From a virus: a stretch of 41,904 bases of DNA. Made by a program: the position numbers and the translations under genes. Under the pieces are notes generated by a model. The model had not been told where the DNA came from and ran no database searches. It was given only the letters and a program-made list of their open reading frames with translations. The stretch spans positions 1 to 41,904 of IMG/VR virus record IMGVR_UViG_3300027728_000026. One strand, 5' to 3'. This document shows, piece by piece, positions 1 through 41,904 of the stretch (the stretch's first letter is position 1; each line of letters opens with the position of its first letter).

Positions 1-602
1 GTATTTTGAATATCTTTAACAGTAATTCTTAAATTTGTTGCTTGAGTTGCCATTTTAGCTAAACCCTCAACACCTCCGGCAAAATTATACTTATCCATTA
101 AACCCATATTACTCATAACCTCACTGGATACGGTTTTGACATTTATACCCGATTCTCTAGCGGTATCAACAACCTTTTGCATATTTTGACTAACTTGATA
201 TACTGAAAACCCAGCATCTTTAAATCCATTAATCAATGTAGCATTTTGAACTCCAGTTACTTGTGCTGTTGCGTAAAGTTTAGCGTAAGAATCTGATGTT
301 AATGTAATATTTCTATTTAGTGCCTTACCAACGTCTAATGCTAATGTAGCAACATCATCAAGTCCTCCACCTAATTGAGTTACACTAACTACAGCATCGG
401 CCATAGATTTTTTAAGTTCAACAATGTTGTCACGACCTAATCCAAATGCCTTTGTTGCCGCAATTGCTTTATTTTCATATTCTTGAATTTGTTTAGAGAT
501 ATCTGTTGTTCTAAAATTCGATAGGAATGCAGAACCTACGACTTCAGCATATTTACCCAAAGATTTAAAGACATCCGTAAACTTTTTTTCATCATCACCC
601 AT
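1..602 (-). CDS. Tail tape measure protein, N-terminal part (runs off window)
   Basis: Only the first 200 codons lie in the window. The ATG complement is at 600-602 and the frame stays open to base 1, starting MGDDEKKFTDVFKSLGKYAE. The sequence is helical and rich in Ala, Val, Lys and Gln, as in tape measure N-termini, which set tail length and fill the tail tube. Later it reads GLMDKYNFAGGVEGLAKMAT, a Gly/Ala-rich stretch typical of the family. It lies directly downstream of the tube and gp26-like chaperone genes, the expected position in a contractile-tail operon. No enzymatic motif is visible. The call rests on position and composition, and a full-length sequence would settle it. Confidence 0.72.
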   Translation of the reverse strand, partial: MGDDEKKFTDVFKSLGKYAEVVGSAFLSNFRTTDISKQIQEYENKAIAATKAFGLGRDNIVELKKSMADAVVSVTQLGGGLDDVATLALDVGKALNRNITLTSDSYAKLYATAQVTGVQNATLINGFKDAGFSVYQVSQNMQKVVDTARESGINVKTVSSEVMSNMGLMDKYNFAGGVEGLAKMATQATNLRITVKDIQN

Positions 603-617
603 ACTATAACATTTAAC

Positions 618-625
618 ATAAATAC
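618..625 (-). promoter_or_regulatory. RTATTTAT promoter-like element (GTATTTAT)
   Basis: Reads GTATTTAT on the minus strand, 15 nt before the tape measure ATG. It is one of 17 same-orientation copies placed before transcription-unit starts in this window. Confidence 0.5.
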
Positions 626-646
626 ACAAAAAGACTAATTTATTAA

Positions 647-832
647 TTAGTCTTTCGGTGTATTGTACTCAATTATTTTATCAATCAAATATTTTCTCAT
701 ATATGTAGGCATAATCCAAAAATCACTCCAAGATAATCCTAAGTGTTTTGCCATAACATAATATTCATCCAATAATAGCGTTCCGTAATTAGAAGAAAGG
801 ACGAAAAAACTCCGCCCCAAAAGTAACATCAA
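647..832 (-). CDS. Frameshift extension of the gp26-like tail chaperone
   Basis: This frame overlaps the end of the 250-residue chaperone gene by 44 nt and is offset by +1 (equivalent to -2). After the overlap it reads NYGTLLLDEYYVMAKHLGLS and continues to TPKD. It has no convincing start of its own, because the first in-frame ATGs lie inside the upstream gene. A shifted C-terminal extension just before the tape measure gene is the classic arrangement of tail assembly chaperones (lambda G/GT and relatives). An internal ATG at MAKHLGL could instead give a 35-residue protein. I infer a fusion product of about 297 residues. Confidence 0.55.
   Translation of the reverse strand: MMLLLGRSFFVLSSNYGTLLLDEYYVMAKHLGLSWSDFWIMPTYMRKYLIDKIIEYNTPKD
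789..812 (-). promoter_or_regulatory. Candidate programmed frameshift site in chaperone gene
   Basis: On the minus strand the gene ends GAG TTT TTT CGT CCT TTC TTC TAA. A -2 slip on the T6 run (804-809) keeps Phe pairing. A +1 slip at TTC-TAA also reaches the frame of the 647-832 extension. Which one operates cannot be told from the sequence alone. Confidence 0.4.
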
Positions 833-1541
833 ATGTTACTTTTTCTCCTGATGGGGCTAAAATTGTTTTACTTAAATCTAATGATGGTTGATTATCCTTA
901 ATAAAATTTCTTATATATTTTGAATCAGAAATTGGTAGACTTTCAATGAATAGTGAAATGTTTCCTCTATCGGTATCTCCGTTTATTTCTTGAACTATTT
1001 TATTTAGTCTCCAAGTAATTTTAGGTATAATTAAATTAGCTGGGTATTGTTCTGCCATTTTATCTAAATCATTTATTTCACCATAAGTTAAAGGTTTTAA
1101 TTTTACAGTTACACCTGTTTTGGGTAAAATTGTCGTAAATAAACCATTTTCATCAGGTAATTCTTTTGGTTGTTTGATATTTAATTCATCTAACAATAGA
1201 TTGACTGTAAATGTTTTATCTGTTTTTGGATCGGATAGAGATATTGTGTATTCTGGACCAAAAGCAGTGTTTCTCAGAAATATCAAAAGTGCTTCAATGT
1301 CACCCTCTAATAATTCATCAGGTTTTAAATCAGGTTCATATATTTTATTTCTTAATAGGGTTAGGATTATATTACCCCCATTTATTTGATTTCCTGACAC
1401 TAAAGAATTTTCATCACTAGCTGTAAGATACCCAACTTTTATTGATTTCTTTTTTGATTTATAAAATTTACCCTGAGATGGTAGTGGTACTAAATCGTGA
1501 GGTAAACTAAAATTCATTTGTCCATAAGCTTCAACATTCAT
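789..1541 (-). CDS. T4 gp26-like baseplate hub / tail assembly chaperone
   Basis: A 250-residue protein. It has the N-terminal signature of the T4 baseplate gp26 family: LVPLPSQGKFY followed by a Lys-rich strand, then YLTASDENSLVSGNQINGG (compare the family pattern LPS-GGKFY ... EN-L-GN-I-NG). In T4-like phages this protein precedes the tape measure and acts as a non-virion chaperone in hub or tail assembly. The ATG at 1541 has an A-rich leader, as do its neighbours. The last codons contain a T6 run followed by TTC TAA, and a second reading frame continues the conserved-looking sequence, so a longer shifted product is likely. Confidence 0.75.
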   Translation of the reverse strand: MNVEAYGQMNFSLPHDLVPLPSQGKFYKSKKKSIKVGYLTASDENSLVSGNQINGGNIILTLLRNKIYEPDLKPDELLEGDIEALLIFLRNTAFGPEYTISLSDPKTDKTFTVNLLLDELNIKQPKELPDENGLFTTILPKTGVTVKLKPLTYGEINDLDKMAEQYPANLIIPKITWRLNKIVQEINGDTDRGNISLFIESLPISDSKYIRNFIKDNQPSLDLSKTILAPSGEKVTFDVTFGAEFFRPFF

Positions 1542-1562
1542 AATTGTTTTTTTTTAAAAAAA

Positions 1563-1602
1563 TAAAAAAAAAATCCTAAATGTAAACGATACATTTAGGA
1601 TT
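1563..1602 (-). terminator. Rho-independent terminator after tail tube gene
   Basis: A perfect 13-bp inverted repeat (1572-1584 with 1590-1602, 5-nt loop) is followed on the minus strand by a T-run (the complement of the A-run at 1563-1572). It ends the tail tube transcript. Confidence 0.85.
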
Positions 1603-1625
1603 GAAAATAACGTGATTATAGTATA

Positions 1626-2114
1626 TTAGTATACTAAAATACATCTATCCATTTGTAATTGGATGTCAATACCCGCAATACCTTCTTGAGAATAACCTAA
1701 TTGACCGAAGTTAGCTGAAGTAATGAAACAGCCTTCTAAAATCCATTTTTCAACAACAACTCCAGTTGGGTCTAACATTTCCAAATCAACATTCTTTTTA
1801 TAACCCGCAGCATAACCCATACGACCTGTAACTGATTCAGCACAAAGACGAACCCACTCCATAACCGCTTGTGCCGCCGAAGGACCTATTGGGTCTCTTA
1901 ATTTAACTGTAATTGGGCTCCATTTGAATCTACCAGCAACATAAGTTGAAGTGTTTAAAAATTGGATTTCAGTTCCCCCAACGGTGAATGTCGGTCTACT
2001 ACCACTTTCTACAAACCATTCATTAATTCCTAATGAAGATGGAAATCTGAAAATAAACCTATTCTGTCTTTTCGGTTCATAAGGAACCGGCATTTTCATT
2101 AATAAATCAGCCAT
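1626..2114 (-). CDS. Tail tube protein (gp19-like)
   Basis: A 162-residue protein matching T4-like tail tube subunits in length and layout. It opens with VPYEPKRQNRFIFRFPSSLG, then has a beta-rich core with VGGTEIQFLNTSTYVAGRFK and WSPITVKLRDPIGPSAAQAV, and ends with GIDIQLQMDRCILVY. Tube subunits stack as hexamers inside the sheath and form the DNA channel. It lies between the sheath gene and the chaperone/tape-measure pair, as expected. A terminator follows immediately. The ATG at 2114 is preceded 35 nt upstream by an ATATTTAT element. Confidence 0.88.
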   Translation of the reverse strand: MADLLMKMPVPYEPKRQNRFIFRFPSSLGINEWFVESGSRPTFTVGGTEIQFLNTSTYVAGRFKWSPITVKLRDPIGPSAAQAVMEWVRLCAESVTGRMGYAAGYKKNVDLEMLDPTGVVVEKWILEGCFITSANFGQLGYSQEGIAGIDIQLQMDRCILVY

Positions 2115-2149
2115 TTTGTATTGTTTTAGTTTTGTTCATTTATTTTATT

Positions 2150-2157
2150 ATAAATAT
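2150..2157 (-). promoter_or_regulatory. RTATTTAT promoter-like element (ATATTTAT)
   Basis: Reads ATATTTATAAT on the minus strand, 35 nt before the tail tube start. The surrounding 2115-2263 gap is very AT-rich and holds no ORF. Confidence 0.45.
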
Positions 2158-2263
2158 TATGTAGTTGAAAATTTTTCTATTTACTTTTATTTGAAAAATA
2201 ATTATCCATTAATTAATCACATTATATATTAGTTATTATATATAATTTTAATTATATTAATAA

Positions 2264-3100
2264 TTAATTATCTATTTCTATATTAATATATTTTTTCTTA
2301 ACATCTTTAGGATTTGAAGTATCATATATTACAAATTTAACTTTAGGATATTTCTTCAATAATTCTTTCCTAATGAATTCTTCCATTTTTTTGATGTTAC
2401 CTAAATCATCATCACTAAATCCAATTTTAACTCCCTCTCTATTTGGGTTGTCAACTAAGTCTCCAACTTTTTTAACAACACTTTCAACATATTTCTCAAA
2501 AGCCATTGTCTTTGCTACTTCAGGGTTTTCAGCACCACCTTTTGATTGGTATTCAGTTTTAAATTCTTCTGAAGAAACTGCCGATAATTGTTGGTCACTT
2601 ATATAGTCATCAATACTTTTATATTTCTTTTCTTTTAAATTTTTATTCATTGTTTCTTTTTCTTCATCAGAGAAAGTCATATCAATTAAAACTTTTATAC
2701 CCTTTCTTAAAGAATCTTTACTTATACCACGAGCTGTAATGATTGAAAAATCATATCCATTTATTAAAGCTTTTTTGAACTTTTTGAAACTAGGTCCAAA
2801 TTCATTAGCATTAATGGCATCTTTAGTATGTTGAATAAAAATTTCAGTTTTAAAATCTTTAAAGGCGTCATTTGGATTATTGTTTTTTAATCTCAATTTT
2901 TCCCCATCAAGTTCATGTCGTATCTCTCTAAACTTTTCTGTTGATACTTCATAATCTTTCCAACCACCATTTGATTTTTTCTCCAAATGTATTTTTGTTG
3001 GCATATTTAAAACATTATCATCCCAATCAAATGAATAACCCTTTTCATAAAATTCACTTAATATTCTCCTATATTGGTTTTCAGTTACTAATATTCTCAT
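2264..3100 (-). CDS. HAD-superfamily-like phosphatase with N-terminal targeting-like segment
   Basis: A 278-residue protein. Residues 24-30 read FDWDDNV, which fits HAD motif I (two Asp with one residue between). FSIITARG near residue 118 fits motif II, and GFSDDDLGN at 228-235 fits the acidic motif IV. HAD enzymes transfer phosphate through an aspartyl intermediate; the substrate here is unknown. The N-terminus (LVTENQYRRILSE) is a short amphipathic segment ending in an (L/I)xE motif. Similar segments occur in the genes at 10778, 20579 and 35940, and could be capsid-targeting. A GATATTTAT element lies 14 nt before the ATG. The gene sits between sheath and tube, so it may be a morphon gene. 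Confidence 0.72.
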   Translation of the reverse strand: MRILVTENQYRRILSEFYEKGYSFDWDDNVLNMPTKIHLEKKSNGGWKDYEVSTEKFREIRHELDGEKLRLKNNNPNDAFKDFKTEIFIQHTKDAINANEFGPSFKKFKKALINGYDFSIITARGISKDSLRKGIKVLIDMTFSDEEKETMNKNLKEKKYKSIDDYISDQQLSAVSSEEFKTEYQSKGGAENPEVAKTMAFEKYVESVVKKVGDLVDNPNREGVKIGFSDDDLGNIKKMEEFIRKELLKKYPKVKFVIYDTSNPKDVKKKYINIEIDN

Positions 3101-3114
3101 AATTAATTTTAATA

Positions 3115-3122
3115 ATAAATAT
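3115..3122 (-). promoter_or_regulatory. RTATTTAT promoter-like element (ATATTTAT)
   Basis: Minus-strand GATATTTATTATT, 14 nt before the HAD-like gene start. It follows directly the terminator of the preceding gene, so it marks a new transcription unit. Confidence 0.55.
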
Positions 3123-3132
3123 CATTTTACAA

Positions 3133-3168
3133 TAAAAAAAATGGGGAGAGGTTAAAACCTCTCCCCAT
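3133..3168 (-). terminator. Rho-independent terminator after endonuclease remnant
   Basis: A perfect GC-rich inverted repeat, 3141-3153 with 3156-3168, is followed on the minus strand by a run of Ts. It begins 6 nt after the restored stop of the endonuclease remnant, which supports that reading frame's true end at 3175. Confidence 0.9.
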
Positions 3169-3174
3169 TATCGG

Positions 3175-3638
3175 TTATTCACACAATAATTCAAACTTTA
3201 ATGAACCACAATCCCAAATTCTATCATAGCCTTTTAATTTCATTATTTCCCATTCAGTCATGTCTTTATTGTAACCTTCTTTAACTAACACATCCTTTCT
3301 AAACACAAATCTATGATGTCTATTACCCCGTATTTTTCATACATGGCTTGTTTTGAATTATTAATTCTATTTTTCTTGTTCTCCTCATTTTGATTCCAAA
3401 GTACCCTACATTCATTTGAACAAAGGTTTCTTTCGTGTTTTTTTCTTTCCGTAAAATTATTACCACATTGAACACAAAATCTTTCCTCTCTTACACTTTC
3501 ATCTTTTTCCTTACCGAGTAATTTATTTTTTTTCGCATATTCAAAATAACAAGTTCTATCACAGAATTTCTTATCTCTATGTTTATAATCAGTAATAAAC
3601 ATATTTGAACAACTCGTACATTTTAATTCAACTTTCAT
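3175..3638 (-). pseudogene. Homing endonuclease remnant: zinc fingers plus VSR-type C-terminal piece, frameshifted
   Basis: The first frame starts at MKVELKCTSC (an upstream GTG at 3668 is possible). It carries two zinc-finger-like units (CTSC...CDRTC and CVQC...CSNEC), then SKQAMYEKYG, and stops at 3285. The other frame continues from the G4 run (plus-strand C4 at 3326-3329): GNRHHRFVFRKDVLVKEGY ... GYDRIWDCGSLKFELLCE, stopping at 3175 just before the terminator. That ending is what I recall for C-termini of phage VSR-like homing endonucleases. The central catalytic part expected between the two pieces is missing, so this looks like an internally deleted, dead copy rather than one sequencing error. 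Confidence 0.65.
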
Positions 3639-3678
3639 AGGTAAAATATTTTTAAATGTGACTAACACTTATCTACAC

Positions 3679-3686
3679 ATAAATAT
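3679..3686 (-). promoter_or_regulatory. RTATTTAT promoter-like element (ATATTTAT)
   Basis: Minus-strand TATATTTATGTG, 40 nt before the ATG of the endonuclease remnant and directly after the sheath terminator. Confidence 0.45.
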
Positions 3687-3700
3687 AATAAATTTTATTA

Positions 3701-3735
3701 AAAAACAAAAAACCCTCCTTAAAATTTAAGGAGGG
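3701..3735 (-). terminator. Rho-independent terminator after tail sheath gene
   Basis: Inverted repeat 3713-3720 with 3728-3735, extendable through the AT-rich loop, followed on the minus strand by a T-rich tract (complement of 3701-3712). Confidence 0.88.
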
Positions 3736-3761
3736 ATAATTAATTATAAGGTTAAAAAATA

Positions 3762-6700
3762 TTAAATATTCTCAAATGAAGCACCTGTTGGGGTGATGTA
3801 AAAAGTAATATCTATAAATTCTAACGCTCTAGTTGGTTTGATGTATATCTTACCTGTCAATTGGTTTCTATCCAAATCAGCCGGATCTGAAGAAACTGTT
3901 ACACGGAAATCGTATAAACCTCTATCTCTTCTGATAGCGTCTAGGATTGGATTAACCGCATCCAAGAAGTCTTGTCTAACCTTGGCATCGTTTTGTTCGA
4001 ATAATAACCTTACAGATACCGCAGAAATCAATTTACGTGCTTGTAATAACAATCTTCTAACATTGATTCTGTCTAACGCAGATTCTCTAATTTGTAAAGT
4101 CTTGTTACCCCAAATTACAGTTCCAACATCAGAGAAAGTCGCAATAGGATTAATTCTACCTTTGTATAAAGTATCTCTTTCTTCTTGTGTTAGTTTTCGT
4201 CTAGCCTTAACTGCATTAACAATACCACGAGTATAACCTGCCGCAGCAAACCAAGGAAAAGCGATATTGTCAGTTAATGCTAAGTTTCTACATACCTCCG
4301 CAGTTGGAGGAATATAAACCTGAGTGTTATTAACCGTGTCTCTTGTTAATACCCAAGGATAATATGTTGCCGTATAATTAGAATCAATATTACTTTCTTC
4401 CAAACTATCAACCGCTTCTTGAGGGAAAATACTATTGATTGGGTCACTAGTATTTGGTGCTAACATATTATAGTCGGGTGTTGTACAAATATATATTGAG
4501 TCAGCCCTATCAAACTCTACCATTTCTATTGCCGCCTCAACTAAGTTAGAATTAAATACATAATCAATACCTGGTGTTGTGAAAACATTAATATTAACCG
4601 CTTCTGGATTTGAAAATGTTTGTTGAGCTAACAAGTAAGCATAATAGTCAGTGTTAGCGTAATCTTCACTATTATTACCAACTGTAATACGTTTAAATGT
4701 TCCATTACCAGTTGCAGTTGGATATCTTAATGATGTACAAACACCTCTTAAGAAACCAGATCCACCTAATCTGAATTCATCACCATTTGATCTTCTTTCT
4801 CTATACACATCCCAACCATCAAAACCGCCTCGACACAATAAAGTAAATTTACGTGCGTTTAACCTATAATATGGATTTGTCGCATTTTCTGGGTCTGTGA
4901 TAAATTCACCAGAACCAACTTGGAACGCGGATGTACCACTAGTTGTAAAGAAGTTAGATATTGTAATAGCCGAAGCGTTTTTATCCATATGGAAACCTTG
5001 AGTTTTAAACGCCCAATTAGTACCAACACCTTCACAAGTATCTATTGGATTTTGTTTTCCTTTATATCCAAAGAAATCAATATCATATCCAATAGTATCT
5101 GAAATACCTAAATATGTTCTTTTTACATTATCCCCACCACTTCTAGATATATCATCTGCACCCGATATTAAACCAAATGGTGGATTGTATATAACTTCAC
5201 CAGGGAAATCATATTTTGTTTTATAAATTGGGAATGGAGATTTAACGCCAGCATACTCCCTAAACATATAACCTTCAAATCCACAAGGTAAGGCATCAGT
5301 TGGAGCATCTTCATTCATCTCCAACATCACATATTTTGAATTCATTTGGAACTCACCATTACTAGTACCAATCTTTTTAGCAATAAAACTATTTTCATTG
5401 GGGTTCATCGTACAATTGGTGAATCTCTCAATTACCACAGGATTAGCATCAGTATCAAAGAAATCACGTACAAATACATCAAATGTTCCATTATTGAACG
5501 ACATATTACCAATTGATATTTTTACTTCCGTATTAGCGGCATCACCATCAGCTATTGTAATAAACTTAAATAGATTGAATACTTTATTACCTCTTAATTC
5601 AGAAACAACCCAAGGTGATTCCGGTGATTGATATTGTTCCAAATACCATCCAATTGATGTTGATACTTGAGAAATTGCTGAATCTAAAGAAGTCAAATTA
5701 CAATTCAAACCTCTGATATAACCTTTTCTGTAAGCGTAATTTAATAAACTTTGGAATCTTTCTTCCAAAAATAATGGTACAACAGTTCTAGGTTTTGCAA
5801 AGTTAGAGTAACCAAATACCTTACCAATATAATTAACATTTGAATTTGAGAATGAAGTTTCAAAGAAGAAAGTATCTCCGTCCTTATCTGTTACATTTAC
5901 CCCAAAAGTTGAATATGGGTTTTTAGTTACCGCAGAATATGTTCCAATACAATTCAATGACACATCAGTCAAACCCGTTACTTGATAAGCTGGACCTGTA
6001 CTATTACTACCATAAGTAGCAATACCCCTTGAACGTAATGTGGCGATAACCAAATCATCGTAATTAGTATACGCCATACCTGAGAACACATATATAGTTC
6101 CAGTGACAATACCCGAATAACAAGTTACAACAACAGGTGTTGGAGTAGTCGTTGGTGTTGGTGTTGGTAATGGTGTCACACAAGGATTAATTGGTGTTGG
6201 TGATGGTGGTGGCGGTGGCGGTGGCATCGTTGAAGTTATTGTTGTCGGCAACACCGTCAATCCAGATACAATAGAATAATACGAAAACCCAGTATACATT
6301 GAATTAATACCAGTATGGTCAAACAAAGCATAATACCAAGGGTCATTAGCTGGGGCGTTGTAATTAATAAGACTAGCATCAACATTATCTACTTTAAACA
6401 CATTAGTTGCGGCAGTATATCCTGTTGAAACTAAGGCTGTGTAATCTGAACCCGAAATTGGTCCATAGTAGTAAATTGAATTGTCATCCAAACTTGGGGT
6501 AATTAATACATCCAATATTTGTTGATACATATTATCCCTCAAGGTACTAATTGAACCGTTGAACTGTTCAAAAGGTAAATCAATTTTACTTAGAATTAAT
6601 GGTTCAATACTTGATGTAAAGGCAATTGTTTCCACATTGTTAGTACAACCAGTAAAGTCAATTGAATAATCATAGATTGAGTACCCAGTACAAACTGGTT

Positions 6701-7103
6701 CACAAGTACCTGATGGTATTGTTGAACCCAAACATAAGAAATCAACGGTTGATTGGTCAACATTTGCAATTGTTGATATAGACCAAGATGGTCCCGCATC
6801 ATAACCTGATAATCCCAATATTCTTGTTACAAATAATTGATTAGATTGTTGCAAATACGCCTTGGCAATATAAGCCGCCTCATATTTTGGTATTTGTGTG
6901 TTGATGAATTTTTCTGGTGAAGTACCACCAAAGTAGGCTGTGAACTCGTCAAAGTTTCTAATGAATATAGGTTCAAAAGCGGGACCTTTAAGAGTTTCAC
7001 CGACAATACCTAATGTTGTAACACCCACACTCTGTGATACAAAACTTAAGTCAACTTCGGAAGTATAAACACCTGGTGATACGAAAACTTTAGAATTAGA
7101 CAT
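3762..7103 (-). CDS. Tail sheath protein (gp18-like) with a Pro/Thr-linked insertion
   Basis: A 1113-residue protein, well above the roughly 660 residues of T4 gp18. The N-terminus (VFVSPGVYTSEVDLSFV ... GVTTLGIVGETLKGPAFEP) and C-terminus (FPWFAAAGYTRGIVNAVKAR ... DVGTVIWGNKTLQ ... INVRRLLLQ ... TFYITP) are diagnostic of contractile sheath subunits. The middle holds extra domains. Near residues 290-325 there is a Pro-rich and Pro-Thr linker, with globular segments on both sides, presumably on the outer sheath surface. The subunits form the contracting cylinder around the tube. The gene has its own promoter-like element (7140-7147) and terminator. The same Pro-Thr linker type recurs in three fibre-region proteins. 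Confidence 0.92.
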   Translation of the reverse strand: MSNSKVFVSPGVYTSEVDLSFVSQSVGVTTLGIVGETLKGPAFEPIFIRNFDEFTAYFGGTSPEKFINTQIPKYEAAYIAKAYLQQSNQLFVTRILGLSGYDAGPSWSISTIANVDQSTVDFLCLGSTIPSGTCEPVCTGYSIYDYSIDFTGCTNNVETIAFTSSIEPLILSKIDLPFEQFNGSISTLRDNMYQQILDVLITPSLDDNSIYYYGPISGSDYTALVSTGYTAATNVFKVDNVDASLINYNAPANDPWYYALFDHTGINSMYTGFSYYSIVSGLTVLPTTITSTMPPPPPPPSPTPINPCVTPLPTPTPTTTPTPVVVTCYSGIVTGTIYVFSGMAYTNYDDLVIATLRSRGIATYGSNSTGPAYQVTGLTDVSLNCIGTYSAVTKNPYSTFGVNVTDKDGDTFFFETSFSNSNVNYIGKVFGYSNFAKPRTVVPLFLEERFQSLLNYAYRKGYIRGLNCNLTSLDSAISQVSTSIGWYLEQYQSPESPWVVSELRGNKVFNLFKFITIADGDAANTEVKISIGNMSFNNGTFDVFVRDFFDTDANPVVIERFTNCTMNPNENSFIAKKIGTSNGEFQMNSKYVMLEMNEDAPTDALPCGFEGYMFREYAGVKSPFPIYKTKYDFPGEVIYNPPFGLISGADDISRSGGDNVKRTYLGISDTIGYDIDFFGYKGKQNPIDTCEGVGTNWAFKTQGFHMDKNASAITISNFFTTSGTSAFQVGSGEFITDPENATNPYYRLNARKFTLLCRGGFDGWDVYRERRSNGDEFRLGGSGFLRGVCTSLRYPTATGNGTFKRITVGNNSEDYANTDYYAYLLAQQTFSNPEAVNINVFTTPGIDYVFNSNLVEAAIEMVEFDRADSIYICTTPDYNMLAPNTSDPINSIFPQEAVDSLEESNIDSNYTATYYPWVLTRDTVNNTQVYIPPTAEVCRNLALTDNIAFPWFAAAGYTRGIVNAVKARRKLTQEERDTLYKGRINPIATFSDVGTVIWGNKTLQIRESALDRINVRRLLLQARKLISAVSVRLLFEQNDAKVRQDFLDAVNPILDAIRRDRGLYDFRVTVSSDPADLDRNQLTGKIYIKPTRALEFIDITFYITPTGASFENI
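6135..6225. repeat. Pro-Thr-coding GGTGTTGGT-type repeat inside sheath gene
   Basis: Low-complexity tract of GGTGTTGGTGTTGG units on the plus strand, coding for the PTPTPT and poly-Pro linker on the minus strand. Near-identical tracts at 26422-26480, 30270-30430 and 33165-33210 could recombine with each other. Confidence 0.8.
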
Positions 7104-7139
7104 TTTTTTTTAGTGTTTAGTAATTTATTTATTTATTAC

Positions 7140-7147
7140 ATAAATAT
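7140..7147 (-). promoter_or_regulatory. RTATTTAT promoter-like element (ATATTTAT)
   Basis: Minus-strand AATATTTATGTAATAA, 36 nt before the sheath ATG. Confidence 0.5.
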
Positions 7148-7167
7148 TAAAGAAAAATGTAAAATAC

Positions 7168-7195
7168 TTGACATATAGATATGTATATATAAATT
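7168..7195 (+). promoter_or_regulatory. Host-like promoter for the ribbon-helix-helix gene
   Basis: A TTGACA at 7168-7173 is followed about 19 nt later by TAAATTG (7190-7196). This resembles the widely spaced -33/-7 layout of Bacteroidetes promoters, and TATAAA at 7188-7193 offers a sigma70-like alternative. There is no RTATTTAT element here. The start codon at 7226 is about 30 nt downstream. Confidence 0.4.
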
Positions 7196-7225
7196 GAGTA
7201 GAATTAATTCTACCTTTTTTCTGCT

Positions 7226-7390
7226 ATGGATGATAAGGAGAAGAAAATCAAAAATTTAAAAATATCTATTGAGGTTCATAATGTACTCAAAAGTTATTGT
7301 GATAAAAATGGTATCAAGATGTATCGTTTTTTAGAAAAATTGATTGTTGAAAAATGTAAAGAAAAAAAAGATATCTATGGGGATAATTAA
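7226..7390 (+). CDS. Small ribbon-helix-helix-like DNA-binding protein
   Basis: A 54-residue ORF (MDDKEKKIKNLKISIEVHNV ... to IYGDN). A short basic N-terminus is followed by a beta-strand-like KNLKISIEV. Two helices (HNVLKSYCDKNG and MYRFLEKLIVEKCKEK) follow, separated by a turn. This is the MetJ/Arc-type ribbon-helix-helix pattern, whose members bind operators as dimers. It is the only plus-strand gene within the minus-strand tail block, lies between two late genes, and has a host-like promoter. Its stop overlaps the stop of the gene at 7387 tail to tail. A role as an early repressor is inference. The short length limits certainty. Confidence 0.6.
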   Translation: MDDKEKKIKNLKISIEVHNVLKSYCDKNGIKMYRFLEKLIVEKCKEKKDIYGDN

Positions 7391-8424
7391 ATTAATTTAC
7401 TAATTATCCTTATTGTACTATCACTCAAAGTATCAACCTTAACAATATCAATTCTTATTACATCCCCACTATTTAATTGGATTAAATTAACATCAGAACC
7501 ATAATAATCATTATTGATAAACACATCATATGAATCAATATTGGTTGTTTGTTCAATAGTCAAATCCGTAATATAATTAAATCGTTCTGATAATGATGTT
7601 ACACCAACTTTAAATACAGAATTTATTTCAGTTGTATCATTTGGAATATCTTTTCTTTTACCCCTACTCACACTCCTTGTATCAGTTTCAAAAACTTGAA
7701 GCGCTCTTGTAATTGCTGGGCTAACCTCAAATTCATTTTCATCAATCAAAAATCCCAACATTGTGAATTCATAACTTTGGATATAATATTTTCTTTTCTC
7801 CATATCCATCACGGATTCATCAGTAATCCCTCCCATTATAATTGGAATGTAATGTCCTTTAATAACTTGATATGCTTGTCTTGACGAAAACTTCTCAATT
7901 ACAATTTTATTGAATGAGTTTAACTCCCTCATTCTATTACAAATTATTTTTACTTGATAGGTTATATCAATTGGTACTGGTTGGGGTATTGTATATATAT
8001 CCATACCTACTCTATTCCCATCCCAAGTTGGAACTTGAGCATAAAAAAATTGTCTCCTATTTGGTATTGTATATAGTGTAGCTGGATTAGTTCCATATTT
8101 AACTTCAGGAGTTCTAACAACTGTTATAAATGGGGGTTCTGCGTTTTTATCTATATTTTGGAAATCCCAAGTCTGTGTAAATTGTGCCCAATTCTGAGTG
8201 GTCATTAATATATCAACATTTGGTACTACCTTACCATCAACAGATAATCTTAGCTCATTCTTAACAAAATCCAAAAACCCACCATCCAAATCAGCATGTA
8301 GTAATGATTTGGGTAGATATGTTCCGTCCTTATTGATTTTATCCAACAACTCTTGCCTTCTAGCCAATAAAATTTTGGATTCAGTTAATGGTAAATTCTT
8401 TTTAATCTTTTTAGGTAATGGCAT
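7387..8424 (-). CDS. Tail completion / sheath stabilizer protein (gp15-like)
   Basis: A 345-residue protein. The middle reads PVPIDITYQVKIICNRMREL, then GHYIPIIMGGITDESVMDME and a strand-rich region ending ENEFEVSPAITRALQVFE. T4 gp15 and relatives share this arrangement: a P-x-x-I-x-Y-x-L/V-x-I segment, a basic helix, then a beta-rich part. Such proteins cap the tail and join it to the neck. Its place between the neck protein gene (4 nt or less away) and the sheath gene supports the assignment. The C-terminal 90 residues are not recognisable. Confidence 0.55.
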   Translation of the reverse strand: MPLPKKIKKNLPLTESKILLARRQELLDKINKDGTYLPKSLLHADLDGGFLDFVKNELRLSVDGKVVPNVDILMTTQNWAQFTQTWDFQNIDKNAEPPFITVVRTPEVKYGTNPATLYTIPNRRQFFYAQVPTWDGNRVGMDIYTIPQPVPIDITYQVKIICNRMRELNSFNKIVIEKFSSRQAYQVIKGHYIPIIMGGITDESVMDMEKRKYYIQSYEFTMLGFLIDENEFEVSPAITRALQVFETDTRSVSRGKRKDIPNDTTEINSVFKVGVTSLSERFNYITDLTIEQTTNIDSYDVFINNDYYGSDVNLIQLNSGDVIRIDIVKVDTLSDSTIRIISKLI

Positions 8425-8426
8425 AA

Positions 8427-8927
8427 TTATAATCCTCTAAATTCATTATCTACTACAGCTGATGCTATAATAGTTCTATAATAAGGTTTATACCCCGCAT
8501 AGTTATGTTTGTTGTCAGATACAACCCTACCATCATTATTAACAATATAGTATCTGATTCTATCCTCAGTTTCGTAATAACCCAAGTAATCCCCAAATTC
8601 AATATCAACTCCCAACTCATCCAATTGTTTTTGGTATGTTGAGAATTTCATATTACCTGGTTCAAATTGATTTATCTTATTTCCAGCAATCTGTTTATTC
8701 TCTGGTGCCATAATCTGAACATAACCCTTTAATTCAATTGGGGGTAAAAATTTAATTCCATCTTTTAATGTTTCACCATATACATCGTCAGTCTTGGTTT
8801 TCATTCTATCTACACGATACAATACAACGGTGAAATTCATATCACCATACAACCATTCTTCCCCAATAGATAAGTCCAAGTTATAGTCTTCAGCTCCAAA
8901 AAACTTACCAACCCTTGTTATAGGCAT
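8427..8927 (-). CDS. Neck protein (gp14-like)
   Basis: A 166-residue protein (MPITRVGKFFGAEDYNLDLS ...). Features resembling T4-like neck proteins are VVLYRVDRMKTKTDDVYGET, a beta-rich centre (IELKGYVQIMAPEN), and ELGVDIEFGDYLGYYETEDR. gp14 helps close the head portal for tail docking. I prefer the ATG at 8927 over the upstream ATG at 8939. The promoter-like element at 8944-8951 would leave only 4 nt before the upstream ATG, but 16 nt before this one, matching other genes here. Translationally close to the gp15-like gene downstream. Confidence 0.62.
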   Translation of the reverse strand: MPITRVGKFFGAEDYNLDLSIGEEWLYGDMNFTVVLYRVDRMKTKTDDVYGETLKDGIKFLPPIELKGYVQIMAPENKQIAGNKINQFEPGNMKFSTYQKQLDELGVDIEFGDYLGYYETEDRIRYYIVNNDGRVVSDNKHNYAGYKPYYRTIIASAVVDNEFRGL

Positions 8928-8943
8928 TTTGTTTATCATATTG

Positions 8944-8951
8944 ATAAATAT
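8944..8951 (-). promoter_or_regulatory. RTATTTAT promoter-like element (ATATTTAT)
   Basis: Minus-strand AATATTTATCAATATG, 16 nt before the preferred neck-protein start. Confidence 0.5.
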
Positions 8952-8987
8952 TAAACTTTCAACTATTTTTATGTTAAAATCTTTATT

Positions 8988-10754
8988 TTGACTTTAACAG
9001 GAAAAACATCAACTCTTATTGAAACAAAAGCTCTATATATTTTAGATAATTATTTGGGTGGGAACAATTATATCCTCAAACTAAAAAATCTAAAAGAAAC
9101 CAATAAGAAATTCTATCCCACCAGATCCCAATCAGAATATATCGTAAATTATAATTCAGTTGAACCAAAGGTTGCCAAGAAATGGGTGAACATAGAACCT
9201 TATTTCGCAAAGAAGATTGCTGATGAAAAAAATATGTTGAACATCCCCACAGACGTTTGGGTTGAAAAATTATTGGTTGATAAAGAAAAATCTTATCACA
9301 TTTGGGGTAAGTTTAACACTGGTGATACGTTATCAGATATGTGGTTACCTAAAGCCGCGTTATTGAAAACACATAACACAACTGAAGTTAAAATTGATTA
9401 TTCAAAGTATAGTCATAGGACGCCCTTGGAACATCAAAAGGTCGCCATTGAGAAATTGGTTGGTAGTAAAAAATTCATATTAGCAGACGATATGGGCCTG
9501 GGAAAAACAACTGCGGCAATCATAGCCTCACTAGAAACAAATGTTAAGAAAATCTTAATAATATGTCCCGCTTCATTAAAGTTAAATTGGGAGAGGGAAA
9601 TTAGAAATTATTCCGATAGAAGTGTTTATATTTGTGAGGGAAAGAATTTCTCCACCGAGCACGATATTGTTATCATAAATTATGATATTGTTAAAAATTT
9701 CTATGATTTAAAAGATAAGGAGAACTCCCCAATTACAAAAGGTAATTTTGATTTGATTATAATGGACGAGGCACATTATGTTGCAAATCCCCAATCATTG
9801 AGAACGAAATTGATTAATAGTTTTGTTAAGAGTTCAGAATACCTTTGGTTGTTAACAGGAACTCCAATGACAAACAGACCAATCAATTATTATAACTTAT
9901 TAAACTTAATTGAAAGTCCTGTAGCTCAAAATTGGATGGCTTATGTTATTCGGTATTGTCAAGGATATCAATTCAAGGCGGGAAATAGAAAGGTGTGGAA
10001 TGTCAACGGAGCATCTAACTTGGAAGAATTAAGAGATAGGACATCAAGACAAGTGTTAAGAAGATTAAAAGAAGATGTTTTGGATTTACCTGAGAAGATT
10101 ATAACCCCAATCTATTTGAGATTAAAATCAAAGAAATATGAAGAATTGATGGGGGAATATTATGAGTGGTATAATAAAAACCCTAACGAATCAAAATCAT
10201 TAACCGTTCAATTTAATAAGTTGATGAAGGTTAGACAAGCAATTGCCGAAGGAAAAGTACCTGATACAATTGAATTTATTGAGAATGTATTGGAACAAGG
10301 CAAGAAGGTTATTGTATTCACAAACTTTACTGATACCCTACAACAAATCCACACCCACTTTGGGAAGAAATCAGTTTATTTGGATGGGACTTGTTCAAAG
10401 GCTCAAAGACAATACGCTGTTGATCAATTCCAAGATAATGAAAAGATATCTGTATTCGTTGGTAATATTCAAGCAGCAGGAGTTGGTATTACATTAACCG
10501 CAGGAGAAGCAGTTATATTCAATGACTTATCGTTTGTTCCCGCACATCACCAACAGGCTGAAGATAGAGCTTATAGATATGGGCAGAAAAATTGTGTTTC
10601 AGTTTATTACCCAATCTTTGATAATACTATTGAGGGTGTTATATATGATATGTTAATTAATAAAAAGAATATCATTGATACTGTTATGGGCGATAATATT
10701 GATAAGGCTGAATTTATAGAACAGATAATGAATAAGATTAACGTATCACATTGA
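8988..10754 (+). CDS. SNF2-type helicase / translocase
   Basis: A 588-residue protein with a full SF2 set: Walker A in DDMGLGKT (about 167-174), motif Ia region IICPASLKLNWERE, DEAH at 260-263, LLTGTPM for motif III, QAAGVGIT for motif V and QAEDRAYRYGQ for motif VI. The DRAYRYGQ ending is SNF2-type (SMARCAL1/RapA-like), so this is probably a DNA translocase or fork-remodelling enzyme analogous to T4 UvsW. The called start is TTG. An ATG at 8971 (MLKSLF) would run straight into this frame if the T4 run at 8986-8989 had one more T, so a missing base is possible. The stop overlaps the promoter of the next gene. Confidence 0.88.
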   Translation: MTLTGKTSTLIETKALYILDNYLGGNNYILKLKNLKETNKKFYPTRSQSEYIVNYNSVEPKVAKKWVNIEPYFAKKIADEKNMLNIPTDVWVEKLLVDKEKSYHIWGKFNTGDTLSDMWLPKAALLKTHNTTEVKIDYSKYSHRTPLEHQKVAIEKLVGSKKFILADDMGLGKTTAAIIASLETNVKKILIICPASLKLNWEREIRNYSDRSVYICEGKNFSTEHDIVIINYDIVKNFYDLKDKENSPITKGNFDLIIMDEAHYVANPQSLRTKLINSFVKSSEYLWLLTGTPMTNRPINYYNLLNLIESPVAQNWMAYVIRYCQGYQFKAGNRKVWNVNGASNLEELRDRTSRQVLRRLKEDVLDLPEKIITPIYLRLKSKKYEELMGEYYEWYNKNPNESKSLTVQFNKLMKVRQAIAEGKVPDTIEFIENVLEQGKKVIVFTNFTDTLQQIHTHFGKKSVYLDGTCSKAQRQYAVDQFQDNEKISVFVGNIQAAGVGITLTAGEAVIFNDLSFVPAHHQQAEDRAYRYGQKNCVSVYYPIFDNTIEGVIYDMLINKKNIIDTVMGDNIDKAEFIEQIMNKINVSH

Positions 10755-10772
10755 TATTTATAGGATATTTAT
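10754..10772 (+). promoter_or_regulatory. Tandem RTATTTAT promoter-like elements
   Basis: Two ATATTTAT copies (10754-10761 and 10765-10772) spaced 11 nt apart, 16 and 5 nt before the ATG at 10778. The first overlaps the end of the helicase gene. Confidence 0.5.
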
Positions 10773-10777
10773 ATCTT

Positions 10778-13399
10778 ATGATGATACTTGAAAACAAAAT
10801 CAATTTATTAACAGAAAAAATCAATGCTGGTGAGTTTCTATTATTGGAAATGAAAAAGATTGGGATTGAGAAATTACCTTATTCGAAATCCTCACTTAAA
10901 AGATTTATTGATGGTAAAACTATGGATGTTCATTATAACGGACATTATAAAACATATGTAAAGAAACTAAACGACGTGTTATCTAAAAAAAATTACGGTG
11001 ATTTAGAATTAGAAGATATTATTAAATCAATTAGTAAATTCCCGAAAACTGTCAGAAACAATGCGGGTGGGGCATTTAACCATGTTTTATTTTGGAAAAT
11101 GTTATCACCCCAAAAAAAAGAAATCCCATCAGAATTAAAATCAAGAATTATAAAAGATTTTGGATCAATAAATGAATTTAAAAATAAATTCAACGAAGAA
11201 TCTAAAGATAGATTCGGATCTGGATGGTGTTGGTTGGTTCTAACAAAAAATGGTAGGTTAAAAATTATGTCAACACCAAATCAAGACAATCCATTAATGA
11301 ATGTTATTGAGGGAGGTGGGTTTCCAATATTAGGTTTGGACTTATGGGAACATGCGTATTATCTAAAGTATCAAAACAAAAGAGATGAATATATTAAAAA
11401 CTTTTGGCATGTAGTTAATTGGGACTTTGTAAATGACTTGTATTTGAAAAAACAAAAATCTAAATTAATGGAATCAATTAGGATTATTAAAGAAGAAACT
11501 AGTAATGACGGATTACCTGAAAGTGAATACATCGTTAATGGAAGAATTAATCCCAAATTAACCCAAGAATTATTAAAAAAAGTATATCCAGAATGTAGTC
11601 CTAAAATAATAAAAGATTATGACTTAAATAAACGTATACCAAATGCCTGTTATGGTAAAATAGAATCAGATACTTGCAAAACTGGTTATGGTGTTATTGG
11701 TGGTAAATATGCGATGAGTCAAAGGGGTGGTTTAGGTGAATGGTCAGTTTTGAATTGGTTTGACGGTCATAAAGATATTAGTAAAAAGATTTTAGAGTTT
11801 TATGGATTTCTAAATAGTGAAAAAAGTTCGTTTAAGTCTTGGATGAATAAAATGAAAAATGCTTTATTTGCTGAAGACAGAAAATTAGTCCAACAATTAT
11901 TACCATTAATTTCTAATCCTGAAACAAAAAAAGGATCATTAGACCTTGGTATTACTAGAGAAAATACTGCGGTAGATATTTTAAATTCCTTATATAGTCA
12001 ATCAAAAATAACAAGATTTTGTGATGGAGACCTTCGTGATAAATTTAAAGGTCAAGATATGATATGGAATGAAGACAATGTTGATAAGTTCGTTCAGGTT
12101 AAACCAACACATGATTTATTTAAAGGTGATGAGAATGGACAACCAATATATGTATTCAAAAGTAAAAACAAATATGAAGTTAAGAATATTCAAATATTTG
12201 TTTTCATATATAATCGTAACAATTATATATTATTCAATAATAACGCAACCCCAACCCCAATTGAAAACGATTCTAATTTCAAATATTCATATACATTCAA
12301 AGAAGATGAGATAATGAAAAAAGATGGCAATGTTTTCTTAAAAAAATTAACTGAATCAACACGTAAAAACAGACTATTACTTGAGGGTAGTAATTTCCCA
12401 TTCTCCAAAAAAAGAATGAGGGATTTAATGTTTAATCAATACCCAAGTTGTGATGATGATAAGTCAGGTAATGGTTGTATTGGTAAAATTAATGAACCAA
12501 ATTGCGAAACAAACATTGGGATTATTGGAGGTTATTACACAGAAGAAGAATATGGTGGAAGTGGTAATTGGTCATTAATTAATCGTTGGGATGCCAATAC
12601 AAATATTCATAGTGCAATTATTAACATATATAAAAGAGAAAAAAAGAAAACAAAACGTAATTTAAATCTTGAGGATTGGATTTTAGAAAACGTATATGAC
12701 TTGTTCTCAAATGATGGAATTTACACAGAAGAACTAGTTGATATTGCTAAAGATTATTTTGATAAAGGTATTAAAAATGAATCTTTTGCCAAAAATATTA
12801 TTGAGAAAATATATGATTTAGATAAGAAAAAAGAAAATATTGACTATAAGTTATATAACTATTGTGGTGGAGCAATCAATGATACACTTTATGGTCAAGA
12901 TATTGTTTTAGAACTAGAAAACAATGAACCAATTTACTTCCAAGTAAAACCATTCAAGCCAGACGATATTGGTTATTTTGAAGACGATGATAGAGGGTTT
13001 TATTATGGGGTTAAATCATATAACCAACATAATAAATATAAAATGGATTATGTTGATATTATAATATATGTTAATACATCAACAGATGAATATGTTATGT
13101 TCAGAAATGATTATAATAAAATAATAACAACAAGTAGTACCAATTACGGTGGTCTTAAATTTATAATCAATTATTATGAAGAACCATTAAAAACAAATAT
13201 ATTATTTGAATTAAAGAAAGGAACAACATTAAGTTCAGAAAAAAAATTATTACGAAGAGACAAAGAAAAATTAGTTAAGTATTACCAAGATAGAATACAA
13301 TTCTTTCAAGATAAACTAAAAGATTTGGGAATTTCAGAAGAATTAAGTGAAGGTATTAAACAATGTAAAATTCAATTGTTGAAATTATTAACACAATAA
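10778..13399 (+). CDS. Superoxide dismutase fused to two PD-(D/E)XK-like nuclease repeats
   Basis: A 873-residue protein if started at the ATG at 10778. Residues about 30-225 are a complete Fe/Mn superoxide dismutase. H52 lies in MDVHYNGHYKTY, H102 in NNAGGAFNH, and D188 and H192 in DLWEHAYY. PNQDNPLM (Q169) favours the Mn-type or cambialistic group. Two repeats follow (about 256-481 and 536-771). Each has three spaced Cys (273/291/300 and 558/567/576), a GxIGG...G-W-S segment, then GQD...QVKP (D427/Q440/K442 and D708/Q722/K724), resembling a PD-(D/E)XK core with Gln for the acidic residue. Leu-rich segments ending in E precede both repeats (the second LLLEG). A 60-residue helical tail ends the protein. 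No known family has this layout to my knowledge. Confidence 0.8.
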   Translation: MMILENKINLLTEKINAGEFLLLEMKKIGIEKLPYSKSSLKRFIDGKTMDVHYNGHYKTYVKKLNDVLSKKNYGDLELEDIIKSISKFPKTVRNNAGGAFNHVLFWKMLSPQKKEIPSELKSRIIKDFGSINEFKNKFNEESKDRFGSGWCWLVLTKNGRLKIMSTPNQDNPLMNVIEGGGFPILGLDLWEHAYYLKYQNKRDEYIKNFWHVVNWDFVNDLYLKKQKSKLMESIRIIKEETSNDGLPESEYIVNGRINPKLTQELLKKVYPECSPKIIKDYDLNKRIPNACYGKIESDTCKTGYGVIGGKYAMSQRGGLGEWSVLNWFDGHKDISKKILEFYGFLNSEKSSFKSWMNKMKNALFAEDRKLVQQLLPLISNPETKKGSLDLGITRENTAVDILNSLYSQSKITRFCDGDLRDKFKGQDMIWNEDNVDKFVQVKPTHDLFKGDENGQPIYVFKSKNKYEVKNIQIFVFIYNRNNYILFNNNATPTPIENDSNFKYSYTFKEDEIMKKDGNVFLKKLTESTRKNRLLLEGSNFPFSKKRMRDLMFNQYPSCDDDKSGNGCIGKINEPNCETNIGIIGGYYTEEEYGGSGNWSLINRWDANTNIHSAIINIYKREKKKTKRNLNLEDWILENVYDLFSNDGIYTEELVDIAKDYFDKGIKNESFAKNIIEKIYDLDKKKENIDYKLYNYCGGAINDTLYGQDIVLELENNEPIYFQVKPFKPDDIGYFEDDDRGFYYGVKSYNQHNKYKMDYVDIIIYVNTSTDEYVMFRNDYNKIITTSSTNYGGLKFIINYYEEPLKTNILFELKKGTTLSSEKKLLRRDKEKLVKYYQDRIQFFQDKLKDLGISEELSEGIKQCKIQLLKLLTQ

Positions 13400-13403
13400 T
13401 TTG

Positions 13404-13411
13404 ATATTTAT
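13404..13411 (+). promoter_or_regulatory. RTATTTAT promoter-like element (ATATTTAT)
   Basis: GATATTTATAAATA, 12 nt before the neck protein ATG. The overlapping TATAAATA (13409-13416) also equals the T4 late promoter consensus. Confidence 0.55.
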
Positions 13412-13423
13412 AAATAAAAAACT

Positions 13424-14545
13424 ATGTCAATAATACCCGAACCAGAAAGAACACAGCTCTACACAAAATTAAGACACTCATTGGGTGCTCCACTAAGAAG
13501 TATTGAGCTGGAAGATGAACAACTAGATTCCTTATTACAATTGGCAATTGAGGATTATTCACAATACATACAAGATTGGTTAATTGAATCTCAATGGTCT
13601 TCCTTATATGGATTGAACTTGGATACCCAATCATTATCAAAAGCCTTCATAACAAAAGGTTTTGACTTTGAGAATAGATATTCTTATGCCTATTCTAAAA
13701 TTGTTGGATTACAAGCTGGTGGTGACAGTGTATTAAAGAAAGATTATATACAACTTATACCCCACCAACAGATATATGAAATACCAGCAGGTCGTGAGTT
13801 AAACGAACTTCTATGGTTTACTCCAGCAACTCTTAATAATTTATTATTTGACCCATTTTCGTTTGGTGCTATGGGTGGTGTTGGATTGGGTGGTCCTGGT
13901 GGTTTTACTCAAATGGGTAATAGTGGTTCATATTTTATGATGCCAGTATTTGATATGTTATTAAGAATGCAGGAAATTAATATCCAAAGAAGAATTATTG
14001 GTGGGGAAATGACTTATCGTGTTACCGCACTACCTGAAGGCAAAAAAGCTGTTCACTTAATGCAAACACCTGGGGGTAAATTTGACTTTGGTAATGCAAC
14101 ATTGATGAATGGTAAGGTTTGGTATTGGTATTATGAAGTTGACGGTCCAGATAGAGATGACTGTTTAAAAAAGAATCCTGATATAATAAAATTACCTTCC
14201 GATGTCCCATTTGATAAACTAAGTTGGATTGATTTAAATAACCCCGCTCAAATATGGGTTCGTAAGTGGTTCTTTGCGTCCGCCAAGGAAACATTATCAA
14301 AAGTAAGGGGTAAGTTCAGTGGTAACATTAAAACTCCTGACAGCGAGCTTACAATGGATTATCAGAGTTTAGCCACAGAAGGTAAAGATGAAAAAACAAA
14401 ATTGATTGAAGAATTAACTGGGGCTGAAGGAAGATTATCAAGACTTAGACCAGAAAAGGTAATGGAAAGAGAAGCGTTGATTGCTGAAAACCTAAATAAG
14501 GTTAAAAAATTCCAAGCAATGCCAAGACAAATATATGTAATATAA
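13424..14545 (+). CDS. Neck / head-completion protein (gp13-like)
   Basis: A 373-residue protein. The N-terminus (TKLRHSLGAPLRSIELEDEQ, LDSLLQLAIEDYSQYIQDWL) matches the helical start of T4-like gp13 neck proteins. A beta-rich middle (YIQLIPHQQIYEIPAGREL) and a Gly-rich patch (MGGVGLGGPGGFTQMG) follow, then RMQEINIQRRIIGGEMTYR and YWYYEVDGP. gp13-like proteins sit under the portal and receive the tail. The C-terminus is a charged helix. The stop codon overlaps the next gene's ATG. It is on the opposite strand from the other neck genes. Confidence 0.6.
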   Translation: MSIIPEPERTQLYTKLRHSLGAPLRSIELEDEQLDSLLQLAIEDYSQYIQDWLIESQWSSLYGLNLDTQSLSKAFITKGFDFENRYSYAYSKIVGLQAGGDSVLKKDYIQLIPHQQIYEIPAGRELNELLWFTPATLNNLLFDPFSFGAMGGVGLGGPGGFTQMGNSGSYFMMPVFDMLLRMQEINIQRRIIGGEMTYRVTALPEGKKAVHLMQTPGGKFDFGNATLMNGKVWYWYYEVDGPDRDDCLKKNPDIIKLPSDVPFDKLSWIDLNNPAQIWVRKWFFASAKETLSKVRGKFSGNIKTPDSELTMDYQSLATEGKDEKTKLIEELTGAEGRLSRLRPEKVMEREALIAENLNKVKKFQAMPRQIYVI

Positions 14546-14889
14546 TGGAACAAAAGAAAAAAATTGGTGAAATAACCAAAACATTAAAATACGGACAACA
14601 AACTCAACCAACTAAATTAAAGAAGATTGTAAATGTCCCAACCTATACCACAAATGGTGAATACCTTTTGATTATTAAAGATGTTGATAAATGTGAAATA
14701 ACTTTGGATGGTGAAACAACCGAATCAGTTAAAATAAAAGTTTTAACCAAGACAATTATATTACCAAAGAATTCTTTGATTGATGAGCAATATGAGGAAA
14801 TTGAAATTGATAATGGAGCTTGTGTTGAACTTGAATATTATATGGGGGGTTGGTACATAATATCCTCAGATGGAATGAAACTAAATTAA
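14545..14889 (+). CDS. Small beta-rich virion-like protein, function unknown
   Basis: A 114-residue protein, translationally coupled to the neck gene (its ATG shares bases with the neck stop TAATG). After a charged start it is mostly beta strands, with LLIIKDVDKCEITLDGE, and ends VELEYYMGGWYIISSDGMKL. Such G-W-Y-I-x-S-S endings are common in short phage decoration or fibre-tip proteins. I cannot name a family. The position suggests a virion protein. A strong terminator follows. Confidence 0.5.
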   Translation: MEQKKKIGEITKTLKYGQQTQPTKLKKIVNVPTYTTNGEYLLIIKDVDKCEITLDGETTESVKIKVLTKTIILPKNSLIDEQYEEIEIDNGACVELEYYMGGWYIISSDGMKLN

Positions 14890-14895
14890 ATAATT

Positions 14896-14925
14896 AACCC
14901 CACCTTTTGAGTGGGGTTTTTTTTT
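14896..14925 (+). terminator. Rho-independent terminator between convergent genes
   Basis: Stem 14896-14903 with 14911-14918 and a 7-nt loop, followed by nine Ts. The T-run overlaps the stop codon of the oppositely oriented DNA polymerase gene. Confidence 0.92.
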
Positions 14926-17725
14926 AACCATTATTAAATTGTTCCCATCCTTCTTCAGCTAAATCGTAAATATAGTTGGGATTAATTCCTCTTTTGTTCC
15001 AGTATTCAATTTCCTTTTGTTCTAAATCCAATACATCCTCCTTTAGTCTGTCTTGATCTTTTTCCTCAAATGGAACTCCATTTATTAGTTCACATTGTTG
15101 TTGTGTATAGAATTGTCTTTTCACAGGATTATCAATAATAAGAGTATCTCTCACATCTTGTTTGAAGACAACTAATAAAGGTTCAATACGATTATTAAAT
15201 GTTGTGATTGTTCTCGCTACATTGTATTCTCCTGTCATGTTGGGATTGTTTTCTAAATCGTTTGGGTCTAACATATAACAATTAAGTTGTGTATAAGAAT
15301 CAACAGAATCTAGTGGTATTTGTCCATAACCTTCCATAAAATTATCTAAATCTTGTTGAGTCCAACCTTTTTTTGGTTTATTAATTTTTTGTACATCCCC
15401 ATGACTTGCTTTTGTTCCGTTATTAACATAATAAATTACATCACCCAAATTAATTTTTAGATTATGTTTGATTGCTAATTCTAAATGAGCCATTCTCGAC
15501 ATTGCCCCACCTGATTTGGTTGTTTGTTTTGACCTCTCAATATAATCCTTGATACTCAGTTTAACCTTAGCTCTTTGAGCCACTTTCATCAATGGTATTT
15601 CTTTGTTATAGATTTTAGTTAAGTATTCATAATACCACTCAACAAACTTTTGACCCTCACCTTCCAATAACAATCTAATTGCTTTATCCAAATATTCCTC
15701 AATGTATAGTGGAAGTTTTTTTGATTTAATTGAGTTACCTGTAAGTTTTACCTTTCCATTGTGTTCCATCGTTGCGTAATTCTTACGAGCAAGATTAATA
15801 CATGATTTCCAAGTTCCATCACAATCTAGAGCCATTTCACCTCTCATAAAAATATCGTTAAACTCCGCAACATCAGCATCATATCCTTTATACTCCTTAC
15901 CCTTTTTAACCTTCCAATTAAGACCTTTCCCAATATAAACTCTATCATCCACTCCACCTTTAGGTAGTGAGAAATTCACACCATCCGTATCCATTACAAG
16001 TGCGGTATAACCTTTTCCCATAAAAAACTTAATCATCTGACGAAGATATTGTCTTCCAGTACAAGTTATCTGTTCACCCATATACATATCACCCCATGCA
16101 AACACATGAGGGGCTGATAAAGCACCAAACATTGAGTTGATGAATATCTTGATTGGTAATTGTTTTCTATCATATGATAATGATTTCTTCTTGTCTTTAT
16201 CATACCATTCAGCCGCCAAGTTCTTGTACATAATACGAGCACTTCTAAAATATGATAACATACCTTTCATCGCACCTGTAATATCACAATCAGGGAATAC
16301 ATCGTGAACCAATTGAATTGATGGATATAGAGATGAGTAGTCAAGTTTTAAAACATCCTTGGAATAACCCACTCTTAATAGTCTTGATAAACCACCAACA
16401 AAATCAGTTTTCTTTTCTTTTTGGGGAATTGCAAGTTTATGTTTATAAGACCAAGCCATCATCAACATTTTCCATAATGTTGCAGTTCCAATGGTGGAAA
16501 CTCTTTCATAAGTTGTTGGAATCATTGAGGCCAACATAAATGTACCTTGATTGAATTCATCATCCACCTTCAAGGTTTCCTCCAAGTCATCATCCAAATA
16601 TCTCTCAACAATATTGTCCCCAGTTGTTTTAATATAAACACCAGGATGTTTTTTATCTAGGTTATTGAATTGTGGATTATCAGCTTTCTTATATTTTCCA
16701 TTTTGGACATTCAACCAATACTCTTCTTTATTAGCGTACATTGACCCAATTTTATTATGGTCAATATAAACACGATCAGGAGCTTCAACATTAATATACT
16801 GAGTAATGTATTTAAGACCTGCAGATTTAATACTCGAATTGATTGCTTGAGCTCTTCTAACTGAGTGTAGGATATCAATAACATTATATCCCCATATTCC
16901 AATCTGTTTAAATTCCTCTACTTCATTTGCGAGTTTCAACATACCCTTAGTTTGTTTAAATTTATATTCTGGATGTAAGGTCTTACATATACGTTTAATG
17001 TCAAGATGTAAAGTTTTACACCTTTCCATAATCCAATACCAGTCAAAGTTGGATGAATTATATCCACCAATGATTGATGGTTTAACTTCGTCAATAATTC
17101 TGAAAAACTCAACAAGCCCTGCTCGTTCTTGGTCTTCAGTTGCACATTCAATTACTTTCTCTAATCCTTTGTTTGTTTTAATTCCAATCATAAATATTCT
17201 ACCATCTTTAGGTTCTAAAGAGGTAGTCTCTAAGTCGAATACCAATCTTGTAATGTCATTATAATCATCGTACCCTTTGAATAACCTCTTTTCCTTTTGG
17301 ATTAGATATTGTTCAACTGGGGAAGGTATTAAGAAGTATTCTTTGGTTTTTTCGCCATAAGGGTCAATTCCTCCTTCTTTAAAGAATTGCATTAAACTTC
17401 TGTAACCCTTTAAAGATTTGACCATATACTTAAGACCTTTCTCAAGTCTTTCATTACCACCAGTCTCCAATTTCTCAATTAGGATTCCGTGTTTGGTCAT
17501 TGCTTCTTTTTGATTTGCTTTGGACGATTTGTAGAAATTAAGTCCGTGTAGGTCACCAACCCAAGCAAATGGGGTGAATGTATCCTTTCTAATTTCTTTT
17601 CCTTTACCGGGGATTTCTTTAATCTTAAAGATGTTTTCTGAAGCCCAATCATATTCTATTGCGACTATGTGTTCTTCGGGGTCGTTTCCGTGGAGGAAAC
17701 TTTCGATTTCTTCTGGTGTTATCAT
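14924..17725 (-). CDS. Family B DNA polymerase with 3'-5' exonuclease (T4 gp43-like)
   Basis: A 933-residue replicative polymerase. Exonuclease: FDLETTSLEP (D164, E166) and GGYNSSNFDWYW (D228). Polymerase motif A is LDYSSLYPSI (D462), motif B is KQLPIKIFINSMFGAL (K521, N530), and motif C is VMDTDG (D579, D581). All catalytic positions are present, so the enzyme should be active in both synthesis and proofreading. The length is close to T4 gp43 (898). The leader is unusually long: the nearest RTATTTAT element is 60 nt upstream. Its single-gene minus-strand unit lies between plus-strand neck genes and minus-strand fibre genes. Confidence 0.96.
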   Translation of the reverse strand: MITPEEIESFLHGNDPEEHIVAIEYDWASENIFKIKEIPGKGKEIRKDTFTPFAWVGDLHGLNFYKSSKANQKEAMTKHGILIEKLETGGNERLEKGLKYMVKSLKGYRSLMQFFKEGGIDPYGEKTKEYFLIPSPVEQYLIQKEKRLFKGYDDYNDITRLVFDLETTSLEPKDGRIFMIGIKTNKGLEKVIECATEDQERAGLVEFFRIIDEVKPSIIGGYNSSNFDWYWIMERCKTLHLDIKRICKTLHPEYKFKQTKGMLKLANEVEEFKQIGIWGYNVIDILHSVRRAQAINSSIKSAGLKYITQYINVEAPDRVYIDHNKIGSMYANKEEYWLNVQNGKYKKADNPQFNNLDKKHPGVYIKTTGDNIVERYLDDDLEETLKVDDEFNQGTFMLASMIPTTYERVSTIGTATLWKMLMMAWSYKHKLAIPQKEKKTDFVGGLSRLLRVGYSKDVLKLDYSSLYPSIQLVHDVFPDCDITGAMKGMLSYFRSARIMYKNLAAEWYDKDKKKSLSYDRKQLPIKIFINSMFGALSAPHVFAWGDMYMGEQITCTGRQYLRQMIKFFMGKGYTALVMDTDGVNFSLPKGGVDDRVYIGKGLNWKVKKGKEYKGYDADVAEFNDIFMRGEMALDCDGTWKSCINLARKNYATMEHNGKVKLTGNSIKSKKLPLYIEEYLDKAIRLLLEGEGQKFVEWYYEYLTKIYNKEIPLMKVAQRAKVKLSIKDYIERSKQTTKSGGAMSRMAHLELAIKHNLKINLGDVIYYVNNGTKASHGDVQKINKPKKGWTQQDLDNFMEGYGQIPLDSVDSYTQLNCYMLDPNDLENNPNMTGEYNVARTITTFNNRIEPLLVVFKQDVRDTLIIDNPVKRQFYTQQQCELINGVPFEEKDQDRLKEDVLDLEQKEIEYWNKRGINPNYIYDLAEEGWEQFNNG

Positions 17726-17785
17726 TTTTATATTTTTAAGTTTAGTATATTAGCTGTCATACAAGATGACATTTACCTTATCCTT

Positions 17786-17793
17786 ATAAATAT
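17786..17793 (-). promoter_or_regulatory. RTATTTAT promoter-like element (ATATTTAT)
   Basis: Minus-strand CTATATTTATAAGG, 60 nt before the DNA polymerase ATG. The long leader between could carry translational control, as T4 gp43 does on its own message, but I see no clear hairpin there. Confidence 0.4.
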
Positions 17794-17811
17794 AGTATGA
17801 CGATGGGGTTA

Positions 17812-17850
17812 AGTCAATAAAAAGTTGGTGATAAATTAATACCACCAACT
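17812..17850 (-). terminator. Rho-independent terminator after beta-helix gene
   Basis: Stem 17823-17830 with 17843-17850 and a 12-nt AT loop, followed on the minus strand by TTTTTATT. It lies 20 nt after the stop of the beta-helix gene. Confidence 0.7.
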
Positions 17851-17870
17851 CTTAATATTGAATAAATTAT

Positions 17871-19556
17871 TTAAGCGGTTATTGAAACATATGTAGGTGT
17901 TGTTGCCGACAAATATTCCAAGTATAAATTAGAATCATCCGATTTTATAATTTTACAATTATAATCAGCATATACATGTGTTGCAGATAAAAAATCAGTA
18001 TAAGACACTGGGTATAATATTTGATTGTATCTAAAATCGTTACCTATTTTGTTTGAAACGAAACTATCCCCAATTATGTTGTCAAAACAAGACCCTATAA
18101 TAGTATTATTATCAAAGTTGTTATCTATAATATTACTGTCAAAACTATAACTTCCAATATTTAAAGAATCACCAATTGTATTATTGAAAAAATCGTCTAA
18201 AATTTGATTGTCAGAAAATAAATTATAAATTTGATTGTTATTAAATTCATTTCCTATTTTATTTTTATAAACTTCGTCCCAAGTATTATTATCCATATAA
18301 TCATTCAGAATAACATTATCGTTGAATGATTTGTAAATTACATTATCATTAAAATAATCACCGATTTGATTTTTTTCAAAATAAAATCCCCAATCTCCAT
18401 CTAACCAATTATTATTAAAGTCATTTCTAATTTGGTTGTCATAGAAACCACTGCAAAGAATTACATTATCTCTAAACCTGTTACCAATATGATTGTCTTC
18501 AAATTCAGTGGTAATGATATTATTTTCAAAGAAATTTCCAATTACATTATCATCAAAGTCATCATCGGTGATGTTATTTCTAAAAGCATAACCGATTTGA
18601 TTAGCGGTACAGTCATCATTAAAAGTATTATTATAAGAACTATCACCAATAGTATTATTTTCATAACGGCCATCTTTGAGAACATTATTTGCTAATAAGA
18701 AATCTCCGATACCTTCATTTAAATAATATTTTGAATAGTCTCCTATATAAGTGTTAATGCAACCATCATCATCTATCGCTTCAAATGTATTGTAAAGATT
18801 AAAATCACTTTGACCATCAATATTATTTGGATAATAACTATCATAACTATGGGAATTTGCATTAAAAAATTCATAGCCACCATTACCTGTTGCAGTAACA
18901 GTTTCTCCTTTTACAATCATTGAAGTATCACCTGAAATGCTAACAATTTCGTAAAATGTTTCATAGCTATTTCTGATAGCTATAATTTGTCCTGGACTAA
19001 GTGAAGTAAAGGTAGTTCCTGTTGAACCTGTTACTATTCCATCAGCCAATATTTCCACAGTTCCAGTATACGGATTTAATTTATTATAACTTCTTAAACG
19101 GTATCTTTTGAAAGTAATATTTTTATGGTCATAATCAGTTCTATTACCAAATTTGTCAATTCTTTCAGTAATTCTACCAAAAGCAGGATTACCTGATTCA
19201 GTTGTAGAGTATGTTACATCATACTTAATCTTATCATTCGGATAACTTGGTTGGTAAGCGTCAACCGCTAAAGTATTACTTGATGTTGCTAAAACAATGA
19301 TTGGTTCAGTTACACCTGTTACATATGAAGAACTAGATACCGCAATTGGATTTTTGTATTTGTCATAATCTGGTCTATCGTAACAAGTTTGATTATCGGT
19401 AATTGAATAATAAGAACCGCAAGTTAAATCGCTTATACTAATTAAATTATTTAATTCGTTAAATGTTATTGGAATACAAGATAATGGGAGTCCATTTTTC
19501 TCATATTTTAAAGCATCAACAATACCCGCAATTAATCTATCTACTTTTAATGGCAT
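17871..19556 (-). CDS. Tail fibre / adhesin with a 9-residue beta-helix repeat
   Basis: A 561-residue protein. The first 11 residues (MPLKVDRLIAG) are identical to those of the next gene upstream, a likely attachment or assembly tag. Residues 20-280 are beta-rich. Residues about 285-513 are a tandem repeat with a 9-residue period, F-x-[DN]-N-x-I-x-x-x, over 20 units (FDDNVIGNF, FENNIITTE, FEDNHIGNR ...). Stacked Phe, Asn and Ile ladders imply a parallel beta-helix, common in receptor-binding tail proteins. A 45-residue cap follows. No enzyme motif is seen. Its own terminator lies downstream. Confidence 0.72.
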   Translation of the reverse strand: MPLKVDRLIAGIVDALKYEKNGLPLSCIPITFNELNNLISISDLTCGSYYSITDNQTCYDRPDYDKYKNPIAVSSSSYVTGVTEPIIVLATSSNTLAVDAYQPSYPNDKIKYDVTYSTTESGNPAFGRITERIDKFGNRTDYDHKNITFKRYRLRSYNKLNPYTGTVEILADGIVTGSTGTTFTSLSPGQIIAIRNSYETFYEIVSISGDTSMIVKGETVTATGNGGYEFFNANSHSYDSYYPNNIDGQSDFNLYNTFEAIDDDGCINTYIGDYSKYYLNEGIGDFLLANNVLKDGRYENNTIGDSSYNNTFNDDCTANQIGYAFRNNITDDDFDDNVIGNFFENNIITTEFEDNHIGNRFRDNVILCSGFYDNQIRNDFNNNWLDGDWGFYFEKNQIGDYFNDNVIYKSFNDNVILNDYMDNNTWDEVYKNKIGNEFNNNQIYNLFSDNQILDDFFNNTIGDSLNIGSYSFDSNIIDNNFDNNTIIGSCFDNIIGDSFVSNKIGNDFRYNQILYPVSYTDFLSATHVYADYNCKIIKSDDSNLYLEYLSATTPTYVSITA

Positions 19557-19579
19557 ATTTAATTTTTTTTATTTTATGT
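19524..19579. repeat. 56-nt direct repeat, copy 1 (start of beta-helix gene)
   Basis: Covers the leader and first 11 codons of the gene at 17871-19556. It matches 19935-19990 with one mismatch, including non-coding leader bases. Confidence 0.85.
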
Positions 19580-19583
19580 TTAT

Positions 19584-19967
19584 TTAAGAATATACTCTAA
19601 TCTCAATTGGAGTGTCATCTAATACGTCATCAGTTGGAGCTCCAGTTGCTATTGTGATTATATCATCATTCGTTATTGAAACACTAACAATATCTTTAGA
19701 ACCATTAAAAAAATATGAAAATAAAATTTTAGAACTATCAGAAAAAGCCCCAATTAGAGTCCCCCTATAAGTTCCAGTTGATTGTCTAGTCCAAACTAAT
19801 TCTCCACCCAATGTATTGTCTAACACAACTGCGGTTGGGTTAGATGTTCCGGTTTGTGTTAATTTTGCGGTATAAACCTTATAGGGTAACCCCAATGAAC
19901 CACCATTTATGTTTAATGAATCAGTATCTATTGAACCCGCAATTAATCTATCTACTTTTAATGGCAT
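19584..19967 (-). CDS. Small tail-associated protein sharing the MPLKVDRLIAG tag
   Basis: A 127-residue protein. The N-terminal 11 residues and the upstream leader match the beta-helix gene downstream. After a short linker it is beta-rich (YKVYTAKLTQTGTSNPTAVV, LDNTLGGELVWTRQSTGTYR), ending in DTPIEIRVYS. Proteins of this type with a Y-x-G motif are frequent among fibre-tip domains in phages of Bacteroidetes, though I cannot name the family. Shared tags suggest both proteins dock at one site or use one chaperone. Confidence 0.6.
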   Translation of the reverse strand: MPLKVDRLIAGSIDTDSLNINGGSLGLPYKVYTAKLTQTGTSNPTAVVLDNTLGGELVWTRQSTGTYRGTLIGAFSDSSKILFSYFFNGSKDIVSVSITNDDIITIATGAPTDDVLDDTPIEIRVYS

Positions 19968-19990
19968 ATTTAGTTTTTTTTATTTTATGT
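19935..19990. repeat. 56-nt direct repeat, copy 2 (start of small tagged gene)
   Basis: Second copy of the repeat at 19524-19579. One A/G difference lies in the leader. Confidence 0.85.
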
Positions 19991-20046
19991 ATATCACATA
20001 TAAGTATTTACATTTACAAAAAAAACTTTAAATTAACATTTTTTTA

Positions 20047-20532
20047 TTATGGAGTTGTCGTTGTTGTACTTGTACATGGACAACATTCGGTAGTAGTTGT
20101 TGTGGTATAAGGTCCATTAACACAACAAGGGAAATCAGACACATAACAACTATTATATTCCAAGTCATCAGCAATAAAAGATTCTTGGACATTTATATAT
20201 AACTTTTCTCTAATTGGTAATATTAAAACCCCATCATTACTCCTTAACATAAATTGTCCTTCATATCTACCAACTCTACTTGTATCTCTATTTTGGAATT
20301 GATAATATAAATAATATTCTGGTTCAGCATTTGGGTCAACATCTGTTTTCTCAACAAACCCAGCAGGTCTTGAGACAATCTTTGGGACACCAGTGTCAGC
20401 ATCAACCATTGAAAAGAATAATGCCGATTGTTCAATCAATGACATAAAGTTATTGTAATCTAATCTACCATTCTTAACCACTTGAAGCTTAAGGAGGGGA
20501 AGTGTCGCATTCTTCTTAATATAAAATTCCAT
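20047..20532 (-). CDS. Baseplate upper protein-like (BppU-type) with Thr-rich tail
   Basis: A 161-residue protein. The core resembles N-terminal domains of BppU-type baseplate proteins: MEFYIKKNATLPLLKLQVVK, then YYLYYQFQNRDTSRVGRYEG, then DGVLILPIREKLYINVQESF. The C-terminal 35 residues are Cys- and Thr-rich (CC pairs, TTTTTT). BppU-type proteins anchor receptor-binding proteins to the baseplate. The poly-Thr tail resembles that of the 755-residue protein at 32004-34271 and could be glycosylated or act as a spacer. The start is divergent from the next gene, with a palindromic promoter between them. Confidence 0.6.
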   Translation of the reverse strand: MEFYIKKNATLPLLKLQVVKNGRLDYNNFMSLIEQSALFFSMVDADTGVPKIVSRPAGFVEKTDVDPNAEPEYYLYYQFQNRDTSRVGRYEGQFMLRSNDGVLILPIREKLYINVQESFIADDLEYNSCYVSDFPCCVNGPYTTTTTTECCPCTSTTTTTP

Positions 20533-20545
20533 TAGATTTTTATAT

Positions 20546-20572
20546 ATAAATACTAAGTTTAATAGTATTTAT
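20546..20572. promoter_or_regulatory. Divergent palindromic promoter (9-bp arms, 9-nt spacer)
   Basis: ATAAATACT at 20546-20554 and its exact reverse complement AGTATTTAT at 20564-20572, with 9 nt between. Each arm is an RTATTTAT element pointing at one divergent gene (20532 minus, 13 nt away; 20579 plus, 6 nt away). The geometry is the same as at 34283-34309. Confidence 0.6.
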
Positions 20573-20578
20573 ATTATT

Positions 20579-21163
20579 ATGAGAAACCTTATTAAAAAAA
20601 TATTGTTTGAAGAATTTCATAATCCAAAAATTTTTTTGGAAGAAATATCATTACGTGAACTTAATAGTTATTTAATTCTATCTGAGGGTAAAACTACAGT
20701 ATCTATTGATCCTAGTAAAAAAGATGCGGTATTTGATTTGATTGAACGATATTATAATGTAACAAATTATACAACAGGTGATAGAGCTCACCGAGACAAA
20801 CAAACATCAATTACTTTTGAAATTAACCCTACTGACCATTGGTTAGAAAGATTAGATAGAACCAAGGAAGATGATTATAAAAATCACCCAACTATAGTTG
20901 ATCCAACAACAAACGAGGGGGTTGATTTAATTTTTATATTAAAAGATGATATAATTAAAAAAATATTAAATTTTGATTGGGGGAAACGAACTCTATGTTT
21001 AAAATTAATCACCATAAATAATGGTAAAATATATACCAATTTAATTAAAATAGAAAAGGATACCTATATAAAAGACCATTATATCATAAATATGATTACA
21101 CATATGAAAGGAGAACCGTTAAAAAATCAAGAATTTAGTAAATGTACCGTTATAAAAAAATAA
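20579..21163 (+). CDS. Unknown protein with targeting-like N-terminus
   Basis: A 194-residue protein that I do not recognise. It begins MRNLIKKILFEEF, an amphipathic segment ending in E like other candidates in this window, followed by a second one (LILSEG). The body has TSITFEINPTDHWLERLDRT and PTTNEGVDLIFILKDDIIKK, with a conserved-looking H-W-L-E-R core. It could be a small nuclease or a toxin-like fold, but no motif proves this. Transcribed alone from the divergent palindrome, with a terminator at 21162-21188. It may be packaged in the head. Confidence 0.5.
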   Translation: MRNLIKKILFEEFHNPKIFLEEISLRELNSYLILSEGKTTVSIDPSKKDAVFDLIERYYNVTNYTTGDRAHRDKQTSITFEINPTDHWLERLDRTKEDDYKNHPTIVDPTTNEGVDLIFILKDDIIKKILNFDWGKRTLCLKLITINNGKIYTNLIKIEKDTYIKDHYIINMITHMKGEPLKNQEFSKCTVIKK

Positions 21164-21188
21164 AAGGGATACATTTAGTATCCCTTTT
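21162..21188. terminator. Bidirectional rho-independent terminator
   Basis: Stem 21162-21171 with 21179-21188 and a 7-nt loop. Ts follow on both strands, longer on the minus strand (complement of the A-run upstream). It ends the gene at 20579 and the minus-strand unit below. Confidence 0.85.
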
Positions 21189-21350
21189 AACCCTACTTCT
21201 CGATTAAGACACGCCAGTCAGCCTTAGTACTGGAGAGGCAATAGTCACCATCCTTTCAGATGTATTCAGCATAGCTTTCATTTTCGACTACCAAGGTTTT
21301 TTCGACCCCATAACTTTCAAAGGTAAGTCACCAACCATAAAACACTATTA
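21162..21350 (-). ncRNA. Candidate small RNA: promoter-to-terminator unit without intact ORF
   Basis: About 190 nt on the minus strand, between an ATATTTAT element (21358-21365) and a strong terminator (21162-21188). By my count 21191-21330 is about 43% GC, against roughly 30% around it. The only ATG-led ORF (from 21338) is 16 codons long. Possible stems are plus-strand 21240-21246 with 21286-21292 and 21214-21218 with 21229-21233. A broken small gene is the alternative: two frames have protein-like stretches (DGDYCLSSTKADWRVLIEK; MVTIASPVLRLTGVS), each cut by stops. Confidence 0.45.
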
Positions 21351-21357
21351 TAAACCT

Positions 21358-21365
21358 ATAAATAT
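21358..21365 (-). promoter_or_regulatory. RTATTTAT promoter-like element (ATATTTAT)
   Basis: Minus-strand GATATTTATAGG just upstream of the candidate small RNA. It is 19 nt before the only ATG there. The remainder of the gap to 21465 is AT-rich without ORFs. Confidence 0.5.
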
Positions 21366-21465
21366 CCTATTTAGTTCCCAAACTTATTATTTTTTTCACT
21401 AAATATTTTTTCATCAAATCTTATATAAATATAACCACCAACATCATAATAAAGTTCCAAGGTTA

Positions 21466-23139
21466 TCAATTTTCTTTTCTTAATTTTGAATCGTAATGTT
21501 CATATCGGTTATGTTCGGTGGGGGTGATTAATAATAAACCTGGTTTAATATTACCCTTTATTGTTTCTTGGTAACAATAACTCATTAAAGTCTGTTCAAA
21601 TGCTTTTTGCCACCTTGTCTCCAAGTAACATTTGTAATTACCCTCCTTACTCAATACAATAGGCCAATTACATAAATAAATCTCACCACTAACATAAGGA
21701 ATACCTTTATGTGATTTTATATATTTAAACTCAGTTCTTGGGGCGTCTATATCGTAACCAAATTTTGGTAACTTTGTTTTGTTCGGCCAATGTTTTTGTC
21801 TGAAATCTTGAGGAACATTATACCATGACCATTGTGTCCCATTGTCACCAAAGAATTCTGTATAGTTTAATTTTAAAAAATCAAAGTTTTCTTTTTGAAT
21901 GATTTCCAAACTTTTTCTATATAAACCTTTAACATATCTATTAAAACCATTTTTACAAGTTTCATTTTTTGGATAAAAAAACATATCATCCTCAAACCAA
22001 AAATAATAGTTTAAATCAGTATCGTTAAAATGTTCAGCAACAAATACCCTTCCACCCATTATACCCAAGTTGTCTTTCTTAATATGTTCAAATCCGTATT
22101 GGTCACATAACTCTTTATACCTTGGAGTTGTTGTTAAATCAGTTGAGTTATCCAATAAGAACTTTTTTGGTTTGTTAATAAAATCCTTATCGTATTCCAG
22201 CATTGATTTAATCAAGGTTTCAAACTGACTTGGGGAATTAAATGATATAACATATAACCCAACCTTATCAATTGATTGATTTGTTATTTTAGGTAATTCT
22301 TTTGTTTCTTTTTTTGGTACTAACTTATCATTCTTTAAATCCTCAAAAAATTTACCCATTAATCCATTTCCCTCAATATCAAAATAAGTTATCATATTTG
22401 GATACAGATAAGTCATAAGGGTAAAAATACTTTCCTCAGTTCCCATATATCCTTTGGATAATGTATCAACAAGAAGATGATAATATAATGTATTAATTTC
22501 ACTTATTGTTTCCTTTTTACCGCCAAAGAAACCACCTCTTGCGACCTTATCTATTTTTGAATTGGTCAAACGATTCATTTCATTGTAATTGAATCCGTGA
22601 ATTTCAGTTGATGCTTCGTAGGGAAAACAAACAAAGTTAAAATCACCCAAATATTTTGGTAACTTATTTAATACTTTATCGTGGGTGAAATAACCTGGAT
22701 GAATTGTATTACATAGACCAGCATCAATCCAAAACATATATTCTGAATCAAATGAGTCATATATCTTTGCATCGTGCAATAAAAACACTTTGGACATAAC
22801 TAGGGGGTTATATAACTCAAGTTTAGCTTGGGTTGAATCTGTTAACCAACCAACTTGATTATACCAATTTGGATTTGTTCTAATGTTTTGTATTTTATCA
22901 AAGTATTCATTATTCTTAAACCAATCTAAATTTCTTAAAATAAATCTTGTGTTGGTTTTATTTCTTTTTTTGAATACAAATTCTTGTAATTCTTGGTCAC
23001 CAAAAATTATCATATTTTCCTCAACCTCTAATAGTCTGGAAAACTTATCCAAATAGTGTTGATATGAACGAGACCAACCTTCATTGAGGTTTCCTCTCCC
23101 AATATCCCAAAGTCCTGTTACTAATGTAATTTTACTCAT
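21466..23139 (-). CDS. Two-domain glycosyltransferase (HtrL/YibB-like plus GT2-like)
   Basis: A 557-residue protein. Residues 1-270 look like the HtrL/YibB glycosyltransferase family: TLVTGLWDIGRGNLNEGWSR, then MFWIDAGLCNTIHPGYFT and RGGFFGGKKE. Residues about 290-557 look like a GT-A domain, opening VGLYVISFNSPSQFETLIKS and carrying the acidic YYFWFEDDMFFYP (a metal-binding DxD-like site). Both domains would transfer sugars from nucleotide donors. The gene overlaps the next glycosyltransferase by one base at ATGAG, so the pair is co-translated. The nearby tail fibre genes suggest a virion target. Confidence 0.78.
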   Translation of the reverse strand: MSKITLVTGLWDIGRGNLNEGWSRSYQHYLDKFSRLLEVEENMIIFGDQELQEFVFKKRNKTNTRFILRNLDWFKNNEYFDKIQNIRTNPNWYNQVGWLTDSTQAKLELYNPLVMSKVFLLHDAKIYDSFDSEYMFWIDAGLCNTIHPGYFTHDKVLNKLPKYLGDFNFVCFPYEASTEIHGFNYNEMNRLTNSKIDKVARGGFFGGKKETISEINTLYYHLLVDTLSKGYMGTEESIFTLMTYLYPNMITYFDIEGNGLMGKFFEDLKNDKLVPKKETKELPKITNQSIDKVGLYVISFNSPSQFETLIKSMLEYDKDFINKPKKFLLDNSTDLTTTPRYKELCDQYGFEHIKKDNLGIMGGRVFVAEHFNDTDLNYYFWFEDDMFFYPKNETCKNGFNRYVKGLYRKSLEIIQKENFDFLKLNYTEFFGDNGTQWSWYNVPQDFRQKHWPNKTKLPKFGYDIDAPRTEFKYIKSHKGIPYVSGEIYLCNWPIVLSKEGNYKCYLETRWQKAFEQTLMSYCYQETIKGNIKPGLLLITPTEHNRYEHYDSKLRKEN

Positions 23140-24014
23140 TATTGTTTTATTTCTTCTAAAATCTTATAGAAACTTTTATTTAGTTCTAAATAATTTATTG
23201 GATAATCGCTTGTTAAATTATCTTCGTGTAACCAAACATCAAAAGAATGTAAATTAAACAAGTTATTATTATCACTAAAAATTAATGACATAAATTGTTC
23301 TTCTGAATATAATTTATGTTCTGCGTTTGTTACTACTAAAAATAATCTTTCAAATTCAGTTACAAGTTCTTTTAACCTTTCTTGTTTACCTCCAAATAAT
23401 CCACCAATAATGTGTAATGAACTATCGTAATTTTTATAAAACTTACTTGGGATTGTATTAGACCAATAGTTAGAACCAATATTTGATTTACCAATCAAAA
23501 ATAATTTATCCTTACTTTTATCTATTAAATTAGATAAAAATTTATTATCAAATAAATTAGAATTAAAATATCTTTGATAACTATGATTGTTAATTAAATG
23601 TTTATCTGGCAATATACCAGTATGACTTATTCCAGCATCAATCCAAAAACAATAATCGTAGTCAAACTTATTTTGTAAAAACCAAAAGAATTTATTATAT
23701 TGTATCTCAAAACATCTATCACCATTTATTACACTTTCGACATCCTTAAATTTTGATATTACATCAAAGTGTTTGGTACTTTTTAAATCAAACACAACAA
23801 ATTCCAATCTATTTTTAGGGATTTTATTTTGGTTATAAAAAAAATCTTCCAATACTTTTTTTTCCTCAAAACTAGTATAACAAACAAAATCAGCGTCAGA
23901 CATTCTTAATAACGACAATAAACTAAATTTATATTGTTCAAATCTACTAGGTCTTCCACCAAATTCACTTCCATATAAATTTCCGTATATACAAGTCAAG
24001 AATAATATTTTCAT
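23139..24014 (-). CDS. HtrL/YibB-like glycosyltransferase
   Basis: A 291-residue protein related to the first domain of the downstream gene: it has a similar N-terminal strand (ILFLTCIYGNLYG), YDYCFWIDAGISHTGILP in place of MFWIDAGLCNT, and HIIGGLFGGKQERLKELV in place of RGGFFGGKK. The WIDAG motif probably marks the sugar-nucleotide or metal site. It appears to be a tandem paralogue of the downstream N-terminal domain. Upstream lies an inverted-repeat hairpin (24037-24053). Confidence 0.75.
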   Translation of the reverse strand: MKILFLTCIYGNLYGSEFGGRPSRFEQYKFSLLSLLRMSDADFVCYTSFEEKKVLEDFFYNQNKIPKNRLEFVVFDLKSTKHFDVISKFKDVESVINGDRCFEIQYNKFFWFLQNKFDYDYCFWIDAGISHTGILPDKHLINNHSYQRYFNSNLFDNKFLSNLIDKSKDKLFLIGKSNIGSNYWSNTIPSKFYKNYDSSLHIIGGLFGGKQERLKELVTEFERLFLVVTNAEHKLYSEEQFMSLIFSDNNNLFNLHSFDVWLHEDNLTSDYPINYLELNKSFYKILEEIKQ

Positions 24015-24036
24015 TTTTTGTTCACAAATTTTATAT

Positions 24037-24053
24037 GTTCACGCTCCGTGAAC
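24037..24053 (-). promoter_or_regulatory. Intercistronic hairpin between glycosyltransferase genes
   Basis: GTTCACG (24037-24043) pairs with CGTGAAC (24047-24053) over a 3-nt loop. A further GTTCAC (24020-24025) could compete for pairing. No U-run follows, so it is more likely a processing or translational element than a terminator. Confidence 0.35.
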
Positions 24054-24057
24054 AAGA

Positions 24058-25302
24058 TTATAAATTACCAACTATTCTATCACACCACCCCTTTGATTTT
24101 GAATGAGGCCAAACAACCCAATATGATGGTTTCTCAACGGTTTGGAATTCTCTCCATACCTTACAATACCCCTCATCATTTAACATTCTATTAACTTCAT
24201 TCTCATCTGCGTCTTGTCTGAATAATGTTTCATCTTTTTTATTGTGGAAAGCCACCACCCAAAAATCATAATCCTTTTCTTGTACTTGACTAAAATGAAT
24301 ATCAATACAATGTTTGAATATACTTGAAAAACTTTTGACATAATCTTCATCATTATCATAACTTAGATTGGGGGGATATTTCTTATCCAAGGTATATTGT
24401 TGTACTCCCCTTATATTAAATTTAATTCCAGCGTATTTCTCAAAGTCTTCCAATGTCCTTTCAGTTCCAAAACCATAAATCCCAAAATCATTTGGATTAA
24501 ATACTTCACCATCCATACCAAATAACTTTCTGTTTCTTAGATGGGATGCTTCATTTTTCTTAAACCATACCTTATCATCATCCCATTGTTTAACTCTGTT
24601 TTTTCTTTGATATTCATGCCAAATTACAACTTTATGTGGATGAAACAAATCATATCCGTGAGTATACGCTCTTACACCAACTGAAATTTCCTCCCCGTGA
24701 AAATAATAATTGGGGTCGTGTTGAACTTCTTTACTGAATTGTCCTAATGTAAAACAGAAATGAGCAGAATAGAATCTGGCTTTTATTGGTTTTGTCATTT
24801 CTCTCCATCCTGGAATTACTTCAGGTAAAAAGAAAACAGCACCTTCAGGTATAAATCTATCAAATGTCATTCTCCAAGGTTCAGTAACCCTACCTTGTGG
24901 GTCATTGTCTGGGTCAAATGATGAAACATATCCTGTTAGTAATGGTTTGGGATATCCTTTAGATTGTAAGTCCTTAATCATATTAATTAAGGTTTCATCC
25001 CAATCTTGTTCAAATCTCATATGAGAATCTAGTTGGAGTGTATATTCTTCATTGTTATATAATTGTTGTATTTTATTTCTAGCCCAACAAGCCCCCATAC
25101 TTTCATCACATAGAACATTAATTATTCTAAATCGTTTATCACTTTCAAACTCCTTTATATTAAATTCATCACTCGGATGATATTGGTTACAAATACCAAA
25201 AATTAAATTATTTGGGTATTTTGAATTATCTATACAATCTTTAATTGTTATACTGAGTTGGGGGTCTCGGTAACTAGCAATCTGTATGAAAATTTTATCC
25301 AT
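24058..25302 (-). CDS. GT60-type (GlcNAc) glycosyltransferase
   Basis: A 414-residue protein with the layout of the GlcNAc-transferase family that includes Skp1-hydroxyproline GlcNAc transferases: IFIQIASYRDPQLSITIKDC, then CDESMGACWARNKIQQLY, LQLDSHMRFEQDWDE (the DSH acidic site), FSKEVQHDPNYYFHGEEISV and HPHKVVIWHEYQRK. The family adds GlcNAc to protein hydroxyl groups in eukaryotes. Here a bacterial or phage acceptor is likely. It is first in a three-gene glycosyltransferase operon lying among fibre genes with Pro-Thr linkers. Confidence 0.82.
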   Translation of the reverse strand: MDKIFIQIASYRDPQLSITIKDCIDNSKYPNNLIFGICNQYHPSDEFNIKEFESDKRFRIINVLCDESMGACWARNKIQQLYNNEEYTLQLDSHMRFEQDWDETLINMIKDLQSKGYPKPLLTGYVSSFDPDNDPQGRVTEPWRMTFDRFIPEGAVFFLPEVIPGWREMTKPIKARFYSAHFCFTLGQFSKEVQHDPNYYFHGEEISVGVRAYTHGYDLFHPHKVVIWHEYQRKNRVKQWDDDKVWFKKNEASHLRNRKLFGMDGEVFNPNDFGIYGFGTERTLEDFEKYAGIKFNIRGVQQYTLDKKYPPNLSYDNDEDYVKSFSSIFKHCIDIHFSQVQEKDYDFWVVAFHNKKDETLFRQDADENEVNRMLNDEGYCKVWREFQTVEKPSYWVVWPHSKSKGWCDRIVGNL

Positions 25303-25346
25303 ATTTTTTTAATTAAAAATATGAAAAATTAAAATTAAGGAAACTA

Positions 25347-26139
25347 TCAAGTAATTATTTTACTACCTTTACTGATATTATCAAAAGGCCACAAAGGTTG
25401 TAAATTAGAATGGTGACAAAGTTTAATTAACTCTTGTTCGTCTTTAGCTGATGATAGTGGAATAATGTGGTCAATATGCCAACCATGAACACCATAATTT
25501 TCCCAAGTCATACCATCAGTAAATTTGGATTCAATATATTCTTTTAGTTCAATGGCAGATAAGCCTACTATGTGTATAGTGTGTGTATTTTCAGACGACT
25601 TGTTATATCTTAAATAATTTTTAACTCTACATCTGTAGTTAGCCATCAATTTTAGATGTGGATTCTCCTTAAATCTATTTCTTTCATTTTCTCTAACTAA
25701 TTCCTTATTTGACTCTCTTTTCTCTCGTCTTTTTCTATTTATTTCTTCTCTATTTTTTTCTCTATATTCTTTACCTAATTCTAAAAGTCGTTCTCTATTT
25801 TTTTCTCTATATTCTTTTTTATTAAGATTAGTAATATCCTTATGTTTTTCATAAGTTTTCTTCTTAGATTCTTTTACTTTTTCCTTATTCTTTTCTTTCC
25901 ACAACTTATCATAATTTGGATTAATTTTTCTCCATTCTTTATTTTTCTCTAAAAGTAATTCTTTGTTTTTTAACCTATATTCTTTAATTCTATTATAATT
26001 CTTTTCTTTATCTTCTTTAGATTCTATTTTTCTACACTCTTTACATCTACTTTGTAAACCATCTTTATTGGTTATTATTTTTACCAAAATAAACTAAATC
26101 CTTTTCAATGTGACATTTACTACAAATCTTTTTTTCCAT
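25347..26139 (-). pseudogene. HNH homing endonuclease with a frameshift
   Basis: From the ATG at 26139 the first frame reads MEKKICSKCHIEKDLVYFGK and soon stops. The long frame (to 25347) resumes as NKDGLQSRCKECRK. Together these give the usual CxxC...CxxC zinc-finger start of phage HNH proteins. Removing one base near 26073-26078 joins them. The middle is a highly charged coiled-coil-like spacer. The C-terminus has the HNH site (GWHIDHIIPLSSA ... HSNLQPLWPFDN). A TTG start in the long frame would omit half of the finger. Either a broken gene or a sequencing indel. It sits between glycosyltransferase and fibre genes. Confidence 0.78.
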
Positions 26140-26153
26140 AAATAATGTTTATT

Positions 26154-26161
26154 ATAAATAT
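26154..26161 (-). promoter_or_regulatory. RTATTTAT promoter-like element (ATATTTAT)
   Basis: Minus-strand GATATTTATAATAAAC, 14 nt before the full-length HNH start at 26139. The spacing supports that ATG as the original start. Confidence 0.55.
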
Positions 26162-26163
26162 CA

Positions 26164-26697
26164 CTATGGACTACTCGGAGTTGGTGTCATTGTTGGTGTT
26201 GTGGATATTGTTGGAGTAATTGCAATACAACTATTTGATATACAATTATCACCAATATAAATGTCACAATCTGAAACATTAATTGGATTTGTTCCACAAT
26301 AATATAATGTTGTTCCGGTATTAATTGGTAACACACTTGTAACCGTTCCATCACATTGTGTAAAATAAAATGAACCGATTGTTACTCCTGTATTTGTAAT
26401 CTGAATACATCTACAAGTCCCAGTTGGTGTTGGTGTTGGAGTAGGTGTAAATGATGGTGTTGGTGTTGGAGTTGGGGGGCAACTATAAGGATAAAATATT
26501 TGACATCCATTACTATCAGTAACCTTAACAATAACACTATCGGCGACATCTAATGGTGGTGGAACATCAAATATAAATGTTGGAGGAATGGTTGTTGAAC
26601 CTGTGACTAAATAACAATATGTTAGTGTCACATCACATACTGTGATTGAATATGGGGGTGTTCCGGTAACCGCTGATATTGATATTTGATGTGGCAT
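26164..26697 (-). CDS. Pro-Thr-linker structural protein
   Basis: A 177-residue protein. Residues 1-85 are Ig-like and beta-rich (ISISAVTGTPPYSITVCDV, DSVIVKVTDSNGCQIFYPY), like bacterial surface adhesin repeats. A PTPTPTPSFTPTPTPTPT linker follows, then a second Cys-rich beta domain (TCRCIQITNT ... YYCGTNP) and a Pro-Thr tail. Probably an exposed tail-fibre or baseplate decoration. The linkers are probable O-glycosylation sites by composition. Function otherwise unknown. Confidence 0.6.
   Translation of the reverse strand: MPHQISISAVTGTPPYSITVCDVTLTYCYLVTGSTTIPPTFIFDVPPPLDVADSVIVKVTDSNGCQIFYPYSCPPTPTPTPSFTPTPTPTPTGTCRCIQITNTGVTIGSFYFTQCDGTVTSVLPINTGTTLYYCGTNPINVSDCDIYIGDNCISNSCIAITPTISTTPTMTPTPSSP
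26422..26480. repeat. Pro-Thr-coding GGTGTTGGT-type repeat
   Basis: Same low-complexity tract type as in the sheath gene, coding for the central linker of the protein at 26164-26697. Confidence 0.8.
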
Positions 26698-26703
26698 TAA
26701 ATT

Positions 26704-26919
26704 TTAATGTAAAGGTGGTGATGGTTTTGGATTATATGTTATTAATGGTAAATCTTTTACCCACATAAATTCTGGATTTATATTATATTCCATTTCTTCA
26801 ATAGATATAATCCAATTATCATCAATATCTTGTATAGGATTAAAATAACTATCAGTGTCATATGTTTGTCCCACCAATTGATTTTTTTCTGTTTCTGTTA
26901 ATAGTCCTACTTGTGTCAT
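26704..26919 (-). CDS. Small unknown protein in fibre operon
   Basis: A 71-residue protein (MTQVGLLTETEKNQLVGQTY ..., NPEFMWVKDLPLI ...). Its ATG overlaps the stop of the lectin-like gene upstream (ATGA), and 6 nt separate it from the next gene. That position and its aromatic, acidic composition suggest a small fibre-assembly chaperone or structural clip. I recognise no family. Confidence 0.5.
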   Translation of the reverse strand: MTQVGLLTETEKNQLVGQTYDTDSYFNPIQDIDDNWIISIEEMEYNINPEFMWVKDLPLITYNPKPSPPLH

Positions 26920-27692
26920 ACTTGTCGGCTTAAAGTTGTTTGATATGTTTGTACTGCTGTGTAAAAATTTGCAGCTTCGGTATCTGTAAGACCGTCACCC
27001 AAACTTGCAAAAGCGCATTGTTTTGAAGTTGGATAATCAATCCCTGTATTATTAAAATTTCTTGCACCAATATAAATAGGGTAAATAGAAAAACCAGTCG
27101 CATCATTTACAGTACTTGTTGCTTGACTTACTCCATTTCTATAACCTTCTCTATCATTATTTGCTCTTTGTGTACCTAACCAAAAACCTCTTGCATCTGT
27201 TGTTGTTGTAAATGATACCGTAGAAACTGTATCTCCTAAAATATAATTAACAGCTGGTCTGATTTGCAATAATTTATTTGGCGGATATTGAAATACACCC
27301 ATTTCAATTTGTGTATTTACGGCTAAAGTTCTTGAATAAAAACAAAAATGATTTGTTGTAAATGCAGTTCCATTTAAAAAAGTATTTGCATATCCATTAA
27401 TACCATTTGGCAACGCCCCTGTACTACTATGTGTCCAACCACCATTAAACACCAGCCTAAACGCTGCATTTGTATCTAAAGGATTTTTAAGATTAAATTT
27501 ATGTGTTGTTGATGTTCCTCCAACAAAAGGATACACTGCCTTCATCTTAACCCAAATATTAAAACCTTTTAAACTAATAACAAGATTATTAATAGCATTT
27601 TGTTGTGTACTATTTGTAATACCAGCCGCAGTAATAAAGGCTTGAGCATCTGCATCAAACCCTGATACAAACACAAATGAATTAATTATCAT
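26916..27692 (-). CDS. Lectin-like tail protein
   Basis: A 258-residue protein. The fold appears to be a concanavalin/LamG-like beta sandwich: FNLKNPLDTNAAFRLVFNGG, FCFYSRTLAVNTQIEMGVFQ, FWLGTQRANNDREGYRNGVS. The terminal helix CAFASLGDGLTDTEAANFYT is common at the C-terminus of such phage tail proteins. Probably contacts host surface glycans. Both ends overlap neighbours by 4 nt (ATGA), so it is part of a tightly coupled fibre operon. Confidence 0.6.
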   Translation of the reverse strand: MIINSFVFVSGFDADAQAFITAAGITNSTQQNAINNLVISLKGFNIWVKMKAVYPFVGGTSTTHKFNLKNPLDTNAAFRLVFNGGWTHSSTGALPNGINGYANTFLNGTAFTTNHFCFYSRTLAVNTQIEMGVFQYPPNKLLQIRPAVNYILGDTVSTVSFTTTTDARGFWLGTQRANNDREGYRNGVSQATSTVNDATGFSIYPIYIGARNFNNTGIDYPTSKQCAFASLGDGLTDTEAANFYTAVQTYQTTLSRQV

Positions 27693-29914
27693 ACTCTTAT
27701 ACCGATTAAAGTTACTTTTAGTCCTGTTGCCGTACCATTCCCCACTAAATCTACATCAATTGTTATTTCAGAGTCATCAGTCAAAGATGTGGTTGATATT
27801 ACAGCTGGGGTTGCCGCAGTTGTTGATGTTTTTTCTGTATTATCAATAGTTAATTTTGTTGATAACACTGAACTACCATTTTGATTAATATCAACAGTAA
27901 ATGTACTCCCCGATGATTGTGCCGTTGTTAATGACGCCCTAACCGCAGTTAAAGTAACACCACAAGGCATTCTAAATGTTGTCTTAGTATTCCCAGTCGT
28001 GATAGGAGTTGTTTCATCAGAAGCAGCCGCTGTTAGATTAAATGGGAGATTATTATATGTAGTTGCAGATATTGTATTTGAGGTTACCCCATTTGTAAAA
28101 TTAGTACTACCAGTCACAGTCCCTCCAGTAAATAAAGGTATTTGTTGCCAAGTACCATTACCACTAACATCTGAAGTTAAAACATATCCATTTGTCGCTC
28201 CTGATGTTATTTGAATACTTGTTGTCTTTGTTTTACCGGCAATGTCCAATTTTTCAGATGGTGAACTAGTACCAATACCAACATTACCAAGATTATCAAT
28301 CCTCATCCTTTCTGAATTATCTCCAACATTCAAGGTATTAAAAACTAAAACACCAGTCTCTGCACCTATGGTACTTGATATACCTAAACCTACAATGGAA
28401 GCTCTGTCAATATATACCGAACCATTATTTGATACTGTAAACGCTAATCCACGTTGATTGACAGGATCAAATGAATATCTGTGAAAATTAGCACCAGCCC
28501 CCTCAACACCAAATGAACCTCTAGGCGATAAATTACTACCACCTAAACTTGTTCTATATGTCGGACTAGTAGCACTTGTACCACCCAAGGAAACAAATTG
28601 ACCTCCAACAATTGTATTTCCTGATGAAAATATTGTTACACCAGTTATAGTTGTGGCGGAAAATGTGTTTGCCGATAAACCATTTGTAAAATCAGTAGCC
28701 CCGCTAACAGTTCCTCCCGTGAATGTACCTGAACCTCCTCCAGTACTAAATCCTGTTACATTGAATGTTCCCCCACTATTATTTGTAAATGTGGCAGTAC
28801 CGGCAGAATAAGTTCCTCCCGTAACAAAAACATCCAAAGGCAAATTCTGATATGTTCCAGCTGATATTGTTGTTGCCGTCAATCCTTCTAATAATGTATT
28901 ACCTGTTACACTTAAATCACCATTGATAGTTAATCCTGTAACATCATTAAATGTAGTATCAAAGGTACTACCTGAGTTATCCCCAATTGTAAATGTATTG
29001 TTATTATAACTAAAACCAGTAATATATGTATCAGGGTCTATTGGAAGATTTTGATATGTTGTAGCGGATATGACTTCACTATAAGTTGTACCCGTAACAT
29101 TCAAGTCACCATTAATTGTCAATCCAGTGAAAGTATCAACCAATACCGAAAATGAATTTCCACTATTTTGGAAGATTGTTAATGTATTATCTCCGTAAGT
29201 AAAACCTGTAATAAATGTATCAAAGGATGATATTCCTGACACCCCAAATGTTCCACCACTATTATTAATAAATGTAATTACACCCCCACTAAATGTCCCT
29301 CCTGTGACAAAAATATCCAAGGGTAAGTTCTGATATGTTCCTGCAGATATTGTTGTTGCAGTTAACCCATTTAATGTTGTATCCCCAGTGACACTTAAAT
29401 CGCCATTGACAGTTAACCCAGTGACATCATTTATTGTTACGGTTAAGTTTGGATTACCAAAACTTCTCTCAATTGTAAATGTATTGTTTGAATATGAATA
29501 TCCTGAGACATAAACATCAGATGGTAACCCCAAATACGTGGAAGCTGAAAATGTATTTGCGGTTAAACCATTTGTAAATATTGTATCACCAGTTACAGTA
29601 CCACCTGATAATGATAGATAATCACCACTTATAGTTCCACCACTATTTCCGGTATTAAATAAACTCCAATCCGTTATTGTACCATTCCAAGGGGGGATAT
29701 TTAGTTTATAATAAGTAGTCCCACCACTTACACCCACAACCATACCTGCTCTTCTTCTTAATGTTGGTATATTATTTAAATCGGTTAATGTATTAACATT
29801 TCTAAAACCATCAATACCATATAATGGGTCAATAACTGGGTATTGATCCGTAGTATCACTTGGAGAAATAAATCCAAAAACTTGCACACCACCTGATAAA
29901 CTAAATGAACTCAT
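27689..29914 (-). CDS. Long tail fibre with modular GGT-strand repeats
   Basis: A 741-residue protein. It contains repeated modules of the type GLTxNGDLSVTGxTTLxGLTA, TTISAGTYQNLPLDVFVTGG, TFTNNSGGTFNVTGF, at least three full and several partial copies. Near residue 530 is RMRIDNLGNVGIGTSSPSEK, a signature of phage fibre and spike proteins that trimerise. The C-terminal 110 residues (MPCGVTLTAVRASLTTAQSS ... KVTLIGIRV) form a beta-rich tip domain. The same modules occur in the gene at 30972-31991, so exchange between them is possible. Likely the main receptor-contact fibre. Confidence 0.72.
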   Translation of the reverse strand: MSSFSLSGGVQVFGFISPSDTTDQYPVIDPLYGIDGFRNVNTLTDLNNIPTLRRRAGMVVGVSGGTTYYKLNIPPWNGTITDWSLFNTGNSGGTISGDYLSLSGGTVTGDTIFTNGLTANTFSASTYLGLPSDVYVSGYSYSNNTFTIERSFGNPNLTVTINDVTGLTVNGDLSVTGDTTLNGLTATTISAGTYQNLPLDIFVTGGTFSGGVITFINNSGGTFGVSGISSFDTFITGFTYGDNTLTIFQNSGNSFSVLVDTFTGLTINGDLNVTGTTYSEVISATTYQNLPIDPDTYITGFSYNNNTFTIGDNSGSTFDTTFNDVTGLTINGDLSVTGNTLLEGLTATTISAGTYQNLPLDVFVTGGTYSAGTATFTNNSGGTFNVTGFSTGGGSGTFTGGTVSGATDFTNGLSANTFSATTITGVTIFSSGNTIVGGQFVSLGGTSATSPTYRTSLGGSNLSPRGSFGVEGAGANFHRYSFDPVNQRGLAFTVSNNGSVYIDRASIVGLGISSTIGAETGVLVFNTLNVGDNSERMRIDNLGNVGIGTSSPSEKLDIAGKTKTTSIQITSGATNGYVLTSDVSGNGTWQQIPLFTGGTVTGSTNFTNGVTSNTISATTYNNLPFNLTAAASDETTPITTGNTKTTFRMPCGVTLTAVRASLTTAQSSGSTFTVDINQNGSSVLSTKLTIDNTEKTSTTAATPAVISTTSLTDDSEITIDVDLVGNGTATGLKVTLIGIRV

Positions 29915-29932
29915 TATTCTTTTTTTATTTTA

Positions 29933-30643
29933 TTAACACATCCATACATTTACTGAACCAACAAATGGAATAGATGTTCTATATATATTGTATGTTATGC
30001 TAAAACCATTAGCGTCTATTATAAATATCGTCCCAATATTATTAAATGGAACGTTGAATCCAAAACATCCACCACTACTATCTCTAAATTCAATTGGTTG
30101 AGTTAATCCTGTTGGTATTAGTATATAACCATACTCCGGTGTCAAACCAGTTGGTAATATACGATAACTATTAGTTGGATTTGTAGTATAACCGCTACTC
30201 AATAAATTAGTATCACCAGATGTAATTGATGTCCCACTAAATTTACCCCAATATATTTTTGAATTTTCTGGAGTTGGTGATGATGATGGTGTTGGTGTAT
30301 GCGTTGGCGTTGGTGTTGGACTAATACTACAAGGGTTAAATGACGGACTAGGTGTTGGTGTTTGAGTCGGTGTTGGTGTAACCGTTCTAGTTGGTGTTAC
30401 AGTTGGTGTTGGAGTTGGTGTTGGTCTTGGTACTGTTAAAATACTTGGACAATCTCCACTCACAACCAATATTGTATAAGTCCCATATACTTCCAATGGG
30501 GGTGTTAATAAACTTGGTTGGAATGAGAATGGTAATGTAACTGCACCTAAGTTTATTACATTCTCAGTTCCTTGTGGTGTAAATACAACACTCGCTAATT
30601 CCCCATCATAGTTAATACTACTAATTACAATTGATTGACTCAT
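29933..30643 (-). CDS. Pro-Thr-linker structural protein
   Basis: A 236-residue protein. An 80-residue N-terminal beta domain (SIVISSINYDGELASVVFTP ... ILVVSGDCPSI) leads to about 55 residues of PT repeats with some R and Q, split by CSI, and then a beta C-terminal domain with YGYILIPTGLTQP and GGCFGFNVPFNNIG. Similar in plan to the protein at 26164-26697. Probably a fibre decoration or spacer. It follows the small protein at 30647 by 3 nt and belongs to the same fibre operon. Confidence 0.6.
   Translation of the reverse strand: MSQSIVISSINYDGELASVVFTPQGTENVINLGAVTLPFSFQPSLLTPPLEVYGTYTILVVSGDCPSILTVPRPTPTPTPTVTPTRTVTPTPTQTPTPSPSFNPCSISPTPTPTHTPTPSSSPTPENSKIYWGKFSGTSITSGDTNLLSSGYTTNPTNSYRILPTGLTPEYGYILIPTGLTQPIEFRDSSGGCFGFNVPFNNIGTIFIIDANGFSITYNIYRTSIPFVGSVNVWMC
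30270..30430. repeat. Pro-Thr-coding GGTGTTGGT-type repeat
   Basis: Longest of the four Pro-Thr-coding tracts, within the gene at 29933-30643. Confidence 0.8.
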
Positions 30644-30646
30644 ATA

Positions 30647-30955
30647 TTAAACCCCCAAATGTGTATTTATCCATCCCATATATTTATCTTTTCTGTCTTT
30701 CGTAAATAATCTATTGTCCACAACAATACCATTTAACAAAATCTTAACTGATTTAATATCACCCAATCTAGAAAGTTTTTCTATATTACTAAATTCAGAT
30801 AATAGCTGAAGACTTTCTGATGGTGTTACAATTGGAGTGATTAATCTATTGTCAAGTAAAAAAGATTCAATGAGATAATTACCAAATTCAATATCAATTT
30901 GTAATTTTTCTTTTTGGGTTAAACCCTCGGTTGGGGTGTATATAACATTACTCAT
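30647..30955 (-). CDS. Small unknown protein in fibre operon
   Basis: A 102-residue protein (MSNVIYTPTEGLTQKEKLQI ..., with SRLGDIKSVKILLNGIVVDN). The middle is helical and acidic. It lies between two fibre-region genes with short gaps, so it is co-transcribed with them. It could be a fibre-assembly chaperone. I recognise no family. Confidence 0.45.
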   Translation of the reverse strand: MSNVIYTPTEGLTQKEKLQIDIEFGNYLIESFLLDNRLITPIVTPSESLQLLSEFSNIEKLSRLGDIKSVKILLNGIVVDNRLFTKDRKDKYMGWINTHLGV

Positions 30956-30971
30956 ATTTATTTATTTTTTT

Positions 30972-31991
30972 TTAAATTAATTCGGTTTCAAAAATTACAA
31001 GTGGTACAGAACTAAAATAATCTGTTTGACTAATTGGGTATGGATTTGGAATTAGATTTACAATCCCAGCCGATTTTCCTGTAATATATGGTGTAGCGCC
31101 TAAAGTTGGAACTAAACCAAAAATATTATCATTTCCTAAGTTTATACTCCTATATCCTTGTATTATTGTTTGATTTGTGGCATAAGCATAATTACCTGGG
31201 GCTAAATCCAATGTTATTCCTGTAAATGTATAAATCCCAGTCCCAACAATATTATATTGTTCTTGCCATAATCTTTCAGTTATAATTCCATTTTCTACTT
31301 TATGTATTGATAAATAACCATCACAAACAACACTAAATAATGAAATTTCTAATTTTGCTGACTTAATTCTAGTATTGACAGGTACATTAAACCCAACCCC
31401 AATACTTGAATTTGACCCAAAATTAGTACTATTAGTAGCTCTATATGTATTTTGGAACGATGTCCAAAGTGAGTTTGCATAATATGGTATTGGTTCTGGT
31501 ATATTTTCATATGTTGTTGCGGATATTGTTGTTGCGGTCAAATCACCAATTGTTCCCCCAGTAAATAAAGGTAAATTTATTAAATTACTACCATCACCAT
31601 ATAATGTCCCACCACTTATAGTTGTTGCAGATAATGTGTCAATAGTACCTCCAGTAAAAGGTGTTGTTAAACCACTAACAACAAAGGTATTTCCACTATT
31701 ATTTGTGAATGTGATAACCCCATCATTATAAGTTCCTCCAGTCACAAAAACATCAATTGGTAAGTTATTATATGTGGTTGCCGAAATTGTATTAGAAATC
31801 AATCCATTTGTAAATTCAGTTAATCCACTTATAGTTCCCCCAGTAAATGTTGTTTCAAAATATGTTTTTAAATCACCAATCAATACCTTTGATGTTGTAT
31901 TTAAATTAACATCCACAATAGGTATAACATCATTATTTGTTATACTTGAGAAAATTAATTGTGGTAATTCTGAAATTTTAATATTTGCCAT
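30972..31991 (-). CDS. Tail fibre protein with ISELP start
   Basis: A 339-residue protein. The N-terminus (MANIKISELPQLIFSSITNN) is the ISELP-type head found in many trimeric phage fibres. Residues 55-190 contain GGT modules shared with the 741-residue fibre (EFTNGLISNTISATTYNNLP; IDVFVTGGTYNDGVITFTNN). The C-terminal 150 residues form a separate beta domain (VNTRIKSAKLEISLFSVVCD ... PLVIFETELI), likely the tip. The unusual leader is A-rich with no RTATTTAT copy, so it is probably read from upstream. Confidence 0.7.
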   Translation of the reverse strand: MANIKISELPQLIFSSITNNDVIPIVDVNLNTTSKVLIGDLKTYFETTFTGGTISGLTEFTNGLISNTISATTYNNLPIDVFVTGGTYNDGVITFTNNSGNTFVVSGLTTPFTGGTIDTLSATTISGGTLYGDGSNLINLPLFTGGTIGDLTATTISATTYENIPEPIPYYANSLWTSFQNTYRATNSTNFGSNSSIGVGFNVPVNTRIKSAKLEISLFSVVCDGYLSIHKVENGIITERLWQEQYNIVGTGIYTFTGITLDLAPGNYAYATNQTIIQGYRSINLGNDNIFGLVPTLGATPYITGKSAGIVNLIPNPYPISQTDYFSSVPLVIFETELI

Positions 31992-32003
31992 ATTGTGTTT
32001 TAT

Positions 32004-34271
32004 TTATTCTATAATTATATTGTCCCCACCTTCGGTTACCAAGAAATCATCATTTTCTGTTAATAAAGTATCGTTAATAATTGGTACTAAGGTCGTTGTC
32101 GTTGTTGTTGGATTTATGGTTGTTGTTGTATCAATAATTTGAAATGTGAAATCATCTGGTTCACAAACAATTGTTGTGCAATCAGGACAATCAGGATTAA
32201 ACATCCTAAATGTATTCTTTAACAAACCAAAATTATGTTTAACTTCTGGCGCCGACAATGGAGTTACATACATTCTGAATTGAGATATTCCACCCTCAAA
32301 TGTTCCCGCAAAATTCTGTTCAATCAATATGTTTGTATTCAAACCACTCAATGTTGTTCCACTCAAATCATTATTTGGAAAACATTCTGGGTCTTGAACA
32401 TACAATCCCCCAGTCATTGAAGAAAATGTTAAATTCTCTCTCAATCCTTGAGTTCCACCACCCCAAGATATATTAAATGGAACACCAACTTGTTTTTCCT
32501 TATCAGTATTCAATCCCCTTGGAATAATTTCTTCAAAATCCTCAATAGTATCAATTAACTTTCCATTAACATAAATCTTTAATCTCCCCTTTCTATATTT
32601 TCCATTCTTTAACCACAATTCATTTAAATTAATAATATCAACTTTCAAAATCTCATCACCCCTTGTATATGGTGGTGCAATCAATGATGCTGAATTATTC
32701 GCTAATCCCTCTAATGTTTTATTCTCAACAATATCTCCCAATCCACCTTTCCAATATAAATCACACTCATCTAAGAAATTATATCTTTCCCAAACAACAT
32801 TAACTTGAAACCAATGTTCCAAATTCAACCAAGCGGGATTAATTTTTTGACAATCAGGATAAATTGGTGGTGTACATATCTCAGTTATGGTATAACCTGT
32901 TGTATAAGTTATCCCAGTCGCACAAGTTCCAGTTGTTTCACAACCTCCAGTAAATCTTAAAAATCTAATACCAATACCTGGATTCTTGGGGTCGCCACAT
33001 AACTTAAACGCTAACGCATTGCTAAGAGTATCTAGTAATGGATTCTTCTCACAAGTATCCTCAATTGAAGTAAAACCAGTTGATGAGCAATCATCACAAT
33101 CTTTACACTCGACACAATCAGTACAAGTTGGAGTACAAGTTGTCTGAGGCGGGAATGGGTCACAAGATGGTGTTGGACTTGGTGTAGGTGTTGGAGTTGG
33201 GGTTAATGGAATAATAGTCCCACAAGTATGAGTTTGACATTCCCACCCACAAGTTTGACAAGGAATATCATTACAATCACAACCACAAGTTAATTTTATA
33301 TTTTTATCCCCACCACATTTATCACAACCATAATTAATATGAGGGTCGTGAGCACCATTAATAGAACGAGGGGAATAAACATAGATACATCTACTCTTAA
33401 TATTCTCATCACAACAAGCACAAGTTGATAACGTTGTAAGTCCTGATGTTATTCTAGTATAACCTGTATTACATCTTGGACTACCATCAGCGTGATGATA
33501 AAATTTATTCTCAGCCCTTGTTCCAATATAAAAGAATATGTTTTTATTGTTGGGATATATTTCATTCAGTGTTGTTTCACCAGTTGTACCAGAATATTCA
33601 TTAACCAACCTTGGTTTTAATAACATCTCAACAGCCCAACCCTTATTCATTCTCTCAGGGAATATTTCATAATCATAACCAAATAACTTATAAAACCCTT
33701 GATAAAACCCACCATATAATTCGTGATATCTACCCTCAAATGGACTAGACTTACTTACAACCTCATATAATACATTTTTATTAAATCCTGAGAATCTAAC
33801 ATTAGAAGATGTAAACCCAGTAACTTGATGTAACTTTAATCGTCTATCAAAATATAATCTATTGAATTTTAAACTATTTGGTAATAATCCTTCCGTAAAA
33901 ACAATTGTTTCACCAGTCATACTACTAACCAACCCATTGTCAATACCGGTTAACCCAATGTCACAAGATGAACCTGACAACTCACAACTTAAAATTTCTT
34001 CCTTTGGATTATAGTAATTTTGAGAAACAAATATATTGTTAAAATTATAATTCTTATAGATTAATGGCATGTTCTGAACCGATACGGGGTTGTTAATGTC
34101 AAAGTTAAATGGCAATCTGTTACCAAATGTTTGAGCAATTAAATATGGGGAAAAAACAACCTCTTGATTGAAATTCAATTCATCAGAAGTTAAAGACATA
34201 TCAAAAGACTCCAAACTCAATTGGAGGATATTATTATTGGATACAAATTGTCTTATATTTTGATAGGACAT
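32004..34271 (-). CDS. Large Cys-rich tail protein with LamG-like domain
   Basis: A 755-residue protein. Residues 1-260 are beta-rich. Residues about 262-407 hold roughly 22 Cys in CxxC and CxC pairs, interrupted by a short Pro-Thr linker (TPTPTPTPSPTPSC). Residues 440-690 resemble a LamG/concanavalin domain (WFQVNVVWERYNFLDECDLY, LKIYVNGKLIDTIEDFEEII, QFRMYVTPLSAPEVKHNFG). The tail has TTTTINPTTTTTTLVP. The Cys pairs suggest disulfides or bound metal. Probably a baseplate-proximal or host-adhesion protein and the first gene of the minus fibre operon, read from the palindromic promoter. Confidence 0.6.
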   Translation of the reverse strand: MSYQNIRQFVSNNNILQLSLESFDMSLTSDELNFNQEVVFSPYLIAQTFGNRLPFNFDINNPVSVQNMPLIYKNYNFNNIFVSQNYYNPKEEILSCELSGSSCDIGLTGIDNGLVSSMTGETIVFTEGLLPNSLKFNRLYFDRRLKLHQVTGFTSSNVRFSGFNKNVLYEVVSKSSPFEGRYHELYGGFYQGFYKLFGYDYEIFPERMNKGWAVEMLLKPRLVNEYSGTTGETTLNEIYPNNKNIFFYIGTRAENKFYHHADGSPRCNTGYTRITSGLTTLSTCACCDENIKSRCIYVYSPRSINGAHDPHINYGCDKCGGDKNIKLTCGCDCNDIPCQTCGWECQTHTCGTIIPLTPTPTPTPSPTPSCDPFPPQTTCTPTCTDCVECKDCDDCSSTGFTSIEDTCEKNPLLDTLSNALAFKLCGDPKNPGIGIRFLRFTGGCETTGTCATGITYTTGYTITEICTPPIYPDCQKINPAWLNLEHWFQVNVVWERYNFLDECDLYWKGGLGDIVENKTLEGLANNSASLIAPPYTRGDEILKVDIINLNELWLKNGKYRKGRLKIYVNGKLIDTIEDFEEIIPRGLNTDKEKQVGVPFNISWGGGTQGLRENLTFSSMTGGLYVQDPECFPNNDLSGTTLSGLNTNILIEQNFAGTFEGGISQFRMYVTPLSAPEVKHNFGLLKNTFRMFNPDCPDCTTIVCEPDDFTFQIIDTTTTINPTTTTTTLVPIINDTLLTENDDFLVTEGGDNIIIE
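33165..33210. repeat. Pro-Thr-coding GGTGTTGGT-type repeat
   Basis: Shortest Pro-Thr tract, inside the Cys-rich segment of the 755-residue protein. Confidence 0.75.
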
Positions 34272-34282
34272 CTTTTTTTATG

Positions 34283-34309
34283 ATAAATACTCTGAAACGA
34301 AGTATTTAT
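34283..34309. promoter_or_regulatory. Divergent palindromic promoter (9-bp arms, 9-nt spacer)
   Basis: ATAAATACT at 34283-34291 and AGTATTTAT at 34301-34309, with 9 nt between. Each arm lies 11-12 nt from a divergent start codon (34271 minus, 34322 plus). The whole 50-nt intergenic region is this element plus A/T-rich leaders. Confidence 0.65.
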
Positions 34310-34321
34310 TAAGAAAATTTA

Positions 34322-35176
34322 ATGATGAATAAATTCAGTAAAGAATACTTTAATGACAATTGTTATTTTCTTATAGAAGGAAATGGGAATGACTTTGTAT
34401 TAAGTTATTCTGTTTATGGTACTATATCAGAGTCAAAGAAGAATGAGGGGAAGAAAAAATTTAATAAGAAAAGTTATAACAAAATAAAAAAAGTAATTGA
34501 CAAACATATTAATTCAAAAAACAAATCATCAAAAAAAGAAATTGAAACTGATTTGGATTCCGTTGAACTTGATGAATATGTTGATTCTGATGGAACATTA
34601 TTATCATCTAAGACACCCATATATAATATGTGGACACACCCCAAGAAAACTACTGACCAAATTGTTCCTGCAACTAGGATGCCTGGTTATTCAATATTAA
34701 GAGGTTATCGTGTTTATTATGGTGAAGGTGAAGAGAAAGATGGTAATTTGATTGACGAAATAGATATGTCAGATGCTTTTGGTTATGACGAAACAAAAAA
34801 CAAAGATTTTAATGCCACATTAAAAATATTCAAAAAAATGGGGGTTGAAGACCCTGAAGAAAGATTAGATAGGGCAAAGAAATTTGGAAAACTACCCAAT
34901 CAAAAAGTTATGAAAACCAAAACAGGAAAAAAGGTTTTAAAACAAAGATTGGTTGAAAAAGAATATCTTGATGAAATCAAAAAACAAAGAATGATTAAAA
35001 TGGTTGAGGATATCCTTGCAAAGAAAGGAGGTGACCACGAAATTATGGAAAAAGAAAATGAAGAGGGTGGGTTAAATAAAATTATAACCAAGAACTTAGA
35101 AGCGATTAAAAACTTGGCAAAGAAAGAAGGAATAAGTATTAATAAACTAATTAATATTCTAAAAAAAGGTGAATAA
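34322..35176 (+). CDS. Unknown charged protein, possible scaffold or core protein
   Basis: A 284-residue protein, strongly charged with a helical second half (KKVLKQRLVEKEYLDEIKKQ ...). The N-terminus contains FLIEGN, an (L/I)xE|G site. The composition and place as first of a five-gene plus operon suit a capsid core or internal head protein. No known domain can be seen. Its end overlaps the next start by 8 nt. Alternative start at the second ATG (34325). Confidence 0.5.
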   Translation: MMNKFSKEYFNDNCYFLIEGNGNDFVLSYSVYGTISESKKNEGKKKFNKKSYNKIKKVIDKHINSKNKSSKKEIETDLDSVELDEYVDSDGTLLSSKTPIYNMWTHPKKTTDQIVPATRMPGYSILRGYRVYYGEGEEKDGNLIDEIDMSDAFGYDETKNKDFNATLKIFKKMGVEDPEERLDRAKKFGKLPNQKVMKTKTGKKVLKQRLVEKEYLDEIKKQRMIKMVEDILAKKGGDHEIMEKENEEGGLNKIITKNLEAIKNLAKKEGISINKLINILKKGE

Positions 35177-35642
35177 GGATTTATACGGAGAAAGAGTTGA
35201 GTTACCAGAACAAATCGTTGTTTATTTAAAACAATGTAGCGACTCTATCCCCAATGCTAATGATAAAACCGAAGGTTATAGAAGAAATAAAGAATTAAGG
35301 GATTCTGGATTTGTAACTTATCAACAATTAAAAAGAATGAAAAATTTCTTTGATAGTTATAATGGAGATAAAACTGATATGCCTTTTATATTAAATGGGG
35401 CGGATTATGTTAAAACTTGGGTTGACAATACATTAACATCAATGAGGGACAATGTTTATATGTCAAAAGATATTAAATCAACCGTCCTCCCAAACCAATT
35501 TATCCAACCCCACCAAAAAAATGTAAATTTATCATATGATAATAGACCGAGTCAACAACATAAAGACACTCTATCTACTTATGATTTAAGAGTGACAGAA
35601 AGTCTAAAAAGAATAAACGAAATAATAAAAACAATAATTTAA
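35169..35642 (+). CDS. Unknown protein in virion-like operon
   Basis: A 157-residue protein with a GTG start at 35169, overlapping the previous stop by 8 nt. The overlap supports this start, since no ATG appears before residue 57. Contains a basic helix region (YRRNKELRDSGFVTYQQLKR) and a Gln/Pro-rich stretch. Function unknown. Co-transcribed with its neighbours. Confidence 0.5.
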   Translation: MNKDLYGERVELPEQIVVYLKQCSDSIPNANDKTEGYRRNKELRDSGFVTYQQLKRMKNFFDSYNGDKTDMPFILNGADYVKTWVDNTLTSMRDNVYMSKDIKSTVLPNQFIQPHQKNVNLSYDNRPSQQHKDTLSTYDLRVTESLKRINEIIKTII

Positions 35643-35643
35643 T

Positions 35644-35940
35644 ATGCCAGTTACAGAACCATTAAATTTTGACCAACCAAGTAATGAACTTTCTAGTATT
35701 GCTGATATTGAAAGAAGAAAACTTTTACCAAAAAACGATTATACAAAAACATCATTTGAATACTCAACAGTTAATCCTAACGCATTGGCCGATGGTGATG
35801 GACAAGGTAAAGGAACTGGAGACTTCTTGGATGTTTATAACCAAGCCGCAGGGGCAATACAAGATATCGTTGAAAGACGTACTCAAAAAGTAATCAATGA
35901 ATACCAACCAGACAAACCTTATACAACACCAAGTGCATAA
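35644..35940 (+). CDS. Small unknown protein in virion-like operon
   Basis: A 98-residue protein (MPVTEPLNFDQPSNELSSIA ...). Its stop shares a base with the next ATG (TAATG). Acidic, Gln/Asn-rich, no recognised motif. Its tight packing with scaffold-like neighbours is the only clue. Confidence 0.45.
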   Translation: MPVTEPLNFDQPSNELSSIADIERRKLLPKNDYTKTSFEYSTVNPNALADGDGQGKGTGDFLDVYNQAAGAIQDIVERRTQKVINEYQPDKPYTTPSA

Positions 35941-36329
35941 TGAAACTTTACAACATAACTAAATCTCTTATCTTAGAAATGGCTTCAATTGACAGTGTCA
36001 TTGATGCCATCAAAAAGAAAAATAGGATTATCATCTACTATGATGGTGATGAACCAGGAGGTCGTGGATTACGTGAAATTGAACCAGTTTGTTTTGGTTA
36101 TAGTAAAGCAGGTAATCCAGTGTTAAGAGCTTGGGACATTGAAGGTTCATCTCATAGAGATTATATTGGTAAAAAACCTCTCCCAAGTTGGAGATTGTTT
36201 AGATTAGATAAAGTATTATCTTTTAGACCATCTGGGGAGAAATTTGATACACCTAGACCAAACTATAATACAAGTGGTGATAAAGGTATGAGTAGAGTAA
36301 TAATAAACACAAAATTTGATACAATTTAA
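35940..36329 (+). CDS. Small WYL-domain-like protein with targeting-like N-terminus
   Basis: A 129-residue protein. After MKLYNITKSLILEMAS it has AIKKKNRIIIYYDGDEPGGR, REIEPVCFGYSKAGNPVLRA and SWRLFRLDKVLSFRPSGEKF, the strand order and I-x-Y-Y-D-G ... R-x-I-x-P ... R-L-x-L-D-K pattern of WYL domains. WYL domains bind ligands or nucleic acid and are usually attached to HTH regulators or defence proteins. Here the domain is alone. The N-terminal SLILE segment resembles other candidate targeting segments in the window. Confidence 0.6.
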   Translation: MKLYNITKSLILEMASIDSVIDAIKKKNRIIIYYDGDEPGGRGLREIEPVCFGYSKAGNPVLRAWDIEGSSHRDYIGKKPLPSWRLFRLDKVLSFRPSGEKFDTPRPNYNTSGDKGMSRVIINTKFDTI

Positions 36330-36332
36330 AAT

Positions 36333-36929
36333 ATGGCAAAAGAAGATGAATTAATGAGGAAACTTATGATTTCCAAAAAAATAATGGATGCCCACAATAC
36401 AACACCAAGAGGTCAAGTTAGTGGTAATTATCCAAGTACACCTGAATTACAAGAATTCCAAGTACCACAAGCAAATTATAATATACCTCAAGATATTATG
36501 ATGGAATCATCCGTACAACAACAACCACAAAAATTTGCCAATTCAAAAGACAGAATATTATCATCAAAACTTCCCAATGAAATTAAACGTCTTATGATTG
36601 AACATCCTATTCAACAACCAAGTAGTATGGGTGGAGGTTCAGTATTGAGTAATGAATTGGTTGAGAAAGCAGCAAGACTTATGAAGAATGATGTTGCCAA
36701 TAATGCGAATCCATACCAACCAAAAAAACAATCAATACAAGAATATTCAAGACCACAAGATACAAACTCAAGTTTAGACAGAGATACACTTAAAGAAGTT
36801 ATTAAGGAAGTTTTAAGTGAAAATGGTTTGTTGGTTGAAAGTACATCCAAATCAAATGATATGTTCCAATTTAGAGTAGGAAGTCATATCTTTGAAGGTA
36901 AAGTAACCAAAATTAAAAAAGTACGTTAA
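36333..36929 (+). CDS. Unknown Gln/Asn-rich protein, possible scaffold
   Basis: A 198-residue protein. The N-terminal half is Gln/Asn-rich and low-complexity. The C-terminus has TLKEVIKEVLSENGLLVEST, with an (L/I)xE|S site, and a basic strand end (FRVGSHIFEGKVTKIKKVR). The amphipathic, cleavable-looking segment fits prohead core proteins, but no homology is evident to me. Last gene of the operon, with a terminator 23 nt later. Confidence 0.5.
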   Translation: MAKEDELMRKLMISKKIMDAHNTTPRGQVSGNYPSTPELQEFQVPQANYNIPQDIMMESSVQQQPQKFANSKDRILSSKLPNEIKRLMIEHPIQQPSSMGGGSVLSNELVEKAARLMKNDVANNANPYQPKKQSIQEYSRPQDTNSSLDRDTLKEVIKEVLSENGLLVESTSKSNDMFQFRVGSHIFEGKVTKIKKVR

Positions 36930-36951
36930 TCTAACTATAATTTATCTTATT

Positions 36952-36998
36952 CCCCACATCCCCTGAAGAAATTCAAGTTGTGGGGTTTCGTTTTTTTA
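36952..36998 (+). terminator. Rho-independent terminator
   Basis: Stem CCCCACA (36952-36958) with TGTGGGG (36979-36985), with an inner TGAA/TTCA stem, followed by TTTCGTTTTTTT. Ends the five-gene operon. Confidence 0.88.
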
Positions 36999-37037
36999 AT
37001 TATTTTACTAACCCTTTAGACAATACTGATGTTGGGT

Positions 37038-37045
37038 ATATTTAT
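37038..37045 (+). promoter_or_regulatory. RTATTTAT promoter-like element (ATATTTAT)
   Basis: TATATTTATAATAAAAAC, 14 nt before the VSR-type endonuclease ATG and soon after a terminator. Confidence 0.55.
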
Positions 37046-37059
37046 AATAAAAACTAAAT

Positions 37060-37965
37060 ATGAAAGAAGAAATAATTAAATTGATTATTACCGAATATAA
37101 AAAAGGTTTGGGTTCTACAACCATATCAAAAAAATACAATATCCCAAAACAAAAAATATTAAAGGTAATTAAAGATAAAAATTTAACAAGAATTAAAGAT
37201 AGGTGTAAAAAATTGAATATAATACAAGAGGGCGAGTATTTTAAAACTGAAAAGATTTGTCCAATATGTAATACAAAAACATTTATAAAAACTAAAGAAA
37301 GTACCACAACTTGTAGAAATTATTATAATGCGATAAAAAGAGGTGGAAATTGTAAAAAATGTAGTTTGGAATTACAAAAAGGTGAGGGTAATCCATTTTT
37401 CGGAAAAAAACATTCGGATAAAACAAAATCAACAATATCAAAAAATAGAAAAGGAAAAGCTATTGGTGAAAACAATTCTATGTCAAAGTATGAACATAGA
37501 AAAAAATTATCCGATAGTTTAAAAAAAAGTTGGGAGAGTGGTAAGTTAGAGGAAACAAGGAAGAAGATGAGTGAAGTATTAAAAAGCACGAGAAGAAGTG
37601 GTAAAATTAAATCGGTGAACAAATCTAAAAAAGAAACTGAAATCTGTAATGATATAAAAAAAATGGGTTATAAAGTTCAGTCTTCTTACAAAGTTGACAC
37701 AAAAATATGTGATGTATTCATACCAAAACTAAATTTGATTATTGAATATTTTGGAGATTATTGGCATTGTAATCCTAACAAATATTCAGCCGAATATATT
37801 AATAAAAAAAAGAATCTTACAGCAAAAGAAATTTGGGAATATGATACCTCAAAACTTGAATTAATCAAAAGTTATGGTTATAATTTGGAAGTAATTTGGG
37901 AGAGTGAACTCAAATTAAATAATGATAAATTATTAAACATAATTAAAAAATATGATACAAAATGA
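37060..37965 (+). CDS. VSR-type homing endonuclease with NUMOD-like and zinc motifs
   Basis: A 301-residue protein. Residues 1-45 form a basic helix-turn-helix (GSTTISKKYNIPKQKIL). A zinc ribbon is made by CPICNTK (67-73) and CKKC (98-101). GEGNPFFGKKHSDKTKSTIS near 108 is NUMOD3-like. The C-terminal nuclease has D218 and E229 around VFIPKLNLIIEYFGDYWHCN (also D233, W235, H236), as in VSR-type PD-(D/E)XK homing enzymes. Intact, unlike the copy at 3175-3638. It overlaps the interrupted glycosyltransferase by 14 nt, a probable recent insertion point. Confidence 0.85.
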   Translation: MKEEIIKLIITEYKKGLGSTTISKKYNIPKQKILKVIKDKNLTRIKDRCKKLNIIQEGEYFKTEKICPICNTKTFIKTKESTTTCRNYYNAIKRGGNCKKCSLELQKGEGNPFFGKKHSDKTKSTISKNRKGKAIGENNSMSKYEHRKKLSDSLKKSWESGKLEETRKKMSEVLKSTRRSGKIKSVNKSKKETEICNDIKKMGYKVQSSYKVDTKICDVFIPKLNLIIEYFGDYWHCNPNKYSAEYINKKKNLTAKEIWEYDTSKLELIKSYGYNLEVIWESELKLNNDKLLNIIKKYDTK

Positions 37966-39208
37966 TAATCAACCTCGGTTGGATCACAGAGAGAGAATAA
38001 GAGTACTTGTTCTGCCCTCAGATACAACCGGGGTTGGCTGAGGTAAATTCCGAAGCGTAGACCCCCATGTAATGTTACAAAATATGTATCCAGATGATTT
38101 TCATGTGGACATAGATTACCAACCAAGGATTAATGATGTTAATTATTGGAAACAATATCAGATTGTTCATGTACATAGAAACATTGGACAATCATATGAA
38201 CAAACCCCAACCATAATCAATTTCTTAAAATCAATAGGCATTATTGTTGTTGTTGATTTGGATGACTATTGGTTACCAGGAAAGGAACACCCAATACACA
38301 CCTTGATTGTTCAAGACAAAATCCACGAAAAGATTATGGCGAACTTGAAGGTAGCCAGTTATGTTATTACAACAACAAACATCTTTGCCGATGAGATTAG
38401 AAAATTAAATAGGAATGTTGTTATATTACCCAATGCCATCAATCCTGACGAATTACAATTCAAACAACCAAACGAAGAATCGAATAGAGTTAGAGTTGGA
38501 TGGTTGGGTGGATCGTCACACTTTCACGACTTAAAATTACTACAAGGTTTTGTTGGAAAGAATAGTGGATTACAAGACAAACTCCAATATGTTTTATGTG
38601 GATTTGATATTAGAGGAACTGTAACTGAAATCAATCAACAAACTGGGGAAAGGAAACAAAGAAACATTAAACCTGAAGAAACTGTATGGTCTCGTTATGA
38701 GGAAATCTTTACTAACAATTATAGTATTATCCCCCCTGACTACCATAAGTTCTTAATGACCTTTAAAGAAGAAGAATATCCTAACGAAAAAGATTTTGGT
38801 TATAGAAGGGTGTGGACAAAACATATTAACACATACGCTACAAATTATTCAAAGTTTGATATATCTTTGGCTCCAATCAAAAACCACATCTTTAATAGGG
38901 TTAAATCACAATTAAAAGTTATTGAAGCTGGATTTTATAAAAAAGCAATAATAGCATCTGAAGTTGGTCCCTATACAATTGACTTGAAACATTCAATGGA
39001 ATTTGGTAAGTTTGTTGATGGAAATGCCTTGTTGGTTAAAGAAGAAAGAAATCATAGTGATTGGGCTAAACACATTAAAACTTTAGCATACAATCCAAAT
39101 ATGGTTATTGATTTGGGTGAAAGATTATATGAGTCAGTTAAGGACAAATATGATTTGAGAAACGTAACTAGAGATAGGGCATCATGGTATAAATCACTAA
39201 TAAAATAA
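37952..39208 (+). CDS. GT-B glycosyltransferase interrupted by an in-frame TGA
   Basis: An upstream frame from the ATG at 37952 (MIQNDNQPRLDHRERIRVLV) continues in phase through a TGA at 38039-38041 into the frame usually called from 38072. On both sides the text fits one glycosyltransferase start: LVLPSDTTGVG, stop, GKFRSVDPHVMLQNMYPDDF. The rest (378 residues from 38072) shows a GT4-like layout with WLGGSSHFHDL, QYVLCGFD, DISLAPIKNH and KVIEAGFYKKAIIASEVGP. A GC-rich hairpin (38016-38043) encloses the stop. The 14-nt overlap with the endonuclease gene suggests an insertion event. Either a nonsense mutation, readthrough, or a six-nt bypass from one Gly codon to the next. Confidence 0.72.
38016..38043 (+). 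promoter_or_regulatory. GC-rich hairpin at the in-frame TGA
   Basis: CCTCAG (38016-38021) pairs with CTGAGG (38038-38043), with an inner CAACC/GGTTG stem. The TGA lies in the 3' arm, directly between GGC and GGT glycine codons. Confidence 0.5.
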
Positions 39209-39214
39209 TAATAT

Positions 39215-39928
39215 ATGTTAATCAAACAACCCCTCACCAAGATTTTATTTATGGATATTGAAACCGTTGGATGTTGTCCAAACTATGATGTTTGTTCAAA
39301 TTTAAATCCAACGGTATCAGAACAATTTGACAAATACTTTGATTGGTTTTTAAAAAGATTTCCTGAAGACGAATTAGTTGGGGAGGATATTAAGAATTAT
39401 GTTTTTACCAAAAGAACGGCATTAGTGCCGGAGTTTGCAAAGATTGTTTGTGTTAGTTTTGCCTTTGTCTTAGATGATGGTTCAGTTAGAAAACAAACCT
39501 TCTCTGACGAGGACGAATTCAAATTGTTAAAGAATGTCCAAGGATTATTAAATAAGGTTGGGAAATTGGATTTTTGGTTATGTGGTCATAACTTAAAGAA
39601 CTTTGATATTCCAATGTTAGCAAAACGTATGATTGTTAATGGTTTGATTCCACCAACAATGTTACCAACCTATGATACCAAACCTTGGGACATTAAAGCA
39701 ATTGACACCAAAGAGATTTGGCAATATGGCGCATATACCTCCATTGGATCGTTGGATTTGTTATGTTCAAGCTTGGGTATTCAGACACCAAAAGATGGTG
39801 AGGTGGTTGGAGAAAAAGTTCATAACGAGTATTGGGAAAAACAAAACTTGAAAGGTATTTCCGAATATTGTGAAAAAGATGTAAATGTATTAATAGAAAT
39901 AATTAAAAAATTAAAAGAATTACAATGA
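39215..39928 (+). CDS. DnaQ-like 3'-5' exonuclease
   Basis: A 237-residue protein. Motif I is LFMDIETVG (DxE), motif II is CGHNLKNFDIPML (N-x-x-F-D), and the late Y-C-E-K-D-V (EYCEKDVNVLI) is motif III. The sequence resembles the stand-alone PolB-exonuclease-like family. It probably trims or degrades DNA 3' ends in replication or repair. Its stop overlaps the dUTPase ATG (ATGA), so the two nucleotide-metabolism genes are co-translated. Confidence 0.82.
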   Translation: MLIKQPLTKILFMDIETVGCCPNYDVCSNLNPTVSEQFDKYFDWFLKRFPEDELVGEDIKNYVFTKRTALVPEFAKIVCVSFAFVLDDGSVRKQTFSDEDEFKLLKNVQGLLNKVGKLDFWLCGHNLKNFDIPMLAKRMIVNGLIPPTMLPTYDTKPWDIKAIDTKEIWQYGAYTSIGSLDLLCSSLGIQTPKDGEVVGEKVHNEYWEKQNLKGISEYCEKDVNVLIEIIKKLKELQ

Positions 39929-40527
39929 GTTTAGACAATTTAGAAAACATTAGCGAATACGCCATTAAGATACAACAATTACTTGAAGCCAATGAAAATG
40001 GGGAAGAAATTGATTATAACACATTATTTGATGAGTTTGGATTGAATCTTGAAGAACTTGAACATGATATGATGAATTATTCGCCAAAATTGGATTTGGG
40101 TTATGTTAAATTAAACGATGATGCGGTTGAACCAAAATATAATTATGATGGTGATTCTGGATTTGATTTATATTCAACTGAGGATGTTACAATACCCCCA
40201 TTTGGTAGAGTATTAATTCCAACTGGTTTATCTTTTGACATTAAAGATGGATATGAAATTCAAGTTAGGTCAAAGAGTGGATTGGCTCTAAACCAAGGAT
40301 TGATGGTATTAAATTCTCCCGGAACAGTAGACAATTCTTTTGCAGGAGAGGTTAAGGTAATACTATTCAATGTTAATAACCACCAAGTAAAAATTAATAA
40401 GGGTATGAAGATTGCTCAAGCCGTATTAACATCTGTTGTTAATGGAAAGTGGGTTCAATTGAATAAGCTTAATGGAATAAACGATAAGGATAGAGGAGAT
40501 AAAGGATTTGGTTCAACTGGAGTATGA
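39925..40527 (+). CDS. dut: dUTPase with N-terminal extension
   Basis: A 200-residue protein. Residues about 70-200 hold the trimeric dUTPase motifs: GDSGFDLYS (1), RSKSGLALNQG (2), LNSPGTVDNSFAGEV (3), the beta-rich KGMKIAQAVL (4), and the C-terminal GDKGFGSTGV (5). Hydrolyses dUTP to dUMP, keeping uracil out of phage DNA. The first 65 residues are an acidic helical addition not seen in ordinary dUTPases, perhaps for protein contact. The stop overlaps the next start (ATGA). Confidence 0.93.
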   Translation: MSLDNLENISEYAIKIQQLLEANENGEEIDYNTLFDEFGLNLEELEHDMMNYSPKLDLGYVKLNDDAVEPKYNYDGDSGFDLYSTEDVTIPPFGRVLIPTGLSFDIKDGYEIQVRSKSGLALNQGLMVLNSPGTVDNSFAGEVKVILFNVNNHQVKINKGMKIAQAVLTSVVNGKWVQLNKLNGINDKDRGDKGFGSTGV

Positions 40528-40706
40528 TTACAATAATATATTCAACACATAAAGACAAAGACTATAACGAAAAATTTAAGACCCATCTGATTAATTCGGT
40601 GGGTCTTAATGACGTTCAGATATTAGAATATCAAAACAACAACCAATACTCATTAGCTCAAGTTTATAATAGTGGAATTTTTAAAATGTATTATTTATTA
40701 ATCTAA
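40524..40706 (+). pseudogene. Truncated glycosyltransferase copy
   Basis: A 60-residue ORF, start overlapping the dUTPase stop. It matches the beginning of the glycosyltransferase at 40912: MITIIYSTHKDK against MITIGYSSRNHN, NSVGLNDVQILEY against NSVGLKNVEIIEI, LAQVYNSGI against LSECYNEIL. Homology ends where the antisense HTH fragment begins (about 40681), so the gene was cut off by that insertion. The two copies have diverged and are paralogues, not a recent repeat. Confidence 0.65.
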
Positions 40707-40818
40707 TTTTATTATAAATTGAATATAATTTTTTATTTAATATTCTTGAACATTCTTTAGCACCAATTATTTTGTAATTTTCGATTAAAAATTTAACTTC
40801 ACTTTCTATCCATCTCAT
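40681..40818 (-). CDS. Small antisense HTH/SANT-like protein or endonuclease fragment
   Basis: A 45-residue minus-strand ORF (MRWIESEVKFLIENYKIIGA ... NKIRLINNTF), tryptophan- and charge-patterned like a Myb/SANT or NUMOD-type helix-turn-helix found at the end of phage homing endonucleases. It has an ATATTTAT element 20 nt before its ATG, so it may be expressed. It overlaps the end of the truncated glycosyltransferase and probably marks an inserted, now decayed endonuclease. Confidence 0.5.
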   Translation of the reverse strand: MRWIESEVKFLIENYKIIGAKECSRILNKKLYSIYNKIRLINNTF

Positions 40819-40838
40819 TTTGTTAATTGTTTACATTA

Positions 40839-40846
40839 ATAAATAT
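40839..40846 (-). promoter_or_regulatory. RTATTTAT promoter-like element (ATATTTAT)
   Basis: Minus-strand TATATTTATTAATG, 20 nt before the antisense HTH ORF. The rest of 40847-40911 is an AT-rich leader for the next gene. Confidence 0.45.
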
Positions 40847-40911
40847 AAATAAAACAATAAAAACTAATTACAATTAAGAATTATTGTTTTATTTTTAAAA
40901 AAAATATTGAT

Positions 40912-41904
40912 ATGATAACAATAGGATATTCTAGTCGAAATCATAATCAAAAACATTATGAACACTTGTCAAATAGTGTAGGTCTTAAAAATGTTGAGAT
41001 TATTGAAATAATAAATAACGGTAATCTATCATTATCAGAATGCTATAATGAAATATTAAAAAAATCAAAATTTAATATCAATGTTTATGTCCATGATGAT
41101 ATTAAACTTGAGAAAAATTGGGGTGTAAAACTATTGGAGGATTTCAATAATAATTCCGACTTTGGTATTATCGGTAAAGCTGGTTCTTGTTATTTTCCAA
41201 AGTCTGGAATATATTGGGAACGAATGCAACAAACAATGGTTGGTCAAGTTTGGCATCACCCTATTGGACATAAAAAATGGATTAACAATTATTGCAGTAA
41301 ATTACCATTTATAATACCCGTTGTAACAATTGATGGTTTATTTATATCATTTGATAAGACAAAAATTAAACATCAGTTTGATGAAACAATTGGTAAATTC
41401 CATTTTTACGATCACGGATTTTCTGTTCCAAATTATTTGGATGGGGTTAAAATTGGTGTGACATCTTCCTTTGAAATTACTCATGAATCTATTGGACAAC
41501 CAAATCAAGAATTTTTTGAAAGCAAAGATAAGTTTTTGGAAAAATATGGGGATAAATTTCCATTGGATTTAAGACCAAAAGATGTTTATGTTCCAAACTT
41601 AAAAATAAAAGAAAATAAAAATAAGGTTGCGGTAATCATTTCGACCAAAAGTAAATTGGATTTATTATTCCAATGTATTGAATCTTTTTATGAACATTGT
41701 AATCCAAAACAATATGATATATTTATTGCCGACACCGGTTCAGATGAAGAAGAATTAAAATCAATTAAAGAATTGGTAAATAAGGTTGATAATATCAAAC
41801 TAATAAAATATCAATATTATAACTTTGCTAAGATTAACAATCATATTGTTAAAAATTATATTGGTAGAGAATATACATATGTTTTATTCTGTAACAACGA
41901 TATT
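40912..41904 (+). CDS. GT2-type glycosyltransferase (runs off window)
   Basis: An open frame of 331 codons from the ATG at 40912 to the window end. N-terminal domain: MITIGYSSRNHNQKHYEHL, INVYVHDDIKLEKNWGVKLL with an acidic VHDD site, and PVVTIDGLFISFDKTKI, like glycosyltransferases that act on a short acceptor. A second GT2-like domain begins near residue 240 (VAVIISTKSKLDLLFQCIES, YDIFIADTGSDEEELKSIKE). Two-domain, as with the gene at 21466. Start chosen to match the paralogous fragment at 40524. Product and acceptor unknown. Confidence 0.8.
   Translation, partial: MITIGYSSRNHNQKHYEHLSNSVGLKNVEIIEIINNGNLSLSECYNEILKKSKFNINVYVHDDIKLEKNWGVKLLEDFNNNSDFGIIGKAGSCYFPKSGIYWERMQQTMVGQVWHHPIGHKKWINNYCSKLPFIIPVVTIDGLFISFDKTKIKHQFDETIGKFHFYDHGFSVPNYLDGVKIGVTSSFEITHESIGQPNQEFFESKDKFLEKYGDKFPLDLRPKDVYVPNLKIKENKNKVAVIISTKSKLDLLFQCIESFYEHCNPKQYDIFIADTGSDEEELKSIKELVNKVDNIKLIKYQYYNFAKINNHIVKNYIGREYTYVLFCNNDI

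Follow-up and report, generated by a model that had tools for sequence, protein, structure and literature searches.

A homing-endonuclease cassette in a phage glycosyltransferase gene, probably made harmless by a short hairpin-assisted translational bypass

A phage glycosyltransferase gene is cut into two open reading frames (ORFs) by an in-frame stop codon directly downstream of a homing-endonuclease gene. Very probably, although no expression data exist, this is a homing-endonuclease cassette in the glycosyltransferase gene that is rendered harmless by a short, hairpin-assisted bypass during translation. The cassette would consist of the endonuclease, a replacement 5' end of the glycosyltransferase gene and a recoding signal, inserted at the conserved GV(G/S)-KFRS codons, and the hop would fuse the two ORFs into one uninterrupted enzyme. 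On a wider scale we consider it likely that widespread mobile elements of phages owe their harmlessness to short hairpin-driven hopping rather than to splicing, with the hairpin as motor, the stop as pause and the next matching codon setting the distance, and that stop-hops of 5-13 nt occur naturally in dozens of lineages.

The interrupted gene and its relatives

The window, i.e. the whole stretch of DNA that was analysed (41,904 nt), contains the following features at and around the junction:

36952-36996, plus strand: terminator-like hairpin with a T run, closing the upstream gene 36333-36929 (from sequence and synteny)
37013-37039, plus strand: probable relic of the original glycosyltransferase 5' end, reading PLDNTDVGY where the intact gene has PSDKTGVGK; forms the left flank of the cassette
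37060-37965, plus strand: intact homing endonuclease of 301 aa with a NUMOD3 motif and a Vsr/REase-like domain
37952-38041, plus strand: first ORF of the glycosyltransferase, a cassette-borne N-terminal extension plus IRVLVLPSDTTGVG, with TGA at its end
37969-38037, plus strand: stem-loop in the coding RNA, outer helix 37970-37981 / 38025-38036, its base abutting the take-off codon
38036-38038, plus strand: take-off codon GGC (Gly); GGY or AGY in all 36 interrupted genes, never GGA, GGG or TCN
38039-38041, plus strand: stop codon TGA, directly after take-off, forming the entire gap in the window
38042-38044, plus strand: landing codon GGT (Gly), 6 nt 3' of take-off, aligning to the uninterrupted GVGKFRS
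38045-39208, plus strand: remainder of the enzyme, a GT-B glycosyltransferase, read from the landing frame as KFRSVDPH... and supported by homologues, a PHROG match and the GT-B fold

The ATG at 37952 opens the glycosyltransferase frame within the last codons of the endonuclease, and the frame overlaps the endonuclease stop (37963-37965). Translation up to the TGA gives MIQNDNQPRLDHRERIRVLVLPSDTTGVG, and after landing it gives GKFRSVDPHVMLQ..., running to 39208. At the junction the frame reads ...ACC GGG GTT GGC TGA GGT AAA TTC..., which confirms the position and frame of the TGA reported in a first-pass annotation of this DNA. The same TGA is found at the same junction in L016, L047 and L001; the latter, a second IMG/VR contig, shares 99.97% identity over 6,863 nt and shows no difference at all upstream of the junction.

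The glycosyltransferase matches the PHROG family of that name (5e-46) and 51 other viral contigs at 62-85% identity. A fold search assigned it to GT-B, and a search of its profile against PDB sequences gave no match. An uninterrupted homologue was modelled (mean pLDDT 81.6); its residues 5-10 form the first strand, followed by a Gly loop and by a helix from residue 16. Since the model places strand and Gly loop there, the hop would join the first strand to the rest of the GT-B domain, and loss of the first-strand part is expected, by inference from the model, to break the enzyme. Among the cultured phages searched there was no close relative of the glycosyltransferase, the endonuclease or the DNA polymerase. 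No host was assigned, because the bacterial genomes scanned contained just two distant glycosyltransferases, both uninterrupted. No tRNA gene was found in the window.

A scan of viral contigs for the glycosyltransferase yielded 52 loci, most of which encode a continuous MS.KIKVLVLPSD.TGVGKFRS and twelve of which have a stop after GVG. Further loci were added by scans with the endonuclease and with alignments, resulting in 36 distinct interrupted junctions beside 124 uninterrupted ones, by which a sequencing error is rejected; the scan that yielded the 36 required neither a stop nor a particular frame. The gap, the adjacent stop and the matched codons can be read directly from these junctions. 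The gap is short (2-10 nt) in 35 of the 36, and in all 35 a stop (TGA, TAA or TAG) stands immediately 3' of the last codon; where the gap is just TA or TG, the first base of the landing codon completes the stop (TA+GGT, TG+AGC). Take-off and landing specify the same residue, Gly-Gly or Ser-Ser, in 34 of these short-gap junctions.

In the table of 36 elements, from which L223 was left out and in which a few rows are near copies, the residues match in 35 (29 Gly-Gly and 6 Ser-Ser, the latter with AGY codons). The sole exception (L155:3944-3952) has an AGT (Ser) take-off and a GGC (Gly) landing. The tabulated stops comprise 20 TGA, 14 TAA and 2 TAG, and the hops measure 5 nt (four elements), 6 nt (21), 7 nt (two), 8 nt (three), 9 nt (one), 11 nt (one), 12 nt (two) and 13 nt (two), thus spanning all three frames. 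A DNA pattern scan for the junction returned matches solely in glycosyltransferase contexts, with five or six additional junctions of the 6-nt type. A separate observation concerns L223:1300-1360, a relative of the glycosyltransferase with a 41-nt gap (GGT GCT TAA ... GGT) and a CCCCCAC/GTGGGGG hairpin of its own; this gap lies behind a decayed endonuclease and could represent either a bypass of T4-like length or a copy in decay.

The first-pass annotation had proposed that tRNA-Gly moves from GGC to GGT across TGAGGT. The sequences of the relatives support such a Gly-to-Gly hop, although bypassing itself is without experimental demonstration: uninterrupted homologues read continuously through GVGKFRS and lack TGAGGT, and none was seen with GVGWGKFRS, which would have spoken for an ordinary Trp codon at this place. 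Readthrough of the stop, be it by a suppressor, by selenocysteine or by reading TGA as Trp, would insert a residue and continue in frame to give GVGXGKFRS, and the stop is indeed in frame with the rest of the gene in the window and in 20 other elements with a 6-nt hop. However, the rest is out of frame in 12 of the 36 elements (gaps of 5, 7, 8, 11 and 13 nt), all three stop codons occur at the junctions, and no uninterrupted homologue was seen with a residue at the position of the stop. TGA also terminates other genes of the window (7 of the 35 ORFs of at least 100 codons), and therefore is a working stop in this phage. As regards selenocysteine, a bacterial SECIS is located 3' of the stop, unlike the hairpin described here, which lies 5' of it. 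Because of the gaps in other frames, the other stops and the Ser-Ser pairs, readthrough fails as a mechanism for the family, and we regard it as very unlikely.

Some frame change can rejoin any single gap, and one might thus combine ordinary -1 or +1 frameshifting in the out-of-frame elements with readthrough in the others. A single homologous element would then require three mechanisms, extra residues would appear in a motif whose spacing is strict, and both the matched codons and the invariant adjacent stop would be left unexplained; we find this combination barely credible.

A short bypass between matched codons, the reading that we prefer, is accompanied by a pronounced codon choice. At the take-off position the uninterrupted genes use GGT (46), GGA (28), GGG (16), GGC (1), TCN (26) and AGY (7), and the interrupted genes solely GGT (17), GGC (12), AGC (5) and AGT (2). 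All Gly take-off codons are hence GGY, compared to 47 of 91 at the same place in uninterrupted genes (Fisher p ~3e-7 for Gly, with 28 of 29 used, and 2e-4 for Ser). These p values are rough because the lineages are related; neither they nor the counts given throughout are independent. The tRNAs that decode GGY and AGY carry G at the wobble position. Six pairs require that a GGY-reading tRNA accepts GGA, and the tRNA set of the host is unknown. The match between the codons could partly be a by-product of a cassette that carries a copy of the same site.

The probable endonuclease cassette

The endonuclease matches a PHROG homing endonuclease (3e-11) and, in Pfam, NUMOD3 (4e-6); a match to MTES_1575 (1.7e-4) is below its cutoff. 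To the left of it, a relic of a glycosyltransferase 5' end (PSD/PFD/PLD..TG) is present in 19 of the 33 interrupted loci scanned, and some of the others have frame-broken versions. The relic is absent from all 21 endonuclease-less loci, and is also found in four uninterrupted loci that have an endonuclease. In L070, L074, L163 and L173 it amounts to a full glycosyltransferase start (M..KVLVVPSDRTGV). The short relic may now be a promoter; this is an inference, which would explain its conservation. Synteny points to the same site: in endonuclease-less phages the upstream gene stands directly before the glycosyltransferase, and interrupted loci carry the endonuclease between these two genes.

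On the glycosyltransferase tree the interrupted state needs 19 changes, no fewer than with shuffled labels, whereas on the endonuclease tree it needs only 3, a number that none of 500 shuffles was low enough to reach. The interruption thus travels with the endonuclease, and this co-inheritance is observed in the sequences themselves. Relics, synteny and trees together support, from sequence comparison only, an insertion of the endonuclease into the glycosyltransferase gene; cleavage of the intact site by the enzyme is inferred. The relics and the tree comparison likewise back the resemblance to T4 gene 60 beside its mobile endonuclease, which the first-pass annotation had noticed.

Endonuclease and interruption are nevertheless separable. 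A sister clade of the endonuclease stands directly before uninterrupted glycosyltransferase genes (L003, L026, L069, L162, L164, L166, L172, L176 and L181), which have neither the stop nor the hairpin extension, and L043 keeps the interruption though its endonuclease has decayed or been lost. Upstream of the uninterrupted glycosyltransferases of L013, L014, L037 and L038 we observed apparent remnants of an endonuclease C-terminus; here the cassette may have been lost and the gene restored.

Removal of the interruption at the RNA level by a group I or group II intron was rejected: an Rfam search of 36300-39300 found no intron up to E = 1 and nothing else of relevance, and conserved coding sequence continues up to the stop. 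One may also ask whether the cassette simply broke the gene, so that the copies are dying pseudogenes with a non-functional scar. Such cassettes are selfish, the gap varies in length as a repair scar might, and the endonuclease is truncated or lost in some loci (L043, L223). This is at odds with the length and intactness of the downstream frames, with the low pN/pS in the lineages compared, and with the retention of hairpin, stop and codon match among endonucleases that are only ~45-75% identical to that of the window; L043, moreover, retains the element after the loss of its endonuclease. We accordingly give this possibility next to no weight.

Other traces of mobile elements were encountered. 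The glycosyltransferase genes of L070, L074, L154, L163 and L173 are ~770 codons long; those of L070 and L074 have an apparent intein between GWLGGS and SHL, and the other three were judged by length only. The intein-like insert of L070 and L074 suggests that mobile elements of two kinds can reside in this gene. Elsewhere in the window, a short ORF (40524-40706) shares 48% identity with the first 50 residues of a family 2 glycosyltransferase starting at 40912; here, too, a gene has a truncated duplicate of its 5' end, perhaps from another lost cassette. On the minus strand, an apparent endonuclease ORF (25347-26087), HNH-like by eye, directly precedes an intact glycosyltransferase gene (24058-25302).

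The hairpin, the inferred joined product and the proposed hop

The first ORF of interrupted genes has 26-30 codons, of which the additional N-terminal ones make up the 5' arm of the hairpin; the 3' arm codes for TGVG, and its end falls anywhere from ~2 bases ahead of the take-off codon to the second base of that codon. The hairpin of the window (MFE -33.9, z -5.8) had been thought to enclose the stop, which proved wrong: the helix extends only as far as the first base of the take-off codon and leaves the stop outside, immediately on its 3' side. Interrupted elements have an MFE of -25 to -35 kcal/mol and a mean z of -4.5, with z at or below -2.1 in all 33 tested and -2.2 for the weakest, compared to a mean z of 0.05 for the same stretch in 34 uninterrupted homologues.

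Pairing is found in 94% of the lower-helix cells, and drops to 82.5 ± 1.5% after arms are swapped between lineages (maximum 88% in 2000 swaps); sliding the arms reduces pairing from 92% to 34-57%. In an in-register subset two pairs have changes on both sides, and paired changes have been retained even at the wobble position of a Gly codon. Applied to the unadjusted MAFFT alignment of 30 elements, RNAalifold gave no consensus helix, as the groups differ by one column in the register of the 5' arm. The evidence for covariation consists of the re-registered arms, with the swap and slide controls, and the one in-register subset. As judged from these comparisons, the predicted hairpin covaries across lineages and is missing from uninterrupted genes.

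Selection is seen on both sides of the junction: across relatives, pN/pS amounts to 0.28 in the 12 codons that precede the stop, 0.30 in the 13 that follow landing and 0.33 in the body of the gene. From this we infer, in the absence of expression data, that both ORFs are translated as one protein. Alternatively, two products might be made, a 29-aa leader peptide and an enzyme re-initiated downstream, e.g. at the ATG at 38072. Short ORFs commonly precede genes, and a possible start (ATG, GTG or TTG) lies 5-11 codons past landing in 19 of 33 elements. Yet the codons between landing and start are as constrained as noted above, with R, S, P and H invariant or nearly so, and the equally constrained leader holds the first strand and the Gly loop of the GT-B domain. 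Several lineages, furthermore, are without an ATG for 50-120 codons: L027, L061, L138 and L147 have none in the 120 codons past landing, over which L061 and L138 also lack GTG and TTG. We hold re-initiation to be very improbable.

For a single joined product, the following course of events would account for the observations; the hop itself, its efficiency and the role of the hairpin as a motor are inferred. A stop in the A site would supply a pause while peptidyl-tRNA-Gly (tRNA-Ser in some relatives) sits on the take-off codon. At this point the upper part of the hairpin would already be behind the ribosome, while some twelve nucleotides of the 3' arm would not yet have left it. As inferred from known ribosome footprints, the lower helix could close only if the ribosome advanced by about the 5-13 nt that the hops span; by closing, the hairpin would pull the mRNA and the ribosome would go forward. 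The tRNA would release and re-pair with a matching codon 5-13 nt further on (6 nt in the window), with re-pairing setting the place of landing.

Comparison with known bypassing systems

T4 gene 60 has been almost the sole well-studied bypass in bacteria and phages since 1988. There, an endonuclease splits a topoisomerase gene, and a 5' stem-loop acts as motor (PMC5009743): with a stop codon occupying the A site, the ribosome comes to rest at GGA, and the mRNA is pulled by the stem-loop that folds behind it (PMC5009743, PMC11194080). The elements described here share with T4 gene 60/mobA the matched Gly take-off and landing, the stop directly after take-off, the 5' stem-loop, the existence of uninterrupted homologues and an upstream homing endonuclease that split the host gene (PMC5009743, PMC3014915). 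In contrast to T4 gene 60, with its gap of ~50 nt, their gaps are 2-10 nt and their hops 5-13 nt (L223 being one possible 44-nt case). A take-off stem-loop enclosing take-off codon and gap is absent, the hairpin ending at and abutting the take-off codon instead. They also differ in having Ser-Ser versions, in residing in a glycosyltransferase rather than a topoisomerase gene, in occurring in dozens of lineages and in carrying a replacement 5' end within the cassette; T4 gene 60 has a nascent-peptide signal, KKYK. Because the take-off stem-loop and the 50-nt gap are missing, we regard the element as a new variant of programmed bypassing and not as a homologue of gene 60.

Closer in distance are the synthetic stop-hops of Weiss et al. 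1987, in which, as far as they are summarised in PMC5009743, peptidyl-tRNA likewise crosses a stop to a match 5-6 nt on; those are reporter constructs, whereas the glycosyltransferase elements are natural. According to the same review, published in 2016, stop-hops were known in synthetic constructs and no natural in-frame stop-hop was known, although short matched-codon counterparts had long been presumed to exist (PMC5009743). Our literature search found no earlier natural short stop-hop, with preprints and many subscription papers outside its coverage. The byps of Magnusiomyces capitatus mitochondria are likewise short inserts that are skipped in translation and thought to be mobile (PMC5009743), but unlike the present elements they number 81 in a single mitochondrial genome, where decoding is relaxed, and are apparently independent of context. 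The terminase of Streptomyces phage Hau3 is also a phage gene with a proposed short bypass (PMC5009743); that bypass, however, is proposed to take place at a UUA codon with an SD-like signal.

Annotation programs would label genes of this kind as truncated or broken. If the interpretation is correct, they constitute, after T4 gene 60, the second case of a homing endonuclease rendered harmless by translational bypass, and the natural variation among ~40 related elements, in the length of the gap, the stop, the pair of codons and the hairpin, allows the role of each part to be tested directly.
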